This document shows positions 1 through 49,965 of a stretch of DNA of 49,965 nucleotides, piece after piece. How positions within the stretch are numbered: the stretch's first letter is position 1; each line of letters begins with the position of its first letter. The stretch is from the IMG/VR virus record IMGVR_UViG_3300009130_000043, positions 1-49,965 of that record. One strand, written 5' to 3'. Both the position numbers and the translations under genes were made by a program. This stretch comes from a virus. Below the pieces are notes generated by a model. It did no database searches, was not told the origin of the DNA, and worked only from the letters and a program-made list of their open reading frames with translations.

Positions 1-1221
<1,221 letters not shown>

Positions 1222-1228
1222 AATATTT

Positions 1229-1236
1229 GATAAATA
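1229..1236 (+). promoter_or_regulatory. Late promoter-like GATAAATA
   Basis: TTGATAAATACT lies 22 nt upstream of the next start codon and resembles the T4 late promoter box TATAAATA. The same octamer recurs before most virion-type genes in the window. An AAAAGGAAAA Shine-Dalgarno stretch follows it. Confidence 0.6.
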
Positions 1237-1257
1237 CTAAAAAGGAAAACACATATT

Positions 1258-2694
1258 ATGGCAGTTAATTTAAGCAATGTAGCAACAAAAGTAATGAAGT
1301 TCATGCAAGGTAGCGGGCTTTCACTTAAGATGTTTGATGATTCAAACGGCAAAAGTGTCTCAGACCCTTCACAAGCAAGATACTTCTATGTTGGTGAACC
1401 TAATATGATGGTTCATATTGATGACTCAGCAAAAGAATTACAGTTTCATGTTGGTGAAAACGTTGATATTGATAAAACAGAAGTCAGTTCAATGATGAAA
1501 AATTTAAGACAGATAGCACACAGTAATATGTTAGATTTTGATGTTCGTTCATTCGGCAAAAGAATCAAACCAAAAAATTATGCATACAAAATAGAACAAA
1601 ATAAGGAGCAGACTATGAGTGACGTATTCAATGAGGGCATGAGCCCACTAGAAGGTTCATCACGCACCAGTCGCCAAACACTAGAAAATGTACGACTAAT
1701 CGTTAAGCATAGAAATGCAGTAAACGAAGAATCACGTGGTGCACGTTCACGTAATATCTCATCAATCTTTGTTGAGAATTCAGAAGGTGAACGTTTCAAA
1801 TATCCATTCAAACACTTAAACGGTGCGAGAGCAATGGCTAGACACGTTGCATCAGGTGGTGTCCCATCTGATATGGTTGGTGAGGCGATTGTCGGATTAT
1901 CTTCAAACTTGGCAAAACTAAAAGAATTTATGAGCGTTGTTTCAAAACAGAAACTTGTTAATGAAAATAATCGTTCAGTAGTATTAAATGTAAAACGCAA
2001 TATGGAATCTATCAAAGAGAGCATTAAGCGTATTCAAGGTGCAAATGGTTATTCAGCATTTGTTGAGTCAATGGCATTAAATGAAGAAAAAGTAATTGAA
2101 GAAGCATCAGAAGATACAATCAATTCATATGTACAGAAGTTTACAAAATCATCATTCGAAGAATCTTTGAAAGATATTATGCCACTTGTTCATCGTGTAA
2201 ACGAAGAAGAAATGGAAAACAATCGTGCTAATCAGATTGAACGTGTTAAAGAAATTATTCTTGCAAAAGATAAGAAAACTGGAGAAAAGAAAAATAAGAT
2301 TTATTTTCCTAAAGACCCTAACGCAGAATACGACTATGACAAAATCAAAAATCAATACGCTGAGCCTCGTAATGCCGAAGAAGCAAGATTGAAGAAAATC
2401 AATATGATTGCTATGAGTTTTGATGATATCGGTGACAGAGTAGATGTTGATACGATAGATGACAAGAAACGTAAAAACAAAGGTCACGATAGAGCGGCAG
2501 AATTGTCAATGTTCTTACATGATGTTGCTGAAGAAATTCGCAAGAATCCAGCAGGATTGAACAAAGAGAAATTGACACTAGCAAGTCATCTACTAAAAAT
2601 GTCAAAAGCAAAAGCAGAGTCAGTAGAAGAAGTTGCAAATGACCGCATTGATGAAATGGTCGAAGACGCATTTTCAAAATTTGTCATAATTTAA
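1258..2694 (+). CDS. Hypothetical protein downstream of terminase, probably virion-associated
   Basis: I do not recognise a catalytic domain in this 478-residue protein. It is highly charged, with a mainly helical middle and C-terminal half rich in Glu and Lys. An internal segment near residue 120 (SDVFNEGMSPLEG) looks like the start of a second module. It is the only gene between the terminase gene and the gp32 promoter, has its own GATAAATA box and good SD, and is followed by a strong terminator, so it is probably a monocistronic late gene. A virion role is inferred from position only. Confidence 0.75.
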   Translation: MAVNLSNVATKVMKFMQGSGLSLKMFDDSNGKSVSDPSQARYFYVGEPNMMVHIDDSAKELQFHVGENVDIDKTEVSSMMKNLRQIAHSNMLDFDVRSFGKRIKPKNYAYKIEQNKEQTMSDVFNEGMSPLEGSSRTSRQTLENVRLIVKHRNAVNEESRGARSRNISSIFVENSEGERFKYPFKHLNGARAMARHVASGGVPSDMVGEAIVGLSSNLAKLKEFMSVVSKQKLVNENNRSVVLNVKRNMESIKESIKRIQGANGYSAFVESMALNEEKVIEEASEDTINSYVQKFTKSSFEESLKDIMPLVHRVNEEEMENNRANQIERVKEIILAKDKKTGEKKNKIYFPKDPNAEYDYDKIKNQYAEPRNAEEARLKKINMIAMSFDDIGDRVDVDTIDDKKRKNKGHDRAAELSMFLHDVAEEIRKNPAGLNKEKLTLASHLLKMSKAKAESVEEVANDRIDEMVEDAFSKFVII

Positions 2695-2695
2695 G

Positions 2696-2724
2696 TTGAC
2701 ATCGTAATTTACCTATGCTATACT
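2696..2724 (+). promoter_or_regulatory. Sigma70-like promoter overlapping a terminator
   Basis: TTGACA at 2696-2701, a 17-nt spacer and TATACT at 2719-2724. Predicted initiation is near 2731, inside the 5' arm of the terminator hairpin at 2726-2747. Confidence 0.65.
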
Positions 2725-2725
2725 T

Positions 2726-2751
2726 AAGGGAGTTGAATGACTCCCTTTTTT
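2726..2751 (+). terminator. Rho-independent terminator
   Basis: AAGGGAGT (2726-2733) pairs with ACTCCCTT (2740-2747) around a 6-nt loop and is followed by a T run. It ends the transcript of the 478-residue gene upstream. Confidence 0.8.
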
Positions 2752-2802
2752 ATTGGTTTCTTAGGTTATCCAAAAAAACTTCAAAAAAGTAGCATTTAAC
2801 AC

Positions 2803-2831
2803 TTGACTTTTAAGTAAAAGATAAGTATAGT
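2803..2831 (+). promoter_or_regulatory. Sigma70-like promoter of gene 32
   Basis: TTGACT at 2803-2808, a 17-nt spacer and TATAGT at 2826-2831. Initiation near 2838 gives a leader of about 74 nt before the gp32 start codon. The -35 context CACTTGACTTTT is shared with other replication-gene promoters in the window. Confidence 0.65.
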
Positions 2832-2871
2832 AGTAACATGCTTAGAGAGTTCAGAGGATGTTACACACTAG

Positions 2872-2911
2872 GCTAATACAAAACTAATACAGGCTAATAT
2901 AGGAGAAAACT
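2872..2911 (+). promoter_or_regulatory. Possible autogenous translational operator of gp32
   Basis: Three CTAATA repeats at 2873-2878, 2884-2889 and 2894-2899, spaced 11 and 10 nt apart, run up to the AGGAG Shine-Dalgarno sequence at 2901-2905. The stretch is A-rich and weakly structured. In T4, gp32 represses its own mRNA by binding cooperatively to an unstructured repeat region at this position; the same role here is inferred. Confidence 0.4.
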
Positions 2912-3907
2912 ATGGCTACACTAGCAGAAATACGTGCAAAGTTGCTGGCACAAGATAAAAGCGCAACAGATTCGTCTAACTCAAATCGAGGCTCAGACGC
3001 AGTTTATCCCTTTTGGAATATCGATAACGACACTACAGCAGTGTTGAGATTTCTTCCGGATGCGGACAATTCTAATACATTCTTTTGGCGTGAACGTCAG
3101 GTTATTAAGATGCCTTTTCCAGGTGTCAAAGGTGGAGACACTAATAAACCTGTAACTGTTCAAGTTCCTTGCATTGAAATGTGGGGTGATACATGTCCAG
3201 TACATGCTGAAATTCGTCCTTGGTTCAAAGACCCAAGTATGGAAGACATTGGACGTAAGTACTGGAAAAAGCGTTCTTACATTTTTCAGGGATTTGTTAC
3301 ATCAGACCCTATGAATGAAGAAACTCCAGAGAACCCAATCCGACGTTTCATTATTGGTCCACAAATCTTTAAGTTGCTTAAAGCGGCATTGATGGACCCA
3401 GATATGGAAAATCTTCCAACTGACATTGAGCAAGGTACAGACTTCCGTTTGACTAAAACTCAAAAAGGTCAGTATGCAGATTACTCAACTTCAAACTGGG
3501 CTCGTAAAGAACGTAGCCTTGACGAGGCAGAGCGTTCAGCAATAGAAACTCATGGTCTATTTGACTTAAATGAGTTTATGCCTAAACGTCCTACTGAGGA
3601 AGAAATGGGTATTATCATGGAGATGTTTGAAGCATCAGTTGATGGTGAATTGTACGACCCACAACGTTGGGGTAAATTTTATAAGCCATACGGTCTGGAA
3701 ATTGCAGACACATCAGCATCAGCGGCACCAGTTGAAACATCAACTACGCCTAAGACTGAGGCTACTCCAAAGCCGAATACTCCGACTGCAACGGCTCCTG
3801 TACAGGAAAAAGTTGCTGAACCGGTAGCAGAAGAAACTGCACCAGCAGGTGCATCATCGGATGCGGCAGATATTTTGGCAATGATACGTTCCAGAAAATC
3901 TGACTAA
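2912..3907 (+). CDS. 32: Single-stranded DNA-binding protein gp32
   Basis: This protein coats and protects ssDNA during replication and recombination and organises UvsX, UvsY, helicase and polymerase. The N-terminal LAEIRAKLLAQ helix (cooperativity arm), the OB-fold core starting at YPFWNI, and the conserved segment CIEMWGDTCPVHAEI with zinc-ligand Cys/His residues are typical of the family. After about residue 260 comes a Pro/Ala/Thr/Glu-rich linker ending in the tip ADILAMIRSRKSD, a short hydrophobic-basic peptide in place of the strongly acidic T4 tail. The gene stands alone between its own promoter and a hairpin terminator. Confidence 0.93.
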   Translation: MATLAEIRAKLLAQDKSATDSSNSNRGSDAVYPFWNIDNDTTAVLRFLPDADNSNTFFWRERQVIKMPFPGVKGGDTNKPVTVQVPCIEMWGDTCPVHAEIRPWFKDPSMEDIGRKYWKKRSYIFQGFVTSDPMNEETPENPIRRFIIGPQIFKLLKAALMDPDMENLPTDIEQGTDFRLTKTQKGQYADYSTSNWARKERSLDEAERSAIETHGLFDLNEFMPKRPTEEEMGIIMEMFEASVDGELYDPQRWGKFYKPYGLEIADTSASAAPVETSTTPKTEATPKPNTPTATAPVQEKVAEPVAEETAPAGASSDAADILAMIRSRKSD

Positions 3908-3917
3908 TAATAAATTA

Positions 3918-3948
3918 ACATGGGGGCGTAATGTCCCCATGTATTTTT
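3918..3948 (+). terminator. Rho-independent terminator after gp32
   Basis: ACATGGGG (3918-3925) pairs with CCCCATGT (3935-3942) around a 9-nt loop, followed by ATTTTT. It separates gp32 from uvsX. Confidence 0.75.
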
Positions 3949-3966
3949 CTTTGAATGGAGTAGAAT

Positions 3967-5040
3967 ATGGCAAAGGCATTTGATGCAAGTAAATTTCGTA
4001 AGAGTATAACGAAATCTGTACCAGGTATGAGTGTAGGTTTTCGTGACCCTGATACATGGGTATCAACAGGTAACTACTGTCTAAACAAGTTGATTTCTAA
4101 TGATTTTAATAAAGGCATTCCGCTAGGCAAAGTAACAGTACTTGCAGGTGAGAGTGGCGCTGGTAAATCATATATTGCGGCAGGTAATATTGTTAAGAAC
4201 GCACAAGACCAAGGTATCTTTGTAGTTCTTATTGATAGTGAAAACGCACTAGATGAAAGTTGGTTACATGCACTTGATGTGAGTACTGACCCAGAAAAAT
4301 TACTAAAACTGAATGTAGCAATGATAGACGATGTTGCTAAAATTATTTCAGATTTTATGAAAGATTATCGTGCTGAATATGAAAATACAGACGATGAAAG
4401 CAGACCAAAAGTTCTATTTGTATTAGACAGTCTTGGTATGATGTTAACACCTACAGACGTTGACCAGTTCAACAAAGGTGATATGAAAGGTGACATGGGA
4501 CGCAAACCAAAGGCTCTAGCGGCTCTTGTGCGTAACTCAGTCAATATGTTCGGTGACTTTAATGTAGGACTAGTTGCTACAAATCACACATACGCATCAC
4601 AAGATATGTTTGACCCAGATGATAAAATTGCTGGCGGTCAAGGCTTTATCTATGCATCAAGTATTGTTATTGCAATGCGCAAACTTAAACTTAAAGTTGA
4701 TGCAGATGGTAATAAAACATCGCAAGTACATGGTATTCGTGCCGCTTGTAAGGTTATGAAAACACGCTATGCAAAACCTTTTGAAAGTGTGCAAGTAGAA
4801 ATTCCTTACGAAACTGGTATGAGCCCATATAGCGGACTAGTAGACTTTTTTGAAGCAAAAGGTATTCTTGTTAAGGTTGGAAACCGTTTACGTTATATGA
4901 CAAAATCAGGCGAAGAAATGATTGAATTCCGTAAGAATTGGACGGATGAAAAATTGGATGTTATCATTAAAGAGTGGAATGATGAAACTTTTGATGATGA
5001 AAAACACGAATTAGAACCACAAGAATTGGAGACCGAGTAA
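3967..5040 (+). CDS. uvsX: UvsX, RecA-like recombinase
   Basis: This ATP-dependent strand-exchange protein forms presynaptic filaments and drives recombination-dependent replication. The Walker A motif GESGAGKS sits at residues 61-68, a Walker B strand (VLFVLDSLGMM) near residue 150, and a RecA-type GGQGFIYASS segment near 220. At 357 residues it is close to the usual length of the family. The C-terminus is acidic. A good SD (ATGGAGTAGA) precedes the ATG. The QueD-like gene follows directly after its stop codon, suggesting cotranscription. Confidence 0.95.
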   Translation: MAKAFDASKFRKSITKSVPGMSVGFRDPDTWVSTGNYCLNKLISNDFNKGIPLGKVTVLAGESGAGKSYIAAGNIVKNAQDQGIFVVLIDSENALDESWLHALDVSTDPEKLLKLNVAMIDDVAKIISDFMKDYRAEYENTDDESRPKVLFVLDSLGMMLTPTDVDQFNKGDMKGDMGRKPKALAALVRNSVNMFGDFNVGLVATNHTYASQDMFDPDDKIAGGQGFIYASSIVIAMRKLKLKVDADGNKTSQVHGIRAACKVMKTRYAKPFESVQVEIPYETGMSPYSGLVDFFEAKGILVKVGNRLRYMTKSGEEMIEFRKNWTDEKLDVIIKEWNDETFDDEKHELEPQELETE

Positions 5041-5514
5041 ATGGCAAAATATATATCAACGAAAACATATCATCAACAATTTCCAGTCGCTTATAGACAA
5101 TGGCGTGCAGATAGTCATTGTAACATTTTACATGGATATGCTCTAAGTTTTCATTTTGAATTTGAGTCAGATACTTTGGATGCTCGTAATTGGGTAATGG
5201 ATTTCGGTGGACTACGTCCACTGAAACATCTCCTAGAAGATTGGTTTGACCATACGACACTTCTTGCATTAGACGACCCCAACTACAATGATATCAAAAA
5301 GTTAGGCGAACTAGGTCTTGCAAAGATTACAGAAGTAGAACGTACAGGCTGTGAAGGTATTGCTGATTTCTTATATGAGTACATCAACACTGTGTTCCTA
5401 AAAGATTATGGTGAGGCAGACCGTATTTGGTGTTGTAAAGTAGAAGTGCGTGAAACACAGAATAATATGGCAATGCGTGTTGGTCATAGAGAAGATGGTG
5501 ACTTTGATAGTTAA
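5041..5514 (+). CDS. queD: QueD/6-pyruvoyl-tetrahydropterin synthase-like protein with altered zinc site
   Basis: The T-fold QueD/PTPS family turns dihydroneopterin triphosphate into 6-carboxy- or 6-pyruvoyl-tetrahydropterin for queuosine or 7-deazaguanine synthesis. Family landmarks are in order: FPVAY (14-18), C27, HGY (31-33), MDFGGL (53-58), FDHTTLL (69-75), CEGIADFLYEYI (104-115) and VRE (substrate strand). Compared with E. coli QueD, C27 and H31 are kept, but the zinc ligands H16 and H33 align with Tyr18 and Tyr33. Either another residue such as H26 completes the site or the catalytic role has changed. No other queuosine-pathway gene is in the window. Confidence 0.8.
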   Translation: MAKYISTKTYHQQFPVAYRQWRADSHCNILHGYALSFHFEFESDTLDARNWVMDFGGLRPLKHLLEDWFDHTTLLALDDPNYNDIKKLGELGLAKITEVERTGCEGIADFLYEYINTVFLKDYGEADRIWCCKVEVRETQNNMAMRVGHREDGDFDS

Positions 5515-5541
5515 CATTGTCTTTAATGATACAACAACATT

Positions 5542-5549
5542 TATAAATA
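5542..5549 (+). promoter_or_regulatory. TATAAATA late-type box
   Basis: An exact T4 late consensus octamer lies 30 nt upstream of the next start codon, in the gap between the QueD-like gene and the following gene pair. Position supports a promoter; there is no other evidence. Confidence 0.45.
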
Positions 5550-5578
5550 TTACTCATCAATCAGACAGGAAATAATAC

Positions 5579-5815
5579 ATGATAGCACTTGAGGCAGAAA
5601 CAGTATTTGAATTATGGGAAAGTATTAAATCATACGTCCCTGCAAAAGAAAAATTAGAAGTGGCAGAAATCTTTATTAAAGCAGTAGATGAAGCCGGATT
5701 AGAAAAGGTAGATATCGAAGTATTGTGTGACGATGATAAGATTTTGCATGAAGCAGTGCGAAGGTATTATGTAGAAGACGATGATTTTGATGAAGAAGAG
5801 GATGATTGGAATTAA
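5579..5815 (+). CDS. Small acidic hypothetical protein
   Basis: This 78-residue protein is of unknown function. It has a helical N-terminal two thirds (MIALEAETVFELWESIKSYV) and a very acidic tail (EDDDFDEEEDDWN). Its TAA overlaps the ATG of the UvsY-like gene by one base, so the two are translationally coupled. The negative tail could mimic nucleic acid or mediate protein binding, but that is a guess. Confidence 0.75.
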   Translation: MIALEAETVFELWESIKSYVPAKEKLEVAEIFIKAVDEAGLEKVDIEVLCDDDKILHEAVRRYYVEDDDFDEEEDDWN

Positions 5816-6282
5816 TGAACTGGTATAGCAAAGTAGTTAAAGATTGGGGCGAAATCCCAAACATGATTGATTTCTTTACTGGCGAACTAACAGAGGCACG
5901 AAACGAAGTAAAAATCAAAGGCAATGTAGAAAAGAATTCAACTTATCTGCCTGCTTTTGTTGAACTTCGTTTCGGTCAGTTACAAGAAATTGAAGCAGTA
6001 CTAGAACACCTTAATATTCAATTAAGAAAGAAAAGAAGTGAGTTTCTAAGAAAGTATTTAGAAAATTACAACAAGGCACTTAGTAGTCGGGATGCTGAAA
6101 AATACGCCGATGGGGAAGCAGAAGTTGTCGCTATAGGAGAACTTATTAATCAAGTTGCATTTGTAAGAAATCAATATTTGGGCATAACCAAAGGTTTTGA
6201 AATTAAGCACTTTCAACTTACTAATATAATTAAGTTAAGAGTGGCAGGCATGGAAGATGCGGAGATTAATAACAGACAGTAG
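5815..6282 (+). CDS. uvsY: UvsY-like recombination mediator
   Basis: UvsY loads UvsX onto gp32-coated ssDNA. The roughly 155-residue helical protein has the pattern I associate with marine T4-like UvsY: LRKKRSEFLRKYLENYNKAL in the middle, then NQVAFVRNQYLGITKGFE and a C-terminal KHFQLTNIIKLRVAGMED. The ATG at 5815 overlaps the upstream stop (TAATG) and is preferred over the TTG at 5806. It lies within one transcript of uvsX and just upstream of nrdA. No enzymatic motif is expected or seen. An unrelated helical protein is the main alternative. Confidence 0.65.
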   Translation: MNWYSKVVKDWGEIPNMIDFFTGELTEARNEVKIKGNVEKNSTYLPAFVELRFGQLQEIEAVLEHLNIQLRKKRSEFLRKYLENYNKALSSRDAEKYADGEAEVVAIGELINQVAFVRNQYLGITKGFEIKHFQLTNIIKLRVAGMEDAEINNRQ

Positions 6283-6298
6283 ATGAAAGATTAAGATT

Positions 6299-8593
6299 AT
6301 GACAAATATAAATGTAGTAAAACGAAATGGAGACAAGGAAGGTCTCGACTTAGAAAAAATGCACCGAGTAGTTTTTGCATCATGTAAGGATATTGCAGGT
6401 GTATCTGCAAGTGAGATTGAACTAAAATCTCATATACAATTTTATGATGGCATTTCAAGTTCTGATATACAAGAAACTCTTATTAAGGCGGCGGCAGAAT
6501 TGATATCGGAAGATACTCCGAACTATCAGTGGGCGGCAGGTAATTTGATTAATTATCATATTCGCAAAGAAGTGTATGAAAGTTTTACACCGTGTCATGT
6601 CAAAGAATTAGTAGAAAAGAATATTAAATTAGGCTTTTACGATGGAGCATTATTAGATGATTATTCAGATGATGAATGGAATCAAATAAATTCGTTTATT
6701 AAACATGATAGAGATTTTGATATATCTTATGTAGGTATGGAACAATTTCGTGGAAAGTATTTAGTACAAAATAGAGTAACAGGTCATCTTTATGAGACAC
6801 CTCAGATGGCATACGTGTTGATTGCGGCGACACTATTCAGTCAGTATCCTCGCAGTTCTCGTTTGAAGTGGGTTAAAGATTACTATAATGCTATTAGTAC
6901 TTTTGATATTTCATTGCCAACACCTGTTATGGCAGGAGTTAGAACTTCACAAAGACAATTTAGTAGTTGTGTTCTAATTGAGACAGATGATAGTCTTGAT
7001 TCAATCAATGCAACTTCTAGTTCTATTGTGAAGTATGTCTCTCAGAAAGCAGGCATCGGAGTAGGTGCAGGTAGCATTCGTGCTATTAATTCGCCTATTC
7101 GTAATGGTGATGCATCACATACTGGTGTTATTCCATTCTATAAAATGTTTCAAGCGGCTGTTAAATCATGTTCACAAGGCGGTGTTCGTGGTGGCGCGGC
7201 AACATTATATTATCCTGTCTGGCATTATGAAGTAGAAGACTTACTTGTTTTAAAGAACAATAAAGGTACAGAAGATAATCGTGTAAGGCATATGGATTAT
7301 GGTGTACAGTTCAATAAGTTAATGTATGAAAGACTAATGACTGGCGGTGACATTACATTATTCTCACCACAAGATGTCCCAGGATTATACGAAGCATTCT
7401 TTAATGACCAAGATAAGTTCCGTGAACTATATGAACAAGCAGAACGTAAGACATCTATTCGTAAGAAGTCGGTACCTGCTATTGAATTATTTTCATCATT
7501 TATGAATGAACGCAAGAATACTGGTCGTATCTATTTGATGAATGTAGACCATGCGAATGAACATGGGTCTTTTGATACAGATGTAGCACCGATTAAACAG
7601 TCGAACTTGTGTTGTGAGATTAATCTGCCTACAAAACCTCTTACACATTTACATGATGAAAATGGTGAGATTGCGTTGTGTACATTAAGTGCTATCAATT
7701 GGGGTAATATTCAAAAACCAGAAGATTTCAGAAAACCATGTGAACTAGCAGTACGAGGATTGGATGCTCTATTGAGTTATCAAAATTATCCTATTCTTGC
7801 GGCACAAATTTCTACAGATAACAGAAGGCCTTTAGGTGTCGGAATTATCAACTTTGCTTATTGGTTAGCAAAGAATGATAGCACATATTCTAATCCAAAC
7901 TTAGAACTTGTTGACGAATGGGCAGAAGCATGGAGTTACTATCTTATTAAAGCAAGTGCAGATTTGGCGGCAGAAACAAGTGCATGTCCTTTATCCAAAG
8001 AGACCAAATATGGACATGGTATTCTGCCTATTGATACATACAAACGTGAAGTTGATGAACTAGTAGAACCAAACTTTAAACAAGATTGGGATGAATTGCG
8101 TAAGCAGTTGAAAGATACTGGTATTCGAAATTCTACTCTGATGGCTCTTATGCCAGCAGAAACATCTGCACAGATTTCAAATTCTACAAATGGTATTGAG
8201 CCGCCTAGAAGTTATGTTTCAGTAAAACAATCAAAGCACGGTATTTTGAAGCAAGTTGTACCAGGCATTCATAAATTGAAAAACAAATATGAATTGCTTT
8301 GGGACCAAGAATCGCCAGAAGGATATTTAAAGATTATGGCAGTACTACAGAAATATATCGACCAAGGTATATCTGTGAATACAAGTTACAATCCTATCTT
8401 TTTTGAAGAAGAAAAGATTCCAATGTCTGTAATGTTACAACATCTTATTATGTTTTATAAGTATGGTGGAAAGCAATTGTATTATTTTAATACATTTGAT
8501 GGCCAAGGTGAACTTGATGTTAATAAGTTAATGAACGAAGAATTACAACCCGGTATGACCGATGATGAAGATTGTGACGGATGCGTGATTTAG
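6299..8593 (+). CDS. nrdA: Ribonucleoside-diphosphate reductase alpha subunit, class Ia
   Basis: NrdA reduces ribonucleotides to deoxyribonucleotides using a radical from NrdB. An N-terminal ATP-cone-like segment (VVKRNGDKEGLDLEKMHRVV) is present. The three active-site cysteines are visible in the SSCVL, NLCCEINLPT and LCTLSAINWG contexts. The C-terminus ends DCDGCVI, the cysteine pair that is re-reduced by thioredoxin or glutaredoxin. The length of 764 residues is normal for the class. The gene overlaps the next one by 13 nt and lies in an nrdA-orf-nrdB operon. No glutaredoxin gene is in the window. Confidence 0.97.
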   Translation: MTNINVVKRNGDKEGLDLEKMHRVVFASCKDIAGVSASEIELKSHIQFYDGISSSDIQETLIKAAAELISEDTPNYQWAAGNLINYHIRKEVYESFTPCHVKELVEKNIKLGFYDGALLDDYSDDEWNQINSFIKHDRDFDISYVGMEQFRGKYLVQNRVTGHLYETPQMAYVLIAATLFSQYPRSSRLKWVKDYYNAISTFDISLPTPVMAGVRTSQRQFSSCVLIETDDSLDSINATSSSIVKYVSQKAGIGVGAGSIRAINSPIRNGDASHTGVIPFYKMFQAAVKSCSQGGVRGGAATLYYPVWHYEVEDLLVLKNNKGTEDNRVRHMDYGVQFNKLMYERLMTGGDITLFSPQDVPGLYEAFFNDQDKFRELYEQAERKTSIRKKSVPAIELFSSFMNERKNTGRIYLMNVDHANEHGSFDTDVAPIKQSNLCCEINLPTKPLTHLHDENGEIALCTLSAINWGNIQKPEDFRKPCELAVRGLDALLSYQNYPILAAQISTDNRRPLGVGIINFAYWLAKNDSTYSNPNLELVDEWAEAWSYYLIKASADLAAETSACPLSKETKYGHGILPIDTYKREVDELVEPNFKQDWDELRKQLKDTGIRNSTLMALMPAETSAQISNSTNGIEPPRSYVSVKQSKHGILKQVVPGIHKLKNKYELLWDQESPEGYLKIMAVLQKYIDQGISVNTSYNPIFFEEEKIPMSVMLQHLIMFYKYGGKQLYYFNTFDGQGELDVNKLMNEELQPGMTDDEDCDGCVI

Positions 8594-9174
8594 AAAATTG
8601 GGACTATGTAAATAGTATCCGACAAAAGAACAAAAACAAGTATTGTTATATATCATCTAGGGCTAATTTTCTTAGTTCATGTGAGGCTAATGTAACCTAT
8701 AATAATGAAGCAGTGCAGAAATTATTCCTTGACAAATCAAGCACAATGTGTTATCTTGACTTTAAGATAGGTAAACGTACTAGAATAGAAAATTTACAGA
8801 ACTTTCTTAAGATTTTGACATGGAGAATGAATAATGGAGTGTTTGTTTTACATATAAGCAACGAAGCAGGTCCAAGATTTAGACAAACATCTTTGTTTGA
8901 TTTGGAAGTGTTTTATGATATCTATGAGTATATATGTAACGAAGTAAACGATATATTGTTGATATCATTTGAATTGAAAGAACTTCACGGCAATGATATA
9001 TTGAATAACCCAGAGTATAAACGGTTTATAGAATATATTGACAGTAAGAGTGAAAAATATATTAACCCAGGTCTTGTTGAGATAGGTTGGTATACTGAGG
9101 ATGGGGTTAAGATGAAAATAGATAAATATCAGATTAACGGAAGAGAAAAGAGAGAACAAAATGACAGTATTTGA
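8581..9174 (+). CDS. Hypothetical protein between nrdA and nrdB
   Basis: I do not recognise this 197-residue protein. It starts 13 nt inside nrdA and ends 14 nt inside nrdB, so its translation is coupled to both. It has alternating hydrophobic strands and helices (for example MCYLDFKIG, GVFVLHISNEAG, DILLISFEL), suggesting a compact alpha/beta fold, and a basic C-terminal tail. Either it is a regulator or partner of the reductase or it is an inserted moron; the sequence does not decide. Confidence 0.75.
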   Translation: MRDLENWDYVNSIRQKNKNKYCYISSRANFLSSCEANVTYNNEAVQKLFLDKSSTMCYLDFKIGKRTRIENLQNFLKILTWRMNNGVFVLHISNEAGPRFRQTSLFDLEVFYDIYEYICNEVNDILLISFELKELHGNDILNNPEYKRFIEYIDSKSEKYINPGLVEIGWYTEDGVKMKIDKYQINGREKREQNDSI

Positions 9175-10291
9175 TGCAACTAACAAATCAGACCATACAA
9201 AAGCATTAGCATTCCTAGACCCTAATGGTGGTGTGGCAATTCAGCGGTATGATATGCTGAAATATAAACAGTTTGATAAACTAACTGATAAGCAGTTGGG
9301 ATTCTTTTGGAGACCAGAAGAAGTAGATGTTCTTAAAGACGCAAATGATTTTAAAAATCTAACAGACAATGAACGTCATATTTTTACTTCTAACCTAAAA
9401 CGTCAAATCTTACTTGACAGTGTTCAAGGGCGTGCTCCTAGTGAAGCATTTGGTCCACTCGTTTCTATTCCAGAACTAGAAGCATGGATTCAAACTTGGA
9501 CATTTAGTGAAACAATTCACTCACGTAGTTATACACATATTATTCGTAATGTGTATGCTAATCCAAGCATTGTATTTGATGAAATGATGGCTATCCCAGA
9601 AATATTAGAGTGTGCTGGAGATATCTCAGAATGTTATGATGAATTGATTGATTTGTCTTTGAAGTATCAGTTTCTAGGAGAAGGCACACATACAGTTAAT
9701 GGTAAGAAAGTATCGGTGAATTCATATGAAGTTAAAAAAGCATTATACAAAACTCTTATGAGTGTTAATATCCTTGAAGGTGTTCGTTTCTATGTAAGTT
9801 TTGCGTGTTCATGGGCATTCGCAGAACTTAAGAAAATGGAAGGTAATGCTAAAATTATTAAGTTGATTGCACGTGACGAAAATCTTCACTTAGCATTCAC
9901 CCAATCTTTACTTAAAGTTTTACCAAAAGATGACCCTGACTATATTCAGATTGCAAAAGAAACAGAGGAAGAATGCATTCAAATGTTTGTTGACGCAGTA
10001 GAACAAGAGAAGGCCTGGGCTGAATATCTATTTAAAGATGGTTCAATGATTGGTCTAAACACACAACTTCTAAATGATTATATTGAATGGATTTGTTGTA
10101 AGCGTATGACCGCAGTTGGACTAAAATGTCCATATTCAACGTCACAAGCAAACCCATTACCGTGGACACAGAAATGGATTGCTGGTGCAGAAGTACAAGT
10201 AGCCCCACAAGAAACTGAAATCACAAACTATATCATTGGTGGAGTTAAACAAGACGTATCAGAAGATACATTTGGAGGTCTGTCACTATAA
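9161..10291 (+). CDS. nrdB: Ribonucleoside-diphosphate reductase beta subunit, class Ia
   Basis: NrdB houses the di-iron centre and tyrosyl radical used by NrdA. Iron ligands and the radical Tyr are visible in WTFSETIHSRSYTHI, where Glu, His (+3) and Tyr (+4 from His) fit E115/H118/Y122 of E. coli R2. The second ligand set is in ARDENLHLAF (DExxH). The C-terminus ends with a Gly-rich EDTFGGLSL peptide, plausible as the NrdA-docking tail. The gene has 376 residues and its last base is the first base of nadE's ATG. Confidence 0.97.
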   Translation: MTVFDATNKSDHTKALAFLDPNGGVAIQRYDMLKYKQFDKLTDKQLGFFWRPEEVDVLKDANDFKNLTDNERHIFTSNLKRQILLDSVQGRAPSEAFGPLVSIPELEAWIQTWTFSETIHSRSYTHIIRNVYANPSIVFDEMMAIPEILECAGDISECYDELIDLSLKYQFLGEGTHTVNGKKVSVNSYEVKKALYKTLMSVNILEGVRFYVSFACSWAFAELKKMEGNAKIIKLIARDENLHLAFTQSLLKVLPKDDPDYIQIAKETEEECIQMFVDAVEQEKAWAEYLFKDGSMIGLNTQLLNDYIEWICCKRMTAVGLKCPYSTSQANPLPWTQKWIAGAEVQVAPQETEITNYIIGGVKQDVSEDTFGGLSL

Positions 10292-11037
10292 TGAGTGTAG
10301 ACAACATTACTAAATGGATTGGTGATTATGCTAATCAACATAATAAAAGTTTAGTAGTAGGTGTTTCTGGTGGTATTGATTCAGCAGTTGTCAGTACTTT
10401 ATGTGCTAGAACTGGATTAGATACAATCGTTGTGAGTATGCCAATTAACAAGGTGAATGACCTAAGTCTTCAACAGTGTTTTTGGTTGGAAGGTAAATAC
10501 TCAAACGTAACACACATAGACATCAATCTCACTAAAATATTTAATCAATTCAAAGACACATTCTCGGACCATACTAATGACCTAGCACTTGCGAATACGC
10601 AGGCTAGAATACGTATGACTTCTCTATATCAGATTGCACAAGTAAACAATGCTATTGTTGTAGGAACAGGTAACAAAGTAGAAGATTTTGGTGTTGGTTT
10701 TTTCACAAAGTATGGTGATGGTGGTGTAGACATTTCTCCGATTGCAGATTGCATGAAGTCAGAAGTATGGGATATGGGAAGAGAACTTGGGATATCTCAA
10801 TTTATTATAGATGCAGAACCTACAGATGGATTATGGGAAGATGGTAGAGTAGACACAGACCAGTTAGGGTTGACATATGAGCAATTAGAACGTGCAATGG
10901 TCTTGTCAGAAGATATGGTATTTTCGTTTATAGAATTAACAGATGAAGAAAAAGAACTAGTTAGTAGATATGATGAATTACACAATGCTAATTTGCATAA
11001 AATGAGACCAATTCCTATATGGAGGAAACATGCTTGA
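10291..11037 (+). CDS. nadE: NAD+ synthetase (ammonia-dependent type)
   Basis: NadE converts nicotinate adenine dinucleotide to NAD+ using ATP and ammonia. The adenylation P-loop SGGIDS lies at residues 26-31. The family signature GTGNKVEDFGVGFFTKYGDG and the following ISPIADCMKSEVW segment are intact. At 248 residues it is a stand-alone synthetase domain without a glutaminase domain. It is coupled to nrdB by a 1-nt overlap, so it is made together with the reductase. It may replenish host NAD for phage metabolism or counter NAD-depleting defence; both are inferences. Confidence 0.92.
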   Translation: MSVDNITKWIGDYANQHNKSLVVGVSGGIDSAVVSTLCARTGLDTIVVSMPINKVNDLSLQQCFWLEGKYSNVTHIDINLTKIFNQFKDTFSDHTNDLALANTQARIRMTSLYQIAQVNNAIVVGTGNKVEDFGVGFFTKYGDGGVDISPIADCMKSEVWDMGRELGISQFIIDAEPTDGLWEDGRVDTDQLGLTYEQLERAMVLSEDMVFSFIELTDEEKELVSRYDELHNANLHKMRPIPIWRKHA

Positions 11038-11281
11038 TTTAGAAAAAATTGGAACAATCGATTACGAAGTAAAAGATTTTGTTGCTATTACACCACATAG
11101 TGATGCACATTATTGTTTGGTACCTAGAGAAGTCGACCAGAAGAACATTTTAAAGTTGCAGAAAGTTTTAATGGATATAGGAAATGCTAACGTCAAACAA
11201 GGCAAATGTGAGCGTTACTCTACAGTAATGAAATTTGTTGATGACCATCCTATCGTTGAATTATTTGTAGACTTTACTTAG
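11030..11281 (+). CDS. Hypothetical protein after nadE
   Basis: This 83-residue protein is not recognised. The ATG has a strong SD (TGGAGGAA) inside the end of nadE, with an 8-nt overlap. The sequence is mixed alpha/beta without membrane segments. It closes the nrd-nadE operon and converges with a short minus-strand ORF, with which it overlaps by 8 nt. Confidence 0.7.
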   Translation: MLDLEKIGTIDYEVKDFVAITPHSDAHYCLVPREVDQKNILKLQKVLMDIGNANVKQGKCERYSTVMKFVDDHPIVELFVDFT

Positions 11282-11381
11282 AGAAAACTCTAATACAACT
11301 CCAAACAAACAACCAAAATGCAAATGGCATTCCAACTCCAAATAGTACACCAATCATAAAACTTTCTGGGTCAATTAGCAT
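11274..11381 (-). CDS. Tiny minus-strand membrane protein (35 aa)
   Basis: The ORF encodes a short soluble start followed by a hydrophobic stretch (FMIGVLFGVGMPFAFWLFVW) and a positively charged end (CIRVFSK), a single-span membrane protein. It has a very good SD (AGAGGAG) 8 nt before the ATG and an exact TATAAATA box upstream on the same strand. It is one of the few minus-strand genes. Function is unknown; a small membrane effector or lysis regulator is possible. Confidence 0.55.
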   Translation of the reverse strand: MLIDPESFMIGVLFGVGMPFAFWLFVWSCIRVFSK

Positions 11382-11397
11382 AAATTTCTCCTCTCTT

Positions 11398-11405
11398 TAT
11401 TTATA
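11398..11405 (-). promoter_or_regulatory. TATAAATA late-type box on minus strand
   Basis: An exact octamer read on the minus strand, just upstream of the AGAGGAG SD of the 35-aa ORF, leaving a very short leader. Confidence 0.45.
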
Positions 11406-11414
11406 TAAAAATAC

Positions 11415-11443
11415 TTGACAATGAATACTGTTAGTGCTATACT
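11415..11443 (+). promoter_or_regulatory. Sigma70-like promoter
   Basis: TTGACA at 11415-11420, a 17-nt spacer and TATACT at 11438-11443, with an extended -10 TGC just upstream. It drives the next two small genes. Confidence 0.65.
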
Positions 11444-11472
11444 AATAATATGTCTAATATTATGGAGGCTTT

Positions 11473-11664
11473 ATGAACGTCATATATACAAGCGAAGGAA
11501 AACTCACAGAATTTAGAATTTGGCTTGCACAAGTTTGGTATGTACATTGCAAAGAAGTACTTGATTGGGAAGGGAAGCAAGTAGGATATACTATGAGTGA
11601 ATGGGCAGTGAAAAATAAATGGTTTCTAAAACACAAGTTTAAGACAGAAAGAAGGTATGAATGA
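11473..11664 (+). CDS. Small hypothetical protein
   Basis: A 63-residue Trp- and Lys-rich protein without recognised domain. It has a good SD (TATGGAGG) and its own sigma70-type promoter, which suggests early expression. It overlaps the next gene by 4 nt (ATGA). Confidence 0.7.
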   Translation: MNVIYTSEGKLTEFRIWLAQVWYVHCKEVLDWEGKQVGYTMSEWAVKNKWFLKHKFKTERRYE

Positions 11665-12098
11665 CTATGCATTTGCTAGGTCCTGGTATGACCACAACAA
11701 ACTATAAGAAGCGTAAGAAAAAACCTTTAACAGTTGCACAGTTAAATCAAATGAAAATTGATTGGAAAAGACACAATAAAGATTGTCGTAGGAAACATAT
11801 GCACGCCGCTCAGTTTGAGAAATTCGATGATTATGTTGCCTATGTGCGTGGCGAATACAAAGCACCTAAAGAACGACCAAACCCTAAGAATACATACAAA
11901 CCACCGTCAGTAAGAGAAACTAAAGAGTATCCTAGTTTAAGTAACAATGTCGCAGGTACAGGAACTCGTAAAGAAAGTATGAAATATACTGGTGAACGTA
12001 AATTATTAGGCATTGCGACTATGCATAAAAGTAATATGGTTCCAATCTTTGAAGATACTAAGGAACAAGCAGTAGAAATTGCTCAAATGCGTAGATAA
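11661..12098 (+). CDS. Basic hypothetical protein
   Basis: This 145-residue protein is strongly basic, with KKRKKKP near residue 17 and a low-complexity middle (KERPNPKNTYKPP). The C-terminal segment KLLGIATMHKSNMVPIFEDTKEQAVEIAQMRR is better ordered. I recall similar uncharacterised proteins in marine T4-like phages, but no function. It is followed by a strong terminator. Confidence 0.7.
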   Translation: MTMHLLGPGMTTTNYKKRKKKPLTVAQLNQMKIDWKRHNKDCRRKHMHAAQFEKFDDYVAYVRGEYKAPKERPNPKNTYKPPSVRETKEYPSLSNNVAGTGTRKESMKYTGERKLLGIATMHKSNMVPIFEDTKEQAVEIAQMRR

Positions 12099-12117
12099 AA
12101 AAATACAAAAAAAATAC

Positions 12118-12145
12118 AAACCCTTGTTTATCAAGGGTTTTTTTA
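12118..12145 (+). terminator. Rho-independent terminator
   Basis: AAACCCTTG (12118-12126) pairs perfectly with CAAGGGTTT (12132-12140), followed by a T run. Confidence 0.85.
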
Positions 12146-12157
12146 TGGTTAAAATAC

Positions 12158-12185
12158 TTGACAAATCATAGAATCAGTGTATATT
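12158..12185 (+). promoter_or_regulatory. Sigma70-like promoter
   Basis: TTGACA at 12158-12163, a 16-nt spacer and TATATT at 12180-12185, directly after the terminator and before the 53-aa membrane gene. Confidence 0.6.
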
Positions 12186-12214
12186 AATAGTATATTAAAG
12201 AGAAGGAGATAGTA

Positions 12215-12376
12215 ATGATTAGAGTGTTTATCGGATTGATGTGTTTAGTTCTTGCTGTCGGTGCCATTGATGGGCCCGTTGGTTATGAGAACGATAACTG
12301 GTCTTTGTGTTTTATCTTTATGTGTTTTGGTATCGGGTTCTCGTTGTGGGGATTAAGTGATATTGCAGAACGATAA
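12215..12376 (+). CDS. Small two-span membrane protein (53 aa)
   Basis: The protein has two hydrophobic segments (IRVFIGLMCLVLAVGAI and LCFIFMCFGIGFSLWGL) separated by a short polar loop containing GYENDN. A perfect SD (AGAAGGAGAT) and a dedicated promoter support expression, probably early. Function is unknown. The next promoter begins 5 nt after its stop codon. Confidence 0.65.
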   Translation: MIRVFIGLMCLVLAVGAIDGPVGYENDNWSLCFIFMCFGIGFSLWGLSDIAER

Positions 12377-12380
12377 AAGG

Positions 12381-12408
12381 TTGACAGATTAGCGAATCGT
12401 AGTATAAT
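12381..12408 (+). promoter_or_regulatory. Duplicated sigma70 promoter module, copy 1
   Basis: TTGACA at 12381-12386, a 16-nt spacer and TATAAT at 12403-12408. The spacer contains the dyad GCGAATCGT. The downstream leader (TAGTATATTCAATAAA plus GAGAG) matches copy 2 at 14620. Confidence 0.75.
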
Positions 12409-12440
12409 AATAGTATATTCAATAAAGAGAGGGAAACAAA

Positions 12441-12857
12441 ATGGCGTATATATCAACAGAAGAAGTAAAAGAAGTTCGTAAAGCACTGAAAGAGAAGTTC
12501 GGTAAAAATCTGAAATTCTCTGTCCGTCGTCAAAATTATTCAAGTATTGATGTTTCTATCGTATCAGGTAAAGTTAACTTTTTTGATGGAAGTATGGATA
12601 GCAAAGACAAGTATAATGGTCGTGTTACTAAGTTCGACGGTTATACTCAAATTAACGAATACTATCCTGAGTTTTATGGAAAACATGAACAATTGTTTAA
12701 AGACATTGTTGAGATTATGAAGACTGCTCCTGCTAATGTAAAAGGCGGTCGTGCTTGGTATGATAACTCAGATGCAATGACTGACTATTTTGATACTGCT
12801 TATTACACTCATATTAGTGTTGGTAAGTGGGACAAACCTTACGAACTTACTGCTTAA
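12441..12857 (+). CDS. LPD29-like domain protein
   Basis: This 138-residue protein looks like the stand-alone form of the large polyvalent protein-associated domain 29. Typical features are the N-terminal EEVKEVRKALKEKFGKNLKF helix, the KFSVRRQNYSSIDVSI strand with GKVNFF, and a C-terminal YYTHISVGKWDKPY. The domain occurs in phage polyvalent proteins injected early, but its molecular role is not known. It sits behind copy 1 of the duplicated promoter and is probably made early. Confidence 0.65.
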   Translation: MAYISTEEVKEVRKALKEKFGKNLKFSVRRQNYSSIDVSIVSGKVNFFDGSMDSKDKYNGRVTKFDGYTQINEYYPEFYGKHEQLFKDIVEIMKTAPANVKGGRAWYDNSDAMTDYFDTAYYTHISVGKWDKPYELTA

Positions 12858-12872
12858 ACTAGGAGACCTCAA

Positions 12873-13130
12873 ATGGCGATAGTTAAAAAAAATAAAAAAG
12901 ATAAAATCTATATAGATTTAGATGGACCTGATGGTAATGCATTTCAACTTATGAAATACGTATCTGAATTTTCTAAGTCTTTCGGTGTCGATGGAAATAA
13001 GATTATTGACCAAATGAAGTCTGGTGATTACTATAATCTATTGAGAATTTTCGACTTGCACTTTGGTCACTTTGTGACACTTCAAACAGAAAACCCAGAT
13101 ATTCTGGATGCGTTTAAGAAAGATATGTAA
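12873..13130 (+). CDS. Hypothetical protein (85 aa)
   Basis: Not recognised. It has a basic start (AIVKKNKKDK), then YIDLDGPDGNAFQLMKY and a helical remainder. A good SD (TAGGAGAC) precedes it, and its stop is immediately followed by the ATG of the nucleotidyltransferase gene. It belongs to the same operon as the LPD29 protein. Confidence 0.7.
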   Translation: MAIVKKNKKDKIYIDLDGPDGNAFQLMKYVSEFSKSFGVDGNKIIDQMKSGDYYNLLRIFDLHFGHFVTLQTENPDILDAFKKDM

Positions 13131-13523
13131 ATGAATTTTGATTATAAAAAGCCAACGGTGCAGTTACTTGGTCGTTGGCAACCTTGGCACCCAGGACATA
13201 CCGAACTGTTCAAACGTGCAATGGCAAAGACAGGACAAGTTCTTATCATGGTACGTGATGTTCATGGTGTTGATGCAGGCCCAGGTCAAGATGATAATCC
13301 TTTTGATATAGAAGATACAACTGATAAAATTCTAATTGCACTAGAAAAAGAAGGCTACAAATATGGTGACAAATGGATTCTAGCAAAAGTGCCTAACATT
13401 GTAGATATTAGTTATGGTCGTGGTGTGGGGTATACATTTACCGAACATGATTTGGGAAAAGAGATACATGATATTAGTGCCACTAATATTCGTGCAGAAT
13501 TGAGAAAGAAAGGTGAACTATGA
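13131..13523 (+). CDS. HxGH nucleotidyltransferase (NMNAT/cytidylyltransferase-like)
   Basis: This is a minimal Rossmann-fold nucleotidyltransferase that transfers AMP or CMP from the triphosphate to a phosphate-bearing substrate. The N-terminal GRWQPWHPGH carries the HxGH motif (20-23), and the C-terminal ISATNIR (115-121) is the ISxTxxR phosphate-binding motif. The length of 130 residues is close to glycerol-3-phosphate cytidylyltransferase. Substrate cannot be read; nicotinate/nicotinamide mononucleotide would fit with nadE nearby, while phosphopantetheine or a sugar phosphate are alternatives. Confidence 0.75.
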   Translation: MNFDYKKPTVQLLGRWQPWHPGHTELFKRAMAKTGQVLIMVRDVHGVDAGPGQDDNPFDIEDTTDKILIALEKEGYKYGDKWILAKVPNIVDISYGRGVGYTFTEHDLGKEIHDISATNIRAELRKKGEL

Positions 13524-13756
13524 GTATTGAAGATTTTAAAAATGATAACCTGTATGTAGTATATGAAGAAGCAACAAAAGAAGTTGTGGAGTCCTGGCCG
13601 TTTGGTGAAAAGATGGCACGGTTGGGGGCAGAAACTCGTAACAATTCTCAGGGACCTGATAAATTCAATTCATGTAGTTATACACAATGGATTTTGGTAC
13701 GTGATAAACACAACAAACACTTAGCGATGGTAGCCGAATGCGAAAGCAGACTTTAG
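13520..13756 (+). CDS. Hypothetical protein (78 aa)
   Basis: Not recognised. It overlaps the nucleotidyltransferase gene by 4 nt (ATGA) and the following SGNH gene by 19 nt. The C-terminal half (QWILVRDKHNKHLAMVAEC) looks like a beta hairpin. Its place in the operon suggests coexpression with the nucleotidyltransferase. Confidence 0.65.
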   Translation: MSIEDFKNDNLYVVYEEATKEVVESWPFGEKMARLGAETRNNSQGPDKFNSCSYTQWILVRDKHNKHLAMVAECESRL

Positions 13757-14646
13757 ATAACCATCTTTTGGTTGGTACGCATATTGGCAGACGCACACGC
13801 AACCCTAGGATGCGTAACCTGTCAGAACATGCTACAATAGAATATCTAAAAGATGCACCCAAAGACGTTCTAAAACATTTTAATATCGGTGATGATTATT
13901 CATTTGGTGAATTGTGTACATTTAAATACCATTTCAACAATTATGGTTTTAGGTCAAATGAAGATTATCATTTGGATAATGAACCAAATGAAGCCTGGTG
14001 TTTTGGTTGTAGTCATACTGAAGGTTTAGGTTTACCTTTGCAACATACTTGGCCTTATCTACTACAAAAAGAAACATCAATGAAAGTTAAGAACTTTGGT
14101 GTAGCAGGCTCAGGTAGTGAAACTGCATTGAGATTGATAAGAAATTGGGTAGAAAATTCAACTTATAAACCAGAACATATATACATCTTCGGCTTTCATA
14201 GTCCTAGAATTGAAGTGTTACATACTAATGAAAGATATGAAGGCGGTTATAAATGGGTTCAAGTGAATGCATCGACTTTGGATGACCCTACCTTCTTTAA
14301 ATCACAAGTTGGAGAAATACGAAGAATTATACAGGAAAAATGGAAAAAGAGAATATATGGATATCAACCTAATGAAGAAAATATAATACGCCATTATTTA
14401 GATAAACATGAAATAAAGTATTCTATGATTAATCCAGAGGTACTTTTCAAAAGTAGAATGGAAAAATATCTTAATCAACCTCACATGTCTTTAGATTTAG
14501 GCAGAGATATAGACAACCTCGAAGCATTTGAGAATTTATTGTCTAATGGGTATGTAAAAGGAAACCCTCAAACAGGAGCCCATCCTGGATTGTATTTTCA
14601 GAAAGAAGTAGTCAAAAGGTTGACAGAATCACGAATCGTGCTATAA
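13738..14646 (+). CDS. SGNH/GDSL-hydrolase-like protein
   Basis: The protein has the block pattern of SGNH esterases: CFGCSHTEG with the probable nucleophile Ser92, the block II Gly in NFGVAGSGS (119-127), and a His in GAHPG near residue 282. Such enzymes deacylate or deacetylate polysaccharides or lipids. No signal peptide is seen, so it would act inside the cell or from a virion. The ATG at 13738 has a weak SD, and an internal ATG at 13810 is possible. The last ten codons lie inside a promoter: the stop TAA is part of the -10 box of the next gene. Confidence 0.7.
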   Translation: MRKQTLDNHLLVGTHIGRRTRNPRMRNLSEHATIEYLKDAPKDVLKHFNIGDDYSFGELCTFKYHFNNYGFRSNEDYHLDNEPNEAWCFGCSHTEGLGLPLQHTWPYLLQKETSMKVKNFGVAGSGSETALRLIRNWVENSTYKPEHIYIFGFHSPRIEVLHTNERYEGGYKWVQVNASTLDDPTFFKSQVGEIRRIIQEKWKKRIYGYQPNEENIIRHYLDKHEIKYSMINPEVLFKSRMEKYLNQPHMSLDLGRDIDNLEAFENLLSNGYVKGNPQTGAHPGLYFQKEVVKRLTESRIVL

Positions 14647-14647
14647 T
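14620..14647 (+). promoter_or_regulatory. Duplicated sigma70 promoter module, copy 2
   Basis: TTGACA at 14620-14625, a 16-nt spacer and TATAAT at 14642-14647. The spacer holds the perfect dyad CACGAATCGTG. The promoter lies in the 3' end of the SGNH gene, whose stop codon is within the -10 hexamer. Confidence 0.75.
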
Positions 14648-14679
14648 AATAGTATATTCAATAAAAAGAGAGGTAAAAT

Positions 14680-14886
14680 ATGATAAAAATAAAATTTAAT
14701 GAAGTAACAAACATAGAACTAGGTGGCGTTGATATGAACGACTACCCAGACTTTTGTGATGCATATGTAGAAAGTGCAGAGAAGTTAGATGGTACACCGC
14801 TAACTGAGGCTGAACTAGAAGCATTTAGCGAACTAGATGAAACAGCATCTTATATCAATGAGAATGCATATGAGAGTTTGTTTTAA
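14680..14886 (+). CDS. Small acidic hypothetical protein (68 aa)
   Basis: The sequence contains MNDYPDFCDAYVESAE and an acidic C-terminal helix. Similar small proteins occur in many phages, without known function. It has an SD (AGAGAGG) and stands between copies 2 and 3 of the promoter module, so it is a single-gene early unit. Confidence 0.7.
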   Translation: MIKIKFNEVTNIELGGVDMNDYPDFCDAYVESAEKLDGTPLTEAELEAFSELDETASYINENAYESLF

Positions 14887-14890
14887 AAGG

Positions 14891-14918
14891 TTGACAGAAT
14901 CACGAATCATGCTATAAT
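14891..14918 (+). promoter_or_regulatory. Duplicated sigma70 promoter module, copy 3
   Basis: TTGACA at 14891-14896, a 16-nt spacer and TATAAT at 14913-14918. The spacer dyad is CACGAATCATG, one mismatch from copy 2. It drives the AAA+ ATPase gene. Confidence 0.75.
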
Positions 14919-14975
14919 GTATATGTAAGTTGAGATTAAGACTTACTATTTCAATCAATTAAGGAGTGAGACCCT

Positions 14976-15992
14976 ATGAATGTAGTTCAAATCGAAAATG
15001 GTTCATATCGTAACCAAGAAGTAAATGGTATTTTCCCAGTAGTAAAAGGTATAACGAAAGCAAAAGATGGTTCGTTCTTTGTTACTGTGAATGCTAAAGA
15101 AACAGAATTTAACAATCCTAAAATTCGTGTCAAAGTAGATATGCAGGAACAAGTCACTGAACTAGAAGGCTCAGCAGGCAAAGTTGTTACTGAAACTGAT
15201 GAAGAAGCAATTGAGCGTATCGCAGAACGTTTTTCAATTTTAGAAGAAATGACTGGTGCAACTATTGATGGTGTTGTGCGTGGTATGGTTGTTACAGGCC
15301 CTCCGGGTGTTGGTAAGACATTTGGTGTTGAGCAAGTACTAGAAAAAGATAGTCTGTTTGATGTAATGGCAGATAAACCACTGCGTCATACATTTGTTAA
15401 AGGTGCCATGTCGGCAATTGGATTGTATAGTACACTTTACAAATACAGTGACCCAAAAAATATCGTAATCTTGGATGACTGTGATAGTATCTTGTTTAAC
15501 GAAGATGCTCTTAACATTCTTAAAGCCGCACTTGATAGTGGGCAGAAACGTCGGATTTCTTGGAACTCGGACTCACATTTCTTACGCCGTGAAGGTGTTC
15601 CTAGTGAATTCGAATTTAAAGGTTCAGTAATCTTCATTACTAACTTGAAGTTTGATAATGTACGTTCTACTAAAATCAAAGACCACTTGGACGCAATTAT
15701 GTCACGTTGTCACTATCTTGACCTTACTCTGGATACTACACGTGATAAGATTTTACGTATTAAACAGATTGCACGTGATGGTGGGCTGTTCGATAAGAAA
15801 GGTCTTTCAAAGGAACAAGAAGTTGAGATTATCGATTTCATGGTTGAAAATCAAACAAAACTACGTGAAATCTCATTGCGTATGGCACAGAAAATTGCAG
15901 ACCTTCGTAAAATGTCTATTCAGCAATTAGGAGATGGTTCACGTTGGAAGAGGTTGGCTGAAACTACTTGTATGAAACGCAACGTAGCATAA
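14976..15992 (+). CDS. AAA+ ATPase
   Basis: The ATPase core has Walker A GPPGVGKT near residue 110, Walker B IVILDDCD near 165, and a sensor-1 type segment SVIFITNLKFD near 215 followed by an arginine-containing MSRCHYLDL. The N-terminal 90 residues form a separate beta-rich domain. It differs from the clamp loader gp44, and its substrate is unknown. It is the sole gene between promoter copy 3 and a strong terminator. Remodelling of a host or phage complex is the likely class of function. Confidence 0.85.
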   Translation: MNVVQIENGSYRNQEVNGIFPVVKGITKAKDGSFFVTVNAKETEFNNPKIRVKVDMQEQVTELEGSAGKVVTETDEEAIERIAERFSILEEMTGATIDGVVRGMVVTGPPGVGKTFGVEQVLEKDSLFDVMADKPLRHTFVKGAMSAIGLYSTLYKYSDPKNIVILDDCDSILFNEDALNILKAALDSGQKRRISWNSDSHFLRREGVPSEFEFKGSVIFITNLKFDNVRSTKIKDHLDAIMSRCHYLDLTLDTTRDKILRIKQIARDGGLFDKKGLSKEQEVEIIDFMVENQTKLREISLRMAQKIADLRKMSIQQLGDGSRWKRLAETTCMKRNVA

Positions 15993-16000
15993 GCAACATA

Positions 16001-16039
16001 ACGGCACCGGGTACCCTCTCACTCCCCCGGTGTCGTTTT
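16001..16039 (+). terminator. Rho-independent terminator
   Basis: An 11-bp stem with one G-U pair, ACGGCACCGGG (16001-16011) with CCCGGTGTCGT (16026-16036), followed by TTTT. Confidence 0.85.
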
Positions 16040-16057
16040 CCATTATATGAGGGTAAT

Positions 16058-16105
16058 GCAAGTGTAAAAATAACACTTGCTTTTGTTTATAAAATGTGTT
16101 ATTAT
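16058..16105 (+). promoter_or_regulatory. uvsW promoter with inverted repeat over the -35
   Basis: TTGCTT at 16077-16082, a 17-nt spacer and TATTAT at 16100-16105. A perfect 8-bp inverted repeat, GCAAGTGT (16058-16065) and ACACTTGC (16073-16080), overlaps the -35 box and could be an operator. Confidence 0.6.
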
Positions 16106-16131
16106 AAATTAAATAAAAGGTATTATCATAA

Positions 16132-17577
16132 ATGTCAAACTGTACTATCACAATCAAAGACGAAGTGAATATTAAGTTAGATGGACTTGACCCTTCTACA
16201 CGAAGAAAATGTTCAGATAAACTTAAGTTCTTTTTGCCACATGCATATCATATGCCTGCATATAAACTTGGTCGTTGGGATGGAACTGTTCGATTTTGTG
16301 ATGTTGGTGGGAGAACTTATCTGAATATGCTAGATGATATCTTGCCATTAATTATTCAATCAGGTTATGAAATAACTATTAATGATATGCGTGAGGACGC
16401 CAATATGACGTTTACAGAGGTCCAAGAGGACTTTTGGGGAGATACATGCTGGCCAGATGGTCATCCTGCTGAAGGAGAACCTATTCTTTTACGTGATTAT
16501 CAGGTTGATGTAATTAATAAATTTATTAAGAATCCACAGTGTCTACAAGAAATTGCCACTGGTGCAGGCAAAACTATTATGACTGCAACATTAAGTAAAC
16601 TTGTAGAACCTTATGGTCGCTCTATTATTATTGTACCAAACAAGGATTTGGTAAGACAAACAGAAGCAGACTATATTAATTGTGGACTTGATGTCGGTGT
16701 TTACTTTGGTGATAAGAAAGACATTGGCAAAACTCATACTATATGTACATGGCAGAGTTTGAATTCACTTCTAAAAAAATCGAAAAAAGGCGAAGCAAAC
16801 ATTCAGGATTTTATTGAAGGCGTTGTATGTGTAATGGTAGATGAAGTTCACCAAGCAAAAGCAGATGTATTAAAAGAACTATTGACAAGTGTATTTGCAA
16901 ATGTTCCAGTGCGTTGGGGATTGACAGGTACAATTCCTAAGAGTGATTGGGAAAAAGCAAGTTTGCGTAGTTCGTTGGGTGAAGTTATTAATAGACTGGC
17001 AGCCAAAGAATTACAAGACCAAGGAGTACTTGCGAATTGTCATGTTAACATTGTTCAAACAAGCGAAACAGCAGATTATACTACATATCAAAGTGAATTA
17101 AAATTCTTACTAGAAGATAAGAATAGAATGGACTATGTATCAGAAATGATTAAAGAGATATCAAAAACAGGTAATACTTTGGTATTGACTAATCGTATTG
17201 CTAATGGAAAGTTATTACAAGATTTGATACCTGAAAGTGAGTTCGTTCAAGGTGCTATGAAGACCACAGATAGAAAAGAAACATATGATGAAATTAATGA
17301 AGCAACTAATTCAATTACTATCGCAACCTATGGTGTGGCTGCCGTTGGTATTAATATTCCACGTATATTTAATCTTGTACTACTTGAACCTGGGAAGTCG
17401 TTTGTTAGAGTTATCCAGTCCATAGGACGTGGTGTTCGTATTGCAAAAGACAAAGACTTTGTGCAGATTTGGGACGTTACGAGCCGTTGCAAGTTCTCTA
17501 AAAGACATCTAACTGAAAGAAAAAAATATTACAAGGATGCTCAGTATCCTTTTACAATAGATAAGGTAAAATACTAA
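16132..17577 (+). CDS. uvsW: UvsW-like DNA/RNA helicase
   Basis: UvsW unwinds R-loops and branched DNA and shifts T4 from origin to recombination-dependent replication. The N-terminal 115 residues match the UvsW accessory domain (KLKFFLPHAYHMPAYKLGRWDG). Motif Q/I lies in LRDYQVDVI and ATGAGKT, motif II is DEVHQAK, motif III is LTGTIP, and motif VI is QSIGRGVR. The length of 481 residues is close to T4 UvsW. It starts the next operon and abuts the following gene. Confidence 0.93.
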   Translation: MSNCTITIKDEVNIKLDGLDPSTRRKCSDKLKFFLPHAYHMPAYKLGRWDGTVRFCDVGGRTYLNMLDDILPLIIQSGYEITINDMREDANMTFTEVQEDFWGDTCWPDGHPAEGEPILLRDYQVDVINKFIKNPQCLQEIATGAGKTIMTATLSKLVEPYGRSIIIVPNKDLVRQTEADYINCGLDVGVYFGDKKDIGKTHTICTWQSLNSLLKKSKKGEANIQDFIEGVVCVMVDEVHQAKADVLKELLTSVFANVPVRWGLTGTIPKSDWEKASLRSSLGEVINRLAAKELQDQGVLANCHVNIVQTSETADYTTYQSELKFLLEDKNRMDYVSEMIKEISKTGNTLVLTNRIANGKLLQDLIPESEFVQGAMKTTDRKETYDEINEATNSITIATYGVAAVGINIPRIFNLVLLEPGKSFVRVIQSIGRGVRIAKDKDFVQIWDVTSRCKFSKRHLTERKKYYKDAQYPFTIDKVKY

Positions 17578-18078
17578 ATGAAATTATTAACACCAGACAA
17601 TAGATGTTTTGAAATGAATAGTCTTCCAGATGAAATTGAAGATATTAGATATTGTGTAATGGACGTAACAGACAAAGAGGACCCGGATTTCTTTTTTATT
17701 CCGTTAGTCTTCTTAGAGACATTCAGCGCACCAAGTATGAATTTAAGCATTGGGCCATATAATATAGAAATGCCAATTGATTGGAATATTCTAATCGGAG
17801 AACCTGAACTAGGTATCTTGGAGTTTGTCCCATTGACAAGTATTAATGAAAGAGAGTTCGATACTATATTGACAAATCCTCTCGCAGGCTTTACAATGGA
17901 CTGGCAGCCTGTTAGAGTTAACAATGTATTCGCAGATGTAAAATGGTTCTTTCCGAAACTTAAGTTCGGGCATATTCTTGCGATACCTCTTGAATATGGA
18001 GATAAGCCGAAATGTGCTTACTTCACAAAAGATTTAAACAGGATACCTGACCAATTAAACAGTTATGACTTCTTCTAA
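17578..18078 (+). CDS. Hypothetical protein after uvsW
   Basis: A 166-residue protein with many hydrophobic beta strands (FFFIPLVFLETF, GHILAIPLEYG) and few charged helices, so it is probably a compact beta fold. It begins directly after the uvsW stop and overlaps the next gene by 14 nt. I recall unannotated relatives in marine T4-like phages, but cannot name a function. Confidence 0.7.
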   Translation: MKLLTPDNRCFEMNSLPDEIEDIRYCVMDVTDKEDPDFFFIPLVFLETFSAPSMNLSIGPYNIEMPIDWNILIGEPELGILEFVPLTSINEREFDTILTNPLAGFTMDWQPVRVNNVFADVKWFFPKLKFGHILAIPLEYGDKPKCAYFTKDLNRIPDQLNSYDFF

Positions 18079-18268
18079 AAGACACGTAATAGCAATTGAA
18101 GATATAACAGAAAGCAAAGAAGCATTTGTATGGTGTAAAGAAATGTTGCAAGTTAGAAAATGGAACTACTGGGGTGGAAGTAACCAAGATTATTTTTACT
18201 TCGATGATGAAAAAGACGCACAGTATTTTCTTACTGTGCATGGCGGAAGATACGTAGATGGCAGATGA
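18065..18268 (+). CDS. Small hypothetical protein, paralogue of the gene at 22055
   Basis: This 67-residue protein ends in a pattern of Trp-Cys, then FYFDDEKDAQYFLTVHGG. The gene at 22055 has the matching WC segment and LYFEKDDDAAHFAMVW, which suggests a duplicated small family. Aromatic and acidic residues dominate. It overlaps both neighbours by 11-14 nt. Function is unknown. Confidence 0.65.
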   Translation: MTSSKRHVIAIEDITESKEAFVWCKEMLQVRKWNYWGGSNQDYFYFDDEKDAQYFLTVHGGRYVDGR

Positions 18269-18746
18269 TAAGATACCACTAAACGAAGTGCTAAGTGCAA
18301 TTGACAGACGAGACTTTAATTGGTACTCAGCGTTGACGCCTGAGAGAAAGAAGAAGTTTAGTAGTTGGTTGTTCTTGCGTTATGCTAGTTCAGTTAAAGG
18401 TAAATCTAAGGATGATGCACTATTGAATACTAATGAATTTGTCAACAAGCATTATGGTGACATCTACAAACATGAAGAACTTATTTGGAAGTTGTTGTGT
18501 CTTACTGGTACAGGTAAGAAAGAATTCCATGAATGGATTAAAGCACCTAATTCTAGGGTTAAAACAGATAAAGTCAGCCAGTTTGTAAAAGATACGTTTC
18601 CAACAATGAAGGGTGACGAAATAGATTTGTTTCTTAAACTGAACACTGTTTCAGATATGAAACAAATGGCAGTTGACATGGGGTTGGCTGGTCAAGAAAT
18701 TGATGATATTTTCGGTAAATCAAAAACTAAGAGGAAAAAGAAATGA
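18258..18746 (+). CDS. 62: Probable sliding-clamp loader subunit gp62
   Basis: With gp44, gp62 loads the gp45 clamp for the replicative polymerase. I base the call on the N-terminal pattern VLSAIDRRDFNWYSALTPE, then FLRYASSV and NTNEFVNKHYGDIYKHEEL followed by WKLLCLTGTGKKEFHEWI, which resembles the phage clamp loader A family. It has no ATPase motifs, as expected for this subunit. The C-terminus is very basic (KSKTKRKKK). gp44 and gp45 are not in the window. A different replication accessory protein is possible. Confidence 0.55.
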   Translation: MADDKIPLNEVLSAIDRRDFNWYSALTPERKKKFSSWLFLRYASSVKGKSKDDALLNTNEFVNKHYGDIYKHEELIWKLLCLTGTGKKEFHEWIKAPNSRVKTDKVSQFVKDTFPTMKGDEIDLFLKLNTVSDMKQMAVDMGLAGQEIDDIFGKSKTKRKKK

Positions 18747-18913
18747 CAAACGATGAACTAGTAACAACAATCAGAGTATTACAGAATGAAGTTGAGGTAC
18801 TTGGAACACGAATTAAGCCTCAAGCAACTGGACACTTACATACTGCAATTAGTGTAATTAATGAGCGTATTAATGAACTAGTAGATGAAGTAAAGGGCAT
18901 TTCAAATGGATGA
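18743..18913 (+). CDS. Small coiled-coil hypothetical protein (56 aa)
   Basis: The ORF overlaps the upstream stop (ATGA) and the next start by 8 nt. The protein is almost entirely helical with heptad-like spacing (LVTTIRVLQNEVEVLGTRI and INERINELVDEV), so it probably forms a helical hairpin or oligomer. Function is unknown. Confidence 0.65.
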   Translation: MTNDELVTTIRVLQNEVEVLGTRIKPQATGHLHTAISVINERINELVDEVKGISNG

Positions 18914-19391
18914 TGCAGTAGATACAATCGAAGTAGGAAAATCTTATAAACTTCATGCTCATTGTAAAAAGAGTGTAACAGAAATTGAAATGTTTGCACA
19001 TGAAGATGGTCGCAGACTAAACACAGAAGTACAATGGCGCAATGGTGAGTTTGTTGTCACGGTAACGAATGAAGATGAACGAGATGAACTTCAATCTTGT
19101 CTCGGTGCTAATGGTGAAATATGGGACTATGAAAGTTTTGAACGTGTCGAAATGTGGGAATGTTTTGATGGTTGTTGGGAAGACTTCGTCCATTATGGTA
19201 ACTCATTTAGTGAAGAAGAACAAGAAGCATTGAATGAAGAATATGAACAATCATGCGAAGATAATGATGATTGGTATCCATCACGCTTTGAATTTCTTGA
19301 GGAAAAGGGATTTGAAGCACAAGGATGTAATTGGCAAATCCATGGTGGGATAACTGCATATGTGTCAGAAGAAGAAGCACCGGAAATGTAA
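18906..19391 (+). CDS. Acidic hypothetical protein
   Basis: A 161-residue, very acidic protein with several Cys and Trp (WECFDGCWEDF) and a Glu-rich middle (SFSEEEQEALNEEYEQSCEDNDDW). The C-terminus predicts beta strands (CNWQIHGGITAYV). The acidity could mean DNA mimicry, but no family is recognised. Its TAA overlaps the next ATG by one base. Confidence 0.7.
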   Translation: MDDAVDTIEVGKSYKLHAHCKKSVTEIEMFAHEDGRRLNTEVQWRNGEFVVTVTNEDERDELQSCLGANGEIWDYESFERVEMWECFDGCWEDFVHYGNSFSEEEQEALNEEYEQSCEDNDDWYPSRFEFLEEKGFEAQGCNWQIHGGITAYVSEEEAPEM

Positions 19392-20062
19392 TGAATACAT
19401 GTAAGTATTGTGGTAAAAGTTTTAAACGTGAAAAAACATTGGCGGCTCATATGTGCGAACCCAAGCGCAGATGGGTACACAAAGATGAAAAATACTCACG
19501 CTTGGCATTTCTTGCATATAATAGGTTTTACGAATTAACACAACCTGATGTAGGCCCGAGAACATTTGACCACTTTATGTCTAGTAATTTCTATCTAGGA
19601 TTTACAAAGTTTGGCAAGTATATAATAAATATAAACGCAATTGAGCCTGAAATGTTTATTGACTTTGTTATTAAGAACGGAGTAAAGTTAGATAAATGGT
19701 GTACTGATGGCGTTTACAACACGTATATTAGCGAATTAAACAGAAAGGAATCTGCGGATAGGGCTCTGGAACGTAGTATCCTTATAATGGAGAAATGGGG
19801 AGCAGAACATGATAGACCGTTTAATGTATTTTTTAGGGAAGTTAGTGGGCCACGTGCTATACAATATATCAAATCAGGACACATTAGTCCTTGGGTTATT
19901 TTTAATTGTAGTAGCGGCGCAGAAATGGTGGACCGTTTTACAGACTACGAACTAACACTAATAAATGATAGTCTTGACCCAACATTTTGGTCAAGAAAAT
20001 TTGATGTAAGAAGCGATGATGTTGCATTCGTTTCTGATATACTTAATAAGGCAGGATTATAA
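19391..20062 (+). CDS. Zinc-finger protein conserved in marine T4-like phages
   Basis: The protein starts with a single C2HC-type finger, CKYCGKSFKREKTLAAHMC, followed by basic KRRWVHKDEK. The remaining 190 residues are a helical domain with FYELTQ, TFDHFMSSNFY and HISPWVIFNCSSG. I recall uncharacterised homologues in cyanophages. The ATG at 19391 (TAATG overlap with the upstream stop) is chosen over in-frame starts further upstream. Nucleic-acid binding is likely from the finger; a transcriptional role is a guess. Confidence 0.75.
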   Translation: MNTCKYCGKSFKREKTLAAHMCEPKRRWVHKDEKYSRLAFLAYNRFYELTQPDVGPRTFDHFMSSNFYLGFTKFGKYIININAIEPEMFIDFVIKNGVKLDKWCTDGVYNTYISELNRKESADRALERSILIMEKWGAEHDRPFNVFFREVSGPRAIQYIKSGHISPWVIFNCSSGAEMVDRFTDYELTLINDSLDPTFWSRKFDVRSDDVAFVSDILNKAGL

Positions 20063-20063
20063 T

Positions 20064-20267
20064 ATGGGAACAATAAAATCAAAAAGCAATGAAGGTATTT
20101 TGGAAGTAAGAGAAGACCCTGAAACAGGTGAAGCATTTATTGAACTACCTCCAAGATTATTAGAACAAATGGGATGGAAAGAGGGTGATGTACTTGAATG
20201 GCAACAACGCCAAGATGGTACGTGGTTCATCACAAAGGCTGACGAGGAAGAAGACGATGGAGAATGA
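20064..20267 (+). CDS. AbrB/MazE-like small protein
   Basis: The 67 residues have the swapped-hairpin look of AbrB/SpoVT DNA-binding domains: AFIELPPRLLEQMGWKEGDV followed by a strand with DGTWFITK. The C-terminus is acidic (DEEEDDGE). The ATG at 20064 has no strong SD but sits 1 nt after the upstream stop. No toxin gene is adjacent, so a toxin-antitoxin pair is not suggested. Confidence 0.5.
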   Translation: MGTIKSKSNEGILEVREDPETGEAFIELPPRLLEQMGWKEGDVLEWQQRQDGTWFITKADEEEDDGE

Positions 20268-20709
20268 AGAACTAGATGAACTAATTAAGCAATACATTTA
20301 TGAAAGTCCTGATGGCGGTGAGACAGTCACCCGCAGAGAAATCGGAGATGAAACCCACTCAAAGGAATACATGAGTACAGATGATGTTTGGTTAGATACT
20401 GATGACACTTTTACTATTTCTGGACTTGACGCAGGTAGTGTATATAGTTCATCAATATCAACGATGTCCGGTACATCCATTACTTTAGACCCACACTACG
20501 GAGACAATGATATCAAAATAGATGTCAACGGTGAAATAAAAAGTGTTTCTGAATTGTTCAATACTGTCGATACTATTAAAAAACGTATGGCTATCTTGGA
20601 ACCAAAAAAAGAAATGCTAGAAAAGTATAAAGTGCTACAAGATTTATATGAACAGTACAAAGCCGCAGAGGCATTGTTAGACGGACCAGACCCGGAGGAC
20701 GAAGAATGA
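20257..20709 (+). CDS. Hypothetical protein with central repeat-like Ser/Thr region
   Basis: This 150-residue protein overlaps the upstream gene by 11 nt. The middle is Ser/Thr-rich (VYSSSISTMSGTSITLD). The C-terminal part, DIKIDVNGEIKSVSELF followed by a coiled coil (RMAILEPKKEMLEKYKVLQD), is a pattern I have seen in many phage proteins without assigned function. It overlaps the PRTase gene by 4 nt. Confidence 0.65.
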   Translation: MENEELDELIKQYIYESPDGGETVTRREIGDETHSKEYMSTDDVWLDTDDTFTISGLDAGSVYSSSISTMSGTSITLDPHYGDNDIKIDVNGEIKSVSELFNTVDTIKKRMAILEPKKEMLEKYKVLQDLYEQYKAAEALLDGPDPEDEE

Positions 20710-21275
20710 AAGAAAGAGAATATACATGGGAAGGCGTACAAGAGGCTATTAATTCAATCGCTATGCAAATGTTTAAAGACGAATGGAGACCAGATTACAT
20801 TGTTGGTATAACTCGTGGCGGATTAGTACCAGCAGTTCTCTTGTCGCATAAAACAGAAATACCAATGCAGACATTATGTGTTCAATTAAAGTCAGAAGGC
20901 CTTGAAGAAAATACAGAAAGTAATTGTTGGATGTCAGAAGATGCATTTGGGTATGAAGGATATAAGATACGCAATTATCAAGAGGATATTCAAGCAAGTG
21001 CAAACGCACCTGTAGAAGTAATTCCTTGGTCTGGAAAAAACATTTTAATCATCGATGATATTAATCGTGGTGGTGATGCATTGTCTTGGATTATTGAAGA
21101 CTGGCAATCAAGTTGTCTGCCACAACATGAACATTGGAAAAATGTTTGGCATGGTAATGTTCGTTTTGCATCTCTAGTTGATAACCCAAATTCGAAAGTT
21201 TCTATGGATTATTGTGCAGAAGAATTTGATATGGATGAAGAAGATATCTGGGTATCATTTCCTTGGGAGTCCTAA
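20706..21275 (+). CDS. Type I phosphoribosyltransferase
   Basis: The PRPP-binding signature ILIIDDINRGGDA is at residues 113-125, and the earlier YIVGITRGGLVPAVLLSH is typical of xanthine/hypoxanthine-guanine PRTases. The enzyme would join a base to PRPP, which the phage's own Prs could provide. An insert at residues 65-105 is longer than in E. coli Gpt. The substrate cannot be read; a purine base is most likely. It is coupled to the upstream gene by ATGA. Confidence 0.8.
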   Translation: MKEREYTWEGVQEAINSIAMQMFKDEWRPDYIVGITRGGLVPAVLLSHKTEIPMQTLCVQLKSEGLEENTESNCWMSEDAFGYEGYKIRNYQEDIQASANAPVEVIPWSGKNILIIDDINRGGDALSWIIEDWQSSCLPQHEHWKNVWHGNVRFASLVDNPNSKVSMDYCAEEFDMDEEDIWVSFPWES

Positions 21276-22070
21276 TTGAGTATTCTGGATATAAAACTAC
21301 CATATACAACACATTTATTAGAATATAATCCAGGGTTTTTTGGAGACTTTGTTTGCGGTTCAATCACATATAGCATTGATAATTACTTCGACCCAAACAA
21401 GAACCAAGAAAGATACTGGAGTCAATCAGATAACCACGTACCGAGAAATAGATACAATATGAGTTTGCGTGGTAATGGATATGAACACATACCGCTATAC
21501 AATGAGATAGTTCTTGCGCATGATGTATATATGAACTACTACGAATTAGTAGATGAAAATGATACTAATTATTATGGCGATACATTACTTTTCAATACAC
21601 ATCCACGATTATGTGAGAACATGGATGTTGAGAATTGTAGAACACTTACAAACTCATTTGATAAAACGAATACTAAGATACTAGTTATAGCAGATGATTT
21701 TGATACAGTATTTTACAGTGCATGTAATGTTACATTATCTTCGCATGTTGGTGGTAATATAGAAGAACTTGCAGTCGGCAGGCTACTACGTGAATTTAGA
21801 AACTCAGTGAAATACTTAAGATTTGCTAAAGAATTTGTACCAGAAAATAAAACACTTGACATTGGTGATATACATGAGTATAATGTAGATACCATAGCAT
21901 GTTATGGTTCTGTTAATAAAGATAAGTTTGACGAATACTACAGTAATTTCGTTAGTACTAAATTGAATATGTTGGACCATCTTGTTAAACGAGTTCGATT
22001 GAAGTTAAAACAAGAACCTAAAGTTATGTTAGAATTTTATAAAGAGTATGATAAATGGATGGCGAATTAA
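21276..22070 (+). CDS. Hypothetical protein (264 aa)
   Basis: It starts with TTG directly after the PRTase stop (TAATTG) with a usable SD (TTGGGAG). The N-terminal LEYNPGFFGDFVCGSI loosely resembles a phosphate-binding start of sulfotransferase-like proteins, but the motif is weak. The middle alternates strands and helices, and the C-terminus is helical and Lys-rich. It overlaps the next gene by 16 nt. I do not assign a function. Confidence 0.65.
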   Translation: MSILDIKLPYTTHLLEYNPGFFGDFVCGSITYSIDNYFDPNKNQERYWSQSDNHVPRNRYNMSLRGNGYEHIPLYNEIVLAHDVYMNYYELVDENDTNYYGDTLLFNTHPRLCENMDVENCRTLTNSFDKTNTKILVIADDFDTVFYSACNVTLSSHVGGNIEELAVGRLLREFRNSVKYLRFAKEFVPENKTLDIGDIHEYNVDTIACYGSVNKDKFDEYYSNFVSTKLNMLDHLVKRVRLKLKQEPKVMLEFYKEYDKWMAN

Positions 22071-22369
22071 TAAGACGTAACCCAAAACGAACTAAGGCGA
22101 AGTTAGAGCGTTTACGTAAATTGGCGGCTAAATCATCTAAGAGAAGATTTCATGCAGATTTCGATGATGCAGAATACACTAATTGGACATCGATATCACA
22201 TGAAAATATCGACTATGAAGTGATGCCTATTATACGAGGTGTCGGTCATTTGACCCAATTGATTGATTGGTGCAATGAAAACTGTAATGGACTTTGGGTT
22301 GCTAAGAGCGGACATTTGTATTTCGAAAAAGATGACGATGCGGCTCACTTTGCAATGGTGTGGAAATGA
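22055..22369 (+). CDS. Small hypothetical protein, paralogue of the gene at 18065
   Basis: 104 residues with a basic N-terminus (RRNPKRTKAKLERLRKLAAK) and a C-terminal module with Trp-Cys and LYFEKDDDAAHFAMVW, like that of the 67-residue protein encoded at 18065. Function is unknown. The stop overlaps the next ATG by 3 nt. Confidence 0.65.
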   Translation: MDGELIRRNPKRTKAKLERLRKLAAKSSKRRFHADFDDAEYTNWTSISHENIDYEVMPIIRGVGHLTQLIDWCNENCNGLWVAKSGHLYFEKDDDAAHFAMVWK

Positions 22370-22953
22370 TAGTAAAGACAGATATTGATATAGATGTACT
22401 AGACAGAGATAAAGTTTTAGAGAACTTTAAACATATACCTGCTAGTATTAAAAAGGATAAAGTGTATACAAAACATAATAGCGGTGTATACCTACAGCCA
22501 ATCCCATTCGACCCGATATCAGGCCTTGCAAGTATTGAATATAAAGAATCAGAAGATAGAGGTTACTTTAAATTAGATTTTCTAAATAATTCTCTATACG
22601 ATGGTGTGCGAGATGAAGAACATCTGGATGCACTTTGTACACAAGAACCAATATGGGACTTACTACAGCATGAGGAAGTTGTAAAAAACTTAGCACACGT
22701 TCACAACCATATTGATGTTCTTACTGTTCTGCAACCTGGTTCTATTGAGGAACTTGCGGAAGTTCTAGCCATTATTAGACCTGCAAAAAGATATTTACTC
22801 AATCAGAGTAAATCAGAAATCAAAAAATCTGTTTGGACCAAACCAGAAGATGGTTCTTACTATTTTAAAAAAGCACATGCTATCGCATATGCAGTAAGTA
22901 TTGTAGTCCAACTTAATCTATTTTGCGAACAAGTTGAACAGAGCGCCTCTTAA
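22366..22953 (+). CDS. Miniature DnaE-like protein (bacterial replicase palm/fingers core)
   Basis: This 195-residue protein shows, in order, five motifs of bacterial DNA polymerase III alpha. TDIDIDV (5-11) matches PDFDVDF, placing D8 and D10 on catalytic D401/D403. KHNSGVYLQP (36-45) matches KHAGGVVIAP. GYFKLDFLNN (66-75) matches GLVKFDFLGL, placing D71 on D555. LQPGSIEELAEVLAIIRP (122-139) matches LQPDCFEDMIALVALFRP. FKKAHAIAYAVS (167-178) matches FNKSHSAAYALV. The PHP domain, clamp-binding and OB parts of the roughly 1160-residue enzyme are absent. The ATG at 22366 (ATGA overlap) is preferred to the GTG at 22360. Activity is unproven. Confidence 0.75.
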   Translation: MIVKTDIDIDVLDRDKVLENFKHIPASIKKDKVYTKHNSGVYLQPIPFDPISGLASIEYKESEDRGYFKLDFLNNSLYDGVRDEEHLDALCTQEPIWDLLQHEEVVKNLAHVHNHIDVLTVLQPGSIEELAEVLAIIRPAKRYLLNQSKSEIKKSVWTKPEDGSYYFKKAHAIAYAVSIVVQLNLFCEQVEQSAS

Positions 22954-23308
22954 TTCTTTTTTGAATTATATTTGCTAGGCTTGTTTCAGGGCCCCATAAC
23001 ACATCAACATCTTTAGAATTCATATTTAGAATACAGGACTTATAATTTGATATCTGTGAACCTAAGAAAAGATTAATAGGAATTAATCTATTTGACTCCC
23101 ACCACCATTGTTCACCCAGTTCGATAAATTTCTTTCTCGCCTCAGGCGATTTTATAGCCTCGAAATCGTACATTGAGGTAATCACTGTATCACTGTTAAT
23201 TATAATTCCAAGATATTCTTTATATTCTTTTTTATTGCCGTATCTGACACTTGAAAAGAATGGATAGTTCTCTTGCAACCATTGTATTTTATTATCATCT
23301 ATCATCAA
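22913..23308 (-). CDS. Minus-strand conserved hypothetical protein
   Basis: A 131-residue protein convergent with, and overlapping by 41 nt, the mini-DnaE gene. It has WLQENYPFFSSVRYG, YLGIIINSDTVITSMYDF and ELGEQWWWESNRLIPINLF, which I recall from cyanophage proteins of unknown function, supporting a real gene. The C-terminus is basic (KRIKRRS). Start at either of two tandem ATGs. It diverges from the fibre-like gene across a 16-bp palindrome. Confidence 0.7.
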   Translation of the reverse strand: MMIDDNKIQWLQENYPFFSSVRYGNKKEYKEYLGIIINSDTVITSMYDFEAIKSPEARKKFIELGEQWWWESNRLIPINLFLGSQISNYKSCILNMNSKDVDVLWGPETSLANIIQKRIKRRSVQLVRKID

Positions 23309-23317
23309 TTATATTTA

Positions 23318-23333
23318 GCATTTTTAAAAATGC
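23318..23333. repeat. 16-bp perfect palindrome between divergent genes
   Basis: GCATTTTTAAAAATGC lies between the minus-strand gene start (23308) and the late box of the plus-strand gene. It could be an operator or a hairpin in the minus-strand leader. Confidence 0.5.
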
Positions 23334-23340
23334 ACTCCAA

Positions 23341-24156
23341 ATGATAAATACAAGTATGATTAATTGTAACCTATATCAATATAATAGAGAAATAGAGTTT
23401 GTAGTGTTAGATGGTGACAATACTACGACTATGACTCAATACCTAGGAAATATGCCAATGTATGACACAACTCACAAACTACACAAGGGTATCGATAATA
23501 CTCTTAGATTTAAATTTAGAGACACAGATAGGAAATCTATTGACCTAACTAATAAGACTTTAATATGGAAGATGTATGATAGAGAAAGCCGTGAAAATGT
23601 GTTATTCAGATACCCAGTAATCACCAATGCTACAAAAGGTATGGCAAAGTTAGATATTCCTACATCAGACACCATCATGTTACCAGAAGGCTTTTATCAG
23701 TATGCAATGTATACTGTTGAGGATGGCGTAGAACAGATTGTATACACAGACACAAACGATAATGCTCATGGAGTTATTGAAGTAAAAGACGATGTATACC
23801 CAGAATTTGAGGATTCACAAGAGACAACTACGTTCTTTAATGATGGAAACAAACTAATTTCTACTGTATTTGATGGTTCGGGTAATACAATTAAGTCAAA
23901 ATCAATTCATACAATCGCATTGTACTACACAGGCTACTCAGGTCAAGTACGCATCGAAGGTGATTTGAGTGTTCAACCGAGTTCAGCAGACAGTGATTGG
24001 TTTGATTTAACTCCAAGACTTATGTATGACCCAAACATTACAATTAATAATGAGACAGGTGTTCAAGGTTATGTAATTCAAGCAAATGTCAATTGGATAA
24101 GAGTTACACATATAGGTACTGCTGGTACGTTAGATAAAGTATTGCTAAGAAACTAG
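23341..24156 (+). CDS. Fibre/baseplate-type structural protein
   Basis: The protein is almost all beta strand, without long helices. The first part (LTNKTLIWKMYDRES, then LPEGFYQYAMYTVEDG) resembles the Ig-like N-terminal domain of upper baseplate/fibre proteins. The C-terminal part is a second beta domain (IHTIALYYTGYSGQVRIEG). ATG codons exist at 23341 and 23356; the late box at 23343-23350 overlaps the first, so the second may be the true start on a leaderless mRNA. A virion role is inferred from fold and promoter. Confidence 0.65.
   Translation: MINTSMINCNLYQYNREIEFVVLDGDNTTTMTQYLGNMPMYDTTHKLHKGIDNTLRFKFRDTDRKSIDLTNKTLIWKMYDRESRENVLFRYPVITNATKGMAKLDIPTSDTIMLPEGFYQYAMYTVEDGVEQIVYTDTNDNAHGVIEVKDDVYPEFEDSQETTTFFNDGNKLISTVFDGSGNTIKSKSIHTIALYYTGYSGQVRIEGDLSVQPSSADSDWFDLTPRLMYDPNITINNETGVQGYVIQANVNWIRVTHIGTAGTLDKVLLRN
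23343..23350 (+). promoter_or_regulatory. Late promoter-like GATAAATA
   Basis: The octamer lies 5 nt before the ATG at 23356, so initiation would fall on or near that codon. Confidence 0.5.
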
Positions 24157-24165
24157 AAATAGCAC

Positions 24166-24194
24166 TTGACTTTTCCCGTTCATTATAGTATTAT
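24166..24194 (+). promoter_or_regulatory. Sigma70-like promoter of the primase gene
   Basis: TTGACT at 24166-24171, a 17-nt spacer and TATTAT at 24189-24194. The start codon is only 8 nt after the -10 box, which predicts a leader of 0-2 nt. Confidence 0.65.
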
Positions 24195-24202
24195 AGATAC
24201 TA

Positions 24203-25201
24203 ATGAACATTCAACAAGTTATATATTCAAGCATTAGAGGTCAATCCAGACAAAGTTCTGGAGGTTGGACTAGTTTTAATTGCCCGTGTTGTATAGACCA
24301 AGGTGAAGCAAGGTCAGATACAAGACAGCGTGGCGGATTAAAAAGTGACGGCGATAGTATTTCTTATCACTGTTTCAACTGTGGTTTTACTGCATCGCAT
24401 AGAAATGGTAGAACAGTGAACAAAAAGTTTGTCAAACTAATGCGTCTAATGAATGTCCCAGAGAGCGAGATTAAACGATTACAGATTGAGGCTATTAGAG
24501 AAAAAGAACTAGCCGAAGGCCCTTGGATATTCACATCCAAGACTTCGACAACTATCATTCCATCTTATAAAGATATGGAACTACCAGATAATGCTAGGTC
24601 AATAGATGAAATCTTAAATCAACCTAATCCTCCTGAGAATGCTATCTTGTCAGCAAAGTATTTGCTTGATAGGGGCATCTATGACTATGTTGATGCTTAT
24701 TGGAGTGATGCATTGGGCTTTAAGAACAGAGTGATATTTCCTTTTTGGCAGGGAGATAGAACAGTTGGTTATACAGGTAGAGATATAACTGGCAACTCAG
24801 AGTCTAAATACATGACAAAACAACCGAAAGATTTTCTGTACGGGGTAGACAAAATTAAAGAAGACAGAAAATTTTTAATTGTAGTCGAAGGAACTATTGA
24901 TGCGGCAGTATTAGATTGTGTAGCAATTCAAAGTAATGAGGCTTCTAATCGGCAAATTGATTATATTAATCAGTTTAAAGGGGAAGTGATTGTATGTCCA
25001 GATAGAGACCATGCTGGTAAGAAACTTATTAAACAAGCACAAGAAAATGGTTGGAGTGTTTCATTCCCTTTATGGGAAGATGATATAAAAGACGCCGCAG
25101 ACGCAGTACAGAAGTATGGAAAACTATATACTTTAAAGTCAATCATTGATGGACGTATAAGTAATAGTACAAAAATAAGTGTGAAAACACGTTTAATGTA
25201 A
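24203..25201 (+). CDS. 61: DNA primase, gp61-like
   Basis: Primase makes RNA primers for lagging-strand synthesis together with the gp41 helicase. The N-terminal zinc-binding domain has CPCC near residue 28 and CFNC near residue 57. The TOPRIM core is visible as LIVVEGTIDAA (conserved Glu), followed by VIVCPDRDHAGKK (DxD). The length of 332 residues is close to T4 gp61. No SD precedes the ATG, and the promoter abuts it, so the mRNA is probably leaderless. Confidence 0.93.
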   Translation: MNIQQVIYSSIRGQSRQSSGGWTSFNCPCCIDQGEARSDTRQRGGLKSDGDSISYHCFNCGFTASHRNGRTVNKKFVKLMRLMNVPESEIKRLQIEAIREKELAEGPWIFTSKTSTTIIPSYKDMELPDNARSIDEILNQPNPPENAILSAKYLLDRGIYDYVDAYWSDALGFKNRVIFPFWQGDRTVGYTGRDITGNSESKYMTKQPKDFLYGVDKIKEDRKFLIVVEGTIDAAVLDCVAIQSNEASNRQIDYINQFKGEVIVCPDRDHAGKKLIKQAQENGWSVSFPLWEDDIKDAADAVQKYGKLYTLKSIIDGRISNSTKISVKTRLM

Positions 25202-25215
25202 AAAGGTAAATAATT

Positions 25216-25860
25216 ATGAAAAAGCACAAACTTACAAATGTGATACCAGAACCAAAAGAGACACCCACACCTCCCCCGCCCCCACCGATGCCTCAACCAC
25301 CAACTCCACCAAAGCAACCAGGTGATTATTTGAGAGAGAGTGGCGTCCTGTTTATGGACAAAGAATTTAACCAAGACAACTGTATGCCATTAGTCAAAAT
25401 GATTATGGAATACAATTTAATGCCTAAAGATAAAGCACCAGAAATTATTCACTTATATATTAATTCACCTGGTGGTTATGTAGATAGTTGTATGCATCTA
25501 ATTGATGTTATTAAGCAATCACGTATTCCTGTGTACACATATGGTATGGGTTCTATTGCATCATGTGGTGTTATGCTTATGATGTCTGGCGCAAAAGGAC
25601 ATCGATATCTTACACAGAATACAGCGGTCATGTCACACGAATTTAGTGGTGGGACCCGTGGTCAATACCATGATATGGTCGATACACAGAAGCACATGGA
25701 ATGGACAAATCAGAAATTACTAGAACATTATATCAAATGTACTGGGAAAAAAGAAGCATATATTCGTAAACATCTGTTAGCACCAAAAACAGACCATTGG
25801 CTGACTCCAGAGGAAGCAGTTAAACATGGTATTGCGGATGAGTTAATCGAGTCTTATTAA
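25216..25860 (+). CDS. clpP: ClpP-like serine protease with polyproline N-terminus
   Basis: The ClpP/crotonase-fold protease carries a complete triad: Ser116 in GSIASCG, His141 in VMSHEF, and Asp193 in KTDHWLTPEEA. YINSPGGYVDSCMHL gives the oxyanion/substrate loop. Residues 11-36 are a Pro-rich stretch absent from cellular ClpP, perhaps a tether or docking peptide. No Clp ATPase gene is in the window, so it either uses the host unfoldase or acts alone, for example in head maturation or removal of host proteins. A GGTAAATA sequence lies just upstream. Confidence 0.9.
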   Translation: MKKHKLTNVIPEPKETPTPPPPPPMPQPPTPPKQPGDYLRESGVLFMDKEFNQDNCMPLVKMIMEYNLMPKDKAPEIIHLYINSPGGYVDSCMHLIDVIKQSRIPVYTYGMGSIASCGVMLMMSGAKGHRYLTQNTAVMSHEFSGGTRGQYHDMVDTQKHMEWTNQKLLEHYIKCTGKKEAYIRKHLLAPKTDHWLTPEEAVKHGIADELIESY

Positions 25861-25869
25861 AATTAATTA

Positions 25870-25898
25870 TTGACAAATCCATAAAAATCGTGTATTAT
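25870..25898 (+). promoter_or_regulatory. Sigma70-like promoter
   Basis: TTGACA at 25870-25875, a 17-nt spacer and TATTAT at 25893-25898. It drives the 55-aa gene and prs. Confidence 0.65.
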
Positions 25899-25909
25899 AT
25901 TCTTAACGT

Positions 25910-25937
25910 AACATATTAAAATGGAGACAATATGAAA
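25910..25937 (+). repeat. 28-bp direct repeat, copy A (leader plus start codon)
   Basis: Identical to 26090-26117, exactly 180 bases downstream. The repeat contains TATTAAAATGGAGACAATAT, that is, the SD, the start codon and the first codons of each following gene. Confidence 0.9.
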
Positions 25938-26099
25938 GTAAAGATTTGGACTCAGAATCTATCACAGCCTATCACAATTGACGCAAAGTCAACTTATCAA
26001 AAAGGTGATATGTTTTGTGTTGAATGGATGGATGGAGACCTTCGAATGGTTGACAAATATCCACTTGCAACAATCTTCCGTATTCGTGAAACATATTAA
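25932..26099 (+). CDS. Small hypothetical protein (55 aa) between direct repeats
   Basis: The protein is beta-rich (VKIWTQNLSQPITIDAK and FCVEWMDGDLRMV), consistent with a small barrel. It has a good SD (ATGGAGAC). Its start and its last codons lie in the two copies of a 28-bp direct repeat, which means recombination between the repeats would delete it and leave the prs leader intact. Function is unknown. Confidence 0.65.
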   Translation: MKVKIWTQNLSQPITIDAKSTYQKGDMFCVEWMDGDLRMVDKYPLATIFRIRETY

Positions 26100-26117
26100 A
26101 ATGGAGACAATATGAAA
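26090..26117 (+). repeat. 28-bp direct repeat, copy B (leader of prs)
   Basis: Second copy of the repeat at 25910. It includes the stop codon of the 55-aa gene and the SD and start codon of prs. Confidence 0.9.
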
Positions 26118-27059
26118 ATCATCGCAGGAAACAGCAATCTTCCATTGGCAGGAGAAATTGCGGCTCATTGTTTTGCAACATTAGTACCGGCAGAAATCAA
26201 AACCTTTGCAGACGGTGAGAGTAGTGTAGAGTTTAATGAGAATATTAGAGGTGAAGACGTTTTTATAGTACAAAGTACAAGCACGCCAGTTAATGATAAT
26301 TTAATGGAACTATTGATTATGATTGATGCGGCGAAGCGTAGTAGTGCAAAACGAATTACAGCAGTTATACCATATTTTGGATATGCGAGGCAAGATAGAA
26401 AAAGTGCAAGTCGTACTCCAATCACTGCAAAACTAGTTGCTAATCTGTTGACTACATCGGGCGCAGATAGAGTTCTAACAATGGACTTACATGCAGGACA
26501 GATACAGGGTTTCTTTGATATTCCAGTTGACGATTTAACAAGTCGTATTACATTTGCAAAAGATATTAAACGAACACTAAAGACTTCTTCACAGAATTGT
26601 GTGTTTGTTTCTCCCGATGCAGGTGGTACAGTACGTGCTAGAAAATTTGCTGATATGTTTCACGGTGACATTGCAATCGTTGACAAGCGTAGGCCTAAGG
26701 CGGGCGTTAGTGAAGTGATGAATATTATAGGTGATGTTAAAGGACAACATGCTATCTTAGTTGATGATATTGTAGACAGTGGCGGAACATTATGTAATGC
26801 CGCTCAGGCAATTATGGATGCTGGCGCAGTAAGTGTAAGAGCATATATTACACACGGAGTATTAACTGGCAAAGCATGTCAGAAAGTTGAAGACAGTGTA
26901 TTAGAAGAACTTGTAATTACAGACAGTATTCAATTTCGCTGTCCTAAGGATTTAAAAAAGACAAGACAAGTTAGTGTATCCAAACTTTTTGGTGAAGCAA
27001 TTCGTAGAGTTAGTAATGAAGAAAGTGTATCTTCATTGTTCTTTAATCAAAAGGTGTAA
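26112..27059 (+). CDS. prs: Ribose-phosphate pyrophosphokinase (PRPP synthetase)
   Basis: The enzyme makes PRPP from ribose 5-phosphate and ATP for nucleotide and NAD synthesis. All signatures are intact: FADGES near residue 36, [11 protein letters not shown] (ATP-binding flexible loop) near 95, [18 protein letters not shown] near 125, and the PRPP-binding [13 protein letters not shown] near 216. The length of 315 residues equals cellular Prs, so this is not a degenerate copy. It is coexpressed with a 55-aa gene and a possible nuclease. A PRTase and nadE elsewhere in the window could use its product. Confidence 0.95.
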
Positions 27060-27061
27060 GG

Positions 27062-27640
27062 ATGTCAGAGTTAGCAAAGTCACTATCTGAGGTAGTTGAT
27101 TGGAAACGTTTTTTTGAAATGCGACATTCAGTTGGTAATCAACTCAATGATAGAACACTGCGTTTCTTAAAGTCAATTATACAAGATAAAGCAATTGAAA
27201 AAATGAGTGATGGCAAGGTCAAGTATGTAGATTTAATTGGACAAGACCATCAGTTCGGAGAATACCGTATTGAAACGAAATGCGGTACAAATGTGTTAAC
27301 AACTGGAACAGGAGCAGAGAAGAAGAAATCCGTAACAGGTTCTGTTAAGTTGAATAACACTTTAGGTTCAAGTCACGGCAGAACATTGCCAGATACATTT
27401 GATTATTTGATGATAGTCGATAATGATGCAGTAGCAATAGTGAAACACGAAAATGTTGCACCCCATATAACAAGCGGAGGCGATGGCCTCAGTGTTAAGT
27501 TACCGTATTCAGTATTAGAATGGGTAGTCTCACCTGGTGAGTTTAGCCACGACAATTTTAAAGATATACCAAGCGTAGATGTACTCGTACAACTAGACGA
27601 AGTGGTAGACAGAATAATCACAATGGCTATTGACAAATAG
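27062..27640 (+). CDS. Possible PD-(D/E)XK nuclease
   Basis: A 192-residue protein with a candidate nuclease core: VDLIGQDHQFGEYRIETKCG near residues 57-76 has an Asp, then ETK on the next strand (D...ExK). A following segment DTFDYLMIVDNDAVAIV could be the next core strand. The N-terminus is helical (WKRFFEMRHSVGNQLNDR). I recall unannotated relatives in cyanophages. The gene lies 2 nt after prs and carries the gp41 promoter in its 3' end. Nuclease activity is an inference from one motif. Confidence 0.55.
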   Translation: MSELAKSLSEVVDWKRFFEMRHSVGNQLNDRTLRFLKSIIQDKAIEKMSDGKVKYVDLIGQDHQFGEYRIETKCGTNVLTTGTGAEKKKSVTGSVKLNNTLGSSHGRTLPDTFDYLMIVDNDAVAIVKHENVAPHITSGGDGLSVKLPYSVLEWVVSPGEFSHDNFKDIPSVDVLVQLDEVVDRIITMAIDK

Positions 27641-27658
27641 CATAAAAGGACTTAGAAT
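27630..27658 (+). promoter_or_regulatory. Sigma70-like promoter of the helicase gene
   Basis: TTGACA at 27630-27635, a 17-nt spacer and TAGAAT at 27653-27658, lying at the 3' end of the upstream gene. The ATG at 27666 is 8 nt after the -10 box, which predicts a leaderless mRNA. Confidence 0.6.
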
Positions 27659-27665
27659 ATAATAT

Positions 27666-29093
27666 ATGTCAGACGTTAAAAACTACACAGCAGATTTACA
27701 AAACTTATTCGTACAGTTTATGATAACTGACCCTGAATTGTTCACAAGAGTTCGAGGGATTGTAGACCCTAGGTATTTCGATAGAGGTACTAGACAAGTC
27801 GTACAATTTCTTACAGAACACAGTGAAGAATATTCAACTATGCCTTCAACTGATATGATTAAGGCAGAAACAGGTCAAGAGTTAGTAAAACTGGACAGCA
27901 AAGATATAGCCCAACATAGCGAATGGTTTATAGATGAGTTTGAAACATTCTGTAGGCATAAAGCAATTGAACGAGCAATCGTAGATAGTGCTGACCTATT
28001 AGAGACTGGCAACTATGGTGAAGTAGAACAACGGATTAAAGAAGCAGTACAAACTGGACTAGCACGTTCATTAGGTACAGACTACTTTGAGGATCCACGT
28101 GCAGTGCTAAACAAGTTAAAAGATAATAACGGCCAACTATCGACAGGTTGGAAAGCATTGGATGATAAATTATATGGGGGCATTAATCGTGGAGAGATAA
28201 CGATTTTTGCGGGCGGGTCTGGCGCTGGTAAATCTCTATTCATGCAGAATATGTCACTAAACTGGGCTTCGTTGGGCTTGAATTGTGTTTACTTCACTTT
28301 GGAACTTTCAGAAGAACTTTCAAGTATGCGTATGTATGCTATGCAAACGGATAGAAGCACAAAACGAATATTTAAAGAACTAGATGATGTCGAACTTCAA
28401 GTCAAAACTATCAGCAAAAAGTCTGGTATGTTAAGAGTTAAGTATCTCCCTTCTGGTTCTACAGTTAATGATTTGCGTTCTTATATAAAAGAATTACAAA
28501 TACAGACTGGTGTGAAAGTTGACTGCATGTGTGTAGATTATCTGGATTTGATGTCACCTGCAGGTCAGAAAGTTTCGGCGAGTGATTTGTTTATTAAAGA
28601 CAAATATGTAACTGAGGAGTTAAGAAACTTTGCAATGGAATCAGAAACCGTTCTAGTTACTGCTTCTCAGTTAAATCGTTCTGCTGTAGAAGAAATCGAG
28701 TTTGACCATTCACATATTGCTGGTGGTATCTCTAAAATTCAAACTGCTGATAATGTTATTGGTATCTTTACGAGTAATCAGATGCGTGAACGTGGGCATT
28801 ATCAACTACAACTTCTTAAAACACGTTCTTCTAGTGGTGTTGGTTCTAAAGTCAATCTAGTATTTGATAGAGATAGTTTGCGTATTAGTGATGCAGACAG
28901 TGACGAAGAATTCAGCGGTGTTGGTGAATCCACAGATAGTCAAACATCTAAAGTGATGGCAAATCTAAAGAAGTCAACAACAGTAACAGCAAAAGATGAA
29001 GAAAATTCAGCACCAGTAGAGAAAACAGATGCGGCCAAAGCCCTTAGAGCAATGGCCCGAAGCAAGAAATCAAGCCCTTTTGACGCAAATTGA
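27666..29093 (+). CDS. 41: Replicative DNA helicase, gp41 (DnaB-like)
   Basis: This hexameric helicase unwinds the fork and partners with the gp61 primase. The N-terminal helical domain is followed by the RecA-like motor: Walker A GGSGAGKS near residue 185, a Walker B strand CMCVDYLDLM near 293, and the SQLNR sensor motif near 335. The length of 475 residues is normal for gp41. The C-terminal tail is a charged linker ending AAKALRAMARSKKSS, similar to the last residues of gp32. No SD is present. Confidence 0.94.
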   Translation: MSDVKNYTADLQNLFVQFMITDPELFTRVRGIVDPRYFDRGTRQVVQFLTEHSEEYSTMPSTDMIKAETGQELVKLDSKDIAQHSEWFIDEFETFCRHKAIERAIVDSADLLETGNYGEVEQRIKEAVQTGLARSLGTDYFEDPRAVLNKLKDNNGQLSTGWKALDDKLYGGINRGEITIFAGGSGAGKSLFMQNMSLNWASLGLNCVYFTLELSEELSSMRMYAMQTDRSTKRIFKELDDVELQVKTISKKSGMLRVKYLPSGSTVNDLRSYIKELQIQTGVKVDCMCVDYLDLMSPAGQKVSASDLFIKDKYVTEELRNFAMESETVLVTASQLNRSAVEEIEFDHSHIAGGISKIQTADNVIGIFTSNQMRERGHYQLQLLKTRSSSGVGSKVNLVFDRDSLRISDADSDEEFSGVGESTDSQTSKVMANLKKSTTVTAKDEENSAPVEKTDAAKALRAMARSKKSSPFDAN

Positions 29094-29099
29094 TAAATA
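29092..29099 (+). promoter_or_regulatory. Late promoter-like GATAAATA
   Basis: It overlaps the helicase stop codon (TTGATAAATACTG) and precedes an ACGGAG SD, opening the late region. Confidence 0.6.
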
Positions 29100-29116
29100 C
29101 TGTAACGGAGATTAAA

Positions 29117-29362
29117 ATGAATAGACCACGTAAAAGCCTATTTGATGAATTAAACTCACTTGCATTATCAAGTGACAGAGAACGTTTTGTCGAACAAAAA
29201 GGTGAACATATTATTTCTGGTGCATTGAACCTAATCGAATTCATTCAAAGAGAATTTGATGAAGAAACTGCGGCGGACTTATCAAAGCGTCTTGTCAACA
29301 GTATTAAAAGTGGTGACATGCGTAAGTTCAAACGAGGTATTGTTAGTGCTAAGAAGAAGTAA
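29117..29362 (+). CDS. Small hypothetical protein, late region
   Basis: 81 residues, helical and basic at both ends (MNRPRKSLFDEL and KRGIVSAKKK). Relatives occur in cyanophages as far as I recall, without function. The ATG at 29117 has a good SD (CGGAG), better than any in-frame start further upstream. It is directly followed by the next ATG. Confidence 0.7.
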   Translation: MNRPRKSLFDELNSLALSSDRERFVEQKGEHIISGALNLIEFIQREFDEETAADLSKRLVNSIKSGDMRKFKRGIVSAKKK

Positions 29363-29581
29363 ATGGATTTTGAGCAACAGTTACATCAGTTAAAAGTACT
29401 CGCAGGTATATACAAACCCTACGATGTTTCTAAGCACCAAGAAAATATCTCCCATACTGGCACCGAAAAAGGTGAATATCAGCGTAAGCATAATATTCAA
29501 CCCGGTACAGATGAATGGTTTAGATTATGGTTCGCTAGACCTGGACTAACAGGCGAGCAACCACATGGGAAAAGAACATGA
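29363..29581 (+). CDS. Small hypothetical protein (72 aa)
   Basis: The sequence is mostly polar and probably flexible (NISHTGTEKGEYQRKHN), with a Trp-rich end (DEWFRLWFARPG). It overlaps the ligase-like gene by 4 nt (ATGA), so the two are coexpressed. Function is unknown. Confidence 0.6.
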   Translation: MDFEQQLHQLKVLAGIYKPYDVSKHQENISHTGTEKGEYQRKHNIQPGTDEWFRLWFARPGLTGEQPHGKRT

Positions 29582-30927
29582 AGATTAGTGAAATTATATT
29601 AAGTCAAGGATTAAATCGTAGATTTAGAGGTCCTCGTAAGCCTCGTTTAAAGCAAAAAGGATTTCATCAGCGCATGAAAGCCTTAAGTGATGCAAAGCAA
29701 TTAGAAGAAGATAAAAATACACACTTAGACCACGCAGAAGAATTAGTATTCAATCAAGGCACACAAGGTATTAAACGTGTTGTGACTACATTCTCGCATT
29801 TACTTGACGCAGTAGATGGCGCTCAATCAGGTGATTCTATCACTACGAAATGGGATGGTTCACCGGCAGTGTTTGCGGGTATCGACCCAGAAGATGGCCA
29901 GTTTTTTGTAGGAACTAAGGGCGTGTTTGCTAAAACTCCTAAATTAAATAAAACAAAAGACGATATTAAACGTAATCATCCAGATACTACTAAGAATGGT
30001 GAAGCAGTAAGCAAAGAAGGTTTACGTAATAAACTATATCGTTCTTTAGATGGGCTAAAAGACTTGAATATTCAAGGCGTATTGCAAGGTGATATGCTTT
30101 TTACAAAAGAAGATTTGAAAGAAGTTACGATTGACGGTGAAAAGATGTTAGCATTCAAGCCAAACACCATCACATATGTTGTCCCAGCAAACAGCAAGAC
30201 GGCAAAAGAAATGAGAGCCGCAGATATGGGTATCGTATTCCATACAAGTTATTCAGGCGATAGTATTGCTGATATGAAAGCATCTTTTGGTTTCGACTCA
30301 AGTTCACTTAGTCCCAGTAGTAAAGTTTGGTTTACAGATGCACGTATTAAAGATGTATCTGGCCAAGTACAGATGTCAGGCGATGAAGTAAAAGCAATAA
30401 AAACAGCAATAAAAGAATTGGCAGGCATGGCAGTTGATGAAAAAGCATTCAAAATTATTGATGCACAACTTCCATTGAACCTCAAAACAGAGTTAAAAGC
30501 ACACGCAAACAAACCAATAAGAAGCGGACAAGCATTTGAGCAAGATGCTAGTAAGTTTGCAAAAGATTTCTATACTAAAGTGCATGACACATATGAAAAA
30601 GCAATTGAAAAACTGAAAACTGGACGTGAAGGGCCTGCAGGACAAAGAAAAGCCGCACAACAGCAGGAAATGTTGCAATTCATAGAACAAAATGCACAAA
30701 GTATTGCGACAATGTATACTGCGTATCTAAAAGTAGAAGCAATCAAAATGATGTTTCAACGTAAGATGCGTGATATAAAGTCTATTGACAGTTTTATTGA
30801 GCAACCAGACGGTTCATTCAAAGTAACAGACCCAGAAGGTTTTGTTATTGTTGACCATATTGGTAGAGCAATGAAGATTGTAGATAGATTAGAGTTCTCA
30901 GCGGCGAACTTCGCTCCTAGAGATTAA
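29578..30927 (+). CDS. DUF6267-like protein with ligase/nucleotidyltransferase motifs
   Basis: I assign this 449-residue protein to the family I know as DUF6267. It has features of the covalent nucleotidyltransferase fold: KWDGSPAVFAG at residues 91-101 (KxDG, candidate adenylated Lys91), VGTKG at 111-115, QGDML at 170-174, and FKPN at 193-196. These could be ligase motifs I, III, IIIa and IV, though spacing differs from known ligases. The C-terminal half is helical. The N-terminus MKISEIIL matches other late proteins in the window and may be a head-targeting peptide. Ligase activity is inferred. Confidence 0.6.
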   Translation: MKISEIILSQGLNRRFRGPRKPRLKQKGFHQRMKALSDAKQLEEDKNTHLDHAEELVFNQGTQGIKRVVTTFSHLLDAVDGAQSGDSITTKWDGSPAVFAGIDPEDGQFFVGTKGVFAKTPKLNKTKDDIKRNHPDTTKNGEAVSKEGLRNKLYRSLDGLKDLNIQGVLQGDMLFTKEDLKEVTIDGEKMLAFKPNTITYVVPANSKTAKEMRAADMGIVFHTSYSGDSIADMKASFGFDSSSLSPSSKVWFTDARIKDVSGQVQMSGDEVKAIKTAIKELAGMAVDEKAFKIIDAQLPLNLKTELKAHANKPIRSGQAFEQDASKFAKDFYTKVHDTYEKAIEKLKTGREGPAGQRKAAQQQEMLQFIEQNAQSIATMYTAYLKVEAIKMMFQRKMRDIKSIDSFIEQPDGSFKVTDPEGFVIVDHIGRAMKIVDRLEFSAANFAPRD

Positions 30928-30952
30928 TTTTAACTTAACTAACTAAAATATT

Positions 30953-31090
30953 ATGGGAAAAAGAGCAGTACCACATGTAAAGACACCAAAGAGGGGTCAA
31001 AAGGCAACTAAGAAAAATTTATCGCATTCGACATTCGTAGCGAAGCGTCATCCAAACAGTAAACGAGTAACAAGCGGAGCGATAACATAG
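30953..31090 (+). CDS. Tiny basic protein (45 aa)
   Basis: The ORF lies between the ligase-like gene and the next late box. It is highly basic (KTPKRGQKATKKN and AKRHPNSKRV), without acidic residues, and probably binds nucleic acid or is packaged with DNA. There is no strong SD before the ATG, so the call is moderate. Confidence 0.5.
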   Translation: MGKRAVPHVKTPKRGQKATKKNLSHSTFVAKRHPNSKRVTSGAIT

Positions 31091-31098
31091 TAAAGAAA

Positions 31099-31106
31099 GA
31101 TAAATA
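31099..31106 (+). promoter_or_regulatory. Late promoter-like GATAAATA
   Basis: The box ends 5 nt before the ATG at 31112, so the transcript for that gene would be leaderless or start inside it. Confidence 0.5.
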
Positions 31107-31111
31107 CTATT

Positions 31112-31324
31112 ATGTTAACAAATAAGTGTAAAGAACATTGCAAATCAGTAGGTCAAACAAGATGGCAACATTTTAAATTTGCAACAGGTGTAGCATTGCA
31201 AATGCAAGTAGTTACAATCGTATTATTAATTCATGCGTTGATTCCTAGGTTCTTTATAACTACAGCAAGTGACAAAATTATTGAACTTGCTGAACAATTG
31301 GAAGAACGAAAAAATGGCAAATAA
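31112..31324 (+). CDS. Small membrane protein (DUF6356-like)
   Basis: The 70-residue protein has a basic N-terminus (HCKSVGQTRWQHFKFA), one hydrophobic span (TGVALQMQVVTIVLLIHAL) and a C-terminal RFFITTASDKIIELAEQL, which matches a small phage family I know as DUF6356. Function is unknown. It overlaps the following gene by 11 nt. Confidence 0.65.
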   Translation: MLTNKCKEHCKSVGQTRWQHFKFATGVALQMQVVTIVLLIHALIPRFFITTASDKIIELAEQLEERKNGK

Positions 31325-31697
31325 TACAGAATTAAGAAAGTTTATCGATGCAGTTCAAAATGCAAGACAAGAACCTATCATAGAAGTAACGTTAGAAGAC
31401 ACACAAGACTTCCATGAAGAATATGGCTATTTGGCATATTGTGAAGAAGGACTTTTTGAAGCAGAATACCAAGGGCGTACTGTTAAACTAAACAAGCCTA
31501 TGGCAGGTGATGTTAAGAAGTTTAAAGTATACGTTAAGAATCCAAAAGGTAACGTAGTTAAAGTTAACTTTGGTCAGAAGGGCGTTAAAATTAAGAAATC
31601 TAATCCGGCACGTAGAAAGTCGTTTAGAGCAAGACATAATTGCGAAAATCCAGGACCGAAACACAAGGCACGTTATTGGAGTTGCAGAAAATGGTAA
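31314..31697 (+). CDS. Conserved T4-like phage protein with FRARHNC motif
   Basis: 127 residues. The C-terminal KRKSFRARHNCENPGPKHKARYWSCRKW-type segment (here beginning RRKSFRARHNC, near residue 100) has two Cys and many basic residues and is widespread in large phages. The preceding KVYVKNPKGNVVKVNFGQKG is a beta region. The ATG at 31314 is chosen over a GTG further upstream. A role in heads or with packaged DNA is suspected from position; it is not known. Confidence 0.7.
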   Translation: MANNTELRKFIDAVQNARQEPIIEVTLEDTQDFHEEYGYLAYCEEGLFEAEYQGRTVKLNKPMAGDVKKFKVYVKNPKGNVVKVNFGQKGVKIKKSNPARRKSFRARHNCENPGPKHKARYWSCRKW

Positions 31698-32443
31698 ACA
31701 AAATTCAATTTGTTAATACGTTATCTGAAAGTAGACTTTTCAGAACAAAACAAATTGCCTCAAAGGTAAATATTGATGATGCGGCAGATTTGGCATTCTG
31801 TCACTTTCTAGTATTGAATGTGATGAATAAAGATTATGACTTTGCACCACTGGCAGGCAATTATGCAGACAAGACAATGCAGTTCAGAAATTTTGATTAT
31901 TTCAGAACAAATGGCACTGACTTGTATATGGCATTGAACAGATTGATGGGTAAAGATGTAGATAATAGTGATGACAAAGATGAAATCGCTAGTAAACGTA
32001 TATCAATTCAAAAAGCAGATGTACTTAGATACTTACTGCATATAGGTGGTAATAAGTCGGACGCTGGATTTGAACAAAGATATTTGTTACGTTTTCAGAG
32101 AGACTTAAATGTACAGGATGGTATGCTAAAATCTATACGTAGATTGGTAGGTGATTGGGACAATCTCAATCAAAATCAAAAATCATTAGTAGTAACTAGG
32201 TTGGTACAATGGTTTAGAGCAAAAGCAAGACGTTCTGAACTTCTACCAGCATTAGAGAGATTACAAAAGCGTGGCAACTATTCAGTAAATGATAGTAAAG
32301 ATAAAAAGAAAAAGATGTGGGATAACCCAATCGTAAAGGCGGCAGGCGTTGTCGGTGCAATTGGTGGTGCAAGAGCATTAGGAAAGCGTCTTGGGACAAC
32401 ATCTTACAGAAATAAGCGAGAATTGGGCAACAAATATCGTTAA
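31691..32443 (+). CDS. Hypothetical virion-type protein (250 aa)
   Basis: A mainly helical protein with a basic C-terminus (YRNKRELGNKYR) and a Gly/Ala-rich stretch that could be a short membrane-active helix (VKAAGVVGAIGGARALG). The start at 31691 (ATG, 7-nt overlap with the upstream gene) is preferred to a TTG upstream. I recall unannotated relatives in cyanophages. An internal head protein is plausible. Confidence 0.65.
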   Translation: MVNKIQFVNTLSESRLFRTKQIASKVNIDDAADLAFCHFLVLNVMNKDYDFAPLAGNYADKTMQFRNFDYFRTNGTDLYMALNRLMGKDVDNSDDKDEIASKRISIQKADVLRYLLHIGGNKSDAGFEQRYLLRFQRDLNVQDGMLKSIRRLVGDWDNLNQNQKSLVVTRLVQWFRAKARRSELLPALERLQKRGNYSVNDSKDKKKKMWDNPIVKAAGVVGAIGGARALGKRLGTTSYRNKRELGNKYR

Positions 32444-32466
32444 AAACCCGATTTTTAGTTAAAAAA

Positions 32467-32499
32467 GATAAATAATACTGTAGGGGACATGAGTTCCCC
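32467..32499 (+). promoter_or_regulatory. Late promoter with hairpin at the mRNA 5' end
   Basis: GATAAATA at 32467-32474. Predicted initiation near 32480 is followed at once by a GGGGA/TCCCC hairpin (32483-32487 with 32495-32499). Such a 5'-terminal hairpin can protect an abundant mRNA. Confidence 0.55.
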
Positions 32500-32531
32500 A
32501 AGGTTAAAAAAACATTTTTAGGAGATATAAA

Positions 32532-32795
32532 ATGGCAAAAGTACACGAATCATATGATGCAGGTCAATTCCTTACAGGCTCACTAACTCATTTCACAGTT
32601 GGTCTAGCAGGCATGGCGGCTTCTGACATGAAACATCTAGTAGAAACAGCAGGCACACGTGCTACTGTAGTAATTCTTGGCGAAATCGCCGCTGACGCAG
32701 TACGCATCGCGGTTGAAAACAATGGCGCATGGACAGACGCTACTTTAGACGCGGCTCTAGGTGGTGCATGGACAGTGGCAGACTTCGCATACTAA
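32532..32795 (+). CDS. Small structural-type protein, module 1
   Basis: 87 residues, Ala- and Thr-rich, without Cys, starting MAKVHESYDAGQFLTGSLTHF. The next gene starts in the same way (MAKIHGAASAGEHLSG), so the two are diverged copies or share an assembly motif. It has its own late promoter, a strong SD (AGGAGAT) and a strong terminator, suggesting a highly expressed virion component such as a head decoration protein; this is an inference. Confidence 0.65.
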   Translation: MAKVHESYDAGQFLTGSLTHFTVGLAGMAASDMKHLVETAGTRATVVILGEIAADAVRIAVENNGAWTDATLDAALGGAWTVADFAY

Positions 32796-32809
32796 GAAAT
32801 ACCCCCCAC

Positions 32810-32827
32810 GTTTCATGTAAATGAAAC
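32810..32827 (+). other. Hairpin in 3' UTR
   Basis: GTTTCAT (32810-32816) pairs with ATGAAAC (32821-32827) around GTAA. It has no T run, so it is probably an mRNA-stabilising element upstream of the terminator. Confidence 0.55.
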
Positions 32828-32854
32828 ATCCGAACTTTTAAGTTCAACCCCACG

Positions 32855-32881
32855 AAAAGGCCCTCATATGAGGGCTTTTTT
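32855..32881 (+). terminator. Rho-independent terminator
   Basis: AAAAGGCCCTC arm with the GCCCTCAT/ATGAGGGC palindrome (32860-32875) and a T run. Confidence 0.85.
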
Positions 32882-32902
32882 ACCATCACATTTCCGTATT
32901 TT

Positions 32903-32910
32903 GATAAATA
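32903..32910 (+). promoter_or_regulatory. Late promoter-like GATAAATA
   Basis: The TTGATAAATATA box lies 27 nt before the next ATG, with TTAGGAGA as SD. Confidence 0.6.
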
Positions 32911-32937
32911 TAAGTAACTTATTAGGAGATTATTAAG

Positions 32938-33327
32938 ATGGCAAAAATACACGGAGCCGCATCAGCAGGCGAACATCTTTCAGGTAACATGAACTTTTAC
33001 ACGATGTATGTAAAAGTATTAGACATTACACATACAGGCGATATTTCAGACCAGACACAACAAAATTTAGATGATGTTGTAAACATGGTTTCACTGATTG
33101 CGCAACCAATTATTATGAATAATCCATTGGCAGTTACACTAGACGGGTTAGCACCAACATTAACAGGTGCAGGTATGTTATTCAAGTTTGCAGTTGAGCA
33201 TGGTCAGATTTTTGAACGTGGCGGTGACAACGTTTCTATTTTGAATGAAATCTTTCTTGGGACAACGATTGACGGTGTTACATTAGAACCAGCAAATGTT
33301 GAGTTCTCAATGTCAGACATACTATAA
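32938..33327 (+). CDS. Small structural-type protein, module 2
   Basis: 129 residues. The N-terminal 17 residues resemble the 87-residue protein upstream (MAK-I/V-H, then AG-x-x-L-x-G). The remainder is hydrophobic and helical/beta without catalytic motif. The last base of its stop is the first base of the following ATG (TAATG). A virion role is inferred from promoter and neighbours. Confidence 0.65.
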   Translation: MAKIHGAASAGEHLSGNMNFYTMYVKVLDITHTGDISDQTQQNLDDVVNMVSLIAQPIIMNNPLAVTLDGLAPTLTGAGMLFKFAVEHGQIFERGGDNVSILNEIFLGTTIDGVTLEPANVEFSMSDIL

Positions 33328-33989
33328 TGGAATGGTCACAACTGATAGATGATAGAAAACAGACCTCATCCTGGAATATGGATAAAGAGGTAACTGTTGA
33401 TACTATTAACGAAATAATGGCAGAAGTTCATAGACGTTCTCCTTCGAAACAGAATGTTGTACAATATGATATTAATGTTATTGGTTGGGACGATAAAGAA
33501 TTCAGAAATCACTTTAAACAATTCACACTTAAAGAACCTTTACAAGAAGATAGTTTATATAATACACAAATTCTTGCTCCTTGGTTATTGATTTTCACTA
33601 GAAGACAAGATGCACCTATTGATAGGTATACACCTGGTACTTCAGGTGCAGATTTGATAACTCAATTTTGGAATGAGTTTTCACTAGTTGGATGCGAAGT
33701 GGGTATGGCGGGAATGAATGTTGCATTATCTGCCTCTGCAAAAGGTCTTGATACTGGGTTCTGTAAATGTTTTGATTGGAATTATAAACATAGTGATGTT
33801 ATACTAGAGAAACTTGGCATTTCAGATTTAAAAGATATACATTTATCGATGGGATTAGGATATGGGTCTAGTGATAAAAGAACCTTAGATTTAACAACAA
33901 ATGAGTTTGTTAATTCTGAAGTAAGAGCAGGTAATCTATGGAAAATAGAACCCAAAGTAGCAATGGATACATATGTAAAATTTATTTAA
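33327..33989 (+). CDS. Nitroreductase-like protein
   Basis: The N-terminus follows the FMN-dependent nitroreductase pattern: DRKQTSSWNMDKEVTVDTIN followed by HRRSPSKQNVVQYDINVIG (the usual R-S-x-R-x-F ... APSxxNxQPW). Later GMAGMNVALSASAKGLDTGF matches the family's helix before the GLGT loop. The typical Arg of the phosphate-binding start is shifted, so flavin binding is not certain. It is coupled by a 1-nt overlap to a structural-type gene, so it would be made late and perhaps packaged. Confidence 0.6.
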   Translation: MEWSQLIDDRKQTSSWNMDKEVTVDTINEIMAEVHRRSPSKQNVVQYDINVIGWDDKEFRNHFKQFTLKEPLQEDSLYNTQILAPWLLIFTRRQDAPIDRYTPGTSGADLITQFWNEFSLVGCEVGMAGMNVALSASAKGLDTGFCKCFDWNYKHSDVILEKLGISDLKDIHLSMGLGYGSSDKRTLDLTTNEFVNSEVRAGNLWKIEPKVAMDTYVKFI

Positions 33990-34017
33990 CGGGGACAGGC
34001 TATACGCCGTTCGAACT

Positions 34018-34041
34018 AAAGGACCTTCGGGTCCTTTTTTT
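34018..34041 (+). terminator. Rho-independent terminator with TTCG tetraloop
   Basis: AAAGGACC-TTCG-GGTCCTTT stem-loop followed by T residues. Confidence 0.9.
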
Positions 34042-34048
34042 ATGCGAA

Positions 34049-34078
34049 GATAAATAATATTAACTTAAATGATAAATA
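34049..34078 (+). promoter_or_regulatory. Tandem late promoter-like boxes
   Basis: Two GATAAATA octamers at 34049-34056 and 34071-34078 precede the gene at 34109, directly after a terminator. Confidence 0.6.
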
Positions 34079-34108
34079 CAATTAACAACAATTCCGAGGA
34101 GTTCAGTA

Positions 34109-34360
34109 ATGGCTGACCGAGATTTAAAAATTGCACAATTAGAGACAGAAAGTTTGGAGACGCATGTTGCGGTATGTTATGAAAGATATAAAAATACCGC
34201 TGACTCATTAGAACGTCTTGAGTCATTAATTGAGAAAAATGCAAATGAAACCAAAGAAGGATTCCAAGAATTAAAAAAGTTAGTAGTATGGTCAGCAAGT
34301 ACGTTATTCACTACTATGTTGATTGCATTACTTACATCAGTATTTAAAGTATTAGGATAA
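34109..34360 (+). CDS. Coiled-coil protein with C-terminal membrane span (XhlA-like)
   Basis: 83 residues: a coiled coil (RLESLIEKNANETKEGFQEL) followed by one C-terminal hydrophobic helix (VVWSASTLFTTMLIALLTSV). This is the layout of XhlA/haemolysin-type holin-accessory proteins, and the N-terminal ETHVAVCYERYKN fits that group. A role in lysis is possible, but a virion membrane protein cannot be excluded. It has a good SD (CGAGGAG). Confidence 0.6.
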   Translation: MADRDLKIAQLETESLETHVAVCYERYKNTADSLERLESLIEKNANETKEGFQELKKLVVWSASTLFTTMLIALLTSVFKVLG

Positions 34361-34365
34361 TACAA

Positions 34366-34647
34366 ATGTTAATGAATGAACTATATGAACCAGAAATGTA
34401 TGAAGCGAAACTTGTTTATGCCCGTAAAGGCAGAAGTATTGTTCGTAAGTATAGATGTAGTTCAGGAAGATTAAAAGGGAAAACAGTTGCATCACCGTCG
34501 TCTTGTTTTAAACCAGTTGATATTAAAAAGAGGTTTACATTAGCAAGAACAAAAGCAAAAATGGGTGCTAGAATGAAACGCAAGGCGAAAATGACTAAGC
34601 GTCTTAATCCAGCAAGTAAGAGATTAAAGACATTAAATAGAAGGTAG
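34366..34647 (+). CDS. Basic internal-head-type protein
   Basis: 93 residues. After an acidic start (MLMNELYEPEMYEA) the protein is strongly basic: RKGRSIVRKYRCSSGRLKG, then KAKMGARMKRKAKMTKRL. A T4-type protease site would fit after MYE at residue 13, which would leave a basic DNA-binding protein. Relatives occur in cyanophages as I recall. Function as an internal protein is inferred. Confidence 0.65.
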   Translation: MLMNELYEPEMYEAKLVYARKGRSIVRKYRCSSGRLKGKTVASPSSCFKPVDIKKRFTLARTKAKMGARMKRKAKMTKRLNPASKRLKTLNRR

Positions 34648-34656
34648 GAGAGAGAC

Positions 34657-35838
34657 ATGAGTTTAAGTAAACAAATTAAAGATTCTATGGTAGAAAGTAT
34701 TAACGATAAGATTGCGGATATTGCCGACTTAGTTGGTGAGAAGGGTGAAATTATAACTGATAGAATGAAAACTCTAGGGTTCTCTGAATATGTAGAATTA
34801 ATGAAAGCAGTAAAAAATACAGACGAAGAAACTGCAAGAGATATACTAGGTCTTGGGCTAGAGGAAGGCACAATGGTTGGCGGAGTTGTTAAGTATGACG
34901 GTCAATCAGAAGAAGAATATGCTAAGGCAATAAAATTATATAATGAGTTTATGTCTAAACCTCGTCCAGCGAATGAAGAAACAAGTGACATGATTATGTC
35001 TTTTATTTTCGATGATGAACTATTAGATGATATGTATGATGCACAGAAAGCCGGAGATGCAGATGTTAGACCTATGGTTCTCAAAAGAATGAGTGAACTA
35101 GGATTGAATGAAGCAAACGAAGAATTATTGGACTTACCAGAGACTGGCGATACTACTACCAGTAACGCTAGTCAAGAGGTTGAAGAGGTAGAAAAACAAA
35201 TCGCGGCAGATATTAAAGATTATGTTGACGACCACAAAAAACATTTTGATGCATATCCAATGGATGTGGAAGTTGATGATAAAGTTTATAGTTACGATGA
35301 ATACTGGAAAATGTTAGATAAGTATTATCCAGTAAAATACGGTATTATTCGTTATCCAGATACAGCAATCTCATATATTAAAAATGATGGGAATGGTTGG
35401 GAACACATTTATGATAAGTCATACGGCTTCAAAGGCCCGGTAGATAAGAAAGATATGCAACATGCTAGTAAGATTGAAAAAGAAAAGATTCCATCACGCA
35501 TGTTTAAAGAAGAATACTCTAGTGGAGGCACTGTAGGTACGATGTCGCCAGGAGAGCAGAGAGCGGCACAGGCACAACAAGCACAACAGGCCGGCAATCC
35601 ACTCGCTGACAGAAATAAAAAGACACAGGCACTACAACGTTTAGGCCGAAAGAATTTAGGTGGCGCAACGGCTCAACAGGCGGCAGATGCCATTGACAAA
35701 GCGCAACAAGGTGAACCATTGACTCCGATTCAGAGAAAAGCAATGGCACATCAATCACAGAATTTGGATGCTTTGGCGAGTAATCCAAAAACTGCAATGC
35801 AGTTTAGAAATCTACTTAATAAGTTAAATCAAGGATAA
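34657..35838 (+). CDS. Hypothetical head/core-type protein (393 aa)
   Basis: The N-terminal part is helical and acidic. A middle segment around residues 205-270 (YPMDVEVDDKVYSYDEYWKML) could be a folded domain. The C-terminal 90 residues are Ala/Gln-rich (EQRAAQAQQAQQAG) with KALQRLGRKN-like repeats, typical of scaffold or internal proteins. No catalytic motif is seen. It has a GGAGAG SD. Confidence 0.6.
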   Translation: MSLSKQIKDSMVESINDKIADIADLVGEKGEIITDRMKTLGFSEYVELMKAVKNTDEETARDILGLGLEEGTMVGGVVKYDGQSEEEYAKAIKLYNEFMSKPRPANEETSDMIMSFIFDDELLDDMYDAQKAGDADVRPMVLKRMSELGLNEANEELLDLPETGDTTTSNASQEVEEVEKQIAADIKDYVDDHKKHFDAYPMDVEVDDKVYSYDEYWKMLDKYYPVKYGIIRYPDTAISYIKNDGNGWEHIYDKSYGFKGPVDKKDMQHASKIEKEKIPSRMFKEEYSSGGTVGTMSPGEQRAAQAQQAQQAGNPLADRNKKTQALQRLGRKNLGGATAQQAADAIDKAQQGEPLTPIQRKAMAHQSQNLDALASNPKTAMQFRNLLNKLNQG

Positions 35839-35844
35839 GTATAG

Positions 35845-36039
35845 ATGAGACTAACAGAGATATTAGGCGGATTATATGTAATGATAAGCGAAGAAGAAAA
35901 TGATTTAATTATGAAATTCTTTGCTGACCAAGATTACGTAAATGAAACGCAATTATCAGAGCGAGAACAACATCTCGCCGAGACATTAACACACAAGGGA
36001 GTGTTAATGCCAACTTTGCGTGGATATAGAACAGCATAA
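35845..36039 (+). CDS. Small hypothetical protein with MRLTEIL start
   Basis: 64 residues. The N-terminus MRLTEILGG resembles those of three other late proteins (MKISEIIL, MKLHELIQ, MKIATLLSE). The rest is helical (LIMKFFADQDYV, REQHLAETLTHKGVL) and looks like a small winged-helix-like fold. A GATAAGTA box just precedes it. Function is unknown. Confidence 0.6.
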   Translation: MRLTEILGGLYVMISEEENDLIMKFFADQDYVNETQLSEREQHLAETLTHKGVLMPTLRGYRTA

Positions 36040-36055
36040 CTTTCGGAGGGCGTAA

Positions 36056-36655
36056 ATGCACACAAATAAAAAAGATGTAGATGCGATGGCAACATTACTC
36101 AATAACTTGAGTGGTAAACCAAAAAAGCAAGTCGTTTCTGAATCGACAGGTAGCAATGATATTCAAGTAAGCGATAAGCAACGTGATATTGATGCAATGG
36201 CGAAAATTCTTAAGGGTTTTAACAATGCGACATCTAATGTAGCAAAGAAGATTAAAACTACAATCAATGAATCAACCAGAACCGATAAAGGCGTAGATAT
36301 CGGTCATTTCTCAGTGGAGAAACATGACGATGCCTACAATATACGAGATAATAGAACAGACGATACTTTGTTTGAAGGTATTAAGTTGTACGAAACCGTA
36401 TGTGTTATTGCAAAATACCTTAATGAAGGTAAAAAAATCAATTCGAATGAGATTATGGAAGTAATATCAGCGAATAGAAGATTTGAACAGTCATACTATG
36501 ATGCGTTACAACACAAGAATTCATATCAATCTGCTAAAAAATCAGGCAACACCGCAAGAATGGATATTGCAGAAGCAAGATTTAGTAGAGCAAAACACGA
36601 TGCTGGTACGGCAAAAAGACGTGTAAAAGACCTTTTTGAAGACGCAACCGAATAA
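36056..36655 (+). CDS. Hypothetical protein with internal repeat
   Basis: 199 residues. Two similar segments lie near the N-terminus: KKDVDAMATLLNNLS (5-19) and QRDIDAMAKILKGFN (42-56), each followed by a polar Lys-rich linker; the repeat may be a docking peptide. The C-terminal half is a helical domain (RRFEQSYYDALQHKN). An SD (CGGAGGG) is strong. A virion or core role is inferred from context. Confidence 0.65.
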   Translation: MHTNKKDVDAMATLLNNLSGKPKKQVVSESTGSNDIQVSDKQRDIDAMAKILKGFNNATSNVAKKIKTTINESTRTDKGVDIGHFSVEKHDDAYNIRDNRTDDTLFEGIKLYETVCVIAKYLNEGKKINSNEIMEVISANRRFEQSYYDALQHKNSYQSAKKSGNTARMDIAEARFSRAKHDAGTAKRRVKDLFEDATE

Positions 36656-36710
36656 TTAGTATATATGCTATTTGATTTCCTGCCTCTACGGCAAAAAAAT
36701 TAATTAAAAA

Positions 36711-36718
36711 GATAAATA
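36711..36718 (+). promoter_or_regulatory. Late promoter-like GATAAATA
   Basis: The box lies 32 nt before the next ATG. A TTGGGGCAA SD follows. Confidence 0.6.
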
Positions 36719-36750
36719 CATGTAGTTAAATATATATTGGGGCAATAACC

Positions 36751-37587
36751 ATGAAAACAACATTTTTTAAAACAGATACGGTTAACGTATCATCTCACAT
36801 GAATGAGTATCTAAAAAAGAACTTTGGATACACTATCGAAGGTGATTTCGAATCATTGCGTGAGGCAAAAGCAAACTTAGAAGAACAAAAGCGTGGCATG
36901 AAGCAAGACTTTATGAGTAATGAGTATACAGAAAACATGCTTATGTTAGAAACAATCAAAGCACTATTGAAAGCACACCAAGAAGTGTCAGAAGGTAAAT
37001 ACAAATCTGATGCACAGAGAAAAGCCGTACATGCGGCAAAGTCAGAAAGTGCGCCAGCAGTAGATACTAATTCAAAAGAGTATGGTAATTCATACAAGAA
37101 ACAGGAGGAAGTAAAGATGGATAAAGTAAAACTAGAAGAATCTCTACTCGACCAGTTGAACGCATTACTTGAAGGTGACGCCGCAGAAGCAGAAATCACT
37201 ATGGCGGCTCGTGGTATCGTAGATGACTTACAGGACGTAATTGAAAAATTAGGTAAAATTCAAAATGACCAAATCGGTCCACTAGCAGACGAAATGGCAT
37301 ATTCTCATGGCCCAGAACAAGCACAATCATTCAAATCATCAGTTGATGATGCTATCTCTGGTCTACTAGGTCAGGCACGTTCGGCAAAAGATGCAGTTGC
37401 AGATGCAACACTTGTACTATCAGGTGAGAAGTCAACAGACGATATGTCATCAGACATTGAAATGGGCGGTGATATGGGTGATGATATTGACCAAGATATC
37501 TCAGCAGACGTTGAAGATGAAATCGCAGGTGATATCTCAGCATCAGGTGATGAAGAAAATCCTTTAGGCAGAGAAAAAAGAGCATAA
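36751..37587 (+). CDS. Acidic helical protein, scaffold/core type
   Basis: 278 residues. The middle EESLLDQLNALLEGDAAEAEITMAARGIVDDLQDVIEKLG-type region (residues 129-168) and the acidic C-terminus resemble an uncharacterised protein family of cyanophage heads. It is helical with an Asp/Ser/Gly-rich tail (DIEMGGDMGDDIDQDIS), suggesting a scaffold, core or internal protein. It has its own late promoter. Confidence 0.6.
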   Translation: MKTTFFKTDTVNVSSHMNEYLKKNFGYTIEGDFESLREAKANLEEQKRGMKQDFMSNEYTENMLMLETIKALLKAHQEVSEGKYKSDAQRKAVHAAKSESAPAVDTNSKEYGNSYKKQEEVKMDKVKLEESLLDQLNALLEGDAAEAEITMAARGIVDDLQDVIEKLGKIQNDQIGPLADEMAYSHGPEQAQSFKSSVDDAISGLLGQARSAKDAVADATLVLSGEKSTDDMSSDIEMGGDMGDDIDQDISADVEDEIAGDISASGDEENPLGREKRA

Positions 37588-37588
37588 T

Positions 37589-37915
37589 ATGAAAATTGCT
37601 ACACTATTAAGTGAAAAAGCAAACTATGATGCTCAACTGCGAGGAGACATAAACGCATACCTCATTCGTCTTAAAGCGAATGGCATAACTACTATCGGTA
37701 CTGACTTAATGGTACGAGAGTTAGGTGATATGGGGTATGTAGTAGACGCAGAATCGCTAGTTACATTGTTAGGACAAAGTAAGTATATAGCGAAAGTTAC
37801 AGTTGATACTATTGACTTATCTGTTGCCCCAGGTGCTCAAGGTAAAGATACTGAAAAAGATAAAGAAAAAGTTCACAAAAAAGCAGTTGATACTGCTAAG
37901 AAGAGGCTAAAGTAA
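37589..37915 (+). CDS. Hypothetical protein (108 aa)
   Basis: It starts MKIATLLSEKANYDA, one of the group of similar late N-termini. The middle (TDLMVRELGDMGYVVDAESLVTLLGQ) looks like a small winged-helix or helical bundle, and the C-terminus is a Lys-rich helix. Coexpressed with the preceding scaffold-type gene; the last base overlaps the next ATG. Confidence 0.65.
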   Translation: MKIATLLSEKANYDAQLRGDINAYLIRLKANGITTIGTDLMVRELGDMGYVVDAESLVTLLGQSKYIAKVTVDTIDLSVAPGAQGKDTEKDKEKVHKKAVDTAKKRLK

Positions 37916-38358
37916 TGGGATTAATAATTAAAGGCGAAACTAAAACTATTTCTAAAAAAGAGATGAAAAACCGTATCGGTAAATTAGAAGACAATAAAGA
38001 TGGTATGGCAGGATTGAGTGAATCTCAAAAAGAAGTACGTAAAGAAATCCAAGATGCAAAACGTCATAGAGAATTTATGAATCGTGTTGCAAAACAACAA
38101 GAAAAAGATATCGAAGCCGCTGGCGTCATTGCTACAAGCGAGGTAGTAACAGAAGTCAGCCCTGACCCAATTATCGTTGAACATACAGATGTCGTAAAAG
38201 TTAGCATTCAAGAGGAAGTCGAAGTTGCAGATACACCAGACTTTCAATCAATGACTAAGAAGCAGTTAGACGAATGGGCAGAAGAAACTCTTGGTATTCA
38301 GTTGGACCGTAGACATACAAAAGCAAAATTAATCGAAGAAATTAAAGAAAATCTTTAA
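37915..38358 (+). CDS. Protein with C-terminal SAP/HeH-like domain
   Basis: 147 residues. The N-terminal two thirds are a charged coiled coil (EVRKEIQDAKRHREFMNRV) and a Val/Glu-rich linker. The last 35 residues, MTKKQLDEWAEETLGIQLDRRHTK, look like the short helix-extended-loop-helix (HeH/SAP) domain found in phage proteins, often binding nucleic acid. Function in the virion or in DNA metabolism is open. Confidence 0.6.
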   Translation: MGLIIKGETKTISKKEMKNRIGKLEDNKDGMAGLSESQKEVRKEIQDAKRHREFMNRVAKQQEKDIEAAGVIATSEVVTEVSPDPIIVEHTDVVKVSIQEEVEVADTPDFQSMTKKQLDEWAEETLGIQLDRRHTKAKLIEEIKENL

Positions 38359-38365
38359 TTGACAC

Positions 38366-38394
38366 TTGCATTTTTTATAAAAGTATAGTATAAT
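38366..38394 (+). promoter_or_regulatory. Sigma70-like promoter of the exonuclease gene
   Basis: TTGCAT at 38366-38371, a 17-nt spacer and TATAAT at 38389-38394. The ATG starts 7 nt after the -10 box, so the mRNA should be leaderless. Confidence 0.65.
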
Positions 38395-38400
38395 AATTCT

Positions 38401-39090
38401 ATGCTTAATGAAAAATTTACCTATAACCCACTAGAACGAGTAAACATTAAAGGCAGTCGGCATTATCAAACGCCAGATGGCCAGCCTTTACCCAGTGTTA
38501 CTACTGTGCTTGATGCATTAAAAGATAAAACTGCTTTATTTGAATGGCGCAAACGTGTCGGTAATGAAGAAGCAGATAGAATTATGCGACTTGCTACTGG
38601 TATCGGAACACAAGTTCACTTACATTTAGAAAAATTTATATTAGAAGAAGATAGACCTTCTGGTACAAATCTCATCCATCAAATGGCAAAAGAATTATCA
38701 GATATTGTTATTGAACAAGGTTTGAGCAAAATTGATGAAGTGTGGGGCACAGAAGTCCCATTATATTATCCTGGTTTATATGCAGGCACAACAGATTGTG
38801 TTGGTGTGTACGAAGGAAAACCAGCAATCATCGATTTCAAAACAACTCGTAAACCAAAGAAACGAGAATGGATTGATGATTACTTCTTGCAAGGTTCGGC
38901 ATATGCCGAAGCACATAATCAAATCTATGGAACTAATATAAAAACAATTGTTATTATGATGATTGGCTGGGATGCAGAAGCAGATAATATGGGGAATTAC
39001 CAAGAATTTGTTGTCGAAAGTGATGAATATGAACGATATGCGTTACAATGGGCTGGCAAGGTTCAGGAGTATTTTGATAAATACATGTAA
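38401..39090 (+). CDS. Cas4/RecB-family PD-(D/E)XK exonuclease
   Basis: The nuclease core is clear: GTTDCVGVYEGKPAIIDFKTT carries the motif II Asp and the DxK, followed by LQGSAYAEA (QxxxY). GTQVHLHLEKF near residue 67 gives the motif I His. This fits RecB-like or Cas4-like DNA exonucleases used in recombination or host DNA degradation. The length of 229 residues is typical of stand-alone members. It has no SD, and the promoter abuts the ATG. The surrounding genes are virion-type, so it is an early gene placed inside the late region. Confidence 0.85.
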   Translation: MLNEKFTYNPLERVNIKGSRHYQTPDGQPLPSVTTVLDALKDKTALFEWRKRVGNEEADRIMRLATGIGTQVHLHLEKFILEEDRPSGTNLIHQMAKELSDIVIEQGLSKIDEVWGTEVPLYYPGLYAGTTDCVGVYEGKPAIIDFKTTRKPKKREWIDDYFLQGSAYAEAHNQIYGTNIKTIVIMMIGWDAEADNMGNYQEFVVESDEYERYALQWAGKVQEYFDKYM

Positions 39091-39107
39091 CTACTAGGAG
39101 TTACAAA

Positions 39108-39890
39108 ATGGCAACAACAAACGTAAAAATATTATTAAGACGTGGACTTCGTCAGGAGTTATCAGCAGATGTGCTTGAAACTGGTGAGATGGGGTTTGCA
39201 AATGACACCAACCAGTTATACATAGGTATTGATGACGCAATAGATGAAGTGGTTTTTGACCCTTTTGCTAACGCACATGCAGTTATCCAATCATGGTTAG
39301 ATAGCGCAGAAAACCCAGAACCTGGATTAGTTGTCGATGAAGACTTAAACATCAGAAATGTTACAAATGTTACTGCATTGCTTGATGCGATGACTAACAG
39401 TGTGGCCTTTAGTGCTTCAAACTATGCAAGAGCAAGACGCAATGTTGAGGTATTGACTGAAAATAGTTTTAATCAAGTTTATGCAGATATGCATTTGCAA
39501 TCGCATACTCAGGCACTTGGTCTGCGTTCAGATTTATTCACTAAAGAACTTGATACAACTTCTGGGACATTCTTAAAATACGACAAAAATATTTGTACTA
39601 CATTTTTTGTTGATTATTCACTTAAGCAAGTAGGTGCTACTACGACATATGTCCGTGTTGGTACTATTAAAGTTATCAACGGCGTACCACAAGGTATTAC
39701 ACAAGTAAAACTTACAGACGAAAACACTGAAATCTGGCAAGATGATGGCGACGGAATAGCAGAGGTAGACGAATTTTCAAATATCGTGTTTGCCGCAACA
39801 ATCGACGGCGATGATATGAAGATTAACTATACGCAAGACGCATCGTTTACAACGGAAATCAGTTATACAGTAAAACGTTGGACTATGTAG
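39108..39890 (+). CDS. Tail-fibre-like structural protein
   Basis: 260 residues. The start TTNVKILLRRGLRQELSADVLETGEMGF followed by TNQLYIG is the common N-terminal module of phage fibre and neck proteins (the 'LRRG...ELGFATDTNKLFIG' pattern; here TGEMGFANDTNQLYIG). The rest is beta-rich. SD CTAGGAG is good. Assignment to a fibre or collar protein is inferred from this module. Confidence 0.65.
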   Translation: MATTNVKILLRRGLRQELSADVLETGEMGFANDTNQLYIGIDDAIDEVVFDPFANAHAVIQSWLDSAENPEPGLVVDEDLNIRNVTNVTALLDAMTNSVAFSASNYARARRNVEVLTENSFNQVYADMHLQSHTQALGLRSDLFTKELDTTSGTFLKYDKNICTTFFVDYSLKQVGATTTYVRVGTIKVINGVPQGITQVKLTDENTEIWQDDGDGIAEVDEFSNIVFAATIDGDDMKINYTQDASFTTEISYTVKRWTM

Positions 39891-39891
39891 T

Positions 39892-40338
39892 ATGCGAGAC
39901 AAAGCATCACTGCTTTACGAGTGGCGTCAACTTCGGTTAGACCTCAAGGAAAATTTAGACAAAAAAACTCTACAGAAAGTAAATGATTGGTGGAGAACAA
40001 TCCCATGCCATGTTAACGGGTTTAATTATGATGATTTAAGTACATGGCCTGATGTCTGGGAATATATAAGTGAAGAATTCTACACTAATAGTGGGCATGG
40101 GTTAGGATGTTTCTACACATTTCATTACGCACATCCAAGAAAGAAAGCAGAAGTATGGCTTATAATGGATATGGAATATGGTGGAATGTACTTAGTTGCG
40201 TATGCGGATGGGTATATTCTTAATCGTATAGGTGGGGAAGTTCATTTATATGAAGATATCAAAGATGACTTGGATATTATGACTGTAATCACACCAGAAG
40301 ATATAGATTTTGCACTAAAAAAGCGTAATTCACAATAA
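39892..40338 (+). CDS. Hypothetical protein (148 aa)
   Basis: A Trp-rich protein (LYEWRQLRLDL, NDWWRTIPC, WPDVWEYI) with a beta region GCFYTFHYAHPRKKAEVWLIM. No known motif. It begins one base after the fibre-like gene's stop, so it may be an assembly chaperone or partner, but that is only positional. Confidence 0.65.
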   Translation: MRDKASLLYEWRQLRLDLKENLDKKTLQKVNDWWRTIPCHVNGFNYDDLSTWPDVWEYISEEFYTNSGHGLGCFYTFHYAHPRKKAEVWLIMDMEYGGMYLVAYADGYILNRIGGEVHLYEDIKDDLDIMTVITPEDIDFALKKRNSQ

Positions 40339-40384
40339 AATTATATCTACAGTTAATAAATTAAATAAATAGTAATAACAATAA

Positions 40385-40417
40385 AGAACGTACTTATATG
40401 CGAGTATTTGGCGTTCT
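40385..40417 (+). other. Leader hairpin before the baseplate-spike genes
   Basis: AGAACG (40385-40390) pairs with CGTTCT (40412-40417), with a possible inner TACT/AGTA stem. It lies between a TTAAATAAATA sequence and the SD AAGGAAGGG. Terminator function is unlikely as there is no T run. Confidence 0.45.
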
Positions 40418-40445
40418 CAGGATAATAAAATAAGGAAGGGTGAAG

Positions 40446-40754
40446 ATGTTAAAAGAAACAAAATATAAAAGTGGGGATATTGTAACGTTATATTTACAGA
40501 CAGGTCAAGAAGTTTTAGGCAAGTTTGTCAAAGAAGACGATTGTTGCACTACAATAAACAAAGCATTGACTGTTGCAATCGGACCGCAGGGAGCGGCATT
40601 TCAACCGTTTACTGTTACGGGCGATAGTGAAAAAGAAGTAGAATTTAAAACAGACAAGATTATTTCAGTCTTAAAAACGAACAAACAAACGACGGAAGCA
40701 TACAGAGCCGCAACTAGCGGAATTATAGTTCCAGAAGAAGGATTGGTGACATAA
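40446..40754 (+). CDS. Sm-like small protein in baseplate region
   Basis: 102 residues. The first 30, YKSGDIVTLYLQTGQEVLGKF, have the look of an LSm/Hfq-type barrel strand pair, and the C-terminus ends AYRAATSGIIVPEEG. Relatives are common in marine T4-like phages without known role. The ATG at 40446 is 6 nt after the SD, and an upstream GTG at 40440 is less likely. It is coupled to the PAAR gene by a 1-nt overlap. Confidence 0.6.
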   Translation: MLKETKYKSGDIVTLYLQTGQEVLGKFVKEDDCCTTINKALTVAIGPQGAAFQPFTVTGDSEKEVEFKTDKIISVLKTNKQTTEAYRAATSGIIVPEEGLVT

Positions 40755-41059
40755 TGCCACAAGCCGCGAGAACAACAGACCCAATCACTGCACACTCCCC
40801 TTGCGGGCCTGGCACGTGTGGTATGGGAAGTGAGAATGTAATTATTGAAAATAAACTTGCATATCGTGTGAGTGATAAAACATTCCCACATTCTATCCCT
40901 CAGGGTAGTCCTCCGGTATGTGTCCCACATGTTACGCCATTAACACAAGGGTCAAACAATGTGTACATCAACAACAAACCAGCAGGTAGAGTAGGTGACG
41001 CACATTCATGTGGTACGAAAGTTGTATCAGGTGCAAGTAAGGTGATTATCAATGGCTAG
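40754..41059 (+). CDS. PAAR-repeat baseplate spike-tip protein (gp5.4-like)
   Basis: PAAR proteins sharpen the central spike of contractile tails. The 101-residue protein has the three beta-hairpin repeats: ARTTDPITAHSPCG, VIIENKLAYRVSD and VYINNKPAGRVGD, with Cys and His near the tip (SPPVCVPHV, DAHSCG) to bind the metal. It overlaps the next gene by 8 nt. The assignment is solid; the spike proteins gp5/gp27 are not in the window. Confidence 0.92.
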   Translation: MPQAARTTDPITAHSPCGPGTCGMGSENVIIENKLAYRVSDKTFPHSIPQGSPPVCVPHVTPLTQGSNNVYINNKPAGRVGDAHSCGTKVVSGASKVIING

Positions 41060-42854
41060 TGAAGCAGAACTAGAACGACTGTATCAACTGTTTGTTACAA
41101 ATGGTGGTGGAGATTTTACATTCTCTAATACTAACCTAACACCTAAACAGTATTCAGAATTAGTAAGCGCATCACAACTAACTCCAATTCAAATGGCAGA
41201 GTTAGAAGCGAGACAATTACAATACAATAAACAATCAGCATTGAATGTTTTTGCATCAGAGATAGATGCAAATAACTTTTCAAATCCATATGTTGCTAGA
41301 ACTACAAATAGTAATTCTTTATTATCGGCATTGACTGCCTCTGCAGGAATGACAAACTTCAATGCATTAGCAGGCGCATTTTCAGGTATCTCATCTGCGG
41401 ATAAGGCTTTAATCTTTGCAGGAGTTCTCACAGCGACTGGCGTTGACTTAGATGGACTATTAAAAGTTGTCGGCATTGCAACAATAGGTGGAGCAATGTT
41501 TTCATCATTGTTATCTCATACAAATGGACAAACAGCAAATATACCACAAACAATGGCAGATGCAAGTTCTCTTGCGTCAATGAATGCACAGTTTGGTGAA
41601 CAACAGTCTAGTTGTTCATTCTTTAATGAATTAATGGGTATTATGGGTGGTGTGTTCGATGGTACTTTAGATTTCATTGATAGTGCGATTAGTGATATCA
41701 CTTCATTGATAAATCAAACTGGCATTCCACAAGTAATTGATAGTATGACAAGTGCAATATCAAGTGTTATTGGAGCCGCTGGTGGAGTAATAGATGATAT
41801 AATTTCTGGTATTTCTAGTGCGTTAGGGCCTATTATGTCTGGACTGACAAGTGCGTTATCAGGCGCAATCGGTTCGATAGGAAGCATTGCAAATAAATTA
41901 ACAAATGCTATCGGTGATATATCTAGTCAGATTTCTAATGAAATTGGAAACTTTGCAAATATGGCGGCAGAACTAGCCGCAAAGGCATTAGCATTGACAA
42001 TGGCTGCCGCGGCAATGGACCCATGTCAAATGGCAGTTATCTTAAATACTGGTTCTTCTAATATGAAAGATGCAGTAGGTAAAATAACAAAATCACCTTC
42101 TACTAATCTAACATCAGAAATACCATTTACGATAGACCCTAGAGCAAATGCAGAAGAAGTGGTTTCGACTATGGCAACAGCAGTAGAAAAGGCAGCAATT
42201 TCACCTGGAGTTGTGCAAAATCCATTAACAGAGGCGGCAAAATTATATACTCCGTTTGATGGTTATTTACATGAGGCATTTGGTGATGCAAGTGGTAGTG
42301 CATTTGCAGATGTTGAAGAAATAGTCACAGACGCAGGTGAAGTAATCACTTCGTTAAAAAGTGCAACAGCACCAGATACACAAAGTGACAACATTGAGCC
42401 AACTAAGACAGGTAAAGAAGTTGAATCAGAAGCACAGATACAAGTCTTATCGAAATTTTATTATGATACGAGAAGCACCTATAGTGTTTATGCGGACTGG
42501 ACATCAAAACAAATGGAATTTATACGTGACAATAGAGCGTTAACGATACAAATGCAACGAGCATTAGACAAGAATAACTTTACTAATAAAGAAGACCTTA
42601 AGATAAGATTGACTGAATTGATTTCAATATCGAAAACAAATGCAGAGACAGTAAAAAATCTACGTAAGAATTATAAAAATGAATTTACATATTTTACTCC
42701 CGGTGGCACTCCTAGCATTGTACAAGAAAAGAAAATTAAACTAATCTATGAAAGCAGAATTAAACCACAAATGACTCGAAATTATAATAATGCTGTAAGC
42801 AGTTTAGCAAATATTCAAGCAGAGTGGTCAACTATAGACAAACAACTTTATTGA
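41052..42854 (+). CDS. Large Ala/Ser-rich virion protein, possibly injected
   Basis: A 600-residue protein downstream of PAAR. Residues 120-165 are hydrophobic (DKALIFAGVLTATGVD), and residues 215-310 are a run of Ser/Ile/Gly-rich repeats (DSAISDITSLINQTG, SAISSVIGAAGGVIDD, IGSIGSIANKLTNAIG) like membrane-penetrating helices. The C-terminus is a coiled coil. This would suit a tail-tube-stored or baseplate protein that inserts in the host membrane. No enzymatic motif is present; the role is inferred. Confidence 0.65.
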   Translation: MASEAELERLYQLFVTNGGGDFTFSNTNLTPKQYSELVSASQLTPIQMAELEARQLQYNKQSALNVFASEIDANNFSNPYVARTTNSNSLLSALTASAGMTNFNALAGAFSGISSADKALIFAGVLTATGVDLDGLLKVVGIATIGGAMFSSLLSHTNGQTANIPQTMADASSLASMNAQFGEQQSSCSFFNELMGIMGGVFDGTLDFIDSAISDITSLINQTGIPQVIDSMTSAISSVIGAAGGVIDDIISGISSALGPIMSGLTSALSGAIGSIGSIANKLTNAIGDISSQISNEIGNFANMAAELAAKALALTMAAAAMDPCQMAVILNTGSSNMKDAVGKITKSPSTNLTSEIPFTIDPRANAEEVVSTMATAVEKAAISPGVVQNPLTEAAKLYTPFDGYLHEAFGDASGSAFADVEEIVTDAGEVITSLKSATAPDTQSDNIEPTKTGKEVESEAQIQVLSKFYYDTRSTYSVYADWTSKQMEFIRDNRALTIQMQRALDKNNFTNKEDLKIRLTELISISKTNAETVKNLRKNYKNEFTYFTPGGTPSIVQEKKIKLIYESRIKPQMTRNYNNAVSSLANIQAEWSTIDKQLY

Positions 42855-42860
42855 TAAATA
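42853..42860 (+). promoter_or_regulatory. Late promoter-like GATAAATA
   Basis: The box overlaps the stop codon of the preceding gene (ATTGATAAATATA) and lies 23 nt before the kinase ATG, with AAGGAG as SD. Confidence 0.6.
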
Positions 42861-42883
42861 TATTAATAATAAGGAGTTAAGAT

Positions 42884-43567
42884 ATGAAATTACATGAATT
42901 GATACAAGATATGGAAGAAGGCGTCAATGACCCACATATCTTTAAAGCAGTATTTATGGCAGGCGGCCCTGGTTCAGGTAAATCTTTCGTAGCAAAAAAG
43001 ATGCTGGCAGGTACTGGATTAAAGATGCTAAACTCAGATGAAATTTATGAATTTCTTATGAAGAAACAAGGACTAAGCCTAGACCCAGATACGATTGCGA
43101 GTGACAAAGGACAAGAGATTAGAGGCGCCGCAAAATCTAAGTATGATAAGCGTGAGACTTGGTGGCATGACGGCCGCTTAGGTTTGGCGATTGATGGTAC
43201 TGGAAAAGATTTGCAAAAAGTCAAAGTCGCAAATGAGAAGTTAAAGACAATGGGCTATGACACTATGATGTTATTTGTTAACACTAGTTTAGAGGTTGCA
43301 CAAAAACGTAACCTTGAACGTGAACGTAGTTTAAAACCAGAATTAGTTGAAGAACTATGGCGCCAAGTACAAGATAATATTATGAAGTTTCAACAGATAT
43401 TTGGGGCATCAAATTTTCATGTTGTCGATAATAACGGTGGTCTGGAAGACCCAGATAGAGCAGAAAACTTTAAAAAAGTTGATAGAAATATTGACAAATT
43501 TCTAAATGCACCAGTAACACATCGTAATGCAAAAGCATGGATTCAAAGTCAGAAAAAACCCAAATGA
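42884..43567 (+). CDS. P-loop kinase, zeta-toxin/polynucleotide-kinase-like
   Basis: Walker A GGPGSGKS (residues 27-34) is followed by LNSDEIYEF (substrate Asp region), LAIDGTGKD near 103, LFVNTSLEVAQKRNLERER near 128 (lid Arg residues) and a final HVVDNNG strand. This fits the family of zeta-toxin and T4 Pnk-type kinases, which phosphorylate nucleic-acid 5' ends or UDP sugars. It is expressed from a late box. The N-terminus MKLHELIQDMEE resembles other late proteins and may target it to the head. The substrate is unknown. Confidence 0.8.
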   Translation: MKLHELIQDMEEGVNDPHIFKAVFMAGGPGSGKSFVAKKMLAGTGLKMLNSDEIYEFLMKKQGLSLDPDTIASDKGQEIRGAAKSKYDKRETWWHDGRLGLAIDGTGKDLQKVKVANEKLKTMGYDTMMLFVNTSLEVAQKRNLERERSLKPELVEELWRQVQDNIMKFQQIFGASNFHVVDNNGGLEDPDRAENFKKVDRNIDKFLNAPVTHRNAKAWIQSQKKPK

Positions 43568-43599
43568 CTATTGACATTGGAAGTCATTTAGTGTATCTT
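43562..43599 (+). promoter_or_regulatory. Sigma70-like promoter with inverted repeat
   Basis: TTGACA at 43571-43576, a 17-nt spacer and TATCTT at 43594-43599. AAATGACT (43562-43569) and AGTCATTT (43582-43589) form a perfect 8-bp inverted repeat around the -35 box, a candidate operator. Confidence 0.55.
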
Positions 43600-43630
43600 A
43601 TATATAAGTAACAAGAAGCAGGGCGTAACA

Positions 43631-44458
43631 TTGAACGATATACTAACAGAACTTGGTGAATACCGAGAAGACTTAGATTTAGATTTTTTAAGAAATACTC
43701 ACGTACATTACTGCACACCGTGTTATGGCGGACAAGTGACAGAGCCATTCTTTCGCTCATGGTCAAAAACGCACATGACCTATACGAAATATAAAATTCC
43801 ATACTCAGTAACTACATCAGCAAATGAAAGTTTGATTTCACGTGCTAGATGCCATATGGTCGCTTATTTTATGGCCAATCCAAAAGCAACACACCTTATG
43901 TTTATTGACGCAGATATTAATTTTGATTGCGTAGATATCATGCATATGTTACAGCACGACAAAGATATTATTGTTGGCGCTTACCCAAAGAAAGATTTAG
44001 ATTGGGCTACGATGGAAGATGCATTGAACGATGGACCTCTTAACCCAGGTGAACTTAAAGAGATTGGTTCTAACTATGCTATGAATATGGCATGGGTAGA
44101 TAAAGAAGAAGGTGGGCGTAGACTTGATGTTCAAAATGGTCTAATTAAATTAAAAGATGCGGCAACTGGATTTATGTTAATTAAGCGAGAAGTCATTATG
44201 AAAATGATTGATGCATATCCTGATTTGTATTTCAACAATGATTTAAATTTAGACCCAGAGTTTGCTAAGTGGACATATCTATTTTTTGATTGTATGCACG
44301 AAAAAGAAACAAAACGATACTTGTCAGAAGATTACGCATTTTGTCGTAGATGGCAGGCATTGGGTGGTGAAGTATGGTTAGACCCACTAATAAAATTAGA
44401 CCATGTAGGACATTTTACATTTGAAGGAAATGTAGGTAAAATGTTCTATTCAAATTAA
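43631..44458 (+). CDS. Glycosyltransferase, GT-A fold
   Basis: The GT-A signature is visible: HVHYCTPCYGGQVTEPF at the start, then ISRARCHMVAYFMANPKATHLMFIDADINF with the DxD metal motif (residues 91-95), and the late DYAFCRRWQALGGEVWLDP. It would transfer a sugar to phage DNA, phage protein or a host surface molecule. The start is TTG with SD AGCAGGG; no internal ATG would keep the conserved N-terminus. Modification of hypermodified DNA bases is an option, but no base-modifying gene is adjacent. Confidence 0.85.
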   Translation: MNDILTELGEYREDLDLDFLRNTHVHYCTPCYGGQVTEPFFRSWSKTHMTYTKYKIPYSVTTSANESLISRARCHMVAYFMANPKATHLMFIDADINFDCVDIMHMLQHDKDIIVGAYPKKDLDWATMEDALNDGPLNPGELKEIGSNYAMNMAWVDKEEGGRRLDVQNGLIKLKDAATGFMLIKREVIMKMIDAYPDLYFNNDLNLDPEFAKWTYLFFDCMHEKETKRYLSEDYAFCRRWQALGGEVWLDPLIKLDHVGHFTFEGNVGKMFYSN

Positions 44459-44459
44459 C

Positions 44460-44495
44460 TTCTAACAGAATGCAAGTTAACTTAGAAGATAAGTA
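44460..44495 (+). promoter_or_regulatory. Inverted repeat and GATAAGTA late-like box before prkA
   Basis: CTTCTAA (44460-44466) and TTAGAAG (44481-44487) form an inverted repeat, followed at 44488-44495 by GATAAGTA and TATATAG. It precedes the prkA-yeaH-spoVR operon and may be its promoter/operator. Confidence 0.45.
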
Positions 44496-44530
44496 TATAT
44501 AGAATAACAAAATACTGGAGAGTATCAATA

Positions 44531-46465
44531 ATGAGTTTATTAAAGAAATTTAGCGAAGTATATGCAAGTAAAAAAGAAGACGAAATGTCTTTAGAAGATT
44601 ACTTAAAATTATGTAAGAAAGACAAATTAGCATATGCATCTGCGGCTGAAAGATTGCTTGACGCAATCGGCGAACCTACTGTAGTAGATACAAGTTCAGA
44701 ACCAAGACTCAGCCGTATTTTTCTAAACCGTACAATTAAAGTTTATCCTGCATTCGAAGACTTTTACGGAATGGAAGAACCAATTGAAAGGCTAGTGTCA
44801 TATTTTAGGCACTCAGCGCAAGGATTAGAAGAAAAGAAACAAGTACTGTATTTGTTAGGACCAGTTGGCGGTGGTAAATCATCACTTGCAGAACGTCTAA
44901 AAGAACTAATGGAAAAACATCCAATCTACGTGCTTAAAGCAGGCGATGAAATTTCACCAGTATATGAGACACCGCTAGGATTGTTTGACCAAAAAGAGTT
45001 TGGTAAAGAGGTAGAAAAACAATATAAAATTCCACAGCGTTATCTTAACGGATTGTTATCTCCGTGGGCAGTGAAACGACTAGAAGAATTTGAAGGTGAT
45101 ATCTCTAAGTTCTCAGTTGTAAAGATGTATCCATCTAAACTGAAACAAGTTGGTATTATGAAAACAGAACCTGGTGATGATAACAACCAAGATATTTCAT
45201 CACTAGTAGGTAAAACAGATATTCGCAAACTAGAATACTTCTCACAGAATGACCCAGACTCATACGCATTTAGTGGTGGTCTATGTCGTGGTAATCAAGG
45301 TATTATGGAATTTGTAGAAATGTTCAAAGCGCCTATAAAAGTTTTACATCCACTACTAACTGCAACACAAGAAGGGAACTATATGGGTACTGAAGGTATC
45401 TCAGCGATTCCATTTAACGGTGTTGTGGTTGCTCACTCTAATGAAAGTGAATGGGAAGCATTTCGTAATAACAAAAACAATGAAGCATTCTTAGATAGGG
45501 TATATATCGTCAAAGTACCTTACTGTTTACGTGCTACAGAAGAAACTCGAATTTATGAAAAGATGCTATCATCTTCTGGACTAGATAATACTAACTGTGC
45601 ACCGCATACGTTAGATATGTTAGCACAGTTCTCCGTGTTATCACGTTTAAAAGAACACACTAATTCAAACTTGGCTGCCAAGATGAGAGTATATGATGGT
45701 GAAAATCTACATGATGTAGACCCCAAAGCAAAGACAATGCAAGAATATAAAGATACTGCCGGCGTAGACGAAGGTATGTATGGTATGAGTACACGTTTTG
45801 CATTTAAGATTTTGTCACAAGCATTTAACTTTGATGCGAATGAAGTAGCGGCAGACCCAGTGCATCTTATGTATGTATTAGAAACTGCAATCAAACGTGA
45901 GCAATTTCCAGAAGACACAGAGAACAAATTACTTGGATTTATTAAAGACCACTTGAGTGTTAAATACGCAGAACAAGTAGGCAATGAAATTCAAAAAGCA
46001 TATTTAGAAAGTTATAATGAATATGGTCAAAACTTATTTGACAGATATTTAGATTATGCTGACCACTGGATTCAAAATATTGATTTCAAAGACCCTGATA
46101 CTGGTAACCTATTTGACCGTTCTGTTCTTAATGAAGAACTAGAGAAGATTGAAAAGCCGGCAGGCATTGCCAACCCGAAAGATTTTCGTAATGAAGTTGT
46201 CAATTGGGTCTTACGTGCAAGAGGCAACCATGAAGGTAATAACCCACCATGGACTGCATATGAAAAGATGCGTGAAGTTATTGAAACTAAAATGTTCGCA
46301 GGAACAGAAGAATTACTTCCAGTAATCTCATTCGGTAGTAAGAAGAACAAAGAAGACCAATCTAAGCATGATGAATTTGTTGATAGAATGGTAGAGAAAG
46401 GTTATACTGAACGCCAAGTCAAGAGGTTAGTAGAATGGTATATGAGAGTGCAGAAGTCTAACTAA
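44531..46465 (+). CDS. prkA: PrkA (YeaG) family serine/threonine protein kinase
   Basis: This 644-residue protein is as long as E. coli YeaG (644). The AAA+ half has LLGPVGGGKSS (109-118) as Walker A, and GIMEFVEMFKA, a PrkA signature, near residue 260. The C-terminal half carries the kinase-like region with EEKLEKIEKPAGIANPKDFR-type helices (here ELEKIEKPAGIANPKDFRN near residue 540). In bacteria PrkA is linked to starvation and stress adaptation. It begins a three-gene phage operon and has a GGAGAG SD. Confidence 0.93.
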   Translation: MSLLKKFSEVYASKKEDEMSLEDYLKLCKKDKLAYASAAERLLDAIGEPTVVDTSSEPRLSRIFLNRTIKVYPAFEDFYGMEEPIERLVSYFRHSAQGLEEKKQVLYLLGPVGGGKSSLAERLKELMEKHPIYVLKAGDEISPVYETPLGLFDQKEFGKEVEKQYKIPQRYLNGLLSPWAVKRLEEFEGDISKFSVVKMYPSKLKQVGIMKTEPGDDNNQDISSLVGKTDIRKLEYFSQNDPDSYAFSGGLCRGNQGIMEFVEMFKAPIKVLHPLLTATQEGNYMGTEGISAIPFNGVVVAHSNESEWEAFRNNKNNEAFLDRVYIVKVPYCLRATEETRIYEKMLSSSGLDNTNCAPHTLDMLAQFSVLSRLKEHTNSNLAAKMRVYDGENLHDVDPKAKTMQEYKDTAGVDEGMYGMSTRFAFKILSQAFNFDANEVAADPVHLMYVLETAIKREQFPEDTENKLLGFIKDHLSVKYAEQVGNEIQKAYLESYNEYGQNLFDRYLDYADHWIQNIDFKDPDTGNLFDRSVLNEELEKIEKPAGIANPKDFRNEVVNWVLRARGNHEGNNPPWTAYEKMREVIETKMFAGTEELLPVISFGSKKNKEDQSKHDEFVDRMVEKGYTERQVKRLVEWYMRVQKSN

Positions 46466-46474
46466 GGACAGAGC

Positions 46475-47749
46475 ATGGGAAACACAATTATTGATAGAAG
46501 AAAAAACCCAGGAGGGAAATCTTCTAGTAACCGACAAAAGTTTATCAAGCGTACTAAAGATGAAATACGTAAGAGTATACATGACACGCTTGGTAAACGA
46601 AGCATCAAAGGTTCTGGTGATGACCAGGATGTTGTAATCACACGTAAAGGCATTGACGAGCCTCAGTTTAATCATAATCCAAACAGTGGGTCTAGGGATA
46701 TCGTTCTTCCAGGCAATGAAGATTTTGTCGTAGACGATTTATTACAGAAACCACCAAGCGGTCAAGGTCAGGGCGCAGGACCAAAGGGTTCTAACGAAGG
46801 TATAGGTGAAGACGAATTTGCATTTGCATTAAGCAATGACGAATTTGTTAACATCTTGTTTGAAGACTTAGAACTACCACATATGATTTCTAAAGAAAAC
46901 AAAGCAGTTGAGCGTTATGAGTTATCACGTGCTGGTTATACTAACGATGGTAATCCGGCTCAATTAAACTTAGAACAGAGTATGGTTAATGCTATTGGTC
47001 GTAAGATTGCGTTGCGTACACCTAAGTTGAGAAAGATTAAAGAATTAGAAGCAGAATTAGAGACCTGCAAAGATGAACAACGCAGAGTAGAGATAGAAGA
47101 AGAAATCAAATCTCTACGCACACGTGCTAACGCAGTTGCGTTTGTAGACCCAGTAGATTTACGATATAACAATTTCAGTAAGAAACCATCTCCAATATCA
47201 CAAGCAGTTGTATTCTTTGTAATGGATGTAAGTGCAAGTATGAGCGAACAACACAAAGACTTAGCAAAACGGTTCTTTATGTTACTTAATTTATTCGTTT
47301 CACGTAAATACAAGAAAGTAGAATGCGTTTTCATTAGGCATCACATTGAAGCACGTGAATGTACAGAAGAAGAATTCTTTAATGACAGAGAGAATGGCGG
47401 TACAGTAGTATCAAGTGCATTTGTTAAAGCAAAAGAAATTATGAAAGATAGATATCCTACAAATGAATGGAATATTTACTTTGCACAAGCAAGTGACGGA
47501 GACAATTGGGGGCATGATAATGAAGTATTGAAAGATATACTTCTAAAAGATATCCTTCCAGAGACACAATACTTTAGTTATATTCAAGTTGGTAAGACTA
47601 GAAGTTATGCACATATGGGCGGGAACCTGATTGGTGAATACAAAGAGTTAGAAGACAAATGCGAAAACATGATTTCTAAACAGATAGAAAATACAGAAGA
47701 TATATATCCAGTGTTCAGAGAAATATTTAAAGTTAAAGGTGCAAAGTAA
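46475..47749 (+). CDS. yeaH: YeaH/YhbH family protein (DUF444)
   Basis: YeaH is the partner of PrkA in many bacteria. The 424 residues match the E. coli length. The N-terminal RRKNPGGKSSSNRQKFIKR is the family start, followed by the central FVEDLELP-type segment (here ILFEDLELPHM) and the C-terminal von Willebrand A-like domain with the MIDAS motif DVSASMS near residue 250. The protein is cytosolic; how it acts with PrkA is not known. The last base of its stop is the first base of the spoVR ATG. Confidence 0.93.
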   Translation: MGNTIIDRRKNPGGKSSSNRQKFIKRTKDEIRKSIHDTLGKRSIKGSGDDQDVVITRKGIDEPQFNHNPNSGSRDIVLPGNEDFVVDDLLQKPPSGQGQGAGPKGSNEGIGEDEFAFALSNDEFVNILFEDLELPHMISKENKAVERYELSRAGYTNDGNPAQLNLEQSMVNAIGRKIALRTPKLRKIKELEAELETCKDEQRRVEIEEEIKSLRTRANAVAFVDPVDLRYNNFSKKPSPISQAVVFFVMDVSASMSEQHKDLAKRFFMLLNLFVSRKYKKVECVFIRHHIEARECTEEEFFNDRENGGTVVSSAFVKAKEIMKDRYPTNEWNIYFAQASDGDNWGHDNEVLKDILLKDILPETQYFSYIQVGKTRSYAHMGGNLIGEYKELEDKCENMISKQIENTEDIYPVFREIFKVKGAK

Positions 47750-49248
47750 TGGGATTATTATATAAAGGTTCTAGTTGGAATTTTGATACTTTGTACAGCA
47801 CAATGGATGCTTGTGAAGAAATCGCTATTAACGATATGGGACTTGATTGCTTCCCTAATCAGATTGAAATCATTACAGTAGAACAAATGCTTGATGCATA
47901 TTCGAGTGTAGGTATGCCATTAATGTACAATCACTGGAGTTTCGGTAAGAGTTTCATTGGTAATATGAAACAATATACGAAAGGCGAAATGGGCCTTGCA
48001 TATGAGTTAGTTATTAACTCCAATCCGTGTATCAATTATCTTATGGAAGAAAACTCAATGACTACACAAGCATTGGTCATTGCACATGCGGCATTTGGAC
48101 ATAATCACTTCTTTAAGAATAACTATCTGTTTAAGCAATGGACATCGCCTGATGCTATTGTTGACTATCTAGTATTTGCTAAGAATTATATACGTGAATG
48201 TGAAGAAAGTTATGGGGCAGATATTGTTGAAGAAACACTAGACGCTTGCCATGCCATTCAGTATCAGAGTATTAACAAATACAAAAGACCTAATAAATTG
48301 AATGCACGTGATGAATTCGAAAAGCAACTTAAACGAAGTGAGTATTTACAGTCACAAGTGAATGATTTATGGCGTACGTTACCCGATAAAAAAGAAGAAG
48401 AAAAAGACGAAGAATTTACTTGGCCTACAGAACCAGAAGAAAACTTATTGTACTTCTTAGAAAAACATTCACCAGTACTTGCTCCTTGGCAACGTGAGAT
48501 TTGTCGTATTGTTAGACGTATTGCACAATACTTCTACCCGCAATACCAAACGAAAGTAATGAATGAAGGTTTTGCTTCTTTTACACATCACTATATCTTT
48601 AATGAACTTTATAATCAGGGTAAAGTAGATGATGGTGCTATGCTTGAATTCTTTAGATTACATAGCGCAGTATTATATCAACCATCTTTTAACTCACCTC
48701 ATTACAGTGGATTTAACCCTTATGCACTAGGGTTTGCTATTTTAAAAGATGTGCAACGCATTTGTCAAACGCCAGATAAAGAAGATGAAGCATGGTTTCC
48801 ACATATTGCAGGTACAGAATGGCGTACTACAATTAAAGATATTGTAGCAAACTACCGTGATGAAAGTGCGATATTGCAATTCTTGGGACCGAAAGTAATT
48901 AGAGACTGGAGATTGTTCAGTCTGCATGATGAAGAACACTATGACAATTACCATGTAACTGATATTCATAATGAACTAGGATTTAAGCGCATTAGAAAAG
49001 CATTGAGTTCTAGTTATGAAACAGCGGCGATGATACCGGATATTCAGATTACTAATGCAGATGTGACAGAGACTAGAGAACTGACATTGCAACATTCCAG
49101 TTATAAAGGAAAGAGATTAGACAAAGTAACTGCAAATAACGTACTATTGCATGTACAAAAGTTATGGGGATATGACGTTAAGTTATATTCATCTTATGAT
49201 GATGTTACCATTGATATGTATGAATGTAAACGTGAGCCGAGAAAATAA
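47749..49248 (+). CDS. spoVR: SpoVR (YcgB) family protein
   Basis: SpoVR is a conserved bacterial protein named for spore cortex formation in Bacillus, present also in non-sporulating bacteria. The family landmarks MPLMYNHWSFGKSF, GLAYELVINSNP, AHAAFGHNHFFKNNYLF, LAPWQREICRIVRRIAQYFYPQ and MNEGFASFTHHYI are all present, and the 499-residue length is complete. The conserved His and Glu may bind metal. It is translated coupled to yeaH, so this is a co-selected cassette. Molecular function is unknown. Confidence 0.94.
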   Translation: MGLLYKGSSWNFDTLYSTMDACEEIAINDMGLDCFPNQIEIITVEQMLDAYSSVGMPLMYNHWSFGKSFIGNMKQYTKGEMGLAYELVINSNPCINYLMEENSMTTQALVIAHAAFGHNHFFKNNYLFKQWTSPDAIVDYLVFAKNYIRECEESYGADIVEETLDACHAIQYQSINKYKRPNKLNARDEFEKQLKRSEYLQSQVNDLWRTLPDKKEEEKDEEFTWPTEPEENLLYFLEKHSPVLAPWQREICRIVRRIAQYFYPQYQTKVMNEGFASFTHHYIFNELYNQGKVDDGAMLEFFRLHSAVLYQPSFNSPHYSGFNPYALGFAILKDVQRICQTPDKEDEAWFPHIAGTEWRTTIKDIVANYRDESAILQFLGPKVIRDWRLFSLHDEEHYDNYHVTDIHNELGFKRIRKALSSSYETAAMIPDIQITNADVTETRELTLQHSSYKGKRLDKVTANNVLLHVQKLWGYDVKLYSSYDDVTIDMYECKREPRK

Positions 49249-49343
49249 TGAAAAAGAAGAAATGGGGTCTAGTACAAGTAGATAAAACTATGGAAATGTA
49301 TCTACGTCTCCGTAAAAAAGCCAAAAAAAAGCGCACCGAATGA
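49248..49343 (+). CDS. Tiny basic peptide (31 aa)
   Basis: The ATG overlaps the spoVR stop (TAATG). The product is Lys/Arg-rich (MKKKKWGLVQVD and LRLRKKAKKKRTE). The stop codon lies in the loop of the terminator. The coupling supports expression, but it may have no function of its own. Confidence 0.5.
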   Translation: MKKKKWGLVQVDKTMEMYLRLRKKAKKKRTE

Positions 49344-49358
49344 TGCGCTATGTTTTTT
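49330..49358. terminator. Bidirectional terminator
   Basis: AGCGCA (49330-49335) pairs with TGCGCT (49344-49349). A T run follows on the + strand, and an A run precedes it, giving a T run on the minus strand. It separates the + strand spoVR operon from the minus-strand cluster. Confidence 0.75.
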
Positions 49359-49360
49359 AG

Positions 49361-49495
49361 TTAACTTGTTTTGTATATTTTATGCTTAAATTCAGAAATC
49401 TCATTGGCTTTTTGATAATAGCCTCTGTTTCTTAATTCTCTAATTGCCATACAGTAACTTCTGTATTCCATTGCTTTGATAAATCTTTTAAACAT
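49361..49495 (-). CDS. Small protein with REL-x-x-x-GYY-x-x-A motif, paralogue 1
   Basis: 44 residues, basic. IRELRNRGYYQKANEI matches the C-terminal motif of the adjacent 60-residue protein (ARELARQGYYEEAKKL). The ATG overlaps that gene's stop codon (TAATG). Last gene of the minus-strand operon. Confidence 0.65.
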   Translation of the reverse strand: MFKRFIKAMEYRSYCMAIRELRNRGYYQKANEISEFKHKIYKTS

Positions 49496-49677
49496 TACTT
49501 ACTTTCCAACATTAACTTTTTTGCTTCTTCGTAGTAGCCTTGTCTAGCAAGTTCTCTAGCCGCTCTAGCACGACCGGCAGATTCACCGATTGACCAAACA
49601 CCCATTACAAATTTTAAAAAAGCCTGTTTAGTTACCTCACATACTTGACAAGTTTTATTATATATTGCGATTGTCAT
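49495..49677 (-). CDS. Small protein with REL-x-x-x-GYY-x-x-A motif, paralogue 2
   Basis: 60 residues. The C-terminal half SIGESAGRARAARELARQGYYEEAKKLML is an Arg/Ala-rich helix-turn-helix, like small proteins of marine Alphaproteobacteria. The N-terminal CQVC might bind metal. The ATG at 49677 overlaps the upstream stop (TAATG), and is preferred to an ATG 9 nt upstream. Coupled to its neighbours on the minus strand. Confidence 0.7.
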   Translation of the reverse strand: MTIAIYNKTCQVCEVTKQAFLKFVMGVWSIGESAGRARAARELARQGYYEEAKKLMLESK

Positions 49678-49832
49678 TACACCCATCCTTTTAAGTTTGA
49701 ATTTTCACGCATCAACAGTCTTTGTCTACGTTCTAAATCAACCAAGTCTTTAGATTGAGAAAGATATTCGTATTCAATTTCTTGTTGTGTTTTTGGTTTA
49801 ATTTTTTTAAATATTTTTTTTATAAAAGTCAT
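49677..49832 (-). CDS. Small basic protein (51 aa)
   Basis: The N-terminus is very basic and amphipathic (TFIKKIFKKIKPKTQQ), followed by a helix (YLSQSKDLVDLERRQRLLM). It resembles short regulators found next to DUF1127 genes in Alphaproteobacteria, such as DUF3563-type proteins; this is tentative. Start and stop overlap both neighbours (ATGA and TAATG). Confidence 0.65.
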   Translation of the reverse strand: MTFIKKIFKKIKPKTQQEIEYEYLSQSKDLVDLERRQRLLMRENSNLKGWV

Positions 49833-49965
49833 TTTTTGTTTCTTCCTTCCGCTCTCATAGTTTTGGCAATACGTCCAATATCACCTCTGTTTATGCCGAT
49901 ATCTTTTAGTTCTCTATCTGAAAGAGCACCTAATGACCTTCGTGTAGCCTTTTCATTTGAGACCT
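49829..49965 (-). CDS. DUF1127 domain protein (5' truncated by window)
   Basis: The visible 45 residues contain the complete DUF1127 core, RRSLGALSDRELKDIGINRGDI, then GRIAKTMRAEGRNKK. DUF1127 proteins are short Arg-rich regulators common in Alphaproteobacteria and linked there to phosphate metabolism and RNA turnover. The start is beyond the window. A phage copy is likely host-derived and may redirect host regulation. First visible gene of the minus-strand operon. Confidence 0.85.
   Translation of the reverse strand, partial: VSNEKATRRSLGALSDRELKDIGINRGDIGRIAKTMRAEGRNKK

Follow-up and report, generated by a model that had tools for sequence, protein, structure and literature searches.

A DNA polymerase III alpha subunit divided into two pieces has been described in jumbo phages, presumably by Iyer et al. 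The published account of this 'minimal, split' Pol III alpha concerns the group 2.2 jumbo phages, and proposes that the split form is a relic predating the single large DnaE (Viruses 2021;13:63, PMC7824862). The accessible parts of papers on individual phages report a truncated 172-aa Pol III alpha together with a DnaQ-domain, epsilon-like protein in CBB (PMC5259590), gp316 together with an epsilon subunit in Atu_ph07 (PMC6102473), and only a B-type polymerase in RaK2 and in MIJ3 (PMC3622015, PMC6892783). A survey of bacterial polymerases from 2026 (PMC12926913) did not mention a split Pol III alpha in its accessible part, and no experimental test of the split polymerase was found in the open-access literature, a body that leaves out preprints and most subscription papers.

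The C-terminal unit of the published type is a standalone metal- and template-binding part of the core with nothing else of DnaE. The protein encoded at 22366-22953 of the window (the whole stretch of phage DNA analysed here, 49,965 bases) matches this description; it belongs to the published split Pol III alpha type, and the finding itself is not new. An earlier note on this DNA was not aware of a description of such a protein; there is one in PMC7824862, and many public records already label one or both halves DNA polymerase. The published account is extended here by the way in which the halves tile structurally, by counts, and by the finding of two phages of 141 kb that carry both.

The C-terminal half (C half) has in common with DnaE and PolC the core palm and fingers motifs, the catalytic Asp residues in DxDxD and KxDFL, and the fold; it differs from them by the absence of PHP, of OB, of the clamp- or tau-binding part and of much of the thumb. 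In DnaE and PolC the GxGRGS motif is on the same polypeptide, whereas in the split phage form the palm is divided between two polypeptides. The second of these, the N-terminal half (N half), is encoded at a distance in jumbo phages, and the window member of the family is on a 49,965-base record that does not include it.

Sequence, model and conservation of the C half

The ORF starts with the ATG at 22366, which shares 4 bases with the terminal stop of the ORF before it (22055-22369), and encodes 195 residues, the last base of its stop codon being 22953. It contains the following features.

22366..22953, + strand: C half (195 aa, PHROG 11778) of the split minimal Pol III alpha core; its model aligns with E. 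coli DnaE 397-781
22387..22395, + strand: DxD codons (D8 to D10), corresponding to metal-binding Asp one and two of DnaE; aligned to DIDID, present in 93/93 distinct homologues
22576..22578, + strand: codon of D71, corresponding to metal-binding Asp three, in the KxDFL motif; aligned to KMDFL, 93/93
22864..22947, + strand: FKKAHAIAYA motif and the helix that follows, counterpart of the FNKSHxxxY fingers helix; aligned to FNKSHAAGYGM

Residues 4-189 of the 195 matched PHROG 11778, 'DNA polymerase' (E=2e-71), which is the C half's own family, no difference from it being seen. A tblastn search with the C half gave 63 phage records, and identity to isolate proteins was 41-53% in 59 of the 60 matches listed and 35% in the other one. 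Named relatives are mostly jumbo phages, among them 121Q, PBECO4, RaK2, GAP32, CBB, PA5oct, Atu_ph07, Phosso and SCTP-2. In IMG/VR, related stretches numbered at least 598, and 22 loci (L001-L022) were 67-82% identical to the C half. In genomes of bacteria and archaea a scan found eight loci, every one with a title that designates a MAG; probably they are contigs of phages that had been binned together with other organisms.

As a single-sequence query, the C half had no match in Pfam, NCBIfam or PDB sequences. When PDB was searched with a 39-sequence profile of the C half, at E up to 10, three matches were obtained in total. The first two, as the earlier note had expected of a profile search, were Pol III alpha chains, weakly matched (E 0.074 and 0.18) and with the motifs in the correct order (DIDID, KMDFL, the RP motif, then FNKSH); the third was an unrelated hydroxylase (E 0.79). 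The five C-family motifs that had been read from the window sequence are present as quoted, and a chance motif match is ruled out by the PHROG match, the phage homologues and the structural alignment.

The AlphaFold2 model of the C half, built from 39 sequences, had a pLDDT of 90.6 and a pTM of 0.73. Foldseek placed C-family polymerases as the first 13 of 109 matches, with a best E of 1.6e-3, none under 0.001, and a TM of about 0.4. With VIA-align (VIA), the likeness to Pol III alpha foreseen in the earlier note was recovered over 191 residues: the best alignment was with 3e0d (Z 9.7, rmsd 4.0), and residues 1-192 aligned with residues 397-781 of E. coli DnaE (2hnh) at Z 8.8. All 15 rows with Z>=5 were C-family, and the next row, which was non-C-family, had a Z of 3.3.

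The C half begins at TDIDID, aligned to MPDIDID of Pol III alpha, and its 191 aligned residues stretch across about 385 residues of DnaE. In agreement with the absences listed in the earlier note, the alignment is confined to DnaE 397-781, which leaves out the PHP, OB, clamp-binding and tau-binding parts; much of the thumb is missing, as are the fingers in good part, and firm DNA binding is doubtful because so much of the thumb is lost. The GxGRGS palm loop is also absent from the 195-aa ORF. The term 'miniature DnaE' therefore describes the protein in part: it is a compact C-family relative, but it represents the C-terminal half of the DnaE core and not the whole, the GxGRGS half being a separate protein in relatives.

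For conservation, 102 rows were reduced to 93 distinct C halves by removal of duplicates. D6, D8, D10, D71, H37, R138, F167, K168, H171 and N184 were found in 93/93, which includes the three catalytic Asp (D8, D10, D71) that had been noted as kept. Conservation of the RP motif and of the FKKAHA helix is as strict as that of the catalytic Asp; in the model, a helix at residues 169-194 lies at the FKKAHAIAYA region. The C half is under purifying selection: dN/dS had a median of 0.11 and a maximum of 0.24 in the 190 pairs with usable dS out of 612, pairs that are not independent and most of which, where they involve the window, are near synonymous saturation. For the N half described below, the median was 0.16 and the maximum 0.27 (18 usable pairs of 48, likewise not independent).

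Two other features of the C-terminal end were considered and rejected. First, L028 and L066 have in-frame stops at codons 187 and 189, respectively, both at the extreme C-terminus; given this position they resemble ordinary stops and not recoded ones. Second, a QLNLF string near the C-terminus is similar to what we take to be a clamp-binding peptide motif; it is inside the long C-terminal helix and is variable among relatives, and was set aside.

The GxGRGS half in related phages

Pfam PF07733, searched against the window and four annotated relatives, matched a single small protein per relative (4/4), encoded apart from the C half; the window gave no match. The pairs of C half and N half are gp488 and gp449 in PBECO4, gp074 and gp316 in Atu_ph07, XYS97594 and XYS97297 in Phosso, and WPK39726 and WPK39796 in Ettore. 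These four N halves are 169-177 residues long, carry GxGRGS, and stop one or two residues past an EFL that is aligned to ...ERFL392 of DnaE. The G, G, R, G and S of GxGRGS were present in 88/88 distinct N halves (94 rows before duplicate removal). In two N halves the PF07733 match spans positions 16-95 and 21-95 of 260, and the PDB-sequence profile match of the N half was weak (0.03).

An N-half model, made for L102 and hence for another phage than that of the window, had a pLDDT of 91.8. With VIA, its residues 79-176 aligned with E. coli DnaE 278-391 (2hnh) at Z 9.3, and the best alignment was with 5lew 306-411 (Z 11.7); 15/15 rows of the list, which covers residues 79-176 only, were C-family, and about 78 residues at the start of the N half are left without an assignment. 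With Foldseek, the first 14 of 55 matches were C-family (best E 4.7e-3). The range of the N half (DnaE 278-391) and that of the C half (DnaE 397-781) adjoin with zero overlap; therefore, the halves tile the DnaE core, with a split just before DxDxD. It is very unlikely that the 195-residue protein is by itself a minimal polymerase, in spite of its having all three metal-binding Asp, since it is without the GxGRGS segment, which related genomes conserve on a protein of its own.

Both halves were found in 62 of the 63 phage records that have a C half, a set that includes several RefSeq copies of GenBank records; the one C half that had no N-half match is in PP728206, a 109,507-base record. In IMG/VR, all 23 distinct contigs over 100 kb among 160 loci were tested. 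Contigs of at least 200 kb had both halves in 11 of 12 distinct cases (by query, 5/5 C contigs with N and 7/8 N contigs with C), compared with 1/11 for contigs of 100-200 kb (0/5 C contigs with N and 1/6 N contigs with C). The one-half contigs of 100-200 kb fit genes that are far apart and on fragments, and by themselves give no support for pairing. In G015 (L120, 359 kb), an N half and a B-family polymerase were found and the C half was not, even when the E limit was 10 or the profile a broader one. The N half gave 154 records in one tblastn search and 82 in another, numbers that include other DnaE/PolC-like genes, and phages with only the N half are possible.

The halves were not seen adjacent or fused: 0/160 IMG/VR loci (80 C and 80 N, each with flanks of up to 5 kb) hold both, and in 14 chosen isolate records the halves are 11 to 224 kb apart. 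Two 141-kb Alishewanella phages, Slicko01 (OQ508956.1, L195) and Slickus01 (OQ508957.1), match both halves, which are about 11 kb apart and annotated only as hypothetical proteins. The N half of Slicko01 was also detected by hmmsearch (E=2e-16), and the 32-kb stretch of this phage is the only examined stretch with both halves. A B-family polymerase match was obtained in Slicko01 as well.

No N half was found in the 49,965 bases of the window by profile search or by six-frame hmmsearch. In G001, a 343-kb contig with a C half 79% identical to that of the window, the N half is about 84 kb from the C half, and the ORF two past the N half reads as GroES. In Phosso an annotated GroES comes after the N half with one gene in between, and in PBECO4, Ettore and Atu_ph07 two or three genes separate the N half from a clamp-loader gene downstream of it.

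These results bear on a proposal of the earlier note, that the protein is a decoy of host Pol III. The C half is similar to host DnaE and too small for a complete polymerase, as expected of a non-catalytic decoy or regulator that imitates host Pol III alpha. However, the metal ligands are invariant (93/93), a partner half with an invariant GRGS co-occurs in 62/63 records, and the aligned range does not reach the parts of DnaE that bind clamp and tau. The proposal is thus unsupported, and we regard a decoy or regulator as highly improbable.

Replication genes and other polymerases

In the window, the replication block runs in the order terminase, structural protein, SSB, UvsX, ribonucleotide reductase, AAA ATPase, DNA helicase and C half; past the C half come the convergent phrog_11637 gene, another structural protein gene, primase and DnaB. 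The main genes are as follows.

2912-3907, + strand: SSB, at the start of the replication block (phrog_1192, E=1e-64)
3967-5040, + strand: UvsX-like recombinase (phrog_97, E=6e-63)
16132..17577, + strand: DNA helicase (phrog_16 'DNA helicase', E=2e-70)
22913..23308, - strand: convergent gene of unknown function, overlapping the 3' end of the C half (phrog_11637)
24203..25201, + strand: DNA primase (phrog_47, E=5e-38)
27666..29093, + strand: DnaB-like replicative helicase (phrog_19, E=3e-71)

We read the helicase at 16132..17577 as UvsW-like, from its position and size. A gene on the opposite strand is found at the same place as the convergent gene in Phosso, PBECO4, Ettore, Atu_ph07 and Slicko01, a comparison of position and not of sequence; the convergent gene of the window may be functionally tied to the C half. 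In Phosso, PBECO4, Ettore and Atu_ph07, the order past the C half resembles that of the window: the reverse-strand gene is followed by a structural or hypothetical protein and by primase and/or helicase, under annotated names that differ.

The window also has several nucleotide- or NAD-related genes, encoding a QueD-like protein (5041-5511), an NAD synthetase (10291-11034), a phosphoribosyltransferase-domain protein (20706-21272) and a ribose-phosphate pyrophosphokinase (26112-27056). Shortly past DnaB, at 29578-30924, is the gene of a 449-aa DUF6267 protein (Pfam E=1e-95).

A B-family polymerase was found in 17/17 relatives tested (4/4 isolates and 13/13 others). The B-family enzyme that the earlier note considers normal for T4-like phages is thus present in these relatives too, which carry both types. 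There was no B-family polymerase on the 49,965-base window, and no A-family match over the cut-off in the four isolates (0/4). In PBECO4, the gene of an RNase_T-type exonuclease lies between those of UvsY and of a DEAD/DEAH helicase. No RNase_T/DnaQ match was obtained among about 40 ORFs of the window that were scanned; an exonuclease of another type than RNase_T/DnaQ is encoded at 38401-39090.

The presence of a B-family replicase in all 17 relatives, and the loss of much of the DNA-holding part of DnaE (191 residues versus about 385), would suit two halves that form a nucleotidyltransferase acting without template copying, in end-tailing, primer synthesis or transfer to a small substrate. 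We consider this unlikely, as conservation is just as strict in the FKKAHA helix and in the RP motif as in the catalytic Asp and as the gene is grouped with those of primase, DnaB, UvsX and SSB.

Proposed function of the two halves

The C half is very probably the metal- and template-binding subunit of a two-piece minimal C-family polymerase that is accessory to a B-family replicase. We favour a two-piece polymerase because of the PHROG match, the abutting models, the co-occurrence of the halves, the invariant residues, the low dN/dS and the placement among replication genes; PMC7824862 comes to the same conclusion. Counted against it are the modest Foldseek E values, the weak PDB profile matches, the loss of much of the thumb, the N half without a C half in G015, the 1/11 for contigs of 100-200 kb, the location of the N half off the window record, and the fact that the halves are never close among the loci that were examined.

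The partner would be a protein of about 170-185 residues with the GxGRGS palm segment, encoded outside this fragment. Assembly of the halves in trans would rebuild the palm, with GRGS provided by the N half, and D8, D10, D71 and the FKKAHA helix by the C half. The assembled enzyme would have an accessory role next to the B-family replicase, with tasks such as gap filling, repair or one-strand synthesis. With about 370 residues in all, the pair, if it forms one, would be the smallest C-family DNA polymerase known to us. More tentatively, and with more doubt than confidence, the pair could be catalytically active and have a task of its own alongside the B-family replicase, as an enzyme common in environmental phages and present beyond jumbo phages too. 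As proposed in PMC7824862, the split pair could also be what is left of an earlier stage, at which DnaE was not yet a single large protein.

If the pair is active, one DNA polymerase active site would be formed by the products of two separate genes, with few of the usual DNA-holding parts, and the pair would show the minimum of Pol III that is required for catalysis. Its activity would also raise the question of why phages with a B-family replicase keep the pair under strong selection.

Follow-up and report, generated by a model that had tools for sequence, protein, structure and literature searches.

The window analysed here, by which we mean the whole of a 49,965-base virus record carrying T4-like phage genes (as read from their translations), ends in four very small genes, and these appear to be the 3' part (B-C-D-E) of a modular cassette, whose first gene, A, and whose leader can be deduced from a sister contig. 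We consider that the best explanation, with a probability of about one half, is a late host-takeover cassette, in which small basic helical proteins would be placed under a cis-acting RNA leader; its function is proposed from the arrangement of the genes. Comparison of the leaders strongly supports a new family of structured RNA.

The first-pass annotation had described four overlapping genes on the minus strand at 49361-49965, and all the open reading frames are found there (Table 1). B and C are joined by ATGA, C and D by TAATG, D and E by TAATG. These overlapping junctions, and the match of B to DUF1127 (PF06568; 43.6 bits, above the curated cut-off of 23.3), bear out the reading of this region as a coupled small-protein operon containing a phage DUF1127. 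The C protein of the window scores 26.7 bits against DUF3563 (PF12086), that is 0.2 bits under the cut-off of 26.9, while the C protein of a relative (L018) scores 30.5 bits and all 21 members of the C alignment match PF12086 at E < 0.01.

Table 1. Positions of the cassette genes and of neighbouring features in the window.
Feature	Position	Strand	Remarks
Gene B	49829..49965, ORF 49963-49829	minus	DUF1127; 44 codons visible, 5' end cut off by the window edge
Gene C	49832-49677	minus	51 aa, basic, DUF3563-like; ATGA overlap with B
Gene D	49686-49495	minus	63 aa, or 60 aa if started at the inner ATG (49677); helical; RARAARELARQGYYEEAKKLM
Gene E	49495-49361	minus	44 aa, MFKRFIKAMEYRSYCMAIRELRNRGYYQKANEISEFKHKIYKTS, D-like
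C/D joint	49677..49700	minus	codons of the C-terminal tail NLKGWV, which contain the D ribosome-binding site and lead into TAATG
Bidirectional intrinsic terminator	49330-49349	both	terminator-like in either direction
prkA	44531	plus	
yeaH-type DUF444 gene	46475	plus	
spoVR	47749	plus	
31-aa ORF MKKKKWGLVQVDKTMEMYLRLRKKAKKKRTE	49248-49343	plus	lysine/arginine-rich, after spoVR, ends in the shared terminator

Genes as short as these might be random small open frames. We regard this as having a negligible chance, against which stand the conserved order, the coupling, the low dN/dS and hundreds of relatives. The same genes in the same order are found again in sister contigs and in many more. Between the window and one sister contig, L003, dN/dS is 0.31 for B, 0.06 for C, 0.17 for D and 0.06 for E, the differences being concentrated in third codon positions; a comparison of 15 E genes gave a median dN/dS of 0.13 and 1984 differences at third codon positions, as opposed to 842 at second positions. 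As measured by these ratios, B, C, D and E are all under purifying selection. The recurrence of the order in other contigs, together with the low dN/dS, means that the genes of the window are not due to chance.

The terminator stands between the B-C-D-E genes and a convergent plus-strand prkA-yeaH-spoVR operon. This operon, at 44531-49248, is a full prkA-yeaH (DUF444)-spoVR operon in a T4-like phage, with three full-length genes close to cellular equivalogs, PrkA being at best 70% identical to cellular copies in a search of 299 genomes; the only annotated phage records with SpoVR are those of four uncultured huge phages and four Thermus phages.

In the sister contig L003 (IMGVR_UViG_3300048031_000460), these four genes again adjoin the same spoVR gene; identity to the window is 92% for D and 96% for C. 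Its DUF1127 gene, B, is seen in full (57 aa), and upstream of it lies a fifth gene, A (4040-4216, 58 aa, 'WAKTEY..DWQ.AY'). The complete order in L003 is a late promoter TATAAATA, then a 5'-terminal hairpin and a structured leader RNA (about 150 nt of leader), then A, then B-C-D-E. A predicted operon promoter, which the first-pass annotation proposed to look for by extending the sequence, was seen in the sister contig; the copy belonging to the window itself would lie just beyond its edge. A gene for an IscU-like iron-sulphur scaffold protein lies a few kb from the cassette in L003 (2-232) and in L010 (110-502), and in L012 an IscA-like gene follows the cassette; these were read from translations.

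From IMG/VR searches, whose queries were single proteins as well as alignments of A, DUF1127 and D, we built profiles and assigned the small open reading frames in 266 sequences (the D and B groups were later corrected). The cassette is present in more than 100 marine virus contigs. The contigs of IMG/VR are partly redundant, which inflates raw counts; counting instead distinct protein sets, which are not independent events either, we obtained 189 sets, in which the order ACD is the most frequent (38), followed by B alone (37), BD (21), BDE (17), ABDE (13), ADB (9), and AC, ABD and AD (8 each). Neighbours within the cassette mostly overlap or are at most 10 nt apart, the spacing of C and D often being slightly larger. 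B and C usually stand in for each other at a single position; we saw the two together, in the order of the window, only in the lineage of the window. All five families A-E have a net positive charge. D was found in at least 297 viral stretches, and E has a mean column identity of 68% (20 sequences). The description of the operon as built around DUF1127 has to be abandoned: DUF1127 is an optional slot, occupied by DUF3563 instead in ACD cassettes and missing in AD cassettes. As judged from these arrangements, the constant partner linked to the RNA is gene A, not DUF1127. B-D-E cassettes having neither A nor the RNA are common, which means that neither is required for the proteins to be retained.

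Some further observations concern the surroundings of these cassettes. A conserved protein of about 105 aa (..NKNGYEIRTEVL..), with no family match, is encoded about 650 nt 3' of many ACD cassettes (58 loci, e.g. L052 and L018:2738-3058). Host-type genes adjoin the cassettes of L258, L060 and L075: a plastocyanin/azurin-type copper protein, a fatty acid desaturase and a class 3 lipase. There is also a second group of phage DUF1127 proteins (WRYWNYLATWREHR..DKTMRGRG; L107-L111 and similar), which stand alone, without cassette or RNA.

Many B and C proteins end in the tail N-x-N-L-[KR]-G-[WSF]-V, which is present in 45 of the 55 B and in 7 of the 11 C proteins whose gene overlaps a downstream D gene. 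Elsewhere it was seen in one B protein with an adjacent, non-overlapping D, and in none of the 89 remaining proteins. The codons of the tail carry an AAAGG-like ribosome-binding site and lead into TAATG. We interpret the NLKGWV-type tail as most likely a coupling element. The D protein of L017 shares another tail, YEPGDHYMRGKxVATWKGKAHA, with a second DUF1127 gene of L266 and of other contigs: pieces are exchanged even inside these tiny genes.

The D protein of the window carries RELARQGYYEEA and the E protein RELRNRGYYQKA. They had been taken for paralogues, and probably are: profile-profile alignment gives probabilities of 72-87%. That these paralogues may be diverged DUF1127 proteins did not survive the comparison, the clean D profile reaching only 4.9% probability against the B profile and the E profile 10.3%. 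An initial value of 81% for D came from four DUF1127 genes which had been misgrouped with D, and it fell to the 4.9% just given once they were removed. Neither D nor E of the window matches the DUF1127 profile (PF06568). Searches of Pfam and PHROGs returned nothing for A, nothing for E and, for D, nothing that was repeated, save for the misgrouped DUF1127 rows. The AlphaFold model of D (pLDDT 77), whose alignment included the few misgrouped DUF1127 rows, consists of one long and one short helix, and that of A (pLDDT 67) of one short and one long helix; a fold search with the D model gave no PDB match at E < 4. We also scanned 84,980 cellular genomes with a D-only alignment and found D at two loci only (L266 and L267), both on contigs with phage features: in L267 a DNA polymerase gene lies beside the cassette, and in L266 there are the leader RNA and a gene of the ALAS-like type, which is known from aquatic phages (PMC11480375). 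We did not retain these loci as cellular D genes, as they look like phage contigs binned into MAGs.

The stretch 5' of A is strikingly conserved among contigs. In an alignment of 29 different leaders, with a structure of 31 pairs, 93.2% of the cells are paired, against 82.9% in shuffles, none of 500 shuffles being as high. Cells changed on both sides number 83, against 29 in the shuffles (again 0 of 500), and the pairing falls to 27-44% when the partners are slid. The loop of the P1 hairpin is NANAGA; P2 and P3 vary in sequence with their pairing kept; P4 is CCGG..CCGG; and P5 (UGCUU..AAGCA) precedes the ribosome-binding site of A. Hexaloop hairpins of the P1 type are present in 1-4 copies per leader, with a single copy in 22 of 30 leaders. 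The unpaired stretches of the leader, loops included, are conserved as well. A covariance model matches on the coding strand only, directly upstream of A, and recovers divergent leaders on which it was not trained (L087, L079 and L065) with E about 1e-6; on 56 loci from the DUF1127 scan it gave nothing convincing. A sequence profile trained without the lineage of the window finds the leader of L003 at E 3e-9. For the leaders searched, Rfam gave no match at the gathering threshold, permissive searches gave nothing convincing, and no match was found in cultured phages. By eye, we saw no conserved case of the leader pairing with the ribosome-binding site. Two particular contacts, one in which the loops of P1 and P2 would kiss and one in which the P5 loop would pair with the ribosome-binding site, can be drawn in some sequences and are lost in others, and were not kept.

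We then counted the RNA in cassettes. Given enough upstream sequence, it is present in 76 of the 82 distinct cassettes with a typical A protein (TEY..DW), the six others giving no detectable match, in 12 of the 26 with other A proteins, and in none of the 76 without A. Independently of this, an exact search with a 23-nt piece of the RNA alone found 117 contigs, and all the 108 which extend more than 118 nt downstream have A as their first cassette gene. The RNA is therefore tied to A rather than to DUF1127. A membrane protein of 319 aa is encoded near the RNA in 50 of the 117 loci (e.g. L243, L327 and L361) and matches nothing in Pfam, PHROGs or PDB; the idea that it could be a phosphate transporter was dropped, as none of these searches gave a supporting match.

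The T4 late promoter sequence, TATAAATA, stands 5' of 65 of 83 distinct copies of the RNA, nearly always at a distance of 32-62 nt; the corresponding number for the opposite strand is 11. In an initial set of leaders it was found in 67 of 118 cases, against 41 of 1180 random stretches. The cassette with its leader would form a T4-type late transcription unit with a predicted promoter. Between promoter and RNA there is a 5'-terminal hairpin (mean z -2.3 over 62 segments, and -4.8 in the lineage of the window), whose sequence differs widely between contigs (median similarity 0.58) with the fold retained. For pelagimyophages the prediction of late promoters was reported to fail (PMC7029224); our results indicate late promoters of the T4 type in related marine phages.

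The explanation which we favour can be put as follows. After the late switch, the operon would be transcribed from the TATAAATA promoter. The array of hairpins, the last of which lies just 5' of the ribosome-binding site of A, would stabilise the message, and the leader would set, in cis, the translation of A together with that of all genes coupled to A, coupled translation yielding very small basic helical proteins in a fixed ratio. The leader would most likely bind a protein (perhaps A) or another ligand. As cellular DUF1127 proteins act via RNA and RNase E (CcaF1) or via PhoR, the product of the B/C slot (DUF1127 or DUF3563) probably acts on host RNA turnover or signalling; the presence of DUF3563 in the same slot as DUF1127 suggests, though this is a guess, a role shared by both. 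A takeover of host regulation by the cassette is plausible. Marine T4-like phages might even share an as yet unrecognised regulatory system, in which ligand- or protein-binding RNAs of a new class, with a variable array of hairpins, would control, and might form a complex with, three new families of tiny proteins and DUF1127 or DUF3563, and so reprogram host RNA metabolism late in infection, a proposal which we put forward tentatively and with some doubt. More cautiously, one could see in the cassette a variant late operon of phages, preceded by a structured leader.

The leaders of T4 gene 32 and of ompA protect their messages from RNase E, and the leader described here might likewise be a passive stabiliser, its 5' hairpin and stems shielding a strong late message from RNase E with no ligand involved. 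The hairpin after the late promoter, which keeps its fold despite its differing sequence, is in line with such a role. However, the rest of the leader is largely conserved in sequence, loops too, and goes only with A, whereas a passive element should be swappable among operons; we find this account rather improbable. It is also unlikely, in our opinion, that the leader is cleaved off and works in trans, as a small RNA with 1-4 NANAGA-loop hairpins which would tie up a host RNA-binding protein or pair with host mRNAs, the small proteins being its partners as in the CIN1 locus. An association of DUF1127 with hairpin RNAs is already known (PMC10253847), the copy number of the hairpin varies with its loop kept, and conservation extends to the unpaired stretches of the RNA, all of which would agree with an action in trans. 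Yet the RNA follows A: it is present in many ACD and AD cassettes, which lack DUF1127, and is never found where A is missing. Moreover, 22 of the 30 leaders have a single such hairpin, and the loop motif of CcsR, CUCCUCCC, occurs in none of 29 leaders.

A further reading, close to that of the first-pass annotation, has a host-derived DUF1127 regulator acting on phosphate signalling (through PhoR), with its paralogues assisting it. DUF1127 proteins of several bacteria do rescue a triple mutant of Agrobacterium, and those of Agrobacterium and of E. coli interact with PhoR (PMC12501420). But the slot is optional and exchanged for DUF3563, D is not DUF1127-like, and no phosphate genes were identified next to the cassette, so that we hold this to be quite unlikely. 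The late takeover cassette under a cis-acting leader is the reading which we retain.

DUF1127 had also been invoked in support of an alphaproteobacterial host. This is not supported: DUF1127 is found in E. coli and Salmonella as well (PMC12501420, PMC11707872), and the phage Melnitz, which with its variants is the only cultured phage having D, infects OM43. OM43 is not alphaproteobacterial, and a transfer of host from SAR11 has been argued for this phage (PMC9004378). In favour of such a host, cultured phage records with a DUF1127 match infect Alphaproteobacteria in 19 of 23 cases, most of the matches being weak. An alphaproteobacterial host for the window phage is possible. In Roseobacter podoviruses, a DUF1127-like open reading frame lies between MazG and ribonucleotide reductase (SIO1, L516, 1501-1623; CRP-118, L517, 1501-1665); the SIO1 annotation does not include it.

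These results add a new family of structured RNA, together with three families of proteins for which no relatives are known, all linked to one another in abundant marine phages, whose tiny genes are usually overlooked. The exchange of DUF1127 for DUF3563 in one slot gives a testable entry to the roles of both in phages.

Finally, the cassette may be set beside systems already described. The freshwater-2 RNA (RF02980) is likewise a structured phage leader which follows a late-type promoter and ends at a ribosome-binding site. The leader of L003 scores 20.3 bits against it (cut-off 49.9), and freshwater-2 was rejected as a homologue: in 120 contigs with its core, none of the families A-E was found downstream. 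It precedes a different gene (MGRPLKIxKA..), which looks like a structural gene; in all 26 listed examples (L385-L464 and further loci), a TAAATA-type promoter is followed by the RNA and then by this gene. In Melnitz (an OM43 phage, Kyanoviridae), gp44-gp45-gp46 correspond to an A-like protein, D and DUF1127; no leader RNA was detected there, and its A falls in the other A subgroup.

The CIN1 locus (ccaF1-CcsR1-4) of Rhodobacter and other Alphaproteobacteria resembles the cassette in that a small DUF1127 gene is co-transcribed with an array of stem-loop RNAs, the repeated CcsR hairpin RNAs being processed by RNase E with CcaF1 (PMC10253847). In contrast, the phage RNA is a 5' leader of A, tied to A rather than to DUF1127 and present without DUF1127 in ACD and AD cassettes; the phage leaders lack the CUCCUCCC loops, and nothing known corresponds to A, D or E. 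On the searches made, no known relative was found for the RNA nor for three of the cassette's five protein families, and CIN1, the nearest known arrangement, fails on both features compared. The C protein and its 20 relatives match DUF3563 (PF12086) at E < 0.01, the copy of the window staying just under the curated cut-off, and they differ from it by their context in a phage cassette; in the literature searched, we found no paper on DUF3563 and none on phage-encoded DUF1127. Cellular DUF1127 proteins bind RNA and aid processing by RNase E (CcaF1; PMC10253847) or bind PhoR (PMC12501420). One DUF1127 gene, in S. meliloti, is itself controlled by a leader through attenuation (PMC12218461). Like the cellular proteins (YjiS, CcaF1, the SDPs of Agrobacterium), phage B scores far over the Pfam cut-off and is basic; it differs from them in being phage-encoded and part of a coupled cassette, in which its relatives often end in the NLKGWV tail that joins them to D.
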